Assembly: GCA_028706315.1 (NCBI GenBank)
Contig: JAQWBP010000012.1
Coordinates: forward strand, 1 to 50,499
DNA length: 50,499 nucleotides
Source: Syntrophomonadaceae bacterium
GTDB taxonomy: Bacteria; Bacillota; Syntrophomonadia; Syntrophomonadales; Syntrophomonadaceae
Direction: 5' to 3'
Made by a program: the position numbers and the translations under genes. Position 1 is the stretch's first letter. Each line of letters begins with the position of its first letter. Of this stretch, positions 1 to 50,499 are shown piece after piece. Below the pieces are notes generated by a model that saw only the letters and a program-made list of their open reading frames with translations, was not told the DNA's origin and made no database searches.

Positions 1-40
1 TTATTGATTTAAAATAAACATAGTTGAATTTAGCAAGTAA

Positions 41-71
41 GGGCGTTCACAGTTCAAAACTGTGAACGCCC
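41..71. terminator. Perfect 14-bp hairpin, possible terminator of the SDR gene
   Basis: Arms GGGCGTTCACAGTT (41-54) and its exact complement (58-71) enclose a 3-nt loop CAA. It lies about 105 bp beyond the stop of the minus-strand SDR gene. Neither side carries a good T tract, so a terminator role is likely but not certain; a protein-binding site or REP-like palindrome is possible. Confidence 0.45.
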
Positions 72-176
72 TTAAAAACAAAAACCTTTATTTCTTCTGC
101 TTTTTTATTGATGCACTTGTAATGGTATTCTATGGATGTTGTAGGTAAAAAACTGTTTAATGAATAATATTTTGCA

Positions 177-944
177 TTAACCGATTGTAGCTCCGCCGTC
201 TACCACATAATTAGCGCCATTGACATAAGATGCTTTATCTGATGCCAGAAAGTAAATAACATTAGCCATTTCCATTGTCTTACCAGGACGTCCCATGGGG
301 CCGGGATCGAAATCCTTGGGCTTATCCAAAACCCCTGTAGCTACATAGTTATCAAGTATTTCCTTCATCATTTTGGTTTCTATCCAACCTGGGGAGATGG
401 AGTTGATACGAATACCGTTATTGGCATTTTCGCTGGCAGCATCCTTGGTTAAACCGATCACTGCCCATTTACTAGAACCATAACCAACTTCATAAGCATA
501 ACCACCCATACCTGAGATGGAGGCAGTATTTACAATGGCGCCGTGCCCTTGTTTTTTCATAATAGGTAAGATGTATTTCATGGTCAGAAATGTTCCAAAA
601 ACATTTACTTCGTACACACGACGAAAATCCTCAAAGCTATATTCCTCAGTAAGGACGGCGGGGCCGGCTATACCTGCCGTATTCACCAGAATATCTATAT
701 TGCCGAAACGGGTAACTGCCGCTTCTACTGCGAACTTTACATCATTTTCATTGCTGATATCTACGGGTATGGATAAACTATTTTCATCCGTCACGCCTAA
801 TTCCTTAACTAGTGATTGGAGCCGTTCTTTTCTTGTGCCGAGCAATACTAGGTTTGCACCGTCTGCAGCAAAGAGATGTGCCGTCGCTTTTCCTACGCCA
901 CCTGTTGAACCTGTAATAAATACTACCTTGTCCTTGAAACTCAT
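177..944 (-). CDS. Short-chain dehydrogenase/reductase (SDR), classical family
   Basis: Predicted 255-aa cytosolic NAD(P)-dependent oxidoreductase; substrate unknown. The Rossmann glycine motif TGSTGGVGKA is at residues 11-20, NTAG at 88-91, the catalytic Ser near 142-144 and the YxxxK pair (YGSSK) at 155-159, followed by the SPGWIET segment typical of the family. The frame is open 42 codons further upstream, but the ATG at 944 is preferred: AGGTGGGG precedes it and the protein then begins MSFKDKVVFITG as SDRs normally do. The gene stands alone, with its own promoter and a dyad over the -10 box. Classical SDR membership is secure; annotations such as 3-oxoacyl-ACP reductase or an alcohol dehydrogenase would be guesses. 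Confidence 0.9.
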   Translation of the reverse strand: MSFKDKVVFITGSTGGVGKATAHLFAADGANLVLLGTRKERLQSLVKELGVTDENSLSIPVDISNENDVKFAVEAAVTRFGNIDILVNTAGIAGPAVLTEEYSFEDFRRVYEVNVFGTFLTMKYILPIMKKQGHGAIVNTASISGMGGYAYEVGYGSSKWAVIGLTKDAASENANNGIRINSISPGWIETKMMKEILDNYVATGVLDKPKDFDPGPMGRPGKTMEMANVIYFLASDKASYVNGANYVVDGGATIG

Positions 945-991
945 TGACACAAACCCCACCTTTCTAAATCGGAATTTCCATTTATCCATTT

Positions 992-1036
992 TACAATATT
1001 GTACTATATTATATTGTAGGCGCACTATCAATACAA
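992..1036 (-). promoter_or_regulatory. Promoter and operator-like dyad of the SDR gene
   Basis: On the minus strand a TTGTAT -35 (1031-1036), 17-bp spacer and TATAAT -10 (1008-1013) form a good vegetative promoter. TACAATAT (992-999) and ATATTGTA (1011-1018) form an inverted repeat over the -10, and TACAATATTGTA (992-1003) is itself palindromic. Repression by a TetR- or MarR-type regulator is a reasonable inference; no such regulator gene is adjacent. Confidence 0.55.
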
Positions 1037-1143
1037 TGCAAACATTATGATCTATGAAACAAATGCTCAAGTTAGGCTGAAAGAAACAATGTTGAGTGCT
1101 ATTTTGGACTCGGCTTTACCTGACCTGGTTTATGTCCGTATCC

Positions 1144-2646
1144 TTACATGTTAAATATGCGCTGTAGTACACGTTTAAGGAAGGGTTTCTTAATTGTAGA
1201 AGCTTGACTCTGTACGGCCTCTATGTTTCGTTTGGCATGGACCACATCGGCTTCCGTGGAATGGGGATGCACGGAGTTGGCGATTGTGGGTACTGGTTTT
1301 GCCTGTTCGACAGGGCGCGCTGTATTGACCCTTTTAGGCGTTGTACGCTTAGCATTCACCGTGTTTGACCGATCTCTATGGTTCTCACGATAGTGAGGAG
1401 GCTTTTGGGAAGAGCGTTTCGTTTGAGTTTCTTTTAAGTTCGTCTCCGAAACAACCTGCGGCGGCTTGATCTTAGGTGAATTCACCTGTATCCATTTCGT
1501 GGCAGAAACTCTGTGCGCATTTAACACAGCTTCCGAGGGCAATTCTGCTTCAGGAATCATAGTTCCTATATGCTCTTCAATCTCATATAGAGTCATGATA
1601 TCTTCGCCTGTAACCAAAGAAATGGCACGGCCTTCGTTGCCGGCTCTGCCAGTACGCCCGATCCTATGCACATAGCTGTCTTTCTCGATAGGAACATCAT
1701 AGTTGATCACCAGGGACAAATCATCGATGTGAATACCGCGGGCTGCAACATCTGTGGCTACCAGCAAATGAAAATCGCCCTGTTTGAACTGCTGTAAGGT
1801 CTTCAGCCGTCTAGCCTGGGAAATATCTCCATGCAAGGCCTTAGAAACATACCCTTTTCGGGATAAAAAGTTTCGAACCCTATCCACAGTGATTCGTGTG
1901 TTGCAGAATATTAAACAGCTTTCTGGCTGCTCAACCAGAAGCAGGCGGTTTAACTGCATTCTCTTTTCGTTATTTTCCACACGGTAGTATACTTGATGGG
2001 TGGTATTCACTGTCTTGGTCTGCGATTCAATCTCAATAGTAACAGGATGTTTCATATACTCCCTGCAAATTCTGTGGATTTCAGCGGGTATGGTGGCTGA
2101 AAAGAGAAGGGTCACCCTATCTTTGGGGAGGGTTTTAATAATTGTCACCACTTGATCAATAAAGCCCATGTCCAACATTCTGTCAGCTTCATCAAGTACT
2201 AAAAAGCGTAGCTGTTTGGTTTCCAGATTTCCATGACGAATGTGATCATATACCCGGCCAGGTGTTCCAGTAACAATAGATACACCTTTATTAAGGCCCT
2301 GGATTTCTACATTCTTATTGTGCTGGCCATATACAGCCATTGTCTTATGCTGAAGATGATTGGACATGTGTTTGAGATCGCCGTCTATCTGGACTGCCAG
2401 TTCCCGTGTCGGTGTGAGAATCAGACCTTGGGGGCGCTTAGCTCCAGGATCGGTCATTTGCAGCATAGAAACGCCAAAAACAGCAGTCTTGCCACTGCCA
2501 GTTTTAGACGTAACGATCATATCTTCATGGTTGAGAACATGAGGAATTGCCTTGCGCTGTACCTCTGTAGGTGTCTCAAAGCCCATCTCTTCTAAGGCCT
2601 TCAAAATAGGTGGCGAAATTCCTAGGTCATTAAAACTTCTTTTCAT
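1144..2646 (-). CDS. DEAD-box ATP-dependent RNA helicase
   Basis: 500-aa RNA helicase that unwinds short RNA duplexes in the cytosol, in ribosome assembly, mRNA decay or cold adaptation. The Q motif region (FNDLGISPPIL, about 5-15), motif I SKTGSGKT (47-54), PTRELA, TPGR, DEAD with the following RMLDMGF, SAT, and the C-terminal HRIGRTGRAG motif are all present in order, so both RecA-like domains are complete. From about residue 390 the chain becomes a basic, low-complexity tail rich in K, R, T, P and Q, as in CshA/DeaD-type proteins, which probably binds RNA non-specifically. Single gene; upstream 389 bp hold no other intact gene. The exact cellular target cannot be read from the sequence. 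Confidence 0.95.
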   Translation of the reverse strand: MKRSFNDLGISPPILKALEEMGFETPTEVQRKAIPHVLNHEDMIVTSKTGSGKTAVFGVSMLQMTDPGAKRPQGLILTPTRELAVQIDGDLKHMSNHLQHKTMAVYGQHNKNVEIQGLNKGVSIVTGTPGRVYDHIRHGNLETKQLRFLVLDEADRMLDMGFIDQVVTIIKTLPKDRVTLLFSATIPAEIHRICREYMKHPVTIEIESQTKTVNTTHQVYYRVENNEKRMQLNRLLLVEQPESCLIFCNTRITVDRVRNFLSRKGYVSKALHGDISQARRLKTLQQFKQGDFHLLVATDVAARGIHIDDLSLVINYDVPIEKDSYVHRIGRTGRAGNEGRAISLVTGEDIMTLYEIEEHIGTMIPEAELPSEAVLNAHRVSATKWIQVNSPKIKPPQVVSETNLKETQTKRSSQKPPHYRENHRDRSNTVNAKRTTPKRVNTARPVEQAKPVPTIANSVHPHSTEADVVHAKRNIEAVQSQASTIKKPFLKRVLQRIFNM

Positions 2647-2721
2647 TATTATCTTCTTTCATTTTTGCTATATTATTAAGTATATATAAGTATATCATTG
2701 GCTTCTGGTTTGTTCCATATA

Positions 2722-2746
2722 GCATGTAACAAGAAAACCGTCCCTA
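2722..2746 (-). repeat. REP-like end sequence (AGGGACGGTTTTC type)
   Basis: Read on the minus strand this is AGGGACGGTTTTCTTGTTAC followed by ATGC. It shares the GGGACGGTT core with the ends of the intact element at 8792-9677, but is a different variant. It probably marks an old insertion of a related REP element. Confidence 0.5.
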
Positions 2747-2893
2747 AGATATATTTGGCCAGTGATTGTGGCTCCCCTACGATAAAGAAGAAACACTTAA
2801 GAACGTTGTACATGGTTATTCATCAGGTAATAGTGACAATCTGACGTTGCCGATGTCTGGCGAATTTTCTATGCTAAATTAAAATAGGATGAT

Positions 2894-2955
2894 ATGATAG
2901 CGAGACAAGCTAGAAGACGAAGTACCACAGGAATCTATGGACAACTCTATAATGA
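2894..2955 (+). pseudogene. Remnant of a REP-associated tyrosine transposase N-terminus
   Basis: The frame from the ATG at 2894 reads MIARQARRRSTTGIYG, closely matching the MAREARTESQTGYYHV start of the intact transposase at 8859 and the usual RAYT opening (M-A-R-x-A-R-x-x-S-x-T-G-x-Y-H). A GGAT Shine-Dalgarno-like site precedes it. After about 20 codons similarity is lost and no HUH motif follows, so this is a 5' fragment, not a gene. The open frame continues but overlaps the DUF4153 gene out of frame. Confidence 0.55.
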
Positions 2956-3035
2956 TAGCTTTTCCCTAATTTGTCGTATAGTTTTAAAAAGCAAGAAAGA
3001 TAAGAAATGTTATTTTGTTGAAGGGGGAAATTCTA

Positions 3036-4844
3036 ATGAAACGCTTAGCCAAAGCTTTTATAAATCTGGGGAAGCGGGGTTTAATGACTATCACGCGTTT
3101 CCCACTGACCGCTGTCTGTCTTGTCTGTGCCACCGCTCTGCTTTGTTATATGATTTCGCAGCACCAGGCACCGGATCTGATAATTCAAAAATTAATGTAT
3201 ACTTTCGTCTTGGGAGCATTTATCGGGGTAACTGCTCAGTTTGTATGTGAACGTTTTTCCGCTCTGTCAAAATTGCGCATCGCAGCATACCTGATATCTA
3301 TACTGCTTATTGTAGGCTATTACCTTATTATATTACCGGCGCCAGGGATCAGTTTTGATGTGACGGTTCGTAGCCTGGTAGCAATTTTTGCTATGTTTTG
3401 CGCTTTTATCTGGGTGCCTTCCTTTAAAGGGAGATTTGACTTCAACAATGTAGCGCTAATCCATTTAAAAGCGGCTTTTATCTCGGTGCTTTACTCCGGC
3501 GTGCTATCGATGGGTTGTGCGGCTATCATTGCGGCTATTCATACGTTGCTATTCAGAATTAACAATGATGCTTACGGTTATATGATGGCCATCATCTGGG
3601 TTTTATTTGCTACCGTTTACTATTTATCTTTGCTGCCCCATTTCAATTCCGCCGATGCAGCCGAGCAGGAGAATGCCCGCGACGCTAGTGAGTATCCGCA
3701 ATTTCTCGAAGTGCTCATATCATATATCGCTATTCCCTTAGTAGGTATTTATACCCTAGTCTTTGCCGCTTATTTTATAAAAATACTGGTCACCTTAAAC
3801 TGGCCTTCCGGACAGTTGGGGGGGATGGTTTTAGCTTATGCCGCGGCCGGACTGATAATATATATACTGGCCAGCAATCTGGAAAACCGCTTTACTGCCT
3901 TATACCGTCTGCTGTTCCCCCGGGTGCTTATACCCATCGTTATTATGCAGTTCGTTTCCGTGGGGATACGGTTGAATGCCTACGGTATTACCGAATCGCG
4001 CTACTATGTTACGCTCTTTGGAATTTTTTCCTTAGTCTGCGCTGTCCTGCTGATCTTTAAACCGGTTAAGAGAAACGGCATTATCGCCCTTTTAGCAGCA
4101 GTTATTGCCATCATTTCCGTTATACCGCCGATTGATGCTTTCACCATATCTCGGGTTAGTCAGATTAACCGGCTGGAAAAGATACTGGTTACTGAAGGTC
4201 TGCTGGTGGATGAGAAAATAATTGCCCGGGCCGATGCGTCTGAGAAGGTAAAGGTGGAGACTACCAGCATCCTGACTTATCTAGACAATCGTGATTATAT
4301 TAAATATGTCAAATGGCTGCCGGAAGGTTTTGATCCCTATAGTAAAATGAAAAAGACATTTGGCTTTGAACCCACCTATCCGCATATGGTGGCAGAAGTG
4401 GCCAATCACTTTTTTGTCAATATGGACACACAAGAACCTTTTGATATCAGCGGCTATGATATTGCGGTTGATACCTATTCGGAACGAATGGCGGATAAAA
4501 ACAATGACCAAGTATTCGATTTCACAGTGCAGGGTGAACAATATCAGCTTTGCCTGCACCGTATATCACGGGAGGAAGTACAGGTGCTAGTAAAGAATGC
4601 TGCTGGCCAGGAACTGGTTGCTACCGGCCTTTATGAGTTTACCAAATCACTGCCCTGGCAAAGCAACGAATATAAAGGGGTTGTGCCCAGTGAGAAAATG
4701 AATTTTGTGGTGGAAAACAACGGCTATAAACTGCGGATCATGCTGCAGAATGTAAATGGTTACATGGGCACTGGCAATGACGCTGGCATCGACTACGACA
4801 TTCTAATCATGTTCGGGACAGGGGAAAAACGTCAGACTATGTGA
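3036..4844 (+). CDS. DUF4153 family integral membrane protein
   Basis: 602-aa protein with a hydrophobic N-terminal two-thirds (about 10-12 membrane segments from residue 20 to roughly 370) and a hydrophilic C-terminal domain of about 230 residues (from about 375) that should face one side of the membrane. The architecture and segments such as FAMFCAFIWVPSFKG match the DUF4153 family of unknown function in Gram-positive bacteria. The ATG at 3036 is preferred over an in-frame TTG at 3015 because AGGGGGA lies 8 nt before it. The gene is monocistronic. No transport or catalytic motif is evident, so no function is assigned. Confidence 0.8.
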   Translation: MKRLAKAFINLGKRGLMTITRFPLTAVCLVCATALLCYMISQHQAPDLIIQKLMYTFVLGAFIGVTAQFVCERFSALSKLRIAAYLISILLIVGYYLIILPAPGISFDVTVRSLVAIFAMFCAFIWVPSFKGRFDFNNVALIHLKAAFISVLYSGVLSMGCAAIIAAIHTLLFRINNDAYGYMMAIIWVLFATVYYLSLLPHFNSADAAEQENARDASEYPQFLEVLISYIAIPLVGIYTLVFAAYFIKILVTLNWPSGQLGGMVLAYAAAGLIIYILASNLENRFTALYRLLFPRVLIPIVIMQFVSVGIRLNAYGITESRYYVTLFGIFSLVCAVLLIFKPVKRNGIIALLAAVIAIISVIPPIDAFTISRVSQINRLEKILVTEGLLVDEKIIARADASEKVKVETTSILTYLDNRDYIKYVKWLPEGFDPYSKMKKTFGFEPTYPHMVAEVANHFFVNMDTQEPFDISGYDIAVDTYSERMADKNNDQVFDFTVQGEQYQLCLHRISREEVQVLVKNAAGQELVATGLYEFTKSLPWQSNEYKGVVPSEKMNFVVENNGYKLRIMLQNVNGYMGTGNDAGIDYDILIMFGTGEKRQTM

Positions 4845-4892
4845 TAACCAATGGCGCCATTCTTCAAATTTTATTTAAAGATTTAGTATTAA

Positions 4893-4988
4893 TTTGGAGC
4901 AGCGTTGGGTGTTGGTCAGGCATTTAGAATCGGTGGCGATGAATTTTGTGTTATTTACAAGGAGATACCATGGGAATTAGTGGACTAA
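4893..4988 (+). pseudogene. Remnant of a GGDEF (diguanylate cyclase) domain
   Basis: A 31-codon open stretch encodes GQAFRIGGDEFCVIYKEIP and ends at a TAA. RIGGDEF is the signature of the diguanylate cyclase active site, and the flanking residues also fit the family. The frame is closed by a stop at 4890 and has no start or rest of a domain, so this is a leftover C-terminal part of a lost c-di-GMP gene. Confidence 0.6.
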
Positions 4989-4994
4989 AAGTTA

Positions 4995-5024
4995 TTGGAT
5001 ATAACATTTTAAATATGGTATGCT
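4995..5024 (+). promoter_or_regulatory. Probable promoter of the ZTP riboswitch-purH transcript
   Basis: TTGGAT (4995-5000), 18-bp spacer and TATGCT (5019-5024) lie just upstream of the first paired element of the riboswitch, so transcription would start near 5031 at the aptamer's 5' edge. Confidence 0.5.
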
Positions 5025-5032
5025 AAAAAAAA

Positions 5033-5110
5033 ACAATCATGTAACTGGCGGATAATGGAGTTCACCATAATGGAGCATGATTGAATAGATTATCGACCGC
5101 CTGGGTAAAT
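5033..5110 (+). ncRNA. ZTP/ZMP (pfl) riboswitch aptamer
   Basis: The RNA shows the pfl-motif layout. P1 pairs AATCATG (5035-5041) with CATGATT (5076-5082). After it comes the conserved CTGGCGGA segment, a small hairpin ATGG...CCAT, and the 3' half ACCGCCTGGGT, whose CCGCC pairs with GGCGG as the pseudoknot. These are the invariant elements of riboswitches that sense the purine intermediates ZMP and ZTP. The gene controlled is an AICAR (ZMP) transformylase, exactly the expected target. An overlapping terminator gives the expression platform. Confidence 0.9.
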
Positions 5111-5137
5111 ATTAATTTAATTTATCCAGGCTTTTTT
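5100..5137 (+). terminator. Riboswitch-controlled intrinsic terminator
   Basis: CCTGGGTAAAT (5100-5110) pairs with ATTTATCCAGG and is followed by CTTTTTTG. The 5' arm is also the 3' part of the ZTP aptamer (CCGCCTGGG). Ligand binding would therefore block the terminator and switch the downstream gene on. Confidence 0.85.
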
Positions 5138-5164
5138 GCGTTTATTTAAAGGAGGTAATAAGGT

Positions 5165-6340
5165 ATGGGGAATTCAGAAATTGTACTTAAGTATGGATGT
5201 AATCCACATCAAAAGCCAGCAAGGATTTATGGTAAAAATAAAACATTGCCTATTAAAATCCTAAATGGCACACCAGGCTATATTAATTTTATGGACGCAT
5301 TTAACTCATGGCAGTTGGTAAAGGAGTTAAAACAGGCAACTGGATTACCTGCTGCAGCTTCATTTAAACATGTAAGTCCAGCAGGGGCTGCAGTAGGAGT
5401 TCCTTTGAGTAATGTATTAAAAAAATCATATTTTGTTGAGGATATAGAATTATCTTCTGTTGCTGCTGCATATGCCAGAGCCAGGGGAGCAGATAGAATG
5501 TCTTCCTACGGGGATTGGGCAGCTATAAGTGATATTGTTGATTTACCTACTGCAATAATATTGAGCAGATCTGTTTCTGATGGAGTGATTGCTCCTGGAT
5601 ATACTGATGAAGCCATGGAACTGTTAATAAAAAAGAAAAAAGGCAAGTATTGTATTATTGAAATGGATTGGGATTATGAACCTGAAGGGGTAGAGACCAG
5701 AGAGATATATGGAATAACCTTTGAGCAAAAAAGAAATGATTTAATAATCAACAATGAGATGCTTAATAATATCGTTACTAATAATAAGAATATCACTGAG
5801 GATGCAAAACGCGACCTGCTTATTGCTATGATTACATTGAAATATACTCAGTCCAATTCAGTTTGTTTTGCTTTAGATGGTCAAGTAATTGGTGTAGGTG
5901 CTGGGCAGCAATCCCGAATACACTGTACAAGACTAGCTGCATCCAAGGCAGATATTTGGTATTTAAGGCAGCATCCGGCGGTGCTGCAGTTACCATTTAA
6001 AGAGGGAGTTGCGAAACCTGAAAGGGATAATGTAATAGATCAGTATCTTAGAGATGATATAACTCCAATGGAAATGAAAGGGTGGGGGAATGTACTGGAA
6101 ATGATCCCGAACAGATTAACAAGCGAAGAAAAAGCAACATGGCTCTCAAATCTAACTGGTGTTTCCTTAGGTTCCGATGCATTTTTCCCATTTAGAGACA
6201 ATGTTGACAGAGCAGCCAAAAGTGGAGTTAAATTTATTGTTCAAGCGGGTGGTTCAATAAGAGATGATATAGTTATAGAAGCATGTAATGAATACGATAT
6301 GGTTATGGCTTTTTCCAGTGTGAGGTTGTTTCACCACTAA
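5165..6340 (+). CDS. AICAR transformylase (PurH-type, without IMP cyclohydrolase domain)
   Basis: 391-aa enzyme expected to transfer a formyl group from 10-formyl-tetrahydrofolate to AICAR (ZMP) in the penultimate step of purine synthesis. The sequence follows the PurH transformylase domain: KYGCNPHQKPARIY near the start, SFKHVSPAGAAVG (about 66-78) with the catalytic Lys-His, YTQSNSVCFALDGQVIGVGAG in the middle, and SDAFFPFRDNVD plus QAGGSIRD at the end. The N-terminal IMP cyclohydrolase (MGS-like) domain of bifunctional PurH is absent, not truncated, since an AGGAGG site precedes ATG 5165. Control by the upstream ZTP riboswitch supports the role. Another gene must supply IMP cyclohydrolase. 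No folate or purine genes adjoin it. Confidence 0.9.
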   Translation: MGNSEIVLKYGCNPHQKPARIYGKNKTLPIKILNGTPGYINFMDAFNSWQLVKELKQATGLPAAASFKHVSPAGAAVGVPLSNVLKKSYFVEDIELSSVAAAYARARGADRMSSYGDWAAISDIVDLPTAIILSRSVSDGVIAPGYTDEAMELLIKKKKGKYCIIEMDWDYEPEGVETREIYGITFEQKRNDLIINNEMLNNIVTNNKNITEDAKRDLLIAMITLKYTQSNSVCFALDGQVIGVGAGQQSRIHCTRLAASKADIWYLRQHPAVLQLPFKEGVAKPERDNVIDQYLRDDITPMEMKGWGNVLEMIPNRLTSEEKATWLSNLTGVSLGSDAFFPFRDNVDRAAKSGVKFIVQAGGSIRDDIVIEACNEYDMVMAFSSVRLFHH

Positions 6341-6521
6341 GAAAAATAGTAATTGAGGAAACAGGTCTACTAAGCTTAGATGGATTCTTTTGGCTGTAAT
6401 TATTAGTGAGAAAAACTAGCAGATACACTGATGACAAAAAGCAAGTGATACCCGAATCACTAAAAATATTAGGACATGCTGACTGGCATAATATAAACTT
6501 ATAAAAGAAAGGTTGATCGTC

Positions 6522-7706
6522 ATGATATCAAAAAAAATGCAAATGCTTGTGCAAAACAATTCAGTTATTCGAGCCATGTTCGAGGAAGGCAAAAGACTAG
6601 CGGCAATTCATGGGGTGGAAAATGTATTTGATTTTAGCCTTGGAAACCCTAGTGTGGAACCTCCTGAAGAAGTAAAAAACGCAATTGTAGATATTATAAA
6701 TAATGAAGACCCGATAAGTATTCATGGATATATGAGTAACTCTGGCTATGAAGATGTAAGAGCTACCATCGCCAAATCTATCAATGAAAAATTCAGCACC
6801 GCTTTTACCCAAAATAACATAATTATGACCGTTGGCGCAGCCGGTGGATTAAACGTTATTTTGAAAACTTTGCTTAATCCAGAGGATGAGGTCATAACTT
6901 TCGCACCGTTTTTCGGAGAATACAGAAACTATGTGGCAAACTACGAGGGCAAATTAGTTATCATATCTGCAAATACGATTGATTTCCAGCCTAATCTTCA
7001 AGAATTTAAAGATAAAATCACTTCTAAAACGAAAGCGCTTATCATCAATTCTCCCAATAATCCAACCGGTGTTATCTATTCGGAAGAAACTATAATCAAG
7101 CTCTCTGAAATACTGAGGGAGAAGCAAAAAGAATTTGGAACTAACATTTATCTTATTTCTGATGAACCTTATCGAGAACTTGCTTATGATAATATTGAAG
7201 TACCTTATCTAACGAAATATTATGCGAACACTATTATTGGCTACTCTTTCAGCAAATCCCTTTCGTTGCCCGGTGAAAGGATAGGTTATTTAGTGATTCC
7301 GGATCAGGTCGCTGATTACGAGAATATCATTTCTGCAGCGAATATTGCTACTCGTATTTTAGGCTTTGTCAATGCTCCGTCCCTGTTTCAGCGCGTCATT
7401 GCCAGGTGCTTAGATGCAAAAGTAGACATTGATACCTATAATAGGAACCGTGAACTTCTTTATAGTAACCTCCTATCCTATGGCTACGAATGTATTAAAC
7501 CCGAAGGGGCGTTTTACATGTTTGTTAAGACGCCTATTGAGGATGATGTGGAATTCTGCAACCTGGCTAAAAAGAAAAATATTCTCATTGTACCTGGCAG
7601 TGCATTTGGTTGTTCTGGATATGTGAGAATTGCTTATTGTGTCGCTTATAAGACAATTGAGAAAGCATTGCCGGGCTTTAAGGCTTTAATAGAATTGGTG
7701 CAATAG
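6522..7706 (+). CDS. Pyridoxal-phosphate aminotransferase, class I/II
   Basis: 394-aa fold-type I PLP enzyme, probably an aspartate- or alanine-type aminotransferase. SPNNPTGVIY (about 173-182) and SDEPYRELAYD carry the PLP-binding Asn, Asp and Tyr. GYSFSKSLSLPGERIGY holds the Schiff-base Lys and phosphate-binding Arg. The start is ATG 6522 with GAAAGG nearby. An in-frame TTG lies 9 nt earlier. The last two codons and the stop lie inside the left end of a truncated REP/transposase copy, so the native C-terminus has been replaced, though overall length is normal and the enzyme may be functional. The amino acid substrate cannot be told. Confidence 0.9.
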   Translation: MISKKMQMLVQNNSVIRAMFEEGKRLAAIHGVENVFDFSLGNPSVEPPEEVKNAIVDIINNEDPISIHGYMSNSGYEDVRATIAKSINEKFSTAFTQNNIIMTVGAAGGLNVILKTLLNPEDEVITFAPFFGEYRNYVANYEGKLVIISANTIDFQPNLQEFKDKITSKTKALIINSPNNPTGVIYSEETIIKLSEILREKQKEFGTNIYLISDEPYRELAYDNIEVPYLTKYYANTIIGYSFSKSLSLPGERIGYLVIPDQVADYENIISAANIATRILGFVNAPSLFQRVIARCLDAKVDIDTYNRNRELLYSNLLSYGYECIKPEGAFYMFVKTPIEDDVEFCNLAKKKNILIVPGSAFGCSGYVRIAYCVAYKTIEKALPGFKALIELVQ

Positions 7707-7958
7707 GGACGGTTCCTGTTGCATCTTTCTTAAAGAATTGATAATATCTCATTGAGGTGAGAATATGGCTAGGGAAGCTAGAACAGAGAGCCAAACAGGC
7801 TACTATCATGTAATGATGAGAGGCAACAACAGAGAAATGATATTCAATCAAACTGTAGAGAAACAATACTTTATGGAACTACTACAGCAGCAGGCAGACG
7901 AAGAAAAAATTCTAATAGCGGCATAACCATGGACATCTTCTAATTAAGTCAGATCTAC
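7698..7958 (+). mobile_element. Truncated copy of the REP-associated transposase element
   Basis: Bases 7698-7925 are identical to 8792-9019 of the intact element, covering the left REP hairpin, the Shine-Dalgarno site and the first 50 or so codons. A 14-nt deletion between ATA repeats then shifts the frame, and similarity resumes to 7958 (matching 9066) before ending. The transposase start (ATG 7765) leads to a frame closed at the deletion, so this is a pseudogene. Perfect identity outside the deletion implies recent duplication. Confidence 0.9.
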
Positions 7959-8000
7959 TTTTGCCGACCTAGCCCAGAGACAGCTAGCTTAGATAAATCA

Positions 8001-8040
8001 GGGGGACGGGGTATTAATTTATACCCCGCCCCCTTAATTT
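8001..8040 (+). terminator. Strong GC-rich hairpin terminator
   Basis: GGGGGACGGGGTAT (8001-8014) pairs with ATACCCCGCCCCC (8021-8033) with one bulged A, followed by TTAATTTTT. It probably ends transcription coming from the aminotransferase and the truncated element before the coiled-coil gene. Confidence 0.7.
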
Positions 8041-8136
8041 TTAAAGATTTTAATTAAAAATACGATAAATATGTTATAGACTACTTTACAAAAGGTTCCT
8101 TCAATGAATTAGTAAAAATTAATAGGAGATATTATC

Positions 8137-8835
8137 ATGAGAATATCAGGTGAACAAAATAATATTCATTTATATGCAAATAACAAACTACATTTAGATT
8201 GGAAAAGGAAAGATGGTGTAATAAAAGGAATTCAAAAACAGATTATGAACGTACAGGAACAAATATCTAAAATTTCAGAAAACGACAAAATGTCTGTTGA
8301 AGAAAAAATGAATAGAGAAAAAGAACTTAAAGAGCAGTTGGAAGAACTCAATAAGCAACTTATGCAGCGAAATATGGAGATACAAAAACAAGAAAGAGAA
8401 AAAGAAATGAAAGAAGACTCGGAAAAACAAGCACCTAAAGATGAAAATAACAATGGTATAGGTGCTGATGAAATGCAGAATTTAATTTCTATAGGAAGCT
8501 CGTTAAATAGAGTTAAAACACAAAGTTCAATGAGAATAAAGTTAAAAGGAGAAGCAAGAGTCTTAGAAAGTGAAATAAAATTAGATGAATCAAGAGGAGT
8601 GGATACAACAGATAAAAGAGAAAAATTATCAGATTTGAATACTAAAATAGATAAAATAACTTCTCGAATGTCAGAAAACCTCAATCAATTTAATAAAGCA
8701 ATGAAGGAAAGTACTTCGACCGAAAAGAAAGCAAAGCAGCAGGTTCAAGAAGAAGAAAATAATAAGGCAGACAAGGAAGATAGTTCTATACGTGCAATAG
8801 GGACGGTTCCTGTTGCATCTTTCTTAAAGAATTGA
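8137..8835 (+). CDS. Coiled-coil protein, FlxA-like, with C-terminus supplied by a mobile element
   Basis: 232-aa, highly charged protein (Lys, Glu, Gln, Asn rich). Residues about 25-100 and 125-200 have heptad character, suggesting two long coiled coils, with no signal peptide or membrane segment. This resembles FlxA-like proteins of unknown function; the family call is tentative. AGGAGA lies 8 nt before the ATG. The final 13 codons (AIGTVPVASFLKN) are encoded by the left end of the inserted REP/transposase element, so the original C-terminus was lost. The gene sits between two copies of that element and may have been carried or merely trapped by them. Confidence 0.65.
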   Translation: MRISGEQNNIHLYANNKLHLDWKRKDGVIKGIQKQIMNVQEQISKISENDKMSVEEKMNREKELKEQLEELNKQLMQRNMEIQKQEREKEMKEDSEKQAPKDENNNGIGADEMQNLISIGSSLNRVKTQSSMRIKLKGEARVLESEIKLDESRGVDTTDKREKLSDLNTKIDKITSRMSENLNQFNKAMKESTSTEKKAKQQVQEEENNKADKEDSSIRAIGTVPVASFLKN

Positions 8836-9677
8836 TAATATCTCATTGAGGTGAGAATATGGCTAGGGAAGCTAGAACAGAGAGCCAAACAGGCTACTAT
8901 CATGTAATGATGAGAGGCAACAACAGAGAAATGATATTCAATCAAACTGTAGAGAAACAATACTTTATGGAACTACTACAGCAGCAGGCAGACGAAGAAA
9001 AAATTCTAATAGCGGCATATTGTTTGATGGATAACCATGGACATCTTCTAATTAAGTCAGATCTACAAGTAATGTCAGAAGCACTTAAATGGATAAATAT
9101 CAAGTTTGCGCAAAGGTATAATTATAAATATAAACAAATAGGTCATGTATTTCAGGATAGGTACAAAAGTGAAGTCATCAATACAGAGGAACATCTTATA
9201 CAAGTAATGAGATATATACATAACAATCCTGTGAAAGCCAAAATAGTATCAAAAATATCTGACTATAAGTGGAGTAGTTATAAAAGCTATACTGAAAAGA
9301 AAAACAAACTGATAAGTTCCGAAGAAAGACAGATGATAATAGATCTGTTTTCAGGTTCAATAAAACAGTTTGAAAAATTTCACCTAGAAGAAGAAATCAC
9401 GGAATTTTTAGAAACTAAAGAGGATTTGGAACGGGAACGAGAGGACAAGGCCAAGAGAATCATAGATAAATACTGTCAACAATATGAGATAATAGATGCC
9501 AAAGAGTTAAAAAATAGAAAAGGTGTTTTGGAAAAGGTTGTCATTGAAATTTTAGAAAAGAGCCATTTATCTCACAGAAGAATAGCTGAATTGGTAGGTG
9601 TAACTAGGGGTAGAGTTCATAATATAGCTAAGAAAGCATAATATGGTGCAACGGGAACCGTCCCCAATGCACCATAT
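8792..9677 (+). mobile_element. Intact REP-associated tyrosine transposase (RAYT) element
   Basis: The element runs from the left palindrome (8793-8817; outer TGCAA/TTGCA, inner AGGGA/TTCCT, loop CGG) to the right palindrome (9641-9677; outer ATATGGTGCA/TGCACCATAT, inner GGGA/TCCC). The two ends are related in inverted orientation through the GGGACGGTTCCYGTTGCA core. Between them is one transposase gene. Sub-terminal hairpins plus an HUH tyrosine transposase are the hallmark of RAYT/REP systems, which do not make ordinary target duplications. The right end stops 2 bp short of the -35 box of the next gene. Confidence 0.85.
8859..9641 (+). CDS. REP-associated tyrosine transposase (HUH, Y1 family)
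   Basis: 260-aa single-strand DNA transposase of the IS200-like Y1 superfamily that should recognise the REP palindromes at both ends of the element. The start MAREARTESQTGYYHVMMRG is typical of RAYTs. DNHGHLLI (about 58-65) carries the HUH metal-binding pair. GHVFQDRYKSE and YIHNNPVKA (about 121-129) provide the conserved region with the nucleophilic Tyr. The C-terminal third (from about 180) is rich in charged residues and ends with a small helix-turn-helix-like part (HRRIAELVGVTRGRV). GAGGTGAG precedes ATG 8859. All key residues are intact, so the protein may be active. Confidence 0.9.
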   Translation: MAREARTESQTGYYHVMMRGNNREMIFNQTVEKQYFMELLQQQADEEKILIAAYCLMDNHGHLLIKSDLQVMSEALKWINIKFAQRYNYKYKQIGHVFQDRYKSEVINTEEHLIQVMRYIHNNPVKAKIVSKISDYKWSSYKSYTEKKNKLISSEERQMIIDLFSGSIKQFEKFHLEEEITEFLETKEDLEREREDKAKRIIDKYCQQYEIIDAKELKNRKGVLEKVVIEILEKSHLSHRRIAELVGVTRGRVHNIAKKA

Positions 9678-9679
9678 CC

Positions 9680-9708
9680 TTTACAATGGAGTAAGTATCT
9701 GTTATAAT
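9680..9708 (+). promoter_or_regulatory. Promoter of the DUF2179 gene
   Basis: TTTACA (9680-9685), 17-bp spacer and a consensus TATAAT (9703-9708) form one of the best sigma-A promoters in the window. The start point should be near 9715. The -35 box begins 2 bp after the RAYT element's right palindrome. Confidence 0.8.
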
Positions 9709-9758
9709 AAATATTGTATTAATTTTAGGGACCCTATTTTCAAATGTAAATGAAAAAA

Positions 9759-9794
9759 ATGCCCTTGTTTGCGTACGAACAGGGGTATTTTTTT
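9759..9794 (+). terminator. Leader terminator (attenuator) before the DUF2179 gene
   Basis: ATGCCCTTGTT (9759-9769) pairs with AACAGGGGTAT (9778-9788), 11 bp with two G-T pairs, followed by seven T. It lies between the promoter at 9680-9708 and the start codon at 9819, so it should attenuate the gene. AGGG at 9727-9730 could pair with CCCT at 9762-9765 as a competing anti-terminator. Confidence 0.65.
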
Positions 9795-9818
9795 GTCATA
9801 AAGGAGAAATGTCAAAAA

Positions 9819-10349
9819 ATGCTAACCGTTACAATGTTTCAATTGGCACTTATTTTTACGCTAAATGCAATTAGCACAAGTCTAGGAACTTTGAAAGCAA
9901 TTTTCCTTAGTAAGCAAATCATCAAACCGGTGTATTTTACCACCTTTTTAGATGCACTTATATTTGCCTATGCATTTAAGTTGATTGCAGATTCTTCAGG
10001 GCTCATATTTGTCCTGGCCTTTGCCCTGGGTAAGGCCGCGGGGATATTTTTAGGAAGTCTAATTGACAGGAAGGCTGCAATCGGTGTAATAGAAACTACC
10101 GTATACAAACATCCTAAACAAGGTATAATCCTGGCAGATCAATTGCGTGCCAAGGGCTATTCGGTAACGACGTTGATGGGATATGGTATAGAAGGAAAAG
10201 ACCGCTTGCTATTAAACATCATCAGCCCCCGTAAAAACTTCCCTGAATTGAAAAAAATCCTGATTATGGACGGAGAAATCAACATGTCTGTTAGGGATGT
10301 AACCAAAGTTGCAGGCAAGGTAGGCAGTATATCAATGCCGCCTGCATAG
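9819..10349 (+). CDS. DUF2179 / UPF0316 family membrane protein
   Basis: 176-aa protein with about three hydrophobic N-terminal segments (residues 1-100) and a soluble C-terminal DUF2179-type domain (from about 105) of alternating strands and helices, e.g. GVIETTVYKHPKQG and GKDRLLLNIISPRK. This matches the UPF0316 family, whose function is unknown; the C-terminal domain is thought to sense a small ligand. The ATG at 9819 is used, with AAGGAG about 12 nt upstream; an in-frame ATG at 9834 is also possible. Expression seems attenuated by a leader terminator. A decayed copy of its first 19 codons lies at 13109. Confidence 0.75.
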   Translation: MLTVTMFQLALIFTLNAISTSLGTLKAIFLSKQIIKPVYFTTFLDALIFAYAFKLIADSSGLIFVLAFALGKAAGIFLGSLIDRKAAIGVIETTVYKHPKQGIILADQLRAKGYSVTTLMGYGIEGKDRLLLNIISPRKNFPELKKILIMDGEINMSVRDVTKVAGKVGSISMPPA

Positions 10350-10355
10350 AAAGAA

Positions 10356-10378
10356 CCCTGCGTGAGCAGGGCTTTTCT
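10356..10378 (+). terminator. Terminator after the DUF2179 gene
   Basis: CCCTGC and GCAGGG enclose GTGA, followed by CTTTTCT, seven bases after the stop codon. Confidence 0.75.
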
Positions 10379-10409
10379 GCTAAGAGGGTCGACAAAGATG
10401 ACGAACGAA

Positions 10410-10454
10410 GGCCGCCAGTTGAGGATGAAAACTCCTGAATTGGCGGTCTTTTTT
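10410..10454 (+). terminator. Second hairpin terminator before blaI
   Basis: GGCCGCCAGTT (10410-10420) pairs with AATTGGCGGTC (10438-10448), with an inner GAG/CTC pairing, followed by TTTTTT. In tandem with the hairpin at 10356 it insulates blaI from upstream transcription. Confidence 0.7.
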
Positions 10455-10505
10455 AATGTCAAGAGAATTAGTTCATATACTCAACGAGATTTATAATTAT
10501 AAGTT

Positions 10506-10568
10506 TTGACATAACAGGTTTATCTTGATAAACTACCCTCAAGGGTTTACTGTGACAAACCTTTGAGG
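10506..10568 (+). promoter_or_regulatory. blaI-blaR1 promoter with two operator-like dyads
   Basis: TTGACA (10506-10511), 17-bp spacer and TAAACT (10529-10534) form the promoter. GTTTATC-TT-GATAAAC (10518-10533) is a perfect 7-bp dyad over the spacer and -10. A second dyad, CCTCAAGGGTTT (10537-10548) with AAACCTTTGAGG (10557-10568), has one mismatch and ends in the Shine-Dalgarno GAGGAGG. Both are plausible BlaI autorepression sites; the second could also hide the ribosome-binding site in RNA. Confidence 0.65.
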
Positions 10569-10580
10569 AGGATTTTATTT

Positions 10581-10940
10581 ATGGAAGAATTTAAACTTTT
10601 TGATGCAGAATTTAAGTTTCTTGATATTATTTGGGAGCTGGAACCCATAAACTCCACTGAATTAACCAAAGTATGTCGAAAAAAGCTGGGGTGGAAGAAG
10701 CCTACAACCTATACAATGATAAGGAAACTATCCGGGCGCGGCATTTTAAAAAATGAAAATGCTACGGTCACAGCATTAGTAAAACGTGAGCAGGTGCAAA
10801 AATATGAGAGTGAAGTGTTACTAGAAAAGTCTTTTGATAATTCTCTCCCGGCTTTTTTGGCAACATTTCTGCAGGATAAAAAGCTTTCTAAACAGGAGGC
10901 TGAGGAAATAAAGAAAATGATAGAGGAGGCGACTAGATGA
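10581..10940 (+). CDS. blaI: BlaI/MecI family transcriptional repressor
   Basis: 119-aa winged-helix repressor. The conserved N-terminal domain appears as FKFLDIIWELEPINSTEL and GWKKPTTYTMIRKLSGRGIL (about residues 40-60), followed by the dimerisation helices. In this family the dimer represses its own operon until a partner membrane protease of the BlaR1 type triggers its cleavage. GAGGAGG precedes ATG 10581. The stop overlaps the next start (ATGA), giving translational coupling with blaR1. The cue need not be a beta-lactam, since no beta-lactamase or PBP2a gene is present nearby. Confidence 0.9.
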   Translation: MEEFKLFDAEFKFLDIIWELEPINSTELTKVCRKKLGWKKPTTYTMIRKLSGRGILKNENATVTALVKREQVQKYESEVLLEKSFDNSLPAFLATFLQDKKLSKQEAEEIKKMIEEATR

Positions 10941-13075
10941 GCAGTTTATTTTTAACTGTATTAAATATGAGTTTAACTGCTAGTTACGTTGCTTTAGCAG
11001 TTATAATTGTCAGGCTGTTGCTGAAAAAAGCCCCCAAAATTTTCTCCTATGCTCTTTGGGTGGTAGTTTTGTTTCGCCTCCTATGTCCTTGTACATTCGA
11101 AAGTCCACTAAGTGTGCTGCCTGTTAATACCGAGGCTATACCATATGATATTATTTATTCCCCAAATCCTGCCATTACTACAGGTGTTGGAATAGCAGAT
11201 AATGCAATGAATCAGTCTATACAGTCGACTTTACCAGCAGTCAATCCAGCGGCAAGTGTTAATCCCATAGGTATTGCATTCGAAATCGGGGCCATAATCT
11301 GGATGTTGGGAATCATTGTGCTCTTATCTTATGCAGTAATATCGTATTATAGATTAAAGCTCAGACTTTCCACTGCTACATTAGTTCATGATAATATTTA
11401 TGCCACTGATCGCATCAAAACTCCATTCGTATTAGGCTTTATTAAACCAAGAATCTATATTCCCACAGATCTATCCGGCAGTGAATTGAGTTATATCATA
11501 AAACACGAAGAGACGCATATAAAACATTATGACCATATCATTAAACCGGCAGCGTTTTTGGCACTTACCATACACTGGTTTAATCCACTGATCTGGTTTT
11601 CATATTTTCTTATGGTAAAAGACATGGAAATGTCCTGCGATGAGAGTGTAATGAAACAGTCAAATGAGGATATACGTGTAAACTATTCCCATTCTTTGCT
11701 GGCTTTTTCTGCCAAACAGAGTGGCCTTTTAAGCCCATTGTCCTTCGGAGAGAGTAATGTGAAATCCCGTATTAAGAATGTACTAAACTATAAAAGGCCG
11801 GCTTTTTGGGTTATTATTGTGGCTGTTGTGCTAATGATTGTGGTATCAGTAGGGTTTATGACAGATCCTAAAGAGGCAGAACAATCACATGTGAATGCTG
11901 AAAAGTTTCTGGAATATAAAACTGACTACGTTGGTGATGCGTCAAAGGTTGGCAATATTATATCATTATTGGATTATCCTGAAAAAGTAAACTATGATTC
12001 TTTTGAACTTTTTACTGACAGTATTCCTTATGCTGTTACAGTAAATTTAAAAACTGATACAAAGACAAGAGATTACTATACTGGAGCCTTGCACCAAGCA
12101 CTTTTTAAGAAAAATGCCATTATTATGTTTTCGCTCATAGGTAATGTTGATTATATCAATTTTAAATTGACTGATGGCAAACATGATTACCTTATTCAAT
12201 ATACAAGAGATTGGGCAGATTATAATATGGGTGAAGATGTGCGTGATTTTGCAAGGGAAACGGATGAGTTTGCGCAGCTTTTAAGAGTGGTCGAAAATTT
12301 TGATACAGAAGCTGCAATTATAAGTCTAGTAGAAAGTTTCGGCAGCAAACTTAAAATAATCTCTCTGCAAGCGCCCCAAGATAGTGTAGCAAAGAGCATG
12401 CGAGATAACTACAGTGATTTTGTATCACCAACACTTATTGAGGAATGGATAAATGATCCTCTAAAAGCTCCGGGGCGCCTAACTTCCAGTCCCTGGCCAG
12501 AGCGCATAGATATTTTAAATGTGGAGAGATTATCAGCAGATATTTATGAGGTGAAAGGCACCATTATTGAAATAACAAGCGAAGAATTAGCGAGTGGTGG
12601 GATTGCTGCTAGTCGTCCAATTACACTTAAAGTGAAGAAAATGGATGAACAGTGGCTTATTGATGCCCTCACCATGGGTGAATACCAAAATAGTTCTGGT
12701 AGTACAGCTGGTAGGGTAGATGGTAAAAAGCACATATATTATGACAATCCTGATGCTGTTTATGCAATGTATAAAAAAGCCCTGCTGGAAAGTGATTGTG
12801 AAATCATTATTGCCCTTACACCGAGTGCAAAGCCACAGCCGTATGATCAGGAAATATGGGATACAGTAAAAATAAGCGAAGTAAAGCTCCTTAAGAAGGA
12901 TATCCGTAAAAACAAAGCCTGCTATTCGCTGGAACTTAACATTGCAGACGGTGGAAAATCGGCCTTTGAAACCGGAATATTTCCCAGATGGTTATGGATG
13001 AGCAAGAATGAAAATGGATGGTCTGTAGAAGGTCTTATGACCGGAGGTGAGCCACCGAAAGATTGGTGGAAATAG
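10937..13075 (+). CDS. blaR1: BlaR1-like M56 membrane metalloprotease sensor
   Basis: 712-aa membrane protein. Hydrophobic segments surround an M56 peptidase domain whose zinc motif is HEETH (residues 190-194) with the third ligand in MEMSCDE (about 230-236). A further membrane segment (about 285-310) leads to a 400-residue C-terminal domain that should lie outside the cell. In BlaR1 this part is a penicillin-binding domain. Here no SxxK-SxN-KTG set is visible; instead there are DUF4825/DUF5301-like segments. The signal is therefore probably not a classical beta-lactam. Cleaving BlaI would lift repression of this operon and unknown targets. Confidence 0.85.
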   Translation: MSSLFLTVLNMSLTASYVALAVIIVRLLLKKAPKIFSYALWVVVLFRLLCPCTFESPLSVLPVNTEAIPYDIIYSPNPAITTGVGIADNAMNQSIQSTLPAVNPAASVNPIGIAFEIGAIIWMLGIIVLLSYAVISYYRLKLRLSTATLVHDNIYATDRIKTPFVLGFIKPRIYIPTDLSGSELSYIIKHEETHIKHYDHIIKPAAFLALTIHWFNPLIWFSYFLMVKDMEMSCDESVMKQSNEDIRVNYSHSLLAFSAKQSGLLSPLSFGESNVKSRIKNVLNYKRPAFWVIIVAVVLMIVVSVGFMTDPKEAEQSHVNAEKFLEYKTDYVGDASKVGNIISLLDYPEKVNYDSFELFTDSIPYAVTVNLKTDTKTRDYYTGALHQALFKKNAIIMFSLIGNVDYINFKLTDGKHDYLIQYTRDWADYNMGEDVRDFARETDEFAQLLRVVENFDTEAAIISLVESFGSKLKIISLQAPQDSVAKSMRDNYSDFVSPTLIEEWINDPLKAPGRLTSSPWPERIDILNVERLSADIYEVKGTIIEITSEELASGGIAASRPITLKVKKMDEQWLIDALTMGEYQNSSGSTAGRVDGKKHIYYDNPDAVYAMYKKALLESDCEIIIALTPSAKPQPYDQEIWDTVKISEVKLLKKDIRKNKACYSLELNIADGGKSAFETGIFPRWLWMSKNENGWSVEGLMTGGEPPKDWWK

Positions 13076-13108
13076 AACCGTGCAAGCTGGTTCGTAAAGA
13101 TAAGCTAA

Positions 13109-13165
13109 ATGCTAACCTTTACAATGATTCAATTGGTACTTATTTTTACGCTAAATGCAATTAGC
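13109..13165 (+). pseudogene. Duplicate 5' fragment of the DUF2179 gene
   Basis: These 57 bases match 9819-9875 with only three differences and encode MLTFTMIQLVLIFTLNAIS before running into a terminator hairpin and a stop. It has neither promoter nor Shine-Dalgarno site nor the rest of the gene. Confidence 0.85.
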
Positions 13166-13202
13166 AAAACCCATAGTTAAAAAAACTATGGGTTTTCTTA
13201 AT
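13166..13202 (+). terminator. Terminator of the blaI-blaR1 operon
   Basis: AAAACCCATAGTT (13166-13178) pairs exactly with AACTATGGGTTTT (13184-13196) around five A, followed by CTTAATTT. The 13-bp stem follows the DUF2179 fragment directly. Confidence 0.75.
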
Positions 13203-13210
13203 TTCGTAGG

Positions 13211-13231
13211 AAAAGGGGACAGTTTTGCTCC
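13211..13231 (+). repeat. REP-like fragment (GGGGACAGTTTTGCTCC type)
   Basis: AAAAGGGGACAGTTTTGCTC resembles, but is distinct from, the GGGACGGTT ends of the RAYT element. Only one half-site is present and no transposase adjoins it, so it is likely a solo remnant. Confidence 0.35.
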
Positions 13232-13272
13232 ATGACTAGAGGGTTAGTCCAAAAAAATTCTCGAATTGGAAT

Positions 13273-13890
13273 TTATTCAAGATAATCGACGTGTTTGCAG
13301 ATTTCCTCCACGACAGCGTCCTTCTTAATGTTGAATGTCCTTTTATTTTTTTCGAAAAGATTATTTCCCTTTGTATCGATGGAAACGATGAGAGGACCAA
13401 ACTCTTTTACGCGCATTACCCACATTGCTTCAGGCATACCTAAATCTAACCATTCCACACACTCAACATTTTCCACACAATTAGCCGCAAGTACAGCACA
13501 GCCTCCGGGAAACACCGTATGAATTGCCTTGTACTGTTGGCAGGCTTCAACTGTATTTTGCCCCATGCCGCCTTTGCCGACAATGAGCTTTAAGCCGGTT
13601 TGACTAATGAATTCTTTTTCGTATTTTTCCATACGCATACTTGTCGTCGGTCCTATGGAGATTACGTTATACTTTCCTTTCTGACCTTCTAGTTCTTTCA
13701 TAATTGGTCCTGCATGGAAAATAGCCTTGCCGGCGAGATCGACAGGCAGTTCCTTATGTTGTTTTATCAATCGTTGATGCACATCATCCCGACTTGTGAC
13801 TAGATAACCATTAAGATAAATAATATCGCCAATAGTCAGCGACTCTAGATCTTTATCTTGAATCGGTGTCGTCAATATTTTTGTTTTCAT
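13273..13890 (-). CDS. Fumarate hydratase class I, beta subunit
   Basis: 205-aa C-terminal subunit of the two-subunit [4Fe-4S] fumarase/tartrate dehydratase family, which hydrates fumarate to L-malate in the cytosol. Recognisable family segments are [19 protein letters not shown] (about 23-41), [25 protein letters not shown] and LIVGKGGMG. The start overlaps the alpha-subunit stop by 4 nt (ATGA), so the two are translated together. L(+)-tartrate dehydratase is the main alternative, but fumarase is far commoner in anaerobes with this split form. Confidence 0.9.
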
Positions 13891-14801
13891 AGTATTGCTC
13901 CTTTGTGTGAAATCATTTCGTACTCCATATCAGCATCTATTTTAATTAAAGCCCTTCTGTGCGCCCAACAACCTGTAGACAAGCCCACAGCAATTGTTGC
14001 AGGATGACGAGCCGCTTCTTCAATATGTACACCCATAACTGAATTTTCTCCAGTAAGACCGCCCGGCCCTATCTTGATTTCATTCAGTCCTGCTTCAATT
14101 CTGGATTCAAGCTCTGCACCGCGAGGATTGCTGTTATGAGATCCTATAGGGCGTAGCAAGGCTTTTTTTGATAATTTAGCTGCGACCTCTACCGAGCCAG
14201 CGATACCAATGCCGACCAAGAGGGGCGGGCAGGCATTAATTCCGTAGGAAGTAATCTGATCAAAAACAAATTTCACAACACCTTCGTATCCTTCCAAAGG
14301 CATCAGAACCTTTGCCGTTCCTGGAAGACTGCATCCGCCGCCGGCCATATATACATAGATTTTCACTTCATTGCTGTGGGGAACGATTTCCCAGTCAATC
14401 CAGGGAATTCTCTTGCCGACATTGTTGCCTGTGTTTTTCTCGTCGAAAACCTCAACGGCATTATGACGCAGGGGACCTAAGATAGTTGCTCTTTTCACTG
14501 CTTCGCGCAGGCAATCCTCTATCTCGTCGATCAACGGAAATTTTGTTCCGACCTGTACAAAATACTGAATCACTCCTGTATCCTGGCAGAGTGGTCTGTC
14601 CAAATCATCCGCCACTTTAAGATCCTCAAACATTGCATCATAAATAATCGTTGCTATGGTAGTGTCTTCTTTTTCTCTAAGTTCTTTTAATTTTGCGTAA
14701 ACATCATCAGGAAGATGTTTGCCTGTATATGCGGTAAACTTAGCCATGATATCAATGAATTTTTCGCGCTGTTCTTTCTTATTCACTCTTAGTTCCTCCA
14801 A
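13887..14801 (-). CDS. Fumarate hydratase class I, alpha subunit
   Basis: 304-aa N-terminal subunit that carries the oxygen-labile [4Fe-4S] cluster. Cysteines at about 72 (LCQDTG), 191 (NACPPL) and 278 (TGCWAHR) have the spacing expected for cluster ligands; GGGCSLPG (about 154-161) is another family landmark. It works with the adjacent beta subunit in the reversible fumarate-malate step. The start ATG at 14801 follows an AGGAACTA-type site and a good promoter at 14841-14869. The pair is isolated from other citric-acid-cycle genes. Confidence 0.9.
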
Positions 14802-14840
14802 TAGTAATTCGTTTTAGTCACTGTTTAATGTAGCGATTTA

Positions 14841-14869
14841 ATTGTATATTAGGAAAAATAATAGGTCAA
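14841..14869 (-). promoter_or_regulatory. Promoter of the fumarase operon
   Basis: On the minus strand TTGACC (14864-14869), 17-bp spacer and TACAAT (14841-14846) form a good sigma-A promoter about 40 bp before the alpha-subunit start. Confidence 0.75.
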
Positions 14870-14964
14870 ATACTGTGATAAAGCAGTGGAACTCTGAAGG
14901 AAACTGGCGTCCTGGCGATGACGTTATTGTTCCCTATAGGGACAAAGACATTTTCAGGAACTAG

Positions 14965-14996
14965 AAAAGCAGCCTCTTTATAAAGAGGCTGCTTTT
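14965..14996 (-). terminator. Terminator of the amino acid ABC operon
   Basis: A perfect 32-nt palindrome (AAAAGCAGCCTCTTTA and its complement) with A and T flanks lies about 80 bp after the stop of the ATPase gene. The symmetric A/T runs would allow it to act in either direction. Confidence 0.85.
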
Positions 14997-15074
14997 ATTG
15001 GTTAAACCAGAGTATAATGCATTCAAATGCAAAGATTTTGAGGTTCCACACAGCCTGACGTACCCTCACATTTT

Positions 15075-15812
15075 CTAGTTATCAAGTATTCTTTTTAGGA
15101 AAATACGGGTTCTTTCATTGCTGGGGTTATTGAAGATGACTTCGGGAGTATTGTCTTCTACGATGACTCCACTATCCATAAATACTACTCGGTTAGCGAC
15201 ATCACGGGCAAAGGACATTTCATGGGTAACAACTAACATCGTCAGTCCACTCTTAGCCAGGTGTTTCATGACCTTGAGCACTTCACCGACCATCTCAGGG
15301 TCTAGTGCACTGGTAGGTTCGTCAAAGAGCAAGGCTTCAGGTTCCATCGAAAGGGCTCGGGCGATGGCGACACGTTGCTTTTGACCACCTGATATTTGAT
15401 GCGGTTTCGCGTTTATAAACTGTGACATACCGACTAATTCTAAATATTCCATTGCCTTTTTCTTCGCAGAATCTCTATCCCGTTTTAACACCTTAACTTG
15501 ACCAACAACACAATTATCTATGACAGTGAGGTTATTGAACAGATTGAACTGCTGAAAAACCATTCCCAGTTTAGCTCGGTAGACAGAGTTAGTCATGTTG
15601 TGCTCTAAGATGTTTTCTCCCCGGAATAAAATATCCCCGCTGGTAGGCATCTCCAGGAGATTTAGGCACCGCAATAAGGTTGATTTACCTGAGCCACTAG
15701 AGCCAATGATACAGACCACTTCACCCTTACTCACCGAAAAATTTATGTCGGTTAAGACTTCGTTTTCTCCGAAAAATTTCTTTAGATGACGAATTTCAAT
15801 GATCTTTTCCAT
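15075..15812 (-). CDS. Polar amino acid ABC transporter, ATP-binding protein
   Basis: 245-aa cytoplasmic ATPase of the GlnQ/HisP family that powers uptake of polar amino acids. Walker [10 protein letters not shown] is at about 37-45, the Q-loop MVFQQFNLF follows, then the signature [15 protein letters not shown], Walker [14 protein letters not shown] and the switch His in [12 protein letters not shown]. Its start overlaps the permease stop by one base (TAATG), and the operon reads binding protein, permease, ATPase. The exact amino acid is unknown. Confidence 0.95.
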
Positions 15813-16603
15813 TATTTTTTCTCCCTACCCATAATCTTTATTTCTGCCTCAGGAACCGTTTGAGAACCATGGATGGTATAAGCTGATGGTCCTTCCAGCC
15901 TAACTTCAAAATACCTGAGTATGCGAGTGACAGTAAATGTCATAATGAAATAAATGACACAGGTAACTAAAAAGACTTCAAAATATCTGAAGTTATTACC
16001 AGCCGCCGACTTAGACATGAAGAATAGCTCGGTAACTGAGATAACGTTTAGCACTGAAGTATCTTTAATATTAATGACAAACTCATTACTGAGTGCCGGC
16101 AGAATATTCCGAATCGCTTGTGGTAGGACGATATTTAACATTGTTTGTGCATGTGTCATTCCTATGGAATGGGCTGCTTCAAACTGGCCTTTGTCTATTG
16201 AAATAATCCCACCGCGAACAATTTCAGCCATATAGGCACCAGTATTTATAGAAACAATAAAAATACCAGCATACAAAGGTGAAAGGTGGATATTGTACAC
16301 CATCGCTGCACCATAGAAAATTACCATGGCTTGCACCATCATGGGGGTACCTCTAAATATTTCTATATAGCATAATAATAAAAAATTAACAACTTTCAAG
16401 CCTAACTTTTTAATAAAATGAGAATTCTGGTCAACTGGAATGGTCCGAACTACGCCGATTAAAATCCCAAGAGCAAAACCTACGATAGTGCCTGTTAGAG
16501 AAATAATAAGCGTAACAGTGGCCCCTCTTAAGAAAAGGGGCCAGTAATTTTGTAATATATAAAAAACCCAATCAAAAAAAGGACTAGTTGCATCTACCGC
16601 CAT
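15812..16603 (-). CDS. Polar amino acid ABC transporter, permease
   Basis: 263-aa membrane subunit of the HisM/GlnP type with about five to six membrane segments. The family pattern [14 protein letters not shown] (about 90-103) and the cytoplasmic EAA loop [14 protein letters not shown]...[10 protein letters not shown], which contacts the ATPase, are both clear. It probably works as a homodimer. An AGGAGTG site lies upstream of ATG 16603. About 30 bp separate it from the binding-protein gene, so all three genes are one transcript. Confidence 0.93.
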
Positions 16604-16634
16604 AATAATAATACACTCCTATTAGCTGCGTCGT

Positions 16635-17465
16635 TTATTGCGCAGCAGGCTGATTTTTAATGGCCTTATCCATTATCGTTAGTCTTTCTTCCTCAGATAC
16701 GCCAGCTAAAACCTCATTGATTTTGCTAGCCAGCTCAGTGTTGCCTTTTTTCAAACCTACAGCAATAGCAACATCGTCGTCTGAGGCTTCAAAGCCTTTG
16801 CCGTCTGCAAATTCAACCATCGCAAATTTGGGATTGGCAGCTGTTGCAGAAACCCCTTCGGGTCTTTCCGAAATATATCCATCAATAATACCTGATTCCA
16901 GGGCTACACGCATGGCTGTAAAATCAGTCATAGCAGTCTGCTTGGCTACAGCAGGAATTTGCTCAATAACGGAATAATGAAAAGTATTCAGCTGTGCCGT
17001 AACTTTGGCTCCTGAAAAATCCTCTAGACTAGTGGCTTGTTCATATTGTGAGCCTTTCTGAACAACCATAACTAAGTCAGACCGGTAGTAGTGATCGGAA
17101 AAATCAATAGTCTTTTTTCTTGTCGCAGTTGGCGACATACCAGCTATGATGCCGTCTATGGTACCAGATTGTACAGCAGGTGGCAGACCATCCCACTCGG
17201 TTTTAACTATGACTAACTTTTTACCCATGCCGTCAGCTAAGATTTTAGCAATTTCTACGTCATATCCACCAGCAAACTCTTTAGTGCCGGAAATAGGAAC
17301 AGCACCATTAGCATCTGTAGATTGAGTCCAATTAAATGGAGGATAATTACACTCAAGGCCAACCTTAAATTCTTCAGATTCACCTGAATTTCCGCAGCCA
17401 ACTATAGAGATGCACAACCCCATTACTAAGACTGCGCATACAACAAGTAACACTTTTTTCCTCAT
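16635..17465 (-). CDS. Amino acid ABC transporter substrate-binding lipoprotein
   Basis: 276-aa extracellular solute-binding protein, family 3. A lipoprotein signal peptide is evident: basic MRKK, a hydrophobic core and the lipobox SIVGC, making Cys24 the lipidated residue. The mature part has the family 3 landmarks GYDVEIAKILADGMGK (about 67-82), IIAGMSPTATRKKTIDFSDHYY and the second-lobe segments. It captures the substrate outside the membrane and hands it to the permease. The ligand cannot be decided from sequence. It is the first gene of the operon. Confidence 0.93.
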   Translation of the reverse strand: MRKKVLLVVCAVLVMGLCISIVGCGNSGESEEFKVGLECNYPPFNWTQSTDANGAVPISGTKEFAGGYDVEIAKILADGMGKKLVIVKTEWDGLPPAVQSGTIDGIIAGMSPTATRKKTIDFSDHYYRSDLVMVVQKGSQYEQATSLEDFSGAKVTAQLNTFHYSVIEQIPAVAKQTAMTDFTAMRVALESGIIDGYISERPEGVSATAANPKFAMVEFADGKGFEASDDDVAIAVGLKKGNTELASKINEVLAGVSEEERLTIMDKAIKNQPAAQ

Positions 17466-17680
17466 TACTTTTCATTTCCCCTCTCTAATTTAAATTTATT
17501 AATTTACCGCACCTTAATCTAAATAATTTTACCACAAATTCTTATCTAGTGGACAACTTTACAAAGTTATCTACAAATAACGATAGAAGATTTAAAAAGA
17601 AGTGTCAGAATGTGTATAAAGCAGACGAAGAAAAGGGAATAGCACTTTTTGCCCTGCGGATGGTAGCTAGCTATAAATGC

Positions 17681-17710
17681 TTGACAATTCATAAAAGAAA
17701 AATGTAAGAT
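17681..17710 (+). promoter_or_regulatory. Promoter of the DUF134 gene
   Basis: TTGACA (17681-17686), 18-bp spacer and TAAGAT (17705-17710) lie about 40 bp before the start codon. The divergent amino acid operon must use the other side of the same intergenic region. Confidence 0.65.
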
Positions 17711-17751
17711 ATTAATGGGCATATGCACATAATGAAATCGAGGTGAAAAAA

Positions 17752-18084
17752 ATGCCAAGGCCTAGAAAGTGCAGAATGGTCGGATTTATTCCTAATAATC
17801 AATATTTCTATCCTCAACAAAGCAATAGTGAAGAAGTATGCTTGAACATTGAAGAAGTTGAAGCTATTAGGCTTTCAGATCTAGAAGGAATGGAACAAGT
17901 TGCAGCAGCAGAACTGATGAGTATTTCCAGGGGAACTTATCAAAGGATTATTAATGATGCTAGAAAGAAAATTGCTGATGCCATTATAAATGGAAAAGCT
18001 ATCCGTATAGAAGGTGGTAATTATAAATTTAAAGGTGGACATAAATCTTGTATGGGTCACTGTTGTAAAAAATTTAGAGAATGA
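17752..18084 (+). CDS. DUF134 family DNA-binding protein
   Basis: 110-aa protein starting MPRPRKCRMVGFIPNNQYFYP, the hallmark N-terminus of DUF134. A sigma-70 region 4-like helix-turn-helix occupies about 45-85 (MEQVAAAELMSISRGTYQRI). Such proteins accompany NifX- and MinD-type Fe-S genes in anaerobes and are probably their regulators. GAGGTG lies 6 nt before ATG 17752, preferred to an in-frame GTG at 17743. The tail includes CMGHCC, which could hold a metal or redox cofactor. It heads the ORP-like cluster. Confidence 0.85.
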   Translation: MPRPRKCRMVGFIPNNQYFYPQQSNSEEVCLNIEEVEAIRLSDLEGMEQVAAAELMSISRGTYQRIINDARKKIADAIINGKAIRIEGGNYKFKGGHKSCMGHCCKKFRE

Positions 18085-18211
18085 AGAGATTAAACTTAGA
18101 AGGAAAAGAAATCTAAGTTGTATATGGTTAGGAAAATTGGGGATATTTAAGAGCAAATAACTTAGCTGAATATGAGAAATTGAAAATTTAATTTATAGGA
18201 GGTATTTCAAA

Positions 18212-18580
18212 ATGAAAATTGCTATACCAGCAGAGGGGCAAAACCTAGAAAGTCAAGTAAACCGTTCATTTGGCAGAACACCCTATTTTATTATTGTTAA
18301 CAGTGACACTATGGAGTTTGATGTGATTGAAAATCAGGCTATGAATGCTCAAGGAGGAGCAGGAATTAAAGCGGGACAGACTATTGTAGATAGTGGTGCA
18401 AAAGTAGTGATTGCTTTCCAGTGTGGGCAAAATGCGGCTGATGTACTAAATGCGGCAGGTATTAAATTTTTAAAGGCGGTTCCTGGAACTATATTTGAAG
18501 TTGTTGAAAAATACAATAAGCAAGAACTTGCAGAATTAACTGATGTACATCCTGGATACCATGGTCGCGGGGGAAAATAA
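18212..18580 (+). CDS. NifX/NafY-like Fe-Mo cofactor-type protein (first copy)
   Basis: 122-aa single-domain member of the dinitrogenase iron-molybdenum cofactor family (MTH1175-like). It starts MKIAIPAEGQNLESQVNRSF and has GRTPYFIIV and the GIKAGQTIVDSGAKVVIAF core of the RNase H-like fold. Relatives bind Fe-S or Mo-Cu-S clusters. No nitrogenase genes are present, so a role in nitrogen fixation is unlikely. AGGAGG lies before the ATG, and the next gene begins 2 bp after its stop. It belongs to the cluster with two MinD-type ATPases. Confidence 0.88.
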   Translation: MKIAIPAEGQNLESQVNRSFGRTPYFIIVNSDTMEFDVIENQAMNAQGGAGIKAGQTIVDSGAKVVIAFQCGQNAADVLNAAGIKFLKAVPGTIFEVVEKYNKQELAELTDVHPGYHGRGGK

Positions 18581-18582
18581 AA

Positions 18583-19443
18583 ATGCGTATTGCTGTATTG
18601 AGCGGTAAGGGGGGGACTGGAAAAACTTTTGTTTCAGTTAACCTTGCTTATGCTGTAAAAGACATAGTTTATATCGACTGTGATGTGGAAGAACCTAACG
18701 GAGGACTTTTTTTGAAACCTCTAATAGAGCGAGAAGAAATCATAGAGGTAATGGAACCTTCCGTAGATAATGAAAAATGTAATGGATGTAAAAAATGTGT
18801 TGATTTTTGCCAGTATAATGCTCTTGCTTATGTAAATGACCAGTTGTTAATTTTTAATGAACTTTGTCATTCCTGTAGAGGATGTGTACTACTTTGTCCT
18901 GAAAAGGCCTTAGCAGAAACAAAACGGGGTATTGGGCAAATTGAGTATGGAAAATCTGCTGACGTTAAAGTACGCACAGGGATTTTAAATCCAGGAGAAG
19001 CCAACGGAATACCCATAATTCAAAAGCTGTTAAGAGATGCTGCACAGGAGAAGACAGTGGTTATTGATTGTCCACCCGGAAGCTCTTGTGCTGTTATGGA
19101 AAGTATTAAAGACAGTGATTATTGTATTTTGGTAGCCGAACCTACACTGTTTGGTGTGCATAATCTTTCTATGGTCTATGAATTAGTAAAGCTGTTTGAT
19201 AAGCCGTATGGAGTAGTTTTAAACAAGACCGTAGAAGGTGAAACAATTGCTGAAGATTATTGCCGGGAAAATAACATTCCCATCCTGATGAGAATACCTT
19301 ATGATCCGGAGATTGCTCTGTTAAACTCCAGGGGAGAGATTGCTGCAGCACATAAAGTAGAACATCTTGGCCTATTCGAGGAATTACTCGGGAAAATTAC
19401 AGGGGGGTGCAGTCTTGAAACAACTAGTTGTACTAAGTGGTAA
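18583..19443 (+). CDS. Ferredoxin-containing MinD/Mrp-type P-loop ATPase (first copy)
   Basis: 286-aa cytosolic ATPase. The deviant Walker A LSGKGGTGKT (6-15) is followed by an inserted bacterial ferredoxin domain with Cys at 66, 69, 72, 76 and 95, 98, 101, 105, enough for two [4Fe-4S] clusters. The MinD core then resumes with VVIDCPPGSS. Such pairs occur next to NifX-like proteins in strict anaerobes, as in the orange-protein complex of Desulfovibrio, where a role in cluster delivery or cell division has been proposed. It overlaps the second copy by 29 nt. Confidence 0.9.
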   Translation: MRIAVLSGKGGTGKTFVSVNLAYAVKDIVYIDCDVEEPNGGLFLKPLIEREEIIEVMEPSVDNEKCNGCKKCVDFCQYNALAYVNDQLLIFNELCHSCRGCVLLCPEKALAETKRGIGQIEYGKSADVKVRTGILNPGEANGIPIIQKLLRDAAQEKTVVIDCPPGSSCAVMESIKDSDYCILVAEPTLFGVHNLSMVYELVKLFDKPYGVVLNKTVEGETIAEDYCRENNIPILMRIPYDPEIALLNSRGEIAAAHKVEHLGLFEELLGKITGGCSLETTSCTKW

Positions 19444-20296
19444 GGGAGGTACTGGCAAAACTACTATTGCCAGCGCCCTAATAAAACTAGCTGGCCAAGG
19501 TAAAAAAGCCTTTGCTGATTGTGATGTTGATGCACCAAATCTCCATCTTATTTATTCCGCATCTGAAGATTTAACTACCAGGCCTTTTTATGGATTTAAA
19601 AAGGCGGTCAAATATGATGAGTATTGCATTGATTGTGGAATATGCGAGGAATTATGCCACTTCCAGGCCATAAAAGATGGTATTGTGAACCCTTATGAAT
19701 GTGAAGGCTGTGGTGTTTGTGAAGCTTTCTGCCCGGCCACGGATAATGAAGATAGGCCCGCGATACGTTTAGAGGACAATGTATCAGGTTATACCCGCCT
19801 TGCTCAAATTAATGGAGAAATCTTTTCTAGTGCTCAGTTAAAAATGGGTAATGGGGCTTCGGGAAAATTAGTAACCGAAGTACGAAATATTTTATTAAGT
19901 CACATCACCGATGAAGAATTAATTATTATCGATGGTTCTCCTGGTATTGGCTGTCCGGTAATTGCTTCGATAACTGGCGTAGATCTGGCATTAGTAGTAG
20001 CTGAACCGACTCTTTCAGGAATTCATGATATGAAAAGAATTATCGATACTGTCCGCCATTTTCAGGTAACTTGTCTAGTATGCATAAATAAATATGATGT
20101 TAATGTTGAAAACTCACTTGAAATTCAAAAGTATTGCCAGGGTGAGGATATACCTATGATTGGATGTATACCTTTTGATTCAATGGTAGTGAAAGCAGTT
20201 AATGCAGGTAAAACTATCGTTGATATACCAGAGAGTCCTGCTGCTAAGGCAGCAAGTGAAATATTCGATAATATATGCAAATATTGTATGCTATAA
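19415..20296 (+). CDS. Ferredoxin-containing MinD/Mrp-type P-loop ATPase (second copy)
   Basis: 293-aa paralogue of the preceding gene: Walker A SGKGGTGKTT at 8-17, ferredoxin insert with Cys at 71, 74, 77, 81 and 96, 99, 102, 106, then LIIIDGSPGIGCP of the Walker B region. The two proteins probably form a heterodimer. TTG 19415 is preferred as start because GGGGGGT lies before it and the P-loop then begins at the usual distance; another TTG lies at 19367. The 29-nt overlap with the upstream gene implies coupled translation. Confidence 0.9.
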   Translation: MKQLVVLSGKGGTGKTTIASALIKLAGQGKKAFADCDVDAPNLHLIYSASEDLTTRPFYGFKKAVKYDEYCIDCGICEELCHFQAIKDGIVNPYECEGCGVCEAFCPATDNEDRPAIRLEDNVSGYTRLAQINGEIFSSAQLKMGNGASGKLVTEVRNILLSHITDEELIIIDGSPGIGCPVIASITGVDLALVVAEPTLSGIHDMKRIIDTVRHFQVTCLVCINKYDVNVENSLEIQKYCQGEDIPMIGCIPFDSMVVKAVNAGKTIVDIPESPAAKAASEIFDNICKYCML

Positions 20297-20372
20297 AGGT
20301 AAAAACAAGAATTAACCACCTTAAATAAGATTAAACTGAAATAATATAAAAATTGAAGGGAGTTTGATAATA

Positions 20373-20732
20373 ATGAAGATTGCGGTCGCAAGTGACGGAA
20401 AATTAGTAGCACAACATTTTGGGCACTGTGAAGGTTTTAATGTTTTTAACGTGCAAGAGGGAAAAGTGATGGACAGCCAGTTTCTACAGAATCCCGGACA
20501 TAAGCCAGGTTTTCTGCCCAACTACTTAAATGAACTGGGCGTTAATATTGTTATTGCAGGCGGAATAGGTGGAGGAGCAATAGATATATTTAATGAAAAG
20601 GGCATAGAGGTAATAACTGGAGCAGATGGACCAGCTGATGAGAGTGTCAAAAAGTATTTAGAAGGAAGTTTAAAGTCTACTGGCAGTGTATGCCGGGAAC
20701 ATCAGCATCATGATAGTTGCGGAGGGCACTAA
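20373..20732 (+). CDS. NifX/NafY-like Fe-Mo cofactor-type protein (second copy)
   Basis: 119-aa second member of the same family: MKIAVASDGKLVAQHFGHC at the N-terminus and IVIAGGIGGGAIDIFNEKG in the core. Unlike the first copy it ends in a His/Cys-rich tail (CREHQHHDSCGGH) that could bind a metal ion. ATG 20373 follows a GGGAG site at a suitable distance; an in-frame TTG lies 9 nt earlier. It is the last gene of the cluster, 76 bp after the second ATPase, with a terminator at 20802. Confidence 0.88.
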   Translation: MKIAVASDGKLVAQHFGHCEGFNVFNVQEGKVMDSQFLQNPGHKPGFLPNYLNELGVNIVIAGGIGGGAIDIFNEKGIEVITGADGPADESVKKYLEGSLKSTGSVCREHQHHDSCGGH

Positions 20733-21048
20733 GGTATTACTGTAATAATGAAATACACAGTAAATAACATGGCTAACCGCCTACACATATAGTCTCTAAA
20801 TGAGCATCTTTAGCAGAGTATCATTTGCAACAGAGATGCTCTTTGCTTTGACTGCTTTTCCCAATCTAAAGTTTAGCTGCGTTTAGGTGCTTACCGAAGC
20901 TTACGGATTTTTCAATATGATATCATCAAAACTTTCGTAGTTTGTAATAGAGTAGTAGACTTTTTTGGTATATAGTATTAATTGGGATTTTCCAAAACTA
21001 AGGTAATGAAAATAGTATTAAATCGTACGGTAAGCAATGGGAGGGACT
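20733..21048. other. Intergenic region after the ORP-like cluster
   Basis: No gene is seen in this 316-bp gap. It contains the terminator at 20802-20850 and, further on, short A/T-rich stretches and an 8-bp inverted pair GCTTACCG/CGGTAAGC far apart. No convincing promoter could be assigned. Confidence 0.5.
20802..20850 (+). terminator. Terminator of the ORP-like cluster
   Basis: GAGCATCT (20802-20809) pairs with AGATGCTC (20834-20841) around a long loop with extra internal pairing possible, followed by TTTGCTTTG. Confidence 0.55.
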
Positions 21049-21798
21049 ATGAATATTAAGAATGAAATTAAGCAATTAATTCAAAATGAATTTCTTAGTA
21101 CGGGAAGGAATGACTTATTTAGAAAACCTCTGGTAGGATTTGCCTCTGCCGATGATCCTTTGTTTGCCCAGTTAAAAGAAATTATAGGACCCGAACATGT
21201 GCATCCGAAAGATATTTTGCCACAGGCTAAAACAGTTGTGGCATTTTTTATTCCTTTTTCCGAAACGGTAGTTTCAAGTAATAGGAAATTAAAAGAAGTT
21301 TCTGTAGAATGGGCTCAAGCCTATTTAGAAGCAAATATCCTGATAAATCGAGTTTCTGAAAAATTACTGCAAATGTTAGCGGAAAAGGGGATTAAAGGAG
21401 AAGGAATAAAGGCGACCCACACTTATGATGAAGAAACTCTTAAAACTTCCTGGTCACATAGAAGTGCAGCGTTTATTGCTGGACTAGGCAGGTTCGGGCT
21501 AAATAGAATGCTTATTACTCCTATTGGTGGTGCCGGAAGATATGGCAGTGTAATTATTTCTGAAAAGATTGCACCTGACCACCGCAGTGAAGAAGAATTT
21601 TGTATCTATTTTAAAGAAGGCAAATGTCAGTTTTGTTTAAATAACTGTCCTACGAAAGCTCTTACTATTAATGGTTTTGATAAGCATAAATGCCATCATC
21701 ATTTACTGGAAGTCAGTAAAGAGTTTTCTTATTTAGGGTTATGTGACGTGTGTGGGAAATGTGTTGTTGGCCCCTGCGCTATTTTATCCTCGAAATAA
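21049..21798 (+). CDS. QueG-like 4Fe-4S protein (epoxyqueuosine reductase-related)
   Basis: 249-aa iron-sulfur protein. The C-terminal CQFCLNNCP and CDVCGKCVVGPC motifs can hold two [4Fe-4S] clusters. The central SHRSAAFIAGLGRFGLNRMLITP segment resembles the cobalamin-binding domain of QueG-type proteins. It is shorter than typical QueG (about 310-380 aa) and lacks its HEAT-like end, so a true epoxyqueuosine reductase is doubtful; it may belong to the wider group of QueG-like ferredoxins common in anaerobes. ATG 21049 is chosen with GGGAGG close by; an in-frame ATG lies at 21037. It precedes miaB, another tRNA modification gene. Confidence 0.75.
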   Translation: MNIKNEIKQLIQNEFLSTGRNDLFRKPLVGFASADDPLFAQLKEIIGPEHVHPKDILPQAKTVVAFFIPFSETVVSSNRKLKEVSVEWAQAYLEANILINRVSEKLLQMLAEKGIKGEGIKATHTYDEETLKTSWSHRSAAFIAGLGRFGLNRMLITPIGGAGRYGSVIISEKIAPDHRSEEEFCIYFKEGKCQFCLNNCPTKALTINGFDKHKCHHHLLEVSKEFSYLGLCDVCGKCVVGPCAILSSK

Positions 21799-21936
21799 GG
21801 TTCACCTCTTATTTTTTAAGCAAATATGAATCTACTGTAAAAATCAAATTAGCGCCGTTTAACTTTTTGCAGCAGAGTCAAATATGCGTTATGATGTTAC
21901 TAAAATATTCAGGTTACAGTAAAGGAAGATTGGTAA

Positions 21937-23277
21937 ATGGCTCAAAATGCAGAACAGGATACGACTAAAACAAAATACTTTATTCTCACCTACGGATGCC
22001 AGATGAATGTAAGGGATTCTGAAATAATTGCTGGTTTACTTGAGTCTTCAGGCTATATGCAGGCTAATTCTCCGGAAGATAGCGATATAGTTATATTCAA
22101 TACCTGCAGTGTAAGACATTCGGCTGAAAATAAAGCGTACGGTAAGCTGGGCGAGATAACTAAAATGAAAAGGAAAGACCCCCGGAAGGTGATTGCCTTT
22201 GGGGGTTGTATGGCTCAGCTTCCTGAAGTGCGCAAAAGGCTGAAAAAGCAGGGAGTTGATATAGTATTTGGTACCCACAATATTCACAGGCTACCTTATC
22301 TTATCGATCAGTACCGCATATTTGGTGAATCAGTAGTCGAAATTTGGGACAAAGAAGGCGATATCTTAGAACCGATTCCTTCAGTTCGCAAAACGGGAGT
22401 AAGTTCGTTTGTTAATATTATGTATGGCTGCAATAATTTTTGCAGTTACTGTATAGTGCCTTATACCCGGGGTAGAGAAAGGAGCCGTCATCCGAAGGAT
22501 ATAATTCGTGAAGTGCAGCAGGTGGCAGAAACAGGTTTTAAAGAAATAACCTTTTTAGGGCAGAATGTTAACTCCTATGGCAAAGGGCTAGATGAAAAGG
22601 TTGATTTTGCTGATCTGCTCATCAAATGTACGCAAATTGATGGTATTGAACGGATACGGTTTATGACTTCTCATCCTAAGGATATGTCTGATAAGCTTAT
22701 CGATACTATTGCTGAACATGATAAATTATGTGAACATATTCATGCCCCTTTACAGGCAGGCAGTAATCGGATCTTACAAAGAATGAACCGTGGTTATACC
22801 CGTGAACACTATCTCGAACTTGCTAGTAAGATGAGAGAAAGGATCCCGGGTGTTGCACTTAGTACTGATTTAATTGTAGGTTTTCCCGGAGAGGAAGAAG
22901 AGGATTTTGCAGCTACTTTGGATATGATTAACAGGATACGCTTTGAAAGCGCCTTTACTTTCATGTATTCAGTGCGAAGCGGCACCAGAGCTGCAGAATT
23001 TGCCCAGCAGGTTCCCCTGGAAATAAAAAAAGAGCGCTTATTAAGACTAAATGAGGTTCAGTATCAGATTGCAGTTGAAATTAACCATTCGCTGGTGGGG
23101 AATACCTACGAAGTATTAGTTGAAGGCCCAAGCAAGACAGATAAAGATAAATTAACGGCTCGGACAAGAACTAATCATATTGTTATTTTTTCTGGTCCAA
23201 AACACTTAATAGGTGAGTTAATTAATGTTAGAATAACAGAAGCAAAAACTTTTTCGCTATTCGGAGAGTTAGTGTAA
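21937..23277 (+). CDS. miaB: tRNA-2-methylthio-N6-dimethylallyladenosine synthase MiaB
   Basis: 446-aa radical SAM methylthiotransferase that adds a methylthio group to i6A37 of tRNA. The N-terminal UPF0004 domain has the three auxiliary cluster Cys in YGCQMN, NTCSVRH and GGCMAQ. The radical SAM motif GCNNFCSYC lies near 164-172, and the C-terminal TRAM domain covers roughly 380-446. ATG 21937 follows AGGAAG. Its substrate is made by MiaA, encoded at 32190. This gene begins the miaB-ricF-mutS run typical of spore-forming Firmicutes. Confidence 0.97.
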   Translation: MAQNAEQDTTKTKYFILTYGCQMNVRDSEIIAGLLESSGYMQANSPEDSDIVIFNTCSVRHSAENKAYGKLGEITKMKRKDPRKVIAFGGCMAQLPEVRKRLKKQGVDIVFGTHNIHRLPYLIDQYRIFGESVVEIWDKEGDILEPIPSVRKTGVSSFVNIMYGCNNFCSYCIVPYTRGRERSRHPKDIIREVQQVAETGFKEITFLGQNVNSYGKGLDEKVDFADLLIKCTQIDGIERIRFMTSHPKDMSDKLIDTIAEHDKLCEHIHAPLQAGSNRILQRMNRGYTREHYLELASKMRERIPGVALSTDLIVGFPGEEEEDFAATLDMINRIRFESAFTFMYSVRSGTRAAEFAQQVPLEIKKERLLRLNEVQYQIAVEINHSLVGNTYEVLVEGPSKTDKDKLTARTRTNHIVIFSGPKHLIGELINVRITEAKTFSLFGELV

Positions 23278-23318
23278 GTGTAAAGCTGGTGGATAAAAAA
23301 CCGTTAGGAGGAAAATGA

Positions 23319-23708
23319 GTGACTGCAGACGAAATTATTAAATTGGCCTTTGAGTTGGGTAACTCTATTGCAGAATCAAAAGAAATTCAAGATTTAAAAG
23401 ATTTACAGGCTAAGATTTATGAAAACCGTGAAGCTTATGAGCTTATTATGCGGTTTCAGGATGCCAGAATGAAGATGGATAATAAGAAAAAAGATGGGTT
23501 GCTAGTAGCAAAACAGGAAGAAGACCATTTGGATATTCTGGAGCAAGAGTTAAATAGTAACCCGATAATTACAGAATTGATGTCAGCCCAAGAAAAATTT
23601 GACAACCTTATGCAAGCAGTATATTTTGCTATGAATCAGGCTATTACTGGTGGCGACAGTTGTTCTTCTGGCTGTGATTCATGTGGCGGGCAGTGCGGCG
23701 GACTATAA
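23319..23708 (+). CDS. ricF: YlbF/RicF family regulator with cysteine-rich tail
   Basis: 129-aa helical protein of the YlbF/YmcA family. In Bacillus subtilis RicF, with RicA and RicT, affects RNA processing by RNase Y, competence, biofilm formation and sporulation, and the complex carries [4Fe-4S] clusters. The body (about 1-108) is mostly helical and the last 15 residues hold the tail CSSGCDSCGGQC, fitting an Fe-S ligand role. The start is GTG 23319, with TAGGAGG upstream. The gene sits between miaB and mutS, as in many Clostridia. Confidence 0.9.
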   Translation: MTADEIIKLAFELGNSIAESKEIQDLKDLQAKIYENREAYELIMRFQDARMKMDNKKKDGLLVAKQEEDHLDILEQELNSNPIITELMSAQEKFDNLMQAVYFAMNQAITGGDSCSSGCDSCGGQCGGL

Positions 23709-23726
23709 GTTAAATATTTGTCAAAA

Positions 23727-23758
23727 AGGCCTGGCTCATTATAGCCAGGTCTTCTTTG
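23727..23758 (+). terminator. Hairpin terminator between ricF and mutS
   Basis: AGGCCTGGCT (23727-23736) pairs with AGCCAGGTCT (23743-23752), with one G-T pair, followed by TCTTTG. The T tract is short, so some read-through into mutS is likely. Confidence 0.65.
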
Positions 23759-23872
23759 TATGGTCTTTATTCGTATGTTTTTATACCTACCGTTTTTATC
23801 CAGCATCTGTAGTAATATAAGACTAAATTTTTAAATGATACGAGCTATAAACCGCGGGAGGGCAGTGCAAAC

Positions 23873-26449
23873 GTGGCAAAATATACACCGATGATAGAAC
23901 AGTACCTGCAAGTAAAAAACGAGCATCGGGATGCAATATTATTTTTCCGCCTAGGTGATTTCTATGAAATGTTTTTCGAAGATGCTGAAGTAGCCTCTAA
24001 AGAACTGGAAATAGTACTTACAGCCAGGGATGGAGGACAAAAGAAGATACCAATGTGTGGTATACCTTATCATTCGGCAACTAATTATATAGCAAAACTT
24101 ATTCACCGGGGTTATAAAATTGCTATTTGCGAACAGGTTGAAGATCCTAAACTAGCCAAAGGCATAGTAAAAAGGGAAGTTATCAAAATTATCACACCAG
24201 GTACGATTATAGATGATAACATGCTGGAGGAAAACACCAACAACTATCTAGCGGCAGTAATAGAAGAAAAAGGCATGGTCGGTTTTTCATATATTGACTT
24301 CTCTACTGGTGATTTTCGCGTAACCGAGTTTACCGGACCTGATGCAGTGCAAAAACTAGAAAGTGAACTTCACCGTCTGACTCCTGCCGAATGTCTAGTA
24401 CCAGAATGGAGTGATCTTGCTTCTTTATGGCAAGAAAACTTAAAGAGAATAAATCATACTACCATAACGAACCTAATCGAACCTACACCTGCCATGGATG
24501 AGGCCAGTACTATATTGATGCGGCATTTTAATGTTGCTACCCTTGAAGGGTTCGGTTTAAAAGGGTATTCTACCGGATTAAAGGCAGCATCAGTAATTAT
24601 CAACTTCTTGAACGAGACGCAAAAAACCAACATGAAACATATCAAAATTTTGCGTCCCTATCACTCAGAGAACTACCTGGACATGGATTTTACTACCCGC
24701 AGAAATCTTGAATTAACTGCTGCACTAAGGGACGGTAGAAGAGAAGGTTCTCTTTTGTCTGTACTCGACAGTTGTAATACTGCGATGGGCAAGCGAACCC
24801 TGAAGAAATGGATAGAACAGCCCCTAATTGATAGCACTATAATAGAAAGCAGATTAGATGCAGTAGAGGAATTAGTCCATAATCTTACCATGAGAGACCA
24901 GTTAAAAACTGCGCTAAGTGACGTTTATGATATGGAACGACTGGCCGGAAAACTGGGGAGTGGAATAGCTACTCCACGAGATCTAATAGCGCTTAAATTA
25001 TCTATTAATAAGATAGGTGATTTGCATCATATATTAGAGTCAGCCTGCAGTGAAATTCTTACTTCTATGGCAGCTGTTGACCTTCTAGAAGATGTTTATG
25101 ATATTATTAACACTTCCATAGAGGATGAACCACCTTTATCTATAAAGGAAGGCAATATTATTAAGACCGGCTATAATAACGAAATTGACGAGTTAAGAAG
25201 TTTATCTACAGAGGGTTCTAACTGGCTAATTGATTTTGAAAATCGCGAAAAGCAGCGTACCGGGATGAAATACTTGAAGATAGGTTTTAATAAGGTCTTT
25301 GGCTATTACATCGAAATAACCAAATCAAATCTGCCGATGGTTCCTGCTGATTACATAAGAAAACAGACTCTAGTTAATACGGAACGATTTATAAGTGAAG
25401 AACTTAAAAATTACGAGGAAAAAATACTGGGGGCCAGAGAAAAACTATTTACGCTTGAATATCATGAATTTATTTCCATCCGAGAAAAGTTGTCGGCCTT
25501 TATCTCAAGAATTCAGGACACAGCCAGCCGGGTGGCCGAACTTGACGTACTGTACGCTCTGGCCGAAACAGCTTATATAAATGACTACGTACGACCCCAA
25601 ATAGATAATAGTGGTAGAATAGAAATCCAAGGTGGGCGCCATCCGGTAGTTGAGCAGTTCTTAATTAATACCCGCTTTGTCCCTAATGATATAAAAATTG
25701 ATAATAATAACTCACGTTTTGCCATAATTACGGGACCGAATATGGGTGGTAAAAGTACTTTCATGCGTCAGACAGCTTTACTTGTATTAATGGCCCAGAT
25801 AGGCAGTTTTATACCTGCTGATAAAGCCCGTATTGGATTAGTTGATAAGATTTTTACCCGGGTGGGAGCATCAGATGATTTAGCTTCCGGCCAGAGTACA
25901 TTTATGCTGGAAATGATCGAGGTGGCCAACATACTACATAATGCTACCGAAAAAAGCCTGGTAATTTTGGATGAAATAGGCCGGGGAACAAGCACTTACG
26001 ATGGTTTGAGCATTGCCCAGGCTGTAAGTGAATATATTCTTGCCCATATTAAATGTCGTACTCTTTTTGCGACCCATTATCATGAACTGACTAGCTTAGG
26101 TGATGAATTACCGGGTATTACCAACTTATGTGTATCAGTAAACGAAACTGGTGATACCGTCGTTTTCTTAAAGAAAGTACTGCCCGGCAAAGCGGATAAA
26201 AGCTATGGTATACATGTTGCCAGACTGGCAGGCCTGCCTGAAAATGTGATCAACCGGGCTGATGATATCCTGCAAAATCTGGAATGCTCTGAAAAGACCG
26301 AAATAAAAGATGATAAACAACCAGTTGTACAACCAGTTTTATTTTCAGAAAACAGTCCTGTGATTGATGAACTGAAAGCTTTAAAAATAGATGATCTAAC
26401 TCCGCGGCAGGCCCTGAAAATTTTATATCAATGGAAGGAAACTGTTTAA
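23873..26449 (+). CDS. mutS: DNA mismatch repair protein MutS
   Basis: 858-aa mismatch-recognition ATPase. The N-terminal mismatch-binding Phe-x-Glu is in FFRLGDFYEMF (about 24-34). Walker A GPNMGGKST is at 621-629 and Walker B DEIGRGTST at about 700-708, with the helix-turn-helix dimerisation part near the C-terminus. Length and architecture are those of MutS1. The start is GTG 23873 with GGGAGGG 10 nt before it. MutL is encoded 3 kb downstream, separated by two genes unrelated to repair. Confidence 0.98.
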   Translation: MAKYTPMIEQYLQVKNEHRDAILFFRLGDFYEMFFEDAEVASKELEIVLTARDGGQKKIPMCGIPYHSATNYIAKLIHRGYKIAICEQVEDPKLAKGIVKREVIKIITPGTIIDDNMLEENTNNYLAAVIEEKGMVGFSYIDFSTGDFRVTEFTGPDAVQKLESELHRLTPAECLVPEWSDLASLWQENLKRINHTTITNLIEPTPAMDEASTILMRHFNVATLEGFGLKGYSTGLKAASVIINFLNETQKTNMKHIKILRPYHSENYLDMDFTTRRNLELTAALRDGRREGSLLSVLDSCNTAMGKRTLKKWIEQPLIDSTIIESRLDAVEELVHNLTMRDQLKTALSDVYDMERLAGKLGSGIATPRDLIALKLSINKIGDLHHILESACSEILTSMAAVDLLEDVYDIINTSIEDEPPLSIKEGNIIKTGYNNEIDELRSLSTEGSNWLIDFENREKQRTGMKYLKIGFNKVFGYYIEITKSNLPMVPADYIRKQTLVNTERFISEELKNYEEKILGAREKLFTLEYHEFISIREKLSAFISRIQDTASRVAELDVLYALAETAYINDYVRPQIDNSGRIEIQGGRHPVVEQFLINTRFVPNDIKIDNNNSRFAIITGPNMGGKSTFMRQTALLVLMAQIGSFIPADKARIGLVDKIFTRVGASDDLASGQSTFMLEMIEVANILHNATEKSLVILDEIGRGTSTYDGLSIAQAVSEYILAHIKCRTLFATHYHELTSLGDELPGITNLCVSVNETGDTVVFLKKVLPGKADKSYGIHVARLAGLPENVINRADDILQNLECSEKTEIKDDKQPVVQPVLFSENSPVIDELKALKIDDLTPRQALKILYQWKETV

Positions 26450-26578
26450 GCACGCGGGATAAGGCAATATATGGTAAAATATGTCATGGGTAGCGATTGC
26501 GGGTATTTCCTGCTTTTAATAAGGTTACTATATCTATAAACGTATTATAGGGTTTATATAACCAGGAGGTGAGGAACA

Positions 26579-28261
26579 ATGTTAATTGGAATCGATGTCG
26601 GGGGAACGTTTACTGATGGAGTGCTTTTTGATAACGGTTCTATTGTTACTTCCGCCAAAAAACCAACTAGTGAGAATAACTTAAAAGACAGCTTATTGCA
26701 GGTACTTGATGCATTACTGATAAACACAGATAAGGTGAAGATAGATCGGATCGTTTTTAGTACTACTTTAGTGACTAATCTGCTGGCGACCGGCAGGGGA
26801 CAGAAGACAGCCTTAATACTGATTCCCGGTCATGGCTTACCTTGTCTCTCTTATGAGATATCTCCTGATACTTATTTTCTTAAGGGAAGTATTGATTTTA
26901 GGGGACGACAAATAGAGGCTTTAGATCGGAAAGAGATACTAGCGGTAGCTGATAAGATTAATAATTCCGGTATTAAAAGGGTCGCTGTTGCCGGTAAGTT
27001 CTCTAATCGTAACCACAGCCAGGAACTAATGGTAAGAAAAATCATTCAAGAAAAATACCCTGATATGCTGGTATCAATAAGTTCAGAAATATCTGGCAAA
27101 TTGAACTTTCCCCGTCGTGCGGTTACAACGTATTTTACTGCTATGACTTTAACCGAGTGGAATAAATTTGCGGATGAAATCGAGGCAGCATTAGAAAGAC
27201 GAGGAATAAAAGCCGAAGTAGATATCCTCAAAGCGGATGGGGGTACTATTCCCCTGGAAGTCTCAAGAACCAAACCATGTGAAACCGTATTTTCCGGACC
27301 TGCGGCCAGTACTATGGGAGCAGTTGCATTGAGTATGGACGATTTTAATTCGGTAGTGCTAGACATTGGCGGAACTACGACTGATATATCCTTAATTATA
27401 TCTGGTCAGCCTCTATATGCTTCTAAAGGAGCGCGGATTGAAGAGCAGCTTACACATATTGATGCTTTCGCTGTGAAATCAATACCTCTGGGTGGGGATA
27501 GTCTGGTAGCTTATGATAATGGCACCATTAAAGTAAAACCGGAAAGAAAAGATGCTGCTGCCTGTTTTGGTGGTAAATGGGCCACGGTTACTGATGCTTT
27601 TAATATTTATAATAGTATGAATCTAGGCGATACGAAAGCATCAGTTGCGGTACTTGGTCAGATCGCAGATAATGCTGGGATAACTGTTGATAGCCTTTGT
27701 TCCCAGGTGGTACAAAATGTTATAGCTCATTTGGTTGCTAATATAAACGGGATGTTTACCGCATGGGAAAATGAACCGGCTTATAAAGTCTGGGAAGTAA
27801 TTAATAAACGTAAATTCAAACTTAACCGTATAATTGGTATTGGAGCTGCTGCAGGGGCTATAATTCCTGCCGTAGCAGAAAAAATGAAGGTAGATTATCT
27901 AGTACATGAGTATTCACCAGTAGCAAACGCTCTGGGGGCCTCAGTAGTCAGGCCAACACTGGCTGTGAACCTGCATGTTGATACTCAAAACCAGGTGTTT
28001 ACTGTCGACCCAGGTGGTATTAATGGCAAACTTGACCACCCTACTAAGTTTCAGCTTACTGATGCCAGGGAACTGGCCCGCAAATACCTAGTGAAGATTG
28101 CGCAGGACAGAGGCATCGAAAAATATGCTGCAGATTCGGAATTCTATATGGAAGAACAATTTAACATGATAAGAGGCTGGGATAGAATCGGCAAGTTATT
28201 TGAAGTTGGCGTTCAAATAGCACCCGGATTCATTGAAGAGTACAAGGGGGTGAAAATATGA
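26579..28261 (+). CDS. Hydantoinase/oxoprolinase (HyuA-like) family protein
   Basis: 560-aa member of the ASKHA-fold hydantoinase A/oxoprolinase group, whose known members use ATP to open cyclic amides such as hydantoins, 5-oxoproline or N-methylhydantoin, or carboxylate acetone/acetophenone. GIDVGGTFTDGVLF (4-17) and VLDIGGTTTDISLI (about 260-273) are the two phosphate-binding loops. There is no HyuB-like partner nearby, and the length is shorter than typical HyuA (about 690 aa), so substrate and activity are unknown. AGGAGGTGAGG precedes ATG 26579, and the stop overlaps the next start by 4 nt. Confidence 0.85.
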   Translation: MLIGIDVGGTFTDGVLFDNGSIVTSAKKPTSENNLKDSLLQVLDALLINTDKVKIDRIVFSTTLVTNLLATGRGQKTALILIPGHGLPCLSYEISPDTYFLKGSIDFRGRQIEALDRKEILAVADKINNSGIKRVAVAGKFSNRNHSQELMVRKIIQEKYPDMLVSISSEISGKLNFPRRAVTTYFTAMTLTEWNKFADEIEAALERRGIKAEVDILKADGGTIPLEVSRTKPCETVFSGPAASTMGAVALSMDDFNSVVLDIGGTTTDISLIISGQPLYASKGARIEEQLTHIDAFAVKSIPLGGDSLVAYDNGTIKVKPERKDAAACFGGKWATVTDAFNIYNSMNLGDTKASVAVLGQIADNAGITVDSLCSQVVQNVIAHLVANINGMFTAWENEPAYKVWEVINKRKFKLNRIIGIGAAAGAIIPAVAEKMKVDYLVHEYSPVANALGASVVRPTLAVNLHVDTQNQVFTVDPGGINGKLDHPTKFQLTDARELARKYLVKIAQDRGIEKYAADSEFYMEEQFNMIRGWDRIGKLFEVGVQIAPGFIEEYKGVKI

Positions 28262-29607
28262 AACCTACTGGAATTCTATTTTTCCCTGCATTTGACTGGG
28301 CGATTTCACCCACCCACCCGGAAAGGGAAGAAAGATTATTATATACCCGCGACCAGATTTTTGAAGAGGGGATAATGGATCTACCCCAGATTAAAGAATA
28401 CCAGCCTGGCTTGGCGGATTTAAAAGATATTGCCCGGGTTCATTTTTGTGTTCCCGACATTGAGAGCCAGATTACTGAAGCCCACTTGATATCAGCTGGT
28501 TCTGCGCTAGTTATGGCTGATGCATTTATGCAGGATGAAGTAAAAAACAGCTTTGCTATAATCAGACCGCCCGGGCACCATTCCATGACAGTAAGTCACG
28601 GTAACCGGGGGTTTTGCAATATTAATAATGAAGCTATAATGGTTGAATACCTGCGGAAAAAATATAACGTTAAAAAGATAGCTATAGTTGATACTGACGT
28701 GCACCATGGTGATGGTACTCAGGAAATATTTTACCACGATCCTGATGTGCTATTTATTTCTTTTCACCAGGATGGTCGAACCCTTTATCCAGGTACAGGA
28801 TTTATGGATGAGGCCGGCGGACCTCTAGCCTACGGAAGTACAATCAATATACCATTAGCGCCTGGTACAACTGATAGTGGTATCCTTTATGTTATGGATA
28901 ATCTGGTTTTACCAATCCTGGACGAATTTAAACCAGACGTTATTGTCAATTCGGCCGGGCAAGATAACCATTACAGTGACCCCCTTGCTAATATGGCTTT
29001 TTCTGCCCAGGGATATGCCCGCTTAAATACTAAACTGGCACCTGATATAGCAGTGCTGGAGGGGGGCTACTCAGTAGAAACAGCTCTTCCCTATATAAAT
29101 ATGGGATTAATTATGGCGATGGCAGGTATTGATTACTCAAATCTATCTGAGCCAGATTATAAGCCAGAACGATTTAAGGAATCCGAGCGCAATTTAGCAT
29201 ATATTAAAAGTATAGTTAAAAAACAACTAGATTTGTTCCGGCACCGTGAAGAGGTTGTGGCCAAAAATAGAAAAGATGCGGAGTATTTTCATAATTATTA
29301 TAAGCAGATTTTTTATGATACTGACTATATTCATGAAGAGCAGCAGAACCGACTACGTATGTGCCCAGACTGCTGCGGATTTCGCATCATTAATTCTTCT
29401 GCTCAGCATCGTAATGGTCAGCTTTACCGGGTACTCTGTATTGCTATTCCGGTTAATGCTTGTCAGCAGTGTCACGCAGAGGCTATAAGTGCCTATGCTG
29501 ATATGGTAAAAAATGGGGACGCTTTTGATCTTATCTATCTACAAGACCGAGTAAATGATGAATATAAAGTTTTAGATATTACATCTTCTAGGGAGATTGT
29601 CTTGTAA
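28258..29607 (+). CDS. Histone deacetylase family protein with zinc-ribbon-like tail
   Basis: 449-aa member of the class I/II deacetylase superfamily (AcuC, acetylpolyamine amidohydrolase). Catalytic PPGHHSM (about 104-110), the zinc ligands in DTDVHHGDG (about 143-151) and GQDNHYSDP (about 239-247) and FHQDGRTLYPGTG are intact, so amidohydrolase activity is likely; the substrate is unknown. An extra C-terminal part has CPDC (about 369-372) and CQQC (about 402-405), able to form a zinc ribbon, not usual for AcuC. ATGA overlap couples it to the hydantoinase-like gene, and it almost abuts mutL. Confidence 0.88.
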   Translation: MKPTGILFFPAFDWAISPTHPEREERLLYTRDQIFEEGIMDLPQIKEYQPGLADLKDIARVHFCVPDIESQITEAHLISAGSALVMADAFMQDEVKNSFAIIRPPGHHSMTVSHGNRGFCNINNEAIMVEYLRKKYNVKKIAIVDTDVHHGDGTQEIFYHDPDVLFISFHQDGRTLYPGTGFMDEAGGPLAYGSTINIPLAPGTTDSGILYVMDNLVLPILDEFKPDVIVNSAGQDNHYSDPLANMAFSAQGYARLNTKLAPDIAVLEGGYSVETALPYINMGLIMAMAGIDYSNLSEPDYKPERFKESERNLAYIKSIVKKQLDLFRHREEVVAKNRKDAEYFHNYYKQIFYDTDYIHEEQQNRLRMCPDCCGFRIINSSAQHRNGQLYRVLCIAIPVNACQQCHAEAISAYADMVKNGDAFDLIYLQDRVNDEYKVLDITSSREIVL

Positions 29608-29608
29608 C

Positions 29609-31354
29609 ATGACGATTAGATTACTTGAAGACACATTAATTAATAAAATAGCAGCTGGAGAAGTCATTGAAAGACCTGCCTCCATAGTAAAAGAACTCGT
29701 TGAAAATTCGATTGATGCCGGTGCGAGCAAGATTAGTGTAAGTATAGTTAATGGTGGCATTGATAAAATCGAAGTAGAAGACGACGGGGAAGGCATAAGT
29801 AGTGAGGAGCTGCCAGTAGCTTTCCTGCGCCATGCTACTAGCAAAATAAGTTGTGAGGAAGATCTTTACAATATTTATTCCATGGGCTTTAGAGGCGAGG
29901 CCTTGCCTAGTATAGCTTCTGTCTCCAAAATCGATATATACAGCAAAAAGGCTGATTCTAATGGTATGTTTGCCCGTATTGAAGGGGGCGTTTTACTCGA
30001 GCAGCAGGTACATCCCTGTCCTCCGGGCACCAGGATTATTATTAAAGACCTTTTTTATAATACTCCTGCCCGGAAAAAGTTCCTGAAAACATCAGTAACT
30101 GAAGGTAATAATATCTTTGACTTTATGTGCAAGTATGCTCTGGCACGCCCGGATATATCTTTTACCTACAACAATGAAAAACGGCTGTTTTTTAAAACTC
30201 CGGGTAGTGGTAAGCTACGTGATGCCTTAATCGCCGTATATGGAAGTGATATTAACGAAAATCTGGTAGAGATATTTTACCAGGGTGACACTTATTCCTT
30301 GTCTGGCCTTATCTCCACACCAGAAATAAGCAGAAGAAACCGGAAAAACCAGCTTTTTTTCGTTAATAGGCGGCCCATTAGATCACCACTATTATATAAA
30401 GCATTAGACAACGCCTATAAAGGTCTTTTAATCTCCCGTGAACATCCGATAGTAATTTTAGAAATTAGCATGCCAGCCGACCTTGTTGATGTAAATGTTC
30501 ACCCGCAAAAAAATGAAGTTCGGTTTAAAGACGAAAAAGCCTTGTTTAAAATGGTGAGTGGCGTTTTAAGTAAAGAGTTAAAAAGCCGGGATTTCAATTT
30601 TACGGATTCATTTTATGGTGAAAGTAGAGAAGAACCGCAGTATAAGGAAGTAAATGACAAAAGGCATACAACATATTCGCCGGGGCCAGGTCTACTTGAA
30701 CCAACTGCTCAACCTTATACTACCCCTAAGAGTATTACTGATGGCCCAGAGCCAGAAGACGATGAATTAACTAATTATGGGCCCGACGGATCAACCGGAT
30801 TCCGTATTATCGGCCAATGCTTTAATTCCTACATTCTGGTGGAAACAGATGAGTCATTATGGCTAGTTGACCAACATGCAGCTCATGAGAGGATTATGTA
30901 CACTCGTTTAAAAGAGCAATATGAGCATGCCGAGACGGAAATTTCTCAGGTATTAGCCTTCCCCCTGGCTGTTGAACTGCCTGCTAATCAAATAGAAAAA
31001 ATTGAGCAGAATATGCAACTATTTGATAATTTCGGGTTTTCCCTGGAGCTAATAGGGTATAATTCTGTATTGATAAGGGCAACTCCCGGGTTTATTACTG
31101 GTAAGGAGAAGGAAGTTGTTTTAGAAATACTTACTTTTTTAAATGAAAAGGATACCTTTGATTTTACTGAAAAAGTTATCACTATGATGTCATGTAAAAA
31201 GGCTATTAAAGCAGGAAGTGCATTAAATAGGGATGAAATGGAAAAACTTTTTGCTGACCTTTTGACTGTTCCAGGATATAAAAACTGTCCTCATGGCAGG
31301 CCAACGCTTATAAGGCTTGATCATGTAGAGTTGGACCGAATGTTTAAGAGGTAA
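29609..31354 (+). CDS. mutL: DNA mismatch repair protein MutL
   Basis: 581-aa repair protein. The GHKL ATPase motifs are KIAAGEVIERPASIVKELVE, NSIDAGA, DDGEGI and GFRGEALPSI within residues 14-105. A variable linker (about 335-395) leads to the C-terminal endonuclease domain with DQHAAHERIMYTRL (about 424-437), SCKKAIKAG and CPHGRPT. In the canonical motif DQHAxxExxxxE the last Glu is Thr here, while the rest is intact. ATG 29609 follows 1 nt after the deacetylase stop; a TTG 12 nt earlier is a weaker alternative. Confidence 0.97.
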   Translation: MTIRLLEDTLINKIAAGEVIERPASIVKELVENSIDAGASKISVSIVNGGIDKIEVEDDGEGISSEELPVAFLRHATSKISCEEDLYNIYSMGFRGEALPSIASVSKIDIYSKKADSNGMFARIEGGVLLEQQVHPCPPGTRIIIKDLFYNTPARKKFLKTSVTEGNNIFDFMCKYALARPDISFTYNNEKRLFFKTPGSGKLRDALIAVYGSDINENLVEIFYQGDTYSLSGLISTPEISRRNRKNQLFFVNRRPIRSPLLYKALDNAYKGLLISREHPIVILEISMPADLVDVNVHPQKNEVRFKDEKALFKMVSGVLSKELKSRDFNFTDSFYGESREEPQYKEVNDKRHTTYSPGPGLLEPTAQPYTTPKSITDGPEPEDDELTNYGPDGSTGFRIIGQCFNSYILVETDESLWLVDQHAAHERIMYTRLKEQYEHAETEISQVLAFPLAVELPANQIEKIEQNMQLFDNFGFSLELIGYNSVLIRATPGFITGKEKEVVLEILTFLNEKDTFDFTEKVITMMSCKKAIKAGSALNRDEMEKLFADLLTVPGYKNCPHGRPTLIRLDHVELDRMFKR

Positions 31355-31359
31355 GGAAA

Positions 31360-32136
31360 ATGGAGTTTATAGCTACTACTACTGGATCAATAAAAGAAGT
31401 TGATAGTAATTTTGCAGCTTTTCTGGAAGAAAGCGGAGTTAAATACGTACCCCGGAATCGAAGAAGTTTGGGAGTTCTGGCTGCTGAGAATGGCGCTCGG
31501 GGCGTAATCGTATGGCATGCCAATGGGCCCGTATTATATATTGGTGATAATAAATTCTATTTTCATCCCAGTATGGCCAAAGTAAGGCTAAGTGCTTATA
31601 GAAACACAGGTACATTAGATCCTATGATCAAAGCCTTTGCTATTGAAGAAGATGATAAAATACTTGACTGTACACTGGGACTGGGGGCAGATGCTGTAGT
31701 CGCATCATATTTTGCTCCTCAAGGAGAAATTACTGGAATAGAGTCATCAACAACTATTGCCGGTATTATTAAGTGGGGCATGAAACTTTATCAGTCCGGG
31801 ATGCCATGGCTTGATAATGCCATAAAAAAAATAGAGGTCATCAATAGTGAGCATTATACTTATTTAAAGCAGCAGCAAGATAATTCCTACGACATAGTGT
31901 ATTTTGATCCTATGTTTAGAAAACCACTGCTTAAAAGTCAGCCGCTATCCGGACTTAGAGTTTTGGCTAATCATGAGCCATTAAGCCCGGAAACCATCAA
32001 GGAAGCTATTAGGGTAGCACGAAAACGGGTAGTTATTAAAGAAATGGTATCTAGTCTGGAGTTTGAAAGACTAAAATGTCAGCAGGTACTAGGCAGCCCT
32101 AATAATAAAATTGCTTTTGGAGTTATTTTGGTTTAA
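31360..32136 (+). CDS. Class I SAM-dependent methyltransferase, RsmJ-like
   Basis: 258-aa protein whose C-terminal two-thirds form a class I methyltransferase fold: the SAM-binding motif I region ILDCTLGLGADA (about 103-114), GIESS as motif II and IVYFDPMFR (about 185-193) as the catalytic DPxx motif. The fit is best with RsmJ (16S rRNA G1516 N2-methyltransferase) relatives of Gram-positives. The N-terminal 90 residues (MEFIATTTGS...) are typical of this subgroup. The gene lies 5 bp after mutL. The rRNA target is inferred from family resemblance. Confidence 0.75.
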   Translation: MEFIATTTGSIKEVDSNFAAFLEESGVKYVPRNRRSLGVLAAENGARGVIVWHANGPVLYIGDNKFYFHPSMAKVRLSAYRNTGTLDPMIKAFAIEEDDKILDCTLGLGADAVVASYFAPQGEITGIESSTTIAGIIKWGMKLYQSGMPWLDNAIKKIEVINSEHYTYLKQQQDNSYDIVYFDPMFRKPLLKSQPLSGLRVLANHEPLSPETIKEAIRVARKRVVIKEMVSSLEFERLKCQQVLGSPNNKIAFGVILV

Positions 32137-32189
32137 TTTAGACTGGCTTATCCTAAGATTATTTGCTAATGTTAAAAGAGGTGTGAAAG

Positions 32190-33143
32190 GTGAACAACAC
32201 AGCTTTCCCCAAGCTTAGGCTTGCCGCAGTTGTAGGCCCTACAGCCGTGGGAAAAACGGGCTTATCTATTAATCTTGCTCTCCAGATGAGCGGGGAGATA
32301 ATATCATGCGATTCCATGCAGATATATAAACACATGGATATCGGCACTGCCAAGGCAGGTGAAAGGGAAAGACAGCAAATTGTTCATCATCTGATCGATA
32401 TTATTGAGCCTGATGAAGACTTTAGTGTCGCCGATTACCAGGGATTATGTAAAAAGATAATAGTAGATGTCAATTCCCGGGGTAAACTACCCATACTAGT
32501 AGGTGGAACAGGTCTTTATTATCAGTCAGTTGTAGATGATTATGAGTTTTTTCCCATGGAGTCTATGCAAATTATTCGAGATAAATGGCAGAATATCGTA
32601 AACGAAAAGGGGCTGCCTGAAGTTTACAAATATTTGCAGTCTATTGACGAAGAGTATGCTAATAAAATAAGCTCTAATGATAGCAAAAGAATTATACGGG
32701 CACTGGAGGTTTACGAATTAACAGGCAGACCTTTTTCCAGTCTGCAAAAAAAGGAAACTGGTGCCTATAATTTAGCAGTTATAGGGCTTTATATGGAGCG
32801 GGATAAACTTTATCAAAGAATAGACCGAAGGGTAGATGAGATGCTAAAAACAGGGCTTATCGATGAGGTCCAGCACTTGAAAAATCAGGGATACAATCTT
32901 TCCCACAATTCCATGCAAGCCCTGGGATATAAGCAGGTTCTTTATTATCTGGGTGGCTTTATTAGTAAAGAAGATATAGTAAATGAAATCAAGCGAGAAA
33001 CTCGTAGGTATGCTAAGAGACAATTAACCTGGTTCCGTAGAGATAAGCGAATTAAGTGGTTGAATCTTGATGATTGTTCGGATGATGACCAGTTACTCAA
33101 AAAAATTTCAACGTATATTGAAGGACAATTATTGGGAGTGTAG
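32190..33143 (+). CDS. miaA: tRNA dimethylallyltransferase MiaA
   Basis: 317-aa enzyme that transfers a dimethylallyl group to A37 of tRNAs reading UNN codons, giving the i6A used by MiaB. P-loop GPTAVGKTGLS is at about 13-23, with DSMQIYKHMDIGTAK (about 38-52), LVGGTGLYYQ, and the tRNA-binding ETRRYAKRQLTWFRRD (about 271-286). The start is GTG 32190; AGAGGTG precedes it. hfq follows immediately, the common arrangement. Confidence 0.97.
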   Translation: MNNTAFPKLRLAAVVGPTAVGKTGLSINLALQMSGEIISCDSMQIYKHMDIGTAKAGERERQQIVHHLIDIIEPDEDFSVADYQGLCKKIIVDVNSRGKLPILVGGTGLYYQSVVDDYEFFPMESMQIIRDKWQNIVNEKGLPEVYKYLQSIDEEYANKISSNDSKRIIRALEVYELTGRPFSSLQKKETGAYNLAVIGLYMERDKLYQRIDRRVDEMLKTGLIDEVQHLKNQGYNLSHNSMQALGYKQVLYYLGGFISKEDIVNEIKRETRRYAKRQLTWFRRDKRIKWLNLDDCSDDDQLLKKISTYIEGQLLGV

Positions 33144-33190
33144 AATTAGTACGATATTGATAGAGATAATAGAATGGGGGTCTAAGCTGA

Positions 33191-33439
33191 ATGAGCAAAA
33201 CACAAATGAATTTACAAGACGCATTTTTGAATCTGGTAAGAAAGGAGAAAACACCCGTTACTGTTTATCTAGTAAATGGGTTTCAGATAAAGGGCATAGT
33301 TAAGGGGTTTGATAATTTTACGGTGATTATTGAACAAGACCTGAAGCAGCAACTGATTTATAAACACGCCATTTCTACAGTTGCCCCTCTAAAAGCTATA
33401 AGCATGCTTAATATGGACGTAAGAAGTGAAGATAATTAA
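33191..33439 (+). CDS. hfq: RNA chaperone Hfq
   Basis: 82-aa Sm-like protein that forms a hexamer and binds U-rich small RNAs and mRNAs. Sm1 covers about 11-45 ([20 protein letters not shown], with [11 protein letters not shown]), and the Sm2 motif is [10 protein letters not shown] (about 56-65). The C-terminal tail is short, as in Gram-positive Hfq. GGGGG lies about 9 nt before the ATG. A hairpin terminator follows at 33511. It lies directly after miaA. Confidence 0.97.
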
Positions 33440-33510
33440 TCCGAATTTTCGATTTATGTTAGACTAAAAGTTAATCCCAAGAAATTCTAACAGTTAAATA
33501 TTTCTTATCC

Positions 33511-33540
33511 TTAACCCGGTAACACCGGGTTAAATTATTT
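33511..33540 (+). terminator. Terminator after hfq
   Basis: TTAACCCGGT and ACCGGGTTAA pair perfectly around AAC (33511-33533), followed by ATTATTT. The T tract is interrupted by A. Confidence 0.6.
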
Positions 33541-33575
33541 AATGGCCTGCTAAAGTTATTGAACCGGGGTAGAGG

Positions 33576-33633
33576 TATCACCACTTTTATCTGTTTATCA
33601 TATAATAATTTAGAATTTATAAAAGTGGTGATA
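33576..33633 (+). promoter_or_regulatory. Mother-cell-type promoter within a 15-bp inverted repeat before spoVK
   Basis: TATCACCACTTTTAT (33576-33590) and its exact complement (33619-33633) flank 28 bp. AC at 33580-33581, 17 bp, then CATATAATA (33599-33607) match the sigma-K pattern AC-N16/17-CATANNNTA, also close to sigma-E. The right arm contains the GTGGTG Shine-Dalgarno of the ATG at 33636. Confidence 0.6.
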
Positions 33634-33635
33634 TA

Positions 33636-34535
33636 ATGCAAATATCTATGAAGTTTATGGATGAACCATCAAATCAAACTGCAGCTGCAGTAAATTTTGT
33701 CCCTGGGGACTTGGTAGAAAAAGATTCTTTTCGGGAACTAGAAAAACTTATTGGTTTAAACGAAGTAAAAAGAAATTTAGCTGAAGTTACGGCCTTTTCT
33801 CTGATTCAAAAGAAACGAACTCAGTTACAGTTGAAAGCTGACTCTACCGCCTTGCATATGGTTTTCAGGGGTAACCCAGGTACAGGGAAAACTACAGTAG
33901 CTCGCATTCTAGGCAGTATTTTTAAAGATATAGGTGTTCTGAGTAAAGGGCACCTTCTTGAAGTAGAGCGGGCTGATCTAGTTGGTGAATATATCGGACA
34001 TACAGCCCAAAAAACCCGGGAAATTTTGAAAAAATCTCTGGGCGGCATTATGTTTGTAGATGAAGCTTATACCTTATGCCAGGGGGGAGAAAAGGACTTT
34101 GGCAAAGAGGCCATTGCTACGATTGTGAAGGCGATGGAAGATTACCGGCAGGATTTAATAGTTATTTTGGCCGGCTATTCTGCGGAAATGGAACGTTTCT
34201 TGCGCTCCAACCCTGGTCTCAGGTCACGCTTTCCTATCCATATAGATTTTCCCGATTATGATGGTGATGACCTTTTCCAGATTGCACTTCATATGTATGC
34301 AGAGCGTGATTATGAATTAACCAACCGCTCCAGGTGGAAACTCAAAAGCCATCTTAATGAATTTACCAAAAGTCGGCATCCGCATAGTGGTAATGCCAGG
34401 TACATTAGAAACCTGGTAGAAAAGTCTATAAGGCTTCAGGCTTTACGAATAGTCGATAAAGAATATCATACGCGCAAAGACCTGATAACTATTGAAGAAC
34501 CTGATTTACCGTCTACATCAAAGGTAAAAAATTAA
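33636..34535 (+). CDS. spoVK: SpoVK-like AAA+ ATPase (CbbX family)
   Basis: 299-aa AAA+ protein of the SpoVK/CbbX group. Walker A GNPGTGKTT (about 79-87), Walker B GGIMFVDEAY and the sensor/arginine-finger region (RSNPGLRSRFP) are present. In Bacillus the protein is needed for spore maturation late in the mother cell, which agrees with the sigma-K-like promoter seen upstream. Position after hfq and before ynbB is usual in spore formers. Start ATG 33636 has GTGGTG 8 nt upstream. Its substrate is unknown. Confidence 0.9.
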   Translation: MQISMKFMDEPSNQTAAAVNFVPGDLVEKDSFRELEKLIGLNEVKRNLAEVTAFSLIQKKRTQLQLKADSTALHMVFRGNPGTGKTTVARILGSIFKDIGVLSKGHLLEVERADLVGEYIGHTAQKTREILKKSLGGIMFVDEAYTLCQGGEKDFGKEAIATIVKAMEDYRQDLIVILAGYSAEMERFLRSNPGLRSRFPIHIDFPDYDGDDLFQIALHMYAERDYELTNRSRWKLKSHLNEFTKSRHPHSGNARYIRNLVEKSIRLQALRIVDKEYHTRKDLITIEEPDLPSTSKVKN

Positions 34536-34600
34536 GGCAGTGAAAGTGGTGTTGAGATATTCTAAACGCATTAGAAATTATACAAGAAGCTGAAAAAAAT

Positions 34601-35803
34601 TTGGAAAATACATTTAAGTCTTTTGAAGAAATAGCTTATCAAAATCAGGTAAAGGTGCTTAATGCATTTAAACATCAACGGGTTCGCGATACACATTTTA
34701 ATGTTTCTACTGGCTATGGCTATGGTGATATGGGTAGGGATGGACTGGAAGAGATTTATGCAGAAATTTTCGTTGCAGAAGATGCTCTGGTCCGCTCACA
34801 GATAGTATCTGGTACTCATGCCATTGCTGCCTGTTTATTTGGCATTTTGCGGCCTGGTGATGAACTGGTGTCCATTATGGGCAGTCCATATGACACACTA
34901 GCTAGTATTATAGGCAAAAATAATGATATCCCTGGGACTCTAGTTGACCGGGGTATAAAATATAGTGAAGCCCGGCTACAAACTGATGGCGCTGCTGATT
35001 TTAACAGTATTGCAAAATCTATTACCAAAGATACAAGGATGGCCTTTATACAGCGCTCACGTGGTTACAGTCTGCGTCCTTCTCTTACCATTGATGATAT
35101 AGCTCATATCATTAGTATTATAAAAACCAAGAACCCTGACACCCTGGTGATGGTTGATAATTGTTATGGTGAGTTTACAGATATTAAAGAACCTTGTCAG
35201 GTAGGGGCTGATATAATCGCAGGTTCATTAATTAAAAACCCTGGTGGTGGCTTGGTACCTTCGGGTGGGTACGTAGCTGGTAAAAAAGATTTAGTTGAAC
35301 AAGTTTCCTATCATCTGACAGCGCCCGGGTTAGGAAAGGAATTGGGGGCCAGCCTGATAAATAACCGTTACCTTTACCAGGGGGTTTTTATGGCTCCCCA
35401 TGTAGTTATGCAGGCTTTAAAAAGTGCCAGCCTGGTTGCCTATATTTTTGAGAAGTATGGCTATCAGGTCTACCCATCCTGGAATGAGCTGCGCGGAGAT
35501 ATTGTACAGGCTGTAAAGCTAAAAAATACCAACGAAGTTTTGAATTTTTGCCAGGTGATACAAAACAACTCACCTGTCGATAGTGACGTTAGACTTGAAT
35601 TTGCTGAATTACCCGGATATGATGACCCGGTGGTAATGGCTGCTGGCACGTTTGTACAAGGTTCATCTATTGAATTATCGTGTGATGCGCCATTAAGAGA
35701 ACCTTACTGTGCCTATTTACAGGGTGGTTTAACTTATGAACATTGTCGCTATGTAATCAAGGAACTAATTGAATCAATACTTATTTCTCATAGCAACTGC
35801 TAA
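34601..35803 (+). CDS. YnbB-type methionine gamma-lyase-like protein (aluminium resistance family)
   Basis: 400-aa fold-type I PLP enzyme related to cystathionine/methionine gamma-lyases, historically called aluminium resistance protein. The Schiff-base Lys is in GSLIKNPGGG (about 209-218), and QRSRGYSLRPS (about 148-158) and VDNCYGEF are family motifs. The start is uncertain: the TTG at 34601 has no good Shine-Dalgarno. The same frame upstream encodes a plausible family N-terminus (ILNALEIIQEAEKN), but it is closed by a TGA at 34553 without an ATG. Function in vivo is unknown. Confidence 0.85.
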   Translation: MENTFKSFEEIAYQNQVKVLNAFKHQRVRDTHFNVSTGYGYGDMGRDGLEEIYAEIFVAEDALVRSQIVSGTHAIAACLFGILRPGDELVSIMGSPYDTLASIIGKNNDIPGTLVDRGIKYSEARLQTDGAADFNSIAKSITKDTRMAFIQRSRGYSLRPSLTIDDIAHIISIIKTKNPDTLVMVDNCYGEFTDIKEPCQVGADIIAGSLIKNPGGGLVPSGGYVAGKKDLVEQVSYHLTAPGLGKELGASLINNRYLYQGVFMAPHVVMQALKSASLVAYIFEKYGYQVYPSWNELRGDIVQAVKLKNTNEVLNFCQVIQNNSPVDSDVRLEFAELPGYDDPVVMAAGTFVQGSSIELSCDAPLREPYCAYLQGGLTYEHCRYVIKELIESILISHSNC

Positions 35804-35858
35804 GGGAGTTATACTTTAGACTTTATATCTGAATTATTCCAGGGGGGCGAGGCTAATT

Positions 35859-36338
35859 ATGGAGAATATTTTTCTTATCAGTGTGATTATACTAATAGTC
35901 ATAGGTGTTGCTGGTACAGTCGTACCATTAATACCCGGGATTCCTTTAATCTTTGTATCAATACTAGCTTATGGCTGGCATGAAGGATTTAATGTAATTA
36001 CTCCTAAATATCTTGCTATTATGGGCGCACTGACAGTTTTAGCCGTTATAATTGATTATTTATCTACGGTTCTGGGGGCCAAATATTTCGGTTCCAGCAA
36101 AAAAGGCGTGTGGGGTGCATTGTTGGGAACATTCGCTGGACTTTTTTTATTTCCACCTCTTGGTATTCTCATCGGCCCCTGGTTGGGTGCCTCCATCGGA
36201 GAATATATAGATTGTAATAACCTGAATAAAGCTATGAAAGCAGGAGTGGGTACTGTGGTAGGTCTATTTTCAGGAATGATTTTTACTTTCATTCTTTCCT
36301 TAATAATGCTGATATCTTTTTTGATCATAGTCTTCTAA
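35859..36338 (+). CDS. DUF456 family membrane protein
   Basis: 159-aa integral membrane protein with about four hydrophobic segments, including a Gly-rich stretch (about 85-115, GVWGALLGTFAGLFLFPP) that resembles glycine-zipper membrane proteins. It fits DUF456, whose function is unknown. AGGGGGGCGAGG lies before the ATG. It sits between ynbB and glnA and has no other clue to its role. Confidence 0.8.
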   Translation: MENIFLISVIILIVIGVAGTVVPLIPGIPLIFVSILAYGWHEGFNVITPKYLAIMGALTVLAVIIDYLSTVLGAKYFGSSKKGVWGALLGTFAGLFLFPPLGILIGPWLGASIGEYIDCNNLNKAMKAGVGTVVGLFSGMIFTFILSLIMLISFLIIVF

Positions 36339-36409
36339 ATTGATATATCAGGCCAAATATGTTAACCTATCTTAGTTAATAATATACCAAAAGGGCTGGA
36401 GTGATATTT

Positions 36410-37738
36410 GTGAATAAAGATGAAATAATCAAAATTGCCGTGGAGAATAATGTAAAGTTTGTACGTCTGCAATTTACTGATATTGTTGGGGTGATGAAAA
36501 GCATATCGATTACAGTTAACCAGTTAGAAAAAGCTCTGGATGGGGAATTAATGTTTGATGGATCTTCTATAGAAGGTTTTGTAAGGATAGAAGAATCAGA
36601 CATGTATCTTAAACCAGATCCCGACACCTTTTTAATCTTACCCTGGAATAATGATATATCTAAAGGTAAAACTGCTCGACTGATTTGTGATATATATGAT
36701 TCAACCAACCAGCCTTTTGAAGGTTCGCCACGATATGCATTAAAAAAGGCTCTAAGTGAAGCAGCCGAACTAGGCTATTCCATGTATGTTGGCCCTGAAC
36801 CAGAATTTTTTATGTTCCATTTAGATGAAAATGGACAACCTACCCTGGAAACAAATGATAAGGCGAGTTATTTTGACCTGCCTCCAGTGGATAAGGGTGA
36901 GGAAGCCAGAAGAGACATGGTAGAAACCCTGCAGAGTATAGGGTTTGAGATTGAAGCTTCTCACCATGAATGTGCTCCTGGGCAGCATGAAATTGATTTT
37001 AAATATAAGGATGCCCTAACTACTGCCGATAGTATAATTACTTTTCGAATAGTAGTTAGAACTGTTGCGGAAAAGCACGGCCTGCATGCAACCTTTATGC
37101 CTAAACCTATCTATGGCATAGCCGGCTCAGGTATGCATCTGCATATATCGCTTTTTAAAGACGGCAGCAATATTTTCTATGATCCGGAGCAACACGATGG
37201 GTTAAGTGATAGTTGCCGCTACTTTATTGCTGGTGTTATAAATCATGCTAAAGCAATATCAGCTATAACGAATCCAACAGTTAACTCCTACAAACGGTTA
37301 GTACCTGGCTATGAAGCGCCAGTATATATCGCCTGGTCTTACCGTAACAGGAGTCCATTAGTACGAATACCAGCCCGGCGGGGGCTAGGTACCAGAGTTG
37401 AACTACGTAACCCGGATCCTACCTGCAATCCGTACCTGGGGTTGGCTGCGATATTAAAAGCAGGACTAGATGGTATAAAGAATAAGGTTGAACCAGTAGA
37501 TCCAGTAGAGCAGAATATATACGAGATGGATCTGGCTACCCGGAAACTAAATCATATAGAATCCTTACCAGAAAATCTTTACGAAGCATTACATGAACTA
37601 AGTGCAGATAAGCTAGTACAAGAAGCACTAGGTGAACATATATATTCCCGTTTTGTGCTGGCAAAAATAAGAGAATGGGAAAGCTATAGTTCAAGAGTCC
37701 ATGACTGGGAAATAGAAGAATATTTAGAAAAATTCTAA
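36410..37738 (+). CDS. glnA: Glutamine synthetase, type I
   Basis: 442-aa dodecameric enzyme joining ammonia to glutamate with ATP. MFDGSSIEGF (about 47-56), the metal ligands in GPEPEFFMF and HHECAPGQHEIDFKY, the ATP site in HLHISLF, and NRSPLVRIPA are all intact. The length and lack of the GSI-beta insertion fit GSI-alpha of Gram-positives. The downstream GTG (36410) is preferred to GTG 36401, since GGAGTG precedes it at 6 nt and the chain length is then normal. A symmetrical terminator follows. Confidence 0.96.
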   Translation: MNKDEIIKIAVENNVKFVRLQFTDIVGVMKSISITVNQLEKALDGELMFDGSSIEGFVRIEESDMYLKPDPDTFLILPWNNDISKGKTARLICDIYDSTNQPFEGSPRYALKKALSEAAELGYSMYVGPEPEFFMFHLDENGQPTLETNDKASYFDLPPVDKGEEARRDMVETLQSIGFEIEASHHECAPGQHEIDFKYKDALTTADSIITFRIVVRTVAEKHGLHATFMPKPIYGIAGSGMHLHISLFKDGSNIFYDPEQHDGLSDSCRYFIAGVINHAKAISAITNPTVNSYKRLVPGYEAPVYIAWSYRNRSPLVRIPARRGLGTRVELRNPDPTCNPYLGLAAILKAGLDGIKNKVEPVDPVEQNIYEMDLATRKLNHIESLPENLYEALHELSADKLVQEALGEHIYSRFVLAKIREWESYSSRVHDWEIEEYLEKF

Positions 37739-37770
37739 AAAAAAAGAGCCCTTTAAAGGGCTCTTTTTTT
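37739..37770. terminator. Bidirectional terminator between glnA and lexA
   Basis: GAGCCCTTT (37746-37754) and AAAGGGCTC (37755-37763) are flanked by seven A and seven T, so the hairpin can stop both converging transcripts. The last two bases overlap the lexA stop codon. Confidence 0.92.
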
Positions 37771-38386
37771 ATAACTTACGCAATAAAGCGCAAACTTTTC
37801 CGGCAATATGAACGTCCCGAACTACTAAAGGTTTCATAGCACTATTTTCTGGCCTCAATTCAACGTATTCATCATGCCGATAATAACGTTTTACTGTGGC
37901 TTCATCACCCACAATAGCTACTATTATTTCCCCGTTAGCTGCATCTTCTTGTTGTCTGACGATAAGGTAATCGTCATTCAGAATACCTGCTTCAATCATG
38001 CTTTCTCCTTTGACCCGCAGTACAAAATGGGTTCCTTGACTGATAAAATCAGCGGGTACAGGCAGATAGCCTTCGATATTTTGTTCAGCGAGTATCGGAC
38101 TTCCTGCAGCGACATTCCCTATGATAGGAATAGATAGCGGTTCTACTGCGGTAACATCACTCTCTTGATTAACAGGTATGATGGCTCGCGGGATAGAGGG
38201 GTCTTTTCTAATCAACCCTTTCTCTTCCAGCTGAACCAGATGTGAATGAACCGTAGAGCTTGACCGTAGACCGACTGCTTGGCCAATCTCACGTACTGAA
38301 GGGGGATAGCCATCAGTTTTAATCTTTTCTATTATATAATCAAGTATTTGCTGTTGCCTTATAGTTACTTTACTATTTTTTGCCAT
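37769..38386 (-). CDS. lexA: LexA repressor
   Basis: 205-aa SOS repressor. The N-terminal winged helix (about 1-65) has PSVREIGQAVGLRSSSTVHSH. The cleavage site is Ala94-Gly95 in NVAAGS. The peptidase dyad is Ser129 (KGESM) and Lys166 (TVKRY). RecA-stimulated self-cleavage derepresses DNA repair genes. ATG 38386 follows GGAGG at good spacing; an in-frame GTG lies at 38401. A LexA box upstream points to autoregulation. Confidence 0.96.
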   Translation of the reverse strand: MAKNSKVTIRQQQILDYIIEKIKTDGYPPSVREIGQAVGLRSSSTVHSHLVQLEEKGLIRKDPSIPRAIIPVNQESDVTAVEPLSIPIIGNVAAGSPILAEQNIEGYLPVPADFISQGTHFVLRVKGESMIEAGILNDDYLIVRQQEDAANGEIIVAIVGDEATVKRYYRHDEYVELRPENSAMKPLVVRDVHIAGKVCALLRKL

Positions 38387-38415
38387 AAATTTGACCTCCA
38401 CATTATTTGGATAAA

Positions 38416-38452
38416 ATTATAGCATAGAATGGCATATAAAAACATATGTTCG
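38416..38452 (-). promoter_or_regulatory. lexA promoter with LexA box
   Basis: On the minus strand CGAACATATGTTTT (38452-38439) differs from the Gram-positive LexA box CGAACN4GTTYG at one position. TATAAT (38421-38416) lies downstream as the -10, so the box covers the poor -35 region. It is about 53 bp before the lexA start. Confidence 0.85.
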
Positions 38453-38458
38453 TGAGAA

Positions 38459-39181
38459 TTACTGCCAAAATGTATCAGGTCCGACATTTTCTATGCTCTT
38501 GAGGATCCTTCGTTTAACCCCGGGATAGCGGGTTTCCAGATCGTTAAGCAGCAGGCTGATTTCATCCCTTTTAGTCTTCCCCTCAGCAGGACAGCGATTT
38601 TCACTTATTTCTATTCCCGTACCGGTAATAAATAACTCGATATCTTTTTCTTCTACATAGACTAATGGCCGGATTACTGTAATGTCCATCCGATCGAGAT
38701 ACGTTTTAGGTTTAAAAACATTAAACTGACTGGCGTAAATCATGGACAAAAACATGGTATTTACAACATCATCGAGGTGGTGACCGAGCGCGACCTTGTT
38801 GCAATTAATTCTTTTAGCTACCGTGTTTAAGGCTCCACGCCTTAAGTTGGCACAAAGAGAACAGGGATTTTTTTCCTGGCGCGCCTTAAAAACTACCTCA
38901 CCTATATTAGTCTTCTCAATCAAAAGTGGTAGTTCCAGTGATAAGCAAAATGTTTCTACCTGCTTTATATCAGTTTCCCAGCCTAGATCGATATAAATGG
39001 GATGGATAGAAAACCGCAGGGGAGTATATATATTTAGAAGTTTAAGAAAATACAACAAGGTAAGGCTATCTTTCCCACCGGAAATCCCTACCGCTACACT
39101 ATCTCCGTTTTCTACCAGATTATAGGTAAGATTTGCCTTCCGTACTTTGTCAAATATAATGCTAGTTCGCCTTTTACTCAT
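38459..39181 (-). CDS. TtcA-like tRNA 2-thiocytidine biosynthesis protein
   Basis: 240-aa PP-loop ATPase. The ATP-binding SGGKDSLTLLYF (about 34-45) and the paired Cys in PCSLCANLRRG (about 106-116), followed by LGHHLDDVVNT (about 132-142), match TtcA-type enzymes, which thiolate C32 of tRNA using an Fe-S cluster. The group also contains TtcA-like proteins of unknown substrate, so the modification is inferred. Upstream of lexA on the same strand, but the LexA box lies between them. Confidence 0.82.
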   Translation of the reverse strand: MSKRRTSIIFDKVRKANLTYNLVENGDSVAVGISGGKDSLTLLYFLKLLNIYTPLRFSIHPIYIDLGWETDIKQVETFCLSLELPLLIEKTNIGEVVFKARQEKNPCSLCANLRRGALNTVAKRINCNKVALGHHLDDVVNTMFLSMIYASQFNVFKPKTYLDRMDITVIRPLVYVEEKDIELFITGTGIEISENRCPAEGKTKRDEISLLLNDLETRYPGVKRRILKSIENVGPDTFWQ

Positions 39182-39235
39182 TTTAGTACCTTTCTTACTA
39201 GTTTAATTAGATCATACTGGTAGGGAGATGATTTT

Positions 39236-39691
39236 TTAAGCTGAATAAACAGCGTTTATTTTGTAACGGTACACCCCTGCCGGGGCGTTGATGTCTACAA
39301 TATCGCCTGGTTTCTTTAGCAACAATCCGTGCCCCAGTGGTGAAAAACATGAAGCCTTTTGGCATTTCTTATCAGGTTGTAACTCCATAAAAGGAGAGAC
39401 TATTATCAAGTTTCTAGGTTTGGGATTGTCGAGTTGTTCTATAACTACCTCACTACCAACGATTACAAAAGGAAAGGAATTATCTGCTGTATCACTTACG
39501 GTGGTATTTTTGATATAATTATCAAGTTCTTTTATATACTCTGCCACAATTCTCTCATACTTTTTTCTTTCAGCTAGCGGTAAATTGAAAAAGTTATCGT
39601 GGCCATTTTTGACCAGTTCTTCCACATCAACAAGATGTTTTACCAGAAGTTCAAATATAAATTTAGAGACTATAAATTTATAGGTTCCCAT
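39236..39691 (-). CDS. GreA/GreB C-terminal domain protein
   Basis: 151-aa protein. The C-terminal half (about 75-151, e.g. FVIVGSEVVIEQL, IIVSPFMELQPD and FSPLGHGLLLKKPGDIV) matches the FKBP-like Gre domain that binds RNA polymerase. The N-terminal half is helical, but it is not clearly a full Gre coiled coil with its acidic tip. It may therefore be a Gre-like regulator of transcript elongation, not a true cleavage factor. The ATG at 39691 has AGGAGGG upstream; the frame opens 32 codons earlier without support. Confidence 0.75.
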   Translation of the reverse strand: MGTYKFIVSKFIFELLVKHLVDVEELVKNGHDNFFNLPLAERKKYERIVAEYIKELDNYIKNTTVSDTADNSFPFVIVGSEVVIEQLDNPKPRNLIIVSPFMELQPDKKCQKASCFSPLGHGLLLKKPGDIVDINAPAGVYRYKINAVYSA

Positions 39692-39731
39692 ACTTGGCCC
39701 TCCTAATAATACAGTAAATGGTAATGCCATT

Positions 39732-39772
39732 ATAAAAAAATAATAGAAGCACTTCGCAAAATTGCGAAGTGC
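39732..39772 (-). terminator. Terminator of the glcD-glcF operon
   Basis: GCACTTCGCAA (39749-39759) pairs with TTGCGAAGTGC (39762-39772). On the minus strand it is followed by TTCTATTATTTTTTTATAAT, and it lies about 107 bp after the glcF stop. Confidence 0.65.
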
Positions 39773-39878
39773 ATCTATATATAGCAACGATTACATACAT
39801 TATATGGTTTAAGGTAGGCTGTGTCAATAATGGAGCATATTACCATCCTCTTATTAAGTAAGGCTTTAAGTAATTACA

Positions 39879-41183
39879 TCACCTGTTTTCACCCTGCTCA
39901 ATCAGAGCATTTTGATAACATTCACTCACTAAAACCACAGGATGAACAACCTGGCATTTCCAGTTATGGCGCCTAACCCCATATTTCAGCTGCATCATGC
40001 AGCTGGGGCAGCATGTAACTAGTTTATCAGCACCAGTTTCCATAACATTGTCCATTTTTTTATCTAGTATTTTCATAGACATTTTATAGTGGGTAACACT
40101 GTAGGTGCCTGAACCGCCACAACAACTATTAGCGTTGTTCATTTCGATAAACTCGATCCCAGGTATCCTTTTTAGCAATTCCCGTGGTTCACGGGTAATA
40201 CCCTGTGCATTAGCCAGGTGACAAGGATCGTGATAGGTAACCTTTACTTTTTTATCATATTTAACCTCAGGTATCTGGATATCTATAACATTAATCAAAA
40301 AGCTGGTTAAATCCATAACGCGCGATGAGAAATCATAAGCTTGATCTTCTATGTTTAGCCCTTTAAATAAAAACTCCATGTTTTTCCTCGACAGAGCAGC
40401 TGAACACGAAGCACAGTCGGTTATAACATAATCAAAATTATAAGAATTGAATAGCTTAATATTGTGAGCTGCGAGTTTCCGCGCTGTATCCATCTTACCA
40501 TTGGCTATGTGGGGCAGTCCGCAACATTTGATACCCGGAGGGATAATAACTTCACAACCGTTACGCGTCAGGACATCGATAGTGGCTTTAGCTACTTCAG
40601 GGGATAATAAATCTGTAGCACAGCCTAAGAAATAACCGATGGTATATTTTTTAGGGCCCACCGTTTTATTAATTTCAGGCAAGCAGGTTTTTGCTGACTT
40701 GGTAGGAATATTAGTCAAAATCTTTTCCGCTTCGGGTAAATCACCAGGAAGAATCCGGGTAAGTCCCATATCACGGGCTATTTTTTGAAGTCCGAGTTTT
40801 TGCAATCCTCCCATAAAATGAGTTGATGCTTTTAAAAATCCCGGGTTTGTCCACATAGTATCAAATATAAACTCCTTAGCTATACTCGGATTTTTTTCGT
40901 ATATATACGAACGGGCGGCAGCATTAAGTTCATGGACATCAATACCTGAGGGACAATTTACTGAGCAAGTTTCACACATTAAACATGCACTTAATTTATC
41001 GTAAACAGCTTTATCAGGCTCAACTTTACCATCCCTTAACATTTGCACCATGAAAACATGGCCCCGAGGGGCAGCAGTCTCATTACCGACTTCAGCAAAA
41101 ACAGGACAAACACTTCTGCATTTGCCGCAGCGGACACATTTCATAATTTGTTCTTTTACCGGGGGCAATTCTTTGAATTCCAT
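39879..41183 (-). CDS. glcF: Glycolate/D-lactate oxidase iron-sulfur subunit (GlcF-like)
   Basis: 434-aa Fe-S protein. Two [4Fe-4S] motifs, CVRCGKCRSVCP (about 16-27) and CLMCETCSVNCPSG (about 67-80), precede two heterodisulfide-reductase-type CCG domains (CCGLPH and CCGGSGTYS). It should pass electrons from the neighbouring FAD subunit to the chain or to an electron-bifurcating partner; no etfAB genes are adjacent. ATG 41183 with GAGGG upstream is preferred to TTG 41189. The GlcE-like third subunit is absent. Confidence 0.9.
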   Translation of the reverse strand: MEFKELPPVKEQIMKCVRCGKCRSVCPVFAEVGNETAAPRGHVFMVQMLRDGKVEPDKAVYDKLSACLMCETCSVNCPSGIDVHELNAAARSYIYEKNPSIAKEFIFDTMWTNPGFLKASTHFMGGLQKLGLQKIARDMGLTRILPGDLPEAEKILTNIPTKSAKTCLPEINKTVGPKKYTIGYFLGCATDLLSPEVAKATIDVLTRNGCEVIIPPGIKCCGLPHIANGKMDTARKLAAHNIKLFNSYNFDYVITDCASCSAALSRKNMEFLFKGLNIEDQAYDFSSRVMDLTSFLINVIDIQIPEVKYDKKVKVTYHDPCHLANAQGITREPRELLKRIPGIEFIEMNNANSCCGGSGTYSVTHYKMSMKILDKKMDNVMETGADKLVTCCPSCMMQLKYGVRRHNWKCQVVHPVVLVSECYQNALIEQGENR

Positions 41184-41236
41184 AACCAACCCTCTTTATC
41201 ACTAATTCATAAATTAATTCGACTTTAATGTATATA

Positions 41237-42637
41237 CTAAAAAACTTTTCCGGGATTCATAATGCCATGGGGGTCAAACGCTTTTTTAATTCTCTTCATA
41301 TACTCAACAGCCAGGCCATGTTCGAGTTCGGCATAACTGCGCCTTACAGCGCCCACACCATGTTCACCTGTAGTCGTACCGCCCATTTCAATAGCCAGCA
41401 GATGTATTTCATGGACAAGTTTTAAGACCCTTTCGACTTCTTCGGGGTTTTCCGGATTAATGACTGGTGCGCTGTGAACATTGCCATCTCCAATATGACC
41501 ATAATTAACGATTTGAATCCCGTATTTTTTGCCCAGAGAGCGAATGGCTCTTAAAGTATCAGCAACCCGCGAAATAGGAATACTAATATCTTCTCCGGCA
41601 AAAATACGAGTACCATCAGGTCGTACTCTTGCAGCTGCAGTTGCAGTAACACTTCGTCCTTCCCACAACTGAGTCATCCTAACCGGGTCAGTAGACCATT
41701 CTACCTCCCGAGCTCTTTTCCCAGCTACTTCCTTAATTACCTGGCCCTCATATTCTACACTGGGAGGATTTCCATCTACCTCAAATAACAATATCGCTTC
41801 TGCATTGGGTAGATTAATCTCAGGCTTAAAGTCATTAACAGCGTGAATTGCCGAACTATCTAATATTTCAATACCCGAGGGAAGGATACCGGCCTGATAC
41901 ACTTCAAGTACCGTGGCTGGAGCATCATCCAGATTATCAAAAACGGCCATAGCAATACCGCGTGCGCTAGGTTTAGGTATGCATCTTATCCTGATGCGAG
42001 TAATGATACCAAGTATTCCTTCTGAACCTACCATAAGTTTGGTCAGGTTAATGCCGGATACATTTTTTATCGTACGAGCCTTCATACCACCCGTAGTTAT
42101 CACTTCTCCATTTGGCATAACTACCTCCAGGCCCAGAATATAAGGTTCAGTACTCCAGTATTTTACGGCCCTGAGGCCTGATGCATTATTGGCAACCATA
42201 CCACCAATGGTACACATCTTACTGCTACCCGGATCGGGGGGGAAAAATAGATTGTATTTAGCCAGTTCGTTATTTAAATCCGCATGTATAACCCCCGGTC
42301 GAACAATTACCTGCATATTCATAGCATCTATTTCTTCAATATCACTCCAGGTAGAAAGGTCCATTACAATTCCACCTTCGATAGCTATGCACCCACCGGT
42401 TTCACCGGTGCCTGCTCCGCGAGGTATTATATTTATATTATTATTCCAAGCAAATTTCATGACTTGCTGAACATCTTCCGTTGATCTTGGAAATACTACT
42501 GCATCCGGAGTTGCTGGTTTCAGTTTGGTAAGGAAAGAACTATCGTACGAATAGTACATCAGGTCCAGGTTCTCTGTAAGAACTTTTTCCTGGCCTAGCA
42601 TTTTGCTCAGCTCTTCCTTGATAGCTACTTGTTCCAT
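41237..42637 (-). CDS. glcD: FAD-linked oxidase, GlcD/D-lactate dehydrogenase type
   Basis: 466-aa flavoprotein of the vanillyl-alcohol oxidase superfamily. The FAD PCMH domain has IIPRGAGTGETGG (about 75-87) and DPGSSKMCTIGGMVANNASG. The C-terminal part has GHIGDGNVHSAP and GTTTGEHGVGAVRR. It oxidises a 2-hydroxyacid such as glycolate or D-lactate with FAD and passes electrons to the GlcF-like subunit encoded 53 bp downstream. Which acid it uses is open. A strong AAGGAGGACC site precedes the ATG. Confidence 0.92.
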   Translation of the reverse strand: MEQVAIKEELSKMLGQEKVLTENLDLMYYSYDSSFLTKLKPATPDAVVFPRSTEDVQQVMKFAWNNNINIIPRGAGTGETGGCIAIEGGIVMDLSTWSDIEEIDAMNMQVIVRPGVIHADLNNELAKYNLFFPPDPGSSKMCTIGGMVANNASGLRAVKYWSTEPYILGLEVVMPNGEVITTGGMKARTIKNVSGINLTKLMVGSEGILGIITRIRIRCIPKPSARGIAMAVFDNLDDAPATVLEVYQAGILPSGIEILDSSAIHAVNDFKPEINLPNAEAILLFEVDGNPPSVEYEGQVIKEVAGKRAREVEWSTDPVRMTQLWEGRSVTATAAARVRPDGTRIFAGEDISIPISRVADTLRAIRSLGKKYGIQIVNYGHIGDGNVHSAPVINPENPEEVERVLKLVHEIHLLAIEMGGTTTGEHGVGAVRRSYAELEHGLAVEYMKRIKKAFDPHGIMNPGKVF

Positions 42638-42689
42638 AACTGGTCCTCCTTAAAAACGTCTTCATATACGTTTCCGAAAATTCTAGCTT

Positions 42690-42698
42690 ATTATAACA
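42690..42698 (-). promoter_or_regulatory. Extended -10 promoter of glcD-glcF
   Basis: On the minus strand TGTTATAAT is an extended -10 consensus (TGN-TATAAT), about 53 bp before the glcD start. No clear -35 is needed or seen. Confidence 0.55.
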
Positions 42699-42769
42699 TA
42701 AAAAAAAATGCCCATTTCACTTAAAACTAAATATTTATGCATTTGCGTGCAACTTAAAACAGAAGAAAA

Positions 42770-42795
42770 CCTTAGATGCAGATCTGCATCTAAGG
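42770..42795. promoter_or_regulatory. Enhancer-like dyad 1 (ATGC-N6-GCAT)
   Basis: A perfect 26-bp palindrome, CCTTAGATGCAGA and its complement, with ATGC at 42776-42779 and GCAT at 42786-42789. Centre about 213 bp before the expected sigma-54 start point. Confidence 0.7.
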
Positions 42796-42842
42796 TGGAA
42801 GAGCTTGGGTGATGTACATTCAAAGATGCTGTTTTACTATAG

Positions 42843-42862
42843 TGCATAATGCAATATTGCAT
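42843..42862. promoter_or_regulatory. Enhancer-like dyad 2 (ATGC-N6-GCAT)
   Basis: ATGCAATATTGCAT (42849-42862) is a perfect palindrome of the same design, overlapping a second palindrome TGCATAATGCA (42843-42853). Its centre is 73 bp from dyad 1, close to seven helical turns. Confidence 0.7.
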
Positions 42863-42892
42863 GGTTATTGATGCTGAAAAGCATTAATAACC
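42863..42892. promoter_or_regulatory. Enhancer-like dyad 3 (ATGC-N6-GCAT)
   Basis: GGTTATTGATGC (42863-42874) and GCATTAATAACC (42881-42892) are inverted with a single mismatch around TGAAAA, again giving ATGC-N6-GCAT. Its centre is 22 bp from dyad 2, about two helical turns. Confidence 0.7.
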
Positions 42893-42969
42893 GGTGTAAT
42901 AGGTATAAATATTAGTTACCATTAGCACAAAAGACTGGTCTACCGGCCTTAGGCCTATTAGCCAAAAGC

Positions 42970-42985
42970 TGGCATGTTTTTTGCA
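42970..42985 (+). promoter_or_regulatory. Sigma-54 promoter
   Basis: TGGCATGTTTTTTGCA matches TGGCAC-N5-TTGCW at all but one position, with GG (42971-42972) and GC (42983-42984) exactly 10 bp apart. Three matching dyads 100-200 bp upstream give the enhancer sites such promoters need. Confidence 0.8.
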
Positions 42986-42995
42986 ATTATTAAAT

Positions 42996-43096
42996 ACAAC
43001 AAAAGGTTTAAATATTCTGACTGAAGAAATAAACTTCTTGACCATGTATGCCGTAATAGGAAAGTACCTCCGGGGTAAGTAACCGGAGGTACTTTT
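42996..43096 (+). ncRNA. Candidate sigma-54-dependent small RNA (or micropeptide mRNA)
   Basis: A transcript started about 11 bp after the sigma-54 promoter would end at the strong hairpin 43061-43096, giving about 100 nt. It could form a small hairpin (GAAG/CTTC region, about 43023-43038) and carries a 12-codon frame, ATG 43045 to TAA 43081-43083, encoding MYAVIGKYLRGK and lying partly in the terminator loop. No convincing Shine-Dalgarno site precedes that ATG, so an RNA function is more likely. Confidence 0.5.
43061..43096 (+). terminator. Strong terminator of the candidate small RNA
   Basis: AAAGTACCTCCGG (43061-43073) pairs exactly with CCGGAGGTACTTT (43083-43095) around GGTAAGTAA, and TTTT-CTTTGCTTTT follows. 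Confidence 0.9.
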
Positions 43097-43313
43097 CTTT
43101 GCTTTTCTTGCTTTTGTATAGTAATAGAAATAAACTATTACTTATAAACTAAGGATAATTTTGAAAAAGATACTGAAAATAATGAACCTAGCAGGCAAAT
43201 TATAATTAAGCCTGAAACGCAACGCCCAAAATAGCTGTAAATATTAGTAAATAAGAATAAACCTATTATTTAACTAATAAAATACAGAAGAATATAAATA
43301 AGGAGTAAGTTAA

Positions 43314-44213
43314 ATGTATTCTAGAATTCTTAACTTTATTCCCGCTGAAAGAGTTAAGTTTAACGAACCTATGCATAGGCATACTACTTTTAGAATTGGT
43401 GGACCTGCTGATGTTCTAATTATGCCGGAGAGTTTTGCTGAAGTTACTGAAATAGTTTCATTTTGTAAAGATAGAGGTATTAGTTTTTTTATACTGGGAA
43501 TGGGCAGCAATATACTTGTGCGGGATAAAGGTATCAGAGGTGTGGTTATAAAACTTGGTAACAAACTAAAAAACATTCGTATTTCCGATAATAATATATA
43601 TGCCGAAACAGGGATAAGACTATCTGAGCTTTCTAAAAGAGCTGCTGCTCACAGTTTGAGCGGATTAGAATTTGCTGAAGGTATTCCCGGGAGCCTTGGT
43701 GGAGCAGTAGTTATGAATGCCGGAGCATATGGGGGAGAGATTAGTAAGGTAGTAGCGGAAGTTGAGGCTATAAATGATAGTGGTTTAGTAAAAAAATTCA
43801 CCCCCGAGCAGATACAGTATGGCTACCGGAAAAGTATTTTCCAAAATAGTGATTATATCATACTGGCTGCGAGTTTTAAGTTAGAGTATGGAGAAAAGGA
43901 AAAAATTCAGGCTACTATGCGTGAATTTGCCCATCTACGAAGGGAAAAACAGCCACTTGATCTGCCCAGCGCAGGGAGTACTTTCCGCCGCCCCGAAGGT
44001 TATTATGTGGGTCCTATGCTTGAAAAGATGGGGCTTAAAGGCTACAACGTCGGGGGAGCAGCAGTATCGGGTAAACATGCTGGTTTTATCGTTAACACTG
44101 GCAGCGCTACCGCCAACGATGTAATTAACCTGATTAAGTATATCCAGCAAAAAGCCCGGGAACAATTCGAAGTAGATTTGCAACCCGAAATAAAAATAAT
44201 CGGTGAAGCCTAA
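43314..44213 (+). CDS. murB: UDP-N-acetylenolpyruvoylglucosamine reductase MurB
   Basis: 299-aa FAD- and NADPH-dependent enzyme of peptidoglycan precursor synthesis, giving UDP-N-acetylmuramate. The FAD domain has HTTFRIGGPADVL (about 22-34) and MGSNILVRDKGIRGVVIKL (about 62-80). GSLGGAVVMNAGAYGGEI and PSAGSTFRRP carry catalytic-region residues, and SGKHAGFIVN is typical of the C-terminal domain. AAGGAG is placed well before ATG 43314. No other cell-wall gene adjoins, but ddh (46590) makes the wall diamino acid. Confidence 0.96.
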   Translation: MYSRILNFIPAERVKFNEPMHRHTTFRIGGPADVLIMPESFAEVTEIVSFCKDRGISFFILGMGSNILVRDKGIRGVVIKLGNKLKNIRISDNNIYAETGIRLSELSKRAAAHSLSGLEFAEGIPGSLGGAVVMNAGAYGGEISKVVAEVEAINDSGLVKKFTPEQIQYGYRKSIFQNSDYIILAASFKLEYGEKEKIQATMREFAHLRREKQPLDLPSAGSTFRRPEGYYVGPMLEKMGLKGYNVGGAAVSGKHAGFIVNTGSATANDVINLIKYIQQKAREQFEVDLQPEIKIIGEA

Positions 44214-44235
44214 CACGGGGAAATCCCCGTGTTAG
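44210..44235 (+). terminator. Hairpin overlapping the murB stop
   Basis: CTAACACGGGGA (44210-44221) pairs perfectly with TCCCCGTGTTAG (44224-44235). There is no T tract, so it may instead stabilise the murB mRNA end. Confidence 0.45.
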
Positions 44236-44254
44236 CCCGTACAGGAGTTAATTT

Positions 44255-45997
44255 ATGAAGATTTTGTTGTGTACGTTAAATGCGAAATATATTCATTCTT
44301 CACTTGCACTAGCCTATTTAAATGAGTTTTGCCAGAGTGATAGGTGGGAAATTGAAGTAAAAGAACTTACTATTAACGAAAATTTGGAAGATATCATGGC
44401 GGAAATTTATCTTAGCCGTCCTGATATTATCTGTTTTTCAGTTTACATCTGGAATATTACACCTGTACTCGAGATATGCAGGGATTATAAAAAGGTAGCT
44501 CCCGAATCAGTTATTATCCTGGGAGGACCTGAAGTCTCGTATGATTCAGCGCAGGTATTGGCTGATAATCCTTGTGTAGATTATATCGTTCGAGGGGAAG
44601 GGGAGTACAGTTTAAAAGAACTTCTGCAGCATATTTACGATAACGCAAGTGTGGCAGAGGTTAAAGGTATAAGCTACCAGGTTAAAAACCAGATTTATGA
44701 AAACCCGGATAGAGAATTAATCAATAATCTGGATACAATTCCTACGCCCTATTATGGTGACATTACTTACTATAAGGACCGTACAATTTATTATGAAACA
44801 TCACGCGGTTGCCCATTTAACTGCTCCTACTGCCTATCGTCTACTATAAGAGGGGTTCGCTTTTTTCCCCTGGACAGGGTAAGAAAAGATCTGCATTTCT
44901 TAATTAATCAAGGGGTTAGGGAAGTAAAATTTGTTGATCGCACCTTTAATTGCCATGAAAAAAGGGCTATCGAATTAATGCGATTTATTATAGATGAAAA
45001 GGGGACAACCAAGTTTCATTTTGAAATATGTGCAGATTTACTGAGCGATGAAATGATGGCTTTTTTAAAAGATGTCCCTCCTGGGTTATTTGATTTTGAA
45101 ATAGGTATTCAATCAACATGCCCGGCAGCGCTGGAAACGGTGCAAAGAAAAATGGATTGGAATCGCCTCAGCCATAATATTAAAGCCTTAAAAGCATATG
45201 ACAACATCCACCTACATCTTGATCTTATAGCTGGCTTACCATGCGAAGATTATACTACTTTTGCTAAATCTTTTAATGATGTATACTTTCTAAACCCTGA
45301 TGTAATACAACTGGGCTTTTTAAAGCTGCTTAAGGGTTCTAAAATTCGTGATGAATTTGCTATCCATGGCTATAAATTTCAGGAAAAGCCACCTTACCAG
45401 GTGTTGACTAATAACTATATCAGTTATGGTGAACTGATAGAACTTACCCGGGTCGAGGACATTTTGGAACGTTATTTCAACTCGGGTAATATGGCTATAA
45501 GTGTTGCTTACATAATTAATAAAATCTATTCAGGTAATGCTTTTCACTTTTATGAGCAGTTTGCCCGGTATTGGGAAGAACATGGTTATTTCAAAATCGG
45601 CCATAGGCGAGAGGCTGAATACACCTTTTTGCAAAATTTCGTTAATGATTATCATGGTGTTTATGCCGCACAGGTTAATGAAAGACTAAAATATGATTAT
45701 CTTATAAGCAGTCGTTCCTATACTTTGCCTGAAAATATTCATAGCTGTAATCCGGTCAACAGTAATGAAATCCTCAATAGCTGCTTAAGAGATGAAATTT
45801 TTGTAGATCAGTATTTACCACAGTTTAAAACAAAAACTATTCGGGAAATGAAGAAGCAACTGCGAATAGAATATTTTAGGTTTGATGCGGTAAAAGGTAC
45901 GGATTTAACTACTCCCGTACCAGTCCTTTTTGTTTATAACCCGATTACTAAAAAGGCTCAAAAAGCCATCTATTTAAAAGACCACATAGGAAATTAA
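44255..45997 (+). CDS. Cobalamin-binding-domain radical SAM protein (DUF4080)
   Basis: 580-aa protein. The N-terminal B12-binding-like Rossmann domain covers about 1-130 (SVYIWNITPVLEICRDYKK, ILGGPEVSYDS). The radical SAM core has RGCPFNCSYCLSS (about 184-196), and the C-terminal DUF4080 domain starts near 370. The B12 motif DxHxxG is not seen, as in many members. The reaction is unknown; relatives act in anaerobes on unidentified substrates. GGAGTTAATTT precedes ATG 44255. Confidence 0.85.
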   Translation: MKILLCTLNAKYIHSSLALAYLNEFCQSDRWEIEVKELTINENLEDIMAEIYLSRPDIICFSVYIWNITPVLEICRDYKKVAPESVIILGGPEVSYDSAQVLADNPCVDYIVRGEGEYSLKELLQHIYDNASVAEVKGISYQVKNQIYENPDRELINNLDTIPTPYYGDITYYKDRTIYYETSRGCPFNCSYCLSSTIRGVRFFPLDRVRKDLHFLINQGVREVKFVDRTFNCHEKRAIELMRFIIDEKGTTKFHFEICADLLSDEMMAFLKDVPPGLFDFEIGIQSTCPAALETVQRKMDWNRLSHNIKALKAYDNIHLHLDLIAGLPCEDYTTFAKSFNDVYFLNPDVIQLGFLKLLKGSKIRDEFAIHGYKFQEKPPYQVLTNNYISYGELIELTRVEDILERYFNSGNMAISVAYIINKIYSGNAFHFYEQFARYWEEHGYFKIGHRREAEYTFLQNFVNDYHGVYAAQVNERLKYDYLISSRSYTLPENIHSCNPVNSNEILNSCLRDEIFVDQYLPQFKTKTIREMKKQLRIEYFRFDAVKGTDLTTPVPVLFVYNPITKKAQKAIYLKDHIGN

Positions 45998-46052
45998 AAA
46001 AACGTCTTTAATCTAGCTATACTTATAGAAGTAGTTCAGGAGGGCAAAAATA

Positions 46053-46472
46053 GTGGAAACACAAAGTAGTTCTTCACATGTGGCCGTAGAAGGTAATTTA
46101 GTTATTCCGTCGGATAAACCGCCTGCGGAATTCATTAGTGATATACAAATTGATATTGTAATATTAGAGCAAAAAATAAAACCTGGTAATACAAACCAGA
46201 CAAATGTAGTTACGAATGTCTCAGATTTACAGCTTTTTATATCCGGTGTGGTCAAATTCCAGATGCAATACACAGCACCAGCTCCTGACACTGGATTACA
46301 TTCTGTATGTTTTGATGTCCACTTTGATGATTCAATGGGTCTGGTAGATTATCCTACTGCAGAAGAAACTATAGTAATCAAACCGGTTATTGAAAAGGCA
46401 TTCTTTAAACAGCTGGACATACGTAATATTTATAAAGCTTTACTCATTCGCCTCGACGCAGCATATGCCTAA
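46053..46472 (+). CDS. SPOCS-domain (DUF3794-like) protein
   Basis: 139-aa protein with one beta-rich domain. LQLFISGVVKFQMQYTAP (about 60-77) and the following VCFDVHFDD resemble the SPOCS/DUF3794 repeats found in spore-coat and morphogenesis proteins such as SipL and in clostridial cell-surface proteins. It has no signal peptide or LysM domain. GTG 46053 follows AGGAGGG. The family assignment is by residue pattern only and should be tested. It stands between the DUF4080 protein and ddh. Confidence 0.55.
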   Translation: METQSSSSHVAVEGNLVIPSDKPPAEFISDIQIDIVILEQKIKPGNTNQTNVVTNVSDLQLFISGVVKFQMQYTAPAPDTGLHSVCFDVHFDDSMGLVDYPTAEETIVIKPVIEKAFFKQLDIRNIYKALLIRLDAAYA

Positions 46473-46589
46473 TTAAAATGATTTGTATACAGTGTATTTT
46501 TTCCTGTAGGTCATTGACGAGTAGGCCTAGTATTGTGTAAACATTATATATGGAAGTAAGAAACATAATCCTTACTGGAGGTATAAATA

Positions 46590-47474
46590 ATGATAAACAC
46601 TATTAGAATTGCCGTAATAGGTTATGGAAACGTAGGTAAATTTGCTGTTGATGCCGTAAAACAGGCATCAGATATGGAATTGGTCGGGGTAGTCGACCAG
46701 GCTTCATCTATAAAAGGTATTAACGTTGTTAATTCAATAAAAGACCTTAAAAAGGTTGATGTAGCCTTAATTTGTATACCTTCAAGAGCTATGCCCCAAT
46801 ATGCCCGGGAAGTTCTATCTTTGGGTATAAATACAGTTGACAGTTATGACATACACGCTAAAATTGCTGACTTTCGCAAGGATCTGCAGGCGGTAGCTGA
46901 GCAGAATAGAGCAGTTGCAGTCGTATCAGCCGGTTGGGACCCCGGGACTGATTCCATGGTACGCTGTATGTTTGAGTTTATGGCTCCGAGTGGCATAACT
47001 TATACAAACTTTGGACCTGGCATGAGCATGGGGCATTCAGTTGCCGTTAAATCTATTGATGGCGTTAAAGATGCACTAGCCATGACAATACCAGCCGGGG
47101 CAGGTATTCATCGTCGTATAGTTTATGTGGAGCTAGACCAAGGAACTGATTTCGCTGCGGTTGAAAACGCAGTTAAGACTGATCCCTATTTTATCAAAGA
47201 TGAAACTCATGTTTTTCAGGTTGATAATGTTAATGATTTAAAAGATATGGGACACGGAGTAGTTATGGAACGCAAAGGTGTCTCAGGCATTACCCATAAC
47301 CAGCAATTAAAGTTGGCTATGACTATAAACAATCCGGCTCTTACTGCTCAGATAATGGTTGCAGCAGCCCGGGCAAGCTTAAAACAAAGACCAGGTGCCT
47401 ATACTTTAATCCAGATTCCGATTATCGATTTTATTTATGGAGATACTGATGAAATAATCAAGAAATTAGTTTAA
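46590..47474 (+). CDS. ddh: meso-Diaminopimelate dehydrogenase
   Basis: 294-aa NADPH-dependent enzyme that makes meso-diaminopimelate from tetrahydrodipicolinate in one step, for lysine and peptidoglycan. The Rossmann motif VIGYGNVGKFAVDAV (about 8-22), VDSYDIHAKI (about 85-94), VSAGWDPGTDSM (about 112-123) and NFGPGMSMGHSVAVK (about 137-151) are classical. GGAGG precedes the ATG. The presence of this short route matches Clostridia that lack the dapD/dapE branch, though those genes could lie elsewhere. Confidence 0.95.
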   Translation: MINTIRIAVIGYGNVGKFAVDAVKQASDMELVGVVDQASSIKGINVVNSIKDLKKVDVALICIPSRAMPQYAREVLSLGINTVDSYDIHAKIADFRKDLQAVAEQNRAVAVVSAGWDPGTDSMVRCMFEFMAPSGITYTNFGPGMSMGHSVAVKSIDGVKDALAMTIPAGAGIHRRIVYVELDQGTDFAAVENAVKTDPYFIKDETHVFQVDNVNDLKDMGHGVVMERKGVSGITHNQQLKLAMTINNPALTAQIMVAAARASLKQRPGAYTLIQIPIIDFIYGDTDEIIKKLV

Positions 47475-47499
47475 CGCTTTTACCTTGTTTAATTAAACC

Positions 47500-47552
47500 T
47501 TTGTAATAAGAAAACTCCTGCGAACAAGTTGCAGGAGTTTTCTTATTACAAA
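47500..47552. terminator. Bidirectional 22-bp hairpin between ddh and degV
   Basis: TTTGTAATAAGAAAACTCCTGC and its exact complement enclose GAACAAGTT. A and T runs sit on opposite arms, so it can serve both converging genes. Confidence 0.85.
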
Positions 47553-47568
47553 GCAGTTTAGTTAATAA

Positions 47569-48420
47569 TTAATCATCCGTACAATATACAATGCCAATAG
47601 TACCTGGTCCAACATGCAGGCCAATGACAGGACCAATGGATACCAAAGGGGCGTCGACATTATACTTTTCCATAACCGTCTGCGCTAACTCCCGGGCTTT
47701 TTCCGGTGCATGAATATGATGAATCAGGACCGACTTTAATCCGTGAGCTTTGCAATCAGAATCGAGGAGATTGAGCATCCTTTTAATAGCCCTACCAGTG
47801 CCGCGTACAGTTTCCAACAAAGCAGTTTCCCCATTCTTTACATAAAGAATGGGTCTTAGATTTAGAATTGAACCTACAAGAGCGGCCGCTCCGCCAATAC
47901 GGCCTCCTTTTTTCAAATATTCCAGAGTTGTTGGGATAAAATAAAATCTTACTTTCTTAAGTATTTGAACGGCTGAGTCCAAGACCTCAGTGAGGCTTTT
48001 TCCCTCTCGGGCAGCCTGAGCAGCTTCGACAACACTAAGACCCATGGCCATACAGTTAGTTCGTGAGTTTAAAACTTCAATTTTAGCACCGGGATACTTT
48101 CGCAATATTCTATCTTTAACGCTCAATGCTGTTTCATATGTACCACTCATACTAGCGGATATGAAAACTGCCAGTACTTCGATACCTTTGGAAACTAGAT
48201 TTTCAAAAACTTCATACATATTTTCTGGAGATGGCTGAGATGATGTGGGGATAATTCCGGTTTCTTCTATTTTGGAATAAAAATAATTATAATCCACTTC
48301 AGTCTCTTTAAAAGATTCATCTGGAAAACTGACCTGCAGGGGGATAATTGTAATATCAAGTTCCTGAATTATCTTATTATCTATATAAGAAGTACTATCA
48401 GTAACTATTTTTACGGTCAT
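47569..48420 (-). CDS. DegV family fatty-acid-binding protein
   Basis: 283-aa two-domain DegV/EDD protein. The signature TDSTSYI (about 6-12) and SRTNCMAMGLSV (about 127-138), with YFIPTTLEYLKKGGRIGG (about 168-185), are typical. Members bind a fatty acid and, as FakB, present it to the kinase FakA. No fakA gene is seen here, but the protein may act with one elsewhere. ATG 48420 starts at the usual MTVKIVTDST; a GTG at 48432 overlaps the Shine-Dalgarno site. The upstream dyad suggests regulation by lipid status. Confidence 0.9.
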   Translation of the reverse strand: MTVKIVTDSTSYIDNKIIQELDITIIPLQVSFPDESFKETEVDYNYFYSKIEETGIIPTSSQPSPENMYEVFENLVSKGIEVLAVFISASMSGTYETALSVKDRILRKYPGAKIEVLNSRTNCMAMGLSVVEAAQAAREGKSLTEVLDSAVQILKKVRFYFIPTTLEYLKKGGRIGGAAALVGSILNLRPILYVKNGETALLETVRGTGRAIKRMLNLLDSDCKAHGLKSVLIHHIHAPEKARELAQTVMEKYNVDAPLVSIGPVIGLHVGPGTIGIVYCTDD

Positions 48421-48508
48421 ATAGAGAGTCACTCCTAACTAAAAATGCATAGAAATCTGCTATAAACAGATTTTCTTTGTCAAGTTGAATTCTGAACAGA
48501 TATTTTTT

Positions 48509-48536
48509 ATTGTAACACTACCATTTATAGTGTCAA
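48509..48536 (-). promoter_or_regulatory. degV promoter with ACACTA/TAGTGT dyad
   Basis: On the minus strand TTGACA (48536-48531), 16-bp spacer and TACAAT (48514-48509) form a strong promoter. ACACTA (48515-48520) and TAGTGT (48528-48533) make a dyad between and over the boxes, a likely operator. Confidence 0.75.
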
Positions 48537-48713
48537 CAACCTACATGGGTAAGAAAAACCTCTCCTAGTAACTCATGATTTTACTTAAGCTTCTAACACC
48601 TTCCGGGGAGCCATTAAGTACATAATTAAAATATTTCCACAAATACTCTTATTCTTCTCAGATATGAGAATACCTGCAAAAATATAGTATATACTGCTAA
48701 ATGGCAAATTTCC

Positions 48714-48762
48714 AGGAATTATGATAAGAGAACTCTTTTAGCTCTCATAAATTCCTTTTTTT
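48714..48762 (+). terminator. Orphan terminator before the CoA-transferase gene
   Basis: AGGAATT pairs with AATTCCT, extended by ATGA/TCAT and GAG/CTC with small bulges, followed by seven T. No gene lies upstream on this strand within the gap, so it may end a small RNA or an attenuated leader. Confidence 0.5.
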
Positions 48763-48822
48763 AAAAGAAAAGGAAACTTGCCTGTCGAAGGATTTTAATG
48801 AAATATGACAATAAGTATTAAT

Positions 48823-48884
48823 ATATGGTAATATTTGATATAATATTATATTTTACCAAACGTTGCCATAACTTATTACCATAT
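48823..48884 (+). promoter_or_regulatory. 11-bp inverted repeat around the CoA-transferase promoter region
   Basis: ATATGGTAATA (48823-48833) and its exact complement TATTACCATAT (48874-48884) are separated by 40 bp that include TATAAT (48839-48844), a candidate -10. The right arm abuts the Shine-Dalgarno GGGGTG. Either looping repression or RNA structure is possible. Confidence 0.55.
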
Positions 48885-48901
48885 GGGGTGAAGAAAAAAC
48901 A

Positions 48902-50251
48902 ATGTTGAAACATCTTACCGTACAGTATAACGAAAAGTTGATAACTGCTGATGAGGCAGCTAAGCTAGTTAAGTCTGGGGATACGGTTTTTATGGGTGAA
49001 TTTGTGATGCTACCTCATGCTCTTGATGCAGCTCTAGCCAAACGAGCTAAAGAACTCGAAAATGTTAACCTTAGGGGGGTTACCCTGACCGGAAAACTAA
49101 AGACTATTGAGGCAGACCCTGAGCGGCAGCATTTCATCTATAATGACTGGCACTTTGGCAGTATGGCCCGAAAACTCCACCAACAAAATCTGGCTAGCTA
49201 TATACCATATACTTATCATCAGGGACCTCGCGTTATACGCAAATACCTGGATCATGATGTTGCTTTTATACAGCTAGGTCCCATGGATACTAACGGATTT
49301 TTTAATCTGGGACCTGCTAACTCCATGACATTTGCCCACTGCAGCAAATCAAAAATAGTGATAGTCGAAGTAAACACTTCGGTTTCACACTGCGCTGGCG
49401 GGAATGGCGAATGTATGCACATCTCTCAGATAGACTACATTGTCGAAGGTGATAATCAACCACTACAAGAGTTAGATGCGATTACACCTACTGATATAGA
49501 TGTGGATATCGCCGGGTACCTCATGGATGAAATTGAAGATGAAAGCTGTTTACAGCTTGGCATAGGCGGACTTCCTAATGTTGTAGGTTCACTGATAGCT
49601 GCGAGCGATTTAAAAGATTTGGGAGTTCATACAGAAATGCTTTGTGATGCTTATGTAGATATGTATGAAGCTGGCCGTATAACTGGTGCCAAAAAGAATA
49701 TTGATAAGTATAAAATGGTCTATACTTTCGCCATGGGCACCCGGAAACTTTATGATTTTCTGGATAACAACCCGGTTTGTGCATCTTATCCGGCTAATTA
49801 TACTAACGACCCGAGGATTATAGGGATGAATGACAAGGTTATTGCCATTAACAACGCTCTGGAAGTAGACCTCTATAGTCAGGTAGCATCAGAATCAAAT
49901 GGATTCCGGCAGATTTCAGGCACTGGCGGACAGTTAGACTTCATACTAGGAGCATTTTATTCTCATGGCGGCAAGGGATTTATCTGTATTAGCTCAACAT
50001 TTACTGATAAAGAAGGTAATATAAAATCTCGAATTACTCCCACTCTTTCACCAGGCACTATAGTTACCTTGCCCAGGTCGTTAACTCACTATGTTGTTAC
50101 TGAATATGGAATTGCACAAATGAAAGGTAAATCTACCTGGCAGCGAGCAGAGGCTCTCATAAATATTGCTCATCCAAACTTCCGGGATGAATTAATCAAG
50201 AAAGCCGATACTATGAAAATATGGGTTAAAAGTAATCGTATTCCTGAATAA
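48902..50251 (+). CDS. Acetyl-CoA hydrolase/transferase family CoA-transferase (butyryl- or 4-hydroxybutyryl-CoA type)
   Basis: 449-aa family I CoA-transferase that swaps CoA between acetate and an acyl-CoA, e.g. butyryl-CoA or 4-hydroxybutyryl-CoA. Motifs are GIGGLPNVVGSL (about 221-232), the region with the catalytic Glu, LGVHTEMLCDAY (about 240-251), GGQLDFILGA, and TEYGIAQMKGKS near the end. The size fits the two-domain family of butyrate- and aminobutyrate-metabolising Clostridia. In a syntrophic butyrate oxidiser it could activate butyrate; in a fermenter it could release it. Confidence 0.9.
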   Translation: MLKHLTVQYNEKLITADEAAKLVKSGDTVFMGEFVMLPHALDAALAKRAKELENVNLRGVTLTGKLKTIEADPERQHFIYNDWHFGSMARKLHQQNLASYIPYTYHQGPRVIRKYLDHDVAFIQLGPMDTNGFFNLGPANSMTFAHCSKSKIVIVEVNTSVSHCAGGNGECMHISQIDYIVEGDNQPLQELDAITPTDIDVDIAGYLMDEIEDESCLQLGIGGLPNVVGSLIAASDLKDLGVHTEMLCDAYVDMYEAGRITGAKKNIDKYKMVYTFAMGTRKLYDFLDNNPVCASYPANYTNDPRIIGMNDKVIAINNALEVDLYSQVASESNGFRQISGTGGQLDFILGAFYSHGGKGFICISSTFTDKEGNIKSRITPTLSPGTIVTLPRSLTHYVVTEYGIAQMKGKSTWQRAEALINIAHPNFRDELIKKADTMKIWVKSNRIPE

Positions 50252-50499
50252 AAGATAGCATACTAAAGCCTAAATTGCTTTTTTAAGCGCCTAATTCCGT
50301 ATTGAGGTTAAAAGCTCCCAGGAATACTGGTAAAATGATAAGGAAATACTTTACGAACATACAGTATATATGGGAGCATTCCTGTAATGCTTAACAGAGG
50401 TCTTTGAAAAAAGAGACGCCGTTCAATACAATTGAATTGTGCTGATCCGGAGAAGAAAGGCACAAAACAAAAGATTGAGGAGGCGTCCCTATATGAAAA
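50252..50499 (+). other. Downstream region with inverted pairs; start of a gene cut by the window edge
   Basis: GCTCCCA and TGGGAGC (near 50307 and 50372) and GAGACGCC with GGCGTCCC (near 50413 and 50482) are inverted pairs. GAGGAGG lies about 12 nt before an ATG at 50493, of which only ATGAAAA remains. The pattern recalls the left end and first codons of an insertion sequence, but there is too little sequence to identify it. Confidence 0.35.

Follow-up and report, generated by a model that had tools for sequence, protein, structure and literature searches.

An intact enhancer and sigma-54 promoter module, probably orphaned from the beta-oxidation regulon of the Syntrophomonadaceae

Introduction

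To our knowledge, little is understood of how the central energy pathway of syntrophic butyrate oxidisers is turned on. In the 50,499-nt stretch of Syntrophomonadaceae DNA analysed here (the window), the interval between a divergent glcD-like FAD oxidase gene (41237–42637, minus strand) and murB (43314–44213, plus strand) holds enhancer-like dyads, a sigma-54 promoter and a terminator, and the promoter is followed by no gene before the terminator. An initial annotation read this arrangement as a locus for an activator-controlled small RNA or a micropeptide. We asked what such a promoter might serve, and whether related genomes tell what once stood behind it.

Results

The locus contains three exact ATGC-N6-GCAT dyads, at 42776, 42849 and 42871, which lie at −194, −121 and −99 relative to a plus-strand sigma-54 promoter (TGGCATGTTTTTTGCA, 42970–42985). 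This promoter is the sole perfect sigma-54 match in the window (TGGCAY-N5-TTGCW), with its −24 GG and −12 GC elements at the 10-bp spacing (GG-N10-GC) that the initial annotation had described. The distal dyad core (ATGCAGATCTGCAT, 42776–42789) forms the centre of a perfect 28-bp palindrome (42769–42796) that is also terminator-like on the minus strand. The proximal dyads A (ATGCAATATTGCAT, 42849–42862) and B (ATGCTGAAAAGCAT, 42871–42884) are 22 bp apart, and a 13-bp inverted repeat (42863–42892) has dyad B as its core. Overall, the window has four ATGC-N6-GCAT sites against 0.93 expected, and a genome-wide scan found 47 in the whole 2.5 Mb. Downstream, an intrinsic terminator (43058–43098, plus strand) combines a 16-bp stem (hairpin −26.9 kcal/mol) with a T-rich tail; the next gene, murB, begins at +344 from the promoter, beyond this terminator. 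Promoter and terminator together predict a plus-strand transcript of about 100 nt (42996–43103) without a convincing ORF, and the RNA from 42996 to 43098 may be transcribed. The dyads, promoter, terminator and gene-free interval are all where the initial annotation had placed them, and the pattern of sites fits the promoter type it proposed, dependent on an enhancer-binding protein at upstream dyads. The only ATG frame noticed past the start site encodes 12 amino acids and enters the terminator, so that a micropeptide is not credible. An Rfam scan of the window and the locus returned nothing at the dyads or promoter and a single match elsewhere, a ZTP riboswitch (5031–5113, plus strand, 63.2 bits) directly before an ORF at 5165; blastn against phages and plasmids gave no matches.

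The genome encodes rpoN, whose absence had been named beforehand as grounds for rejecting the annotation, along with 13 strong sigma-54 activators and, as the annotation had also said, Hfq (at about 33191). No activator gene lies on the contig of the window, in agreement with the expectation of an activator encoded elsewhere. Perfect sigma-54 sites number 24 in the genome (two in the reversed control); one promoter occurs twice, at the duplicated ends of an assembly gap, which leaves 23. In the 300 bp before these 23 sites, five dyads were observed against 0.13 expected (P about 3e-7, Poisson), and they fall at only two promoters: the one in the window and that of a beta-oxidation operon on contig C13, which contributes two; the genome search that the initial annotation had called for found no exact dyads at other sigma-54 promoters. 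The C13 dyads precede a TGGCATGCTTATTGCT promoter by about 116 and 219 bp. One of them, at C13:10068, is the same 14-mer as dyad A of the window, and at one mismatch a partner dyad is also present 23 bp away. This promoter precedes crt-hbd-thl-bcd-CoA transferase, and the operon closes with the gene of a PAS and AAA+ activator. On C13, a run of N at 9710–9952 marks an assembly gap whose ends are duplicated, and the two sigma-54 matches there are therefore probably one promoter.

To place these sites in the family, we scanned 54 family genomes for a dyad followed, after 70–130 bp, by TGGCAY-N5-TTGC. Of the 54, 29 genomes carry the pattern, at 33 promoters in total, and the reversed-pattern control gave none. 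Acyl-CoA genes, mostly of butyrate beta-oxidation, lie downstream of 31 of the 33 (crotonase, hydroxybutyryl-CoA dehydrogenase, thiolase, acyl-CoA dehydrogenase and CoA transferase); in three cases they are what we take, by sequence recognition, to be acyl-CoA dehydratase-type genes. Two promoters depart from this: L152, where the match falls by chance within an ORF, and that of the window, the only intergenic orphan. Family dyads are usually paired at 21–23 bp, frequently with a further dyad upstream, and exact distal dyads occur in the modules of about 13 relatives. We define the module as an ATGC-N6-GCAT pair 21–23 bp apart and about 80–135 bp upstream of the promoter. The window has the pair and the promoter in this arrangement; it has no acyl-CoA or beta-oxidation gene directly downstream. 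The helical phasing claimed for all three dyads stands for the proximal pair, whereas the distal interval of 73 bp is no conserved feature, as it ranges from 22 to 127 bp in relatives. Across 84,980 species, exact dyad-pair modules were found on 15 contigs; the records of 12 name Syntrophomonas or Syntrophomonadaceae, and the other three are labelled Bacillota, Gelria and Pseudogracilibacillus. Furthermore, activators 64–69% identical to the C13 one end module-driven operons in G053, in G034 and on the contig of L148. In L111, L117, L122, L126 and others, the dyads of 23-bp pairs are exact or near-exact inverted copies, N6 included (permutation p about 0.02), as if kept alike via template switching or paired structure.

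Comparison of the glcD–murB interval bears directly on the missing genes. The G053 locus runs glcF-glcD, three dyads with a sigma-54 promoter, crt-thl-bcd-CoA transferase, an activator gene, one further gene and murB. Its promoter is the same 16 nt as that of the window, its dyad offsets are −207, −123 and −100, with the proximal pair nearly equal to that of the window, and its activator is 64% identical to the C13 one. In G035–G037 the order is glcD, module, CoA transferase, murB; G035 and G037 have an exact dyad at this glcD-linked module, and G036 has one at −231 that the family pattern scan missed. The window has glcD, module, terminator and murB, and beta-oxidation genes are absent between glcD and murB. 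Ten relatives with adjacent glcD and murB bear no trace of the module; G019, the nearest relative by MurB, is among them. We found no protein remnants of lost genes in 42638–43313, and no N letters or assembly gap in the contig of the window. Together, these comparisons lead us to interpret the locus as a control region whose beta-oxidation unit was lost or moved, and since beta-oxidation operons are the usual targets of the module, its orphan state is better accounted for by structural-gene loss. Because remnants are absent and ten relatives are module-free, gain of a bare module is formally an alternative to gene loss; the backbone of a MurB tree lacked resolution, leaving the order of gains and losses unassigned. 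A CoA-transferase gene at the right edge of the window (48902–50251, plus strand), 5.9 kb downstream, is 63% identical to the module-driven one of G002 and has no dyads or sigma-54 site of its own; it is not obviously the gene that is missing.

A hairpin, GCUACUG-N-UCUAUGAUG ... CAUCAUGGA-N-CAGUAGC, followed by a C-run and a U-run, is common to the leaders of module-driven operons. A covariance model of this hairpin (R2, built from 10 sequences) matched in 27 of 63 genomes of the order, in 12 genera, and no Rfam family matches it. Each of the best 28 matches has a sigma-54 site upstream; in 24 the distance to the −24 box is 73–93 nt, and beta-oxidation genes follow nearly all of the 28. Double changes occur at 9 of 16 pairs, with 52 compensatory cells against 14.6 ± 3.1 in shuffled alignments, a figure inflated by the structure-fitted alignment; the unfitted 10-sequence alignment shows weaker covariation (4 cells against 1.5). 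R2 looks like an unlisted attenuator-type leader RNA. It is present as a covarying hairpin at C13 itself (L097, 9537–9632, minus strand) and at L155–L179 and L182–L184. In the window the covariance model gave no match (8.2 bits, E 0.1 at the terminator); the terminator of the window starts 88 nt out, a distance similar to that of the R2 hairpin, which sits about 75–80 nt beyond the −24 box. The glcD-linked crt operons L107, L108 and L126 have leaders without R2 that share ACAGTCCTC...GTATTAGTT and then a G-run.

Discussion

We consider it likely that 42769–42985 is an intact enhancer and sigma-54 module of the Syntrophomonadaceae beta-oxidation regulon, orphaned by loss of its structural genes and now making a terminated RNA of about 100 nt. 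A PAS-domain enhancer-binding protein would bind the ATGC-N6-GCAT dyads, the likeliest candidate being the one encoded beside the genome's own C13 crt-hbd-thl-bcd-CoA-transferase operon. The dyad-bound activator would loop to E-sigma54 at 42970, and RNA synthesis would start near 42996. With the structural genes that relatives carry between module and murB gone, transcription would end at about 43098. All sites in the window are in a perfect state, which points to recent loss or else to selection that still acts on some output.

That output could in principle be the RNA itself. A small RNA under activator control, whether purpose-built or re-purposed, that is induced together with beta-oxidation and acts in trans with Hfq would account for dyads, promoter and strong terminator being perfectly kept without a gene; Hfq is encoded in the genome, and the shared dyads imply co-regulation with the C13 operon. 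However, blastn found no homologue of the predicted RNA in 63 genomes of the order, and a covariance model of 42996–43098 found none in 54 family genomes, so a purpose-built small RNA is unproven: neither sequence nor structure is kept in relatives as in a conserved trans-acting small RNA. Predicted pairing with the beta-oxidation, glcD, glcF and murB mRNAs was also no better than in shuffled controls, and the usual job of the module is operon control. We therefore regard the small-RNA gene proposed by the initial annotation as unlikely, and the orphan transcript would have no dedicated small-RNA function. Two blastn matches were set aside: a short one in G046 falls on a different sigma-54 promoter, which precedes a 4-hydroxybutyryl-CoA dehydratase-like gene, and was taken as mere promoter similarity, and one in G041 is weak and AT-rich. 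A related idea, that the beta-oxidation sigma-54 promoters of the family make short terminated leaders by design and that the leader in the window became detached and was retained as an independent RNA that regulates butyrate oxidation, seems to us rather doubtful.

The output might also be something other than RNA, through regulation of the divergent glcDF genes or titration of a shared activator. glcD lies 130–330 bp from the dyads and promoter and adjoins such modules in G053, G025, G029 and G035–G037, but no sigma-54 promoter points toward it (best minus-strand score 6.0, compared with 17–26 for real sites), ten relatives retain glcD without the module, and titration would be weak with just three dyads; we judge this reading improbable. 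It would be most surprising if an assembly artefact had dropped an operon between promoter and murB: the other module of the genome, on C13, is indeed interrupted by a gap with duplicated ends, whereas the window is continuous sequence without N, a real terminator lies within the interval, and completeness is 99.9%. The dyads could, finally, be hairpin parts of a longer structured plus-strand RNA rather than protein sites, given a plus-strand fold z of −9.7 and a 20-bp stem with a GAAA loop (42855–42900) that is better on the plus than on the minus strand. Yet in 29 genomes dyads recur at similar positions before sigma-54 promoters whose flanks are unrelated, the fold is not conserved and Rfam has no match; this reading was dropped after the family comparison and we give it next to no weight.

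For CrbR in Clostridium, published work predicts that crotonase operons are under sigma-54 control (PMC6615313), and the likeness extends to a sigma-54 promoter, multiple upstream activator sites and a crotonase operon; activators in that survey are mostly PAS-domain enhancer-binding proteins. The CrbR sites are TGT-N10-12-ACA, a motif that the dyads of the window do not match, in contrast to ATGC-N6-GCAT here in butyrate oxidisers, and the window lacks the operon; the text of that paper contains no word beginning Syntropho-. A computational survey (PMC12316311) likewise predicts sigma-54 regulation of acyl-CoA dehydrogenase, 3-hydroxyacyl-CoA dehydrogenase, enoyl-CoA hydratase and thiolase COGs in Clostridia and Bacilli, placing beta-oxidation under sigma-54 as here, and the text searched has no word beginning Syntropho-; the passages covered mention neither enhancer dyads nor leader RNAs. 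In Syntrophomonas wolfei, a PAS/sigma-54 regulator of the Swol_0456 type was seen only in butyrate-grown cells (PMC4324140, in the passages covered). These regulators have the same domain plan as the C13 activator, and those passages assign them no targets or binding sites. In the open-access literature, a search that takes in few subscription journals, we found no paper on ATGC-N6-GCAT dyads or the leader RNA.

For the family, these results offer a testable assignment of regulator, site and operon, in which a PAS activator, ATGC-N6-GCAT dyads and sigma-54 are linked to beta-oxidation. The beta-oxidation operons of the family also gain an apparently unlisted leader RNA. The window itself holds an orphan promoter of natural origin, and the promoter's retention allows decay to be distinguished from re-use as an RNA gene.
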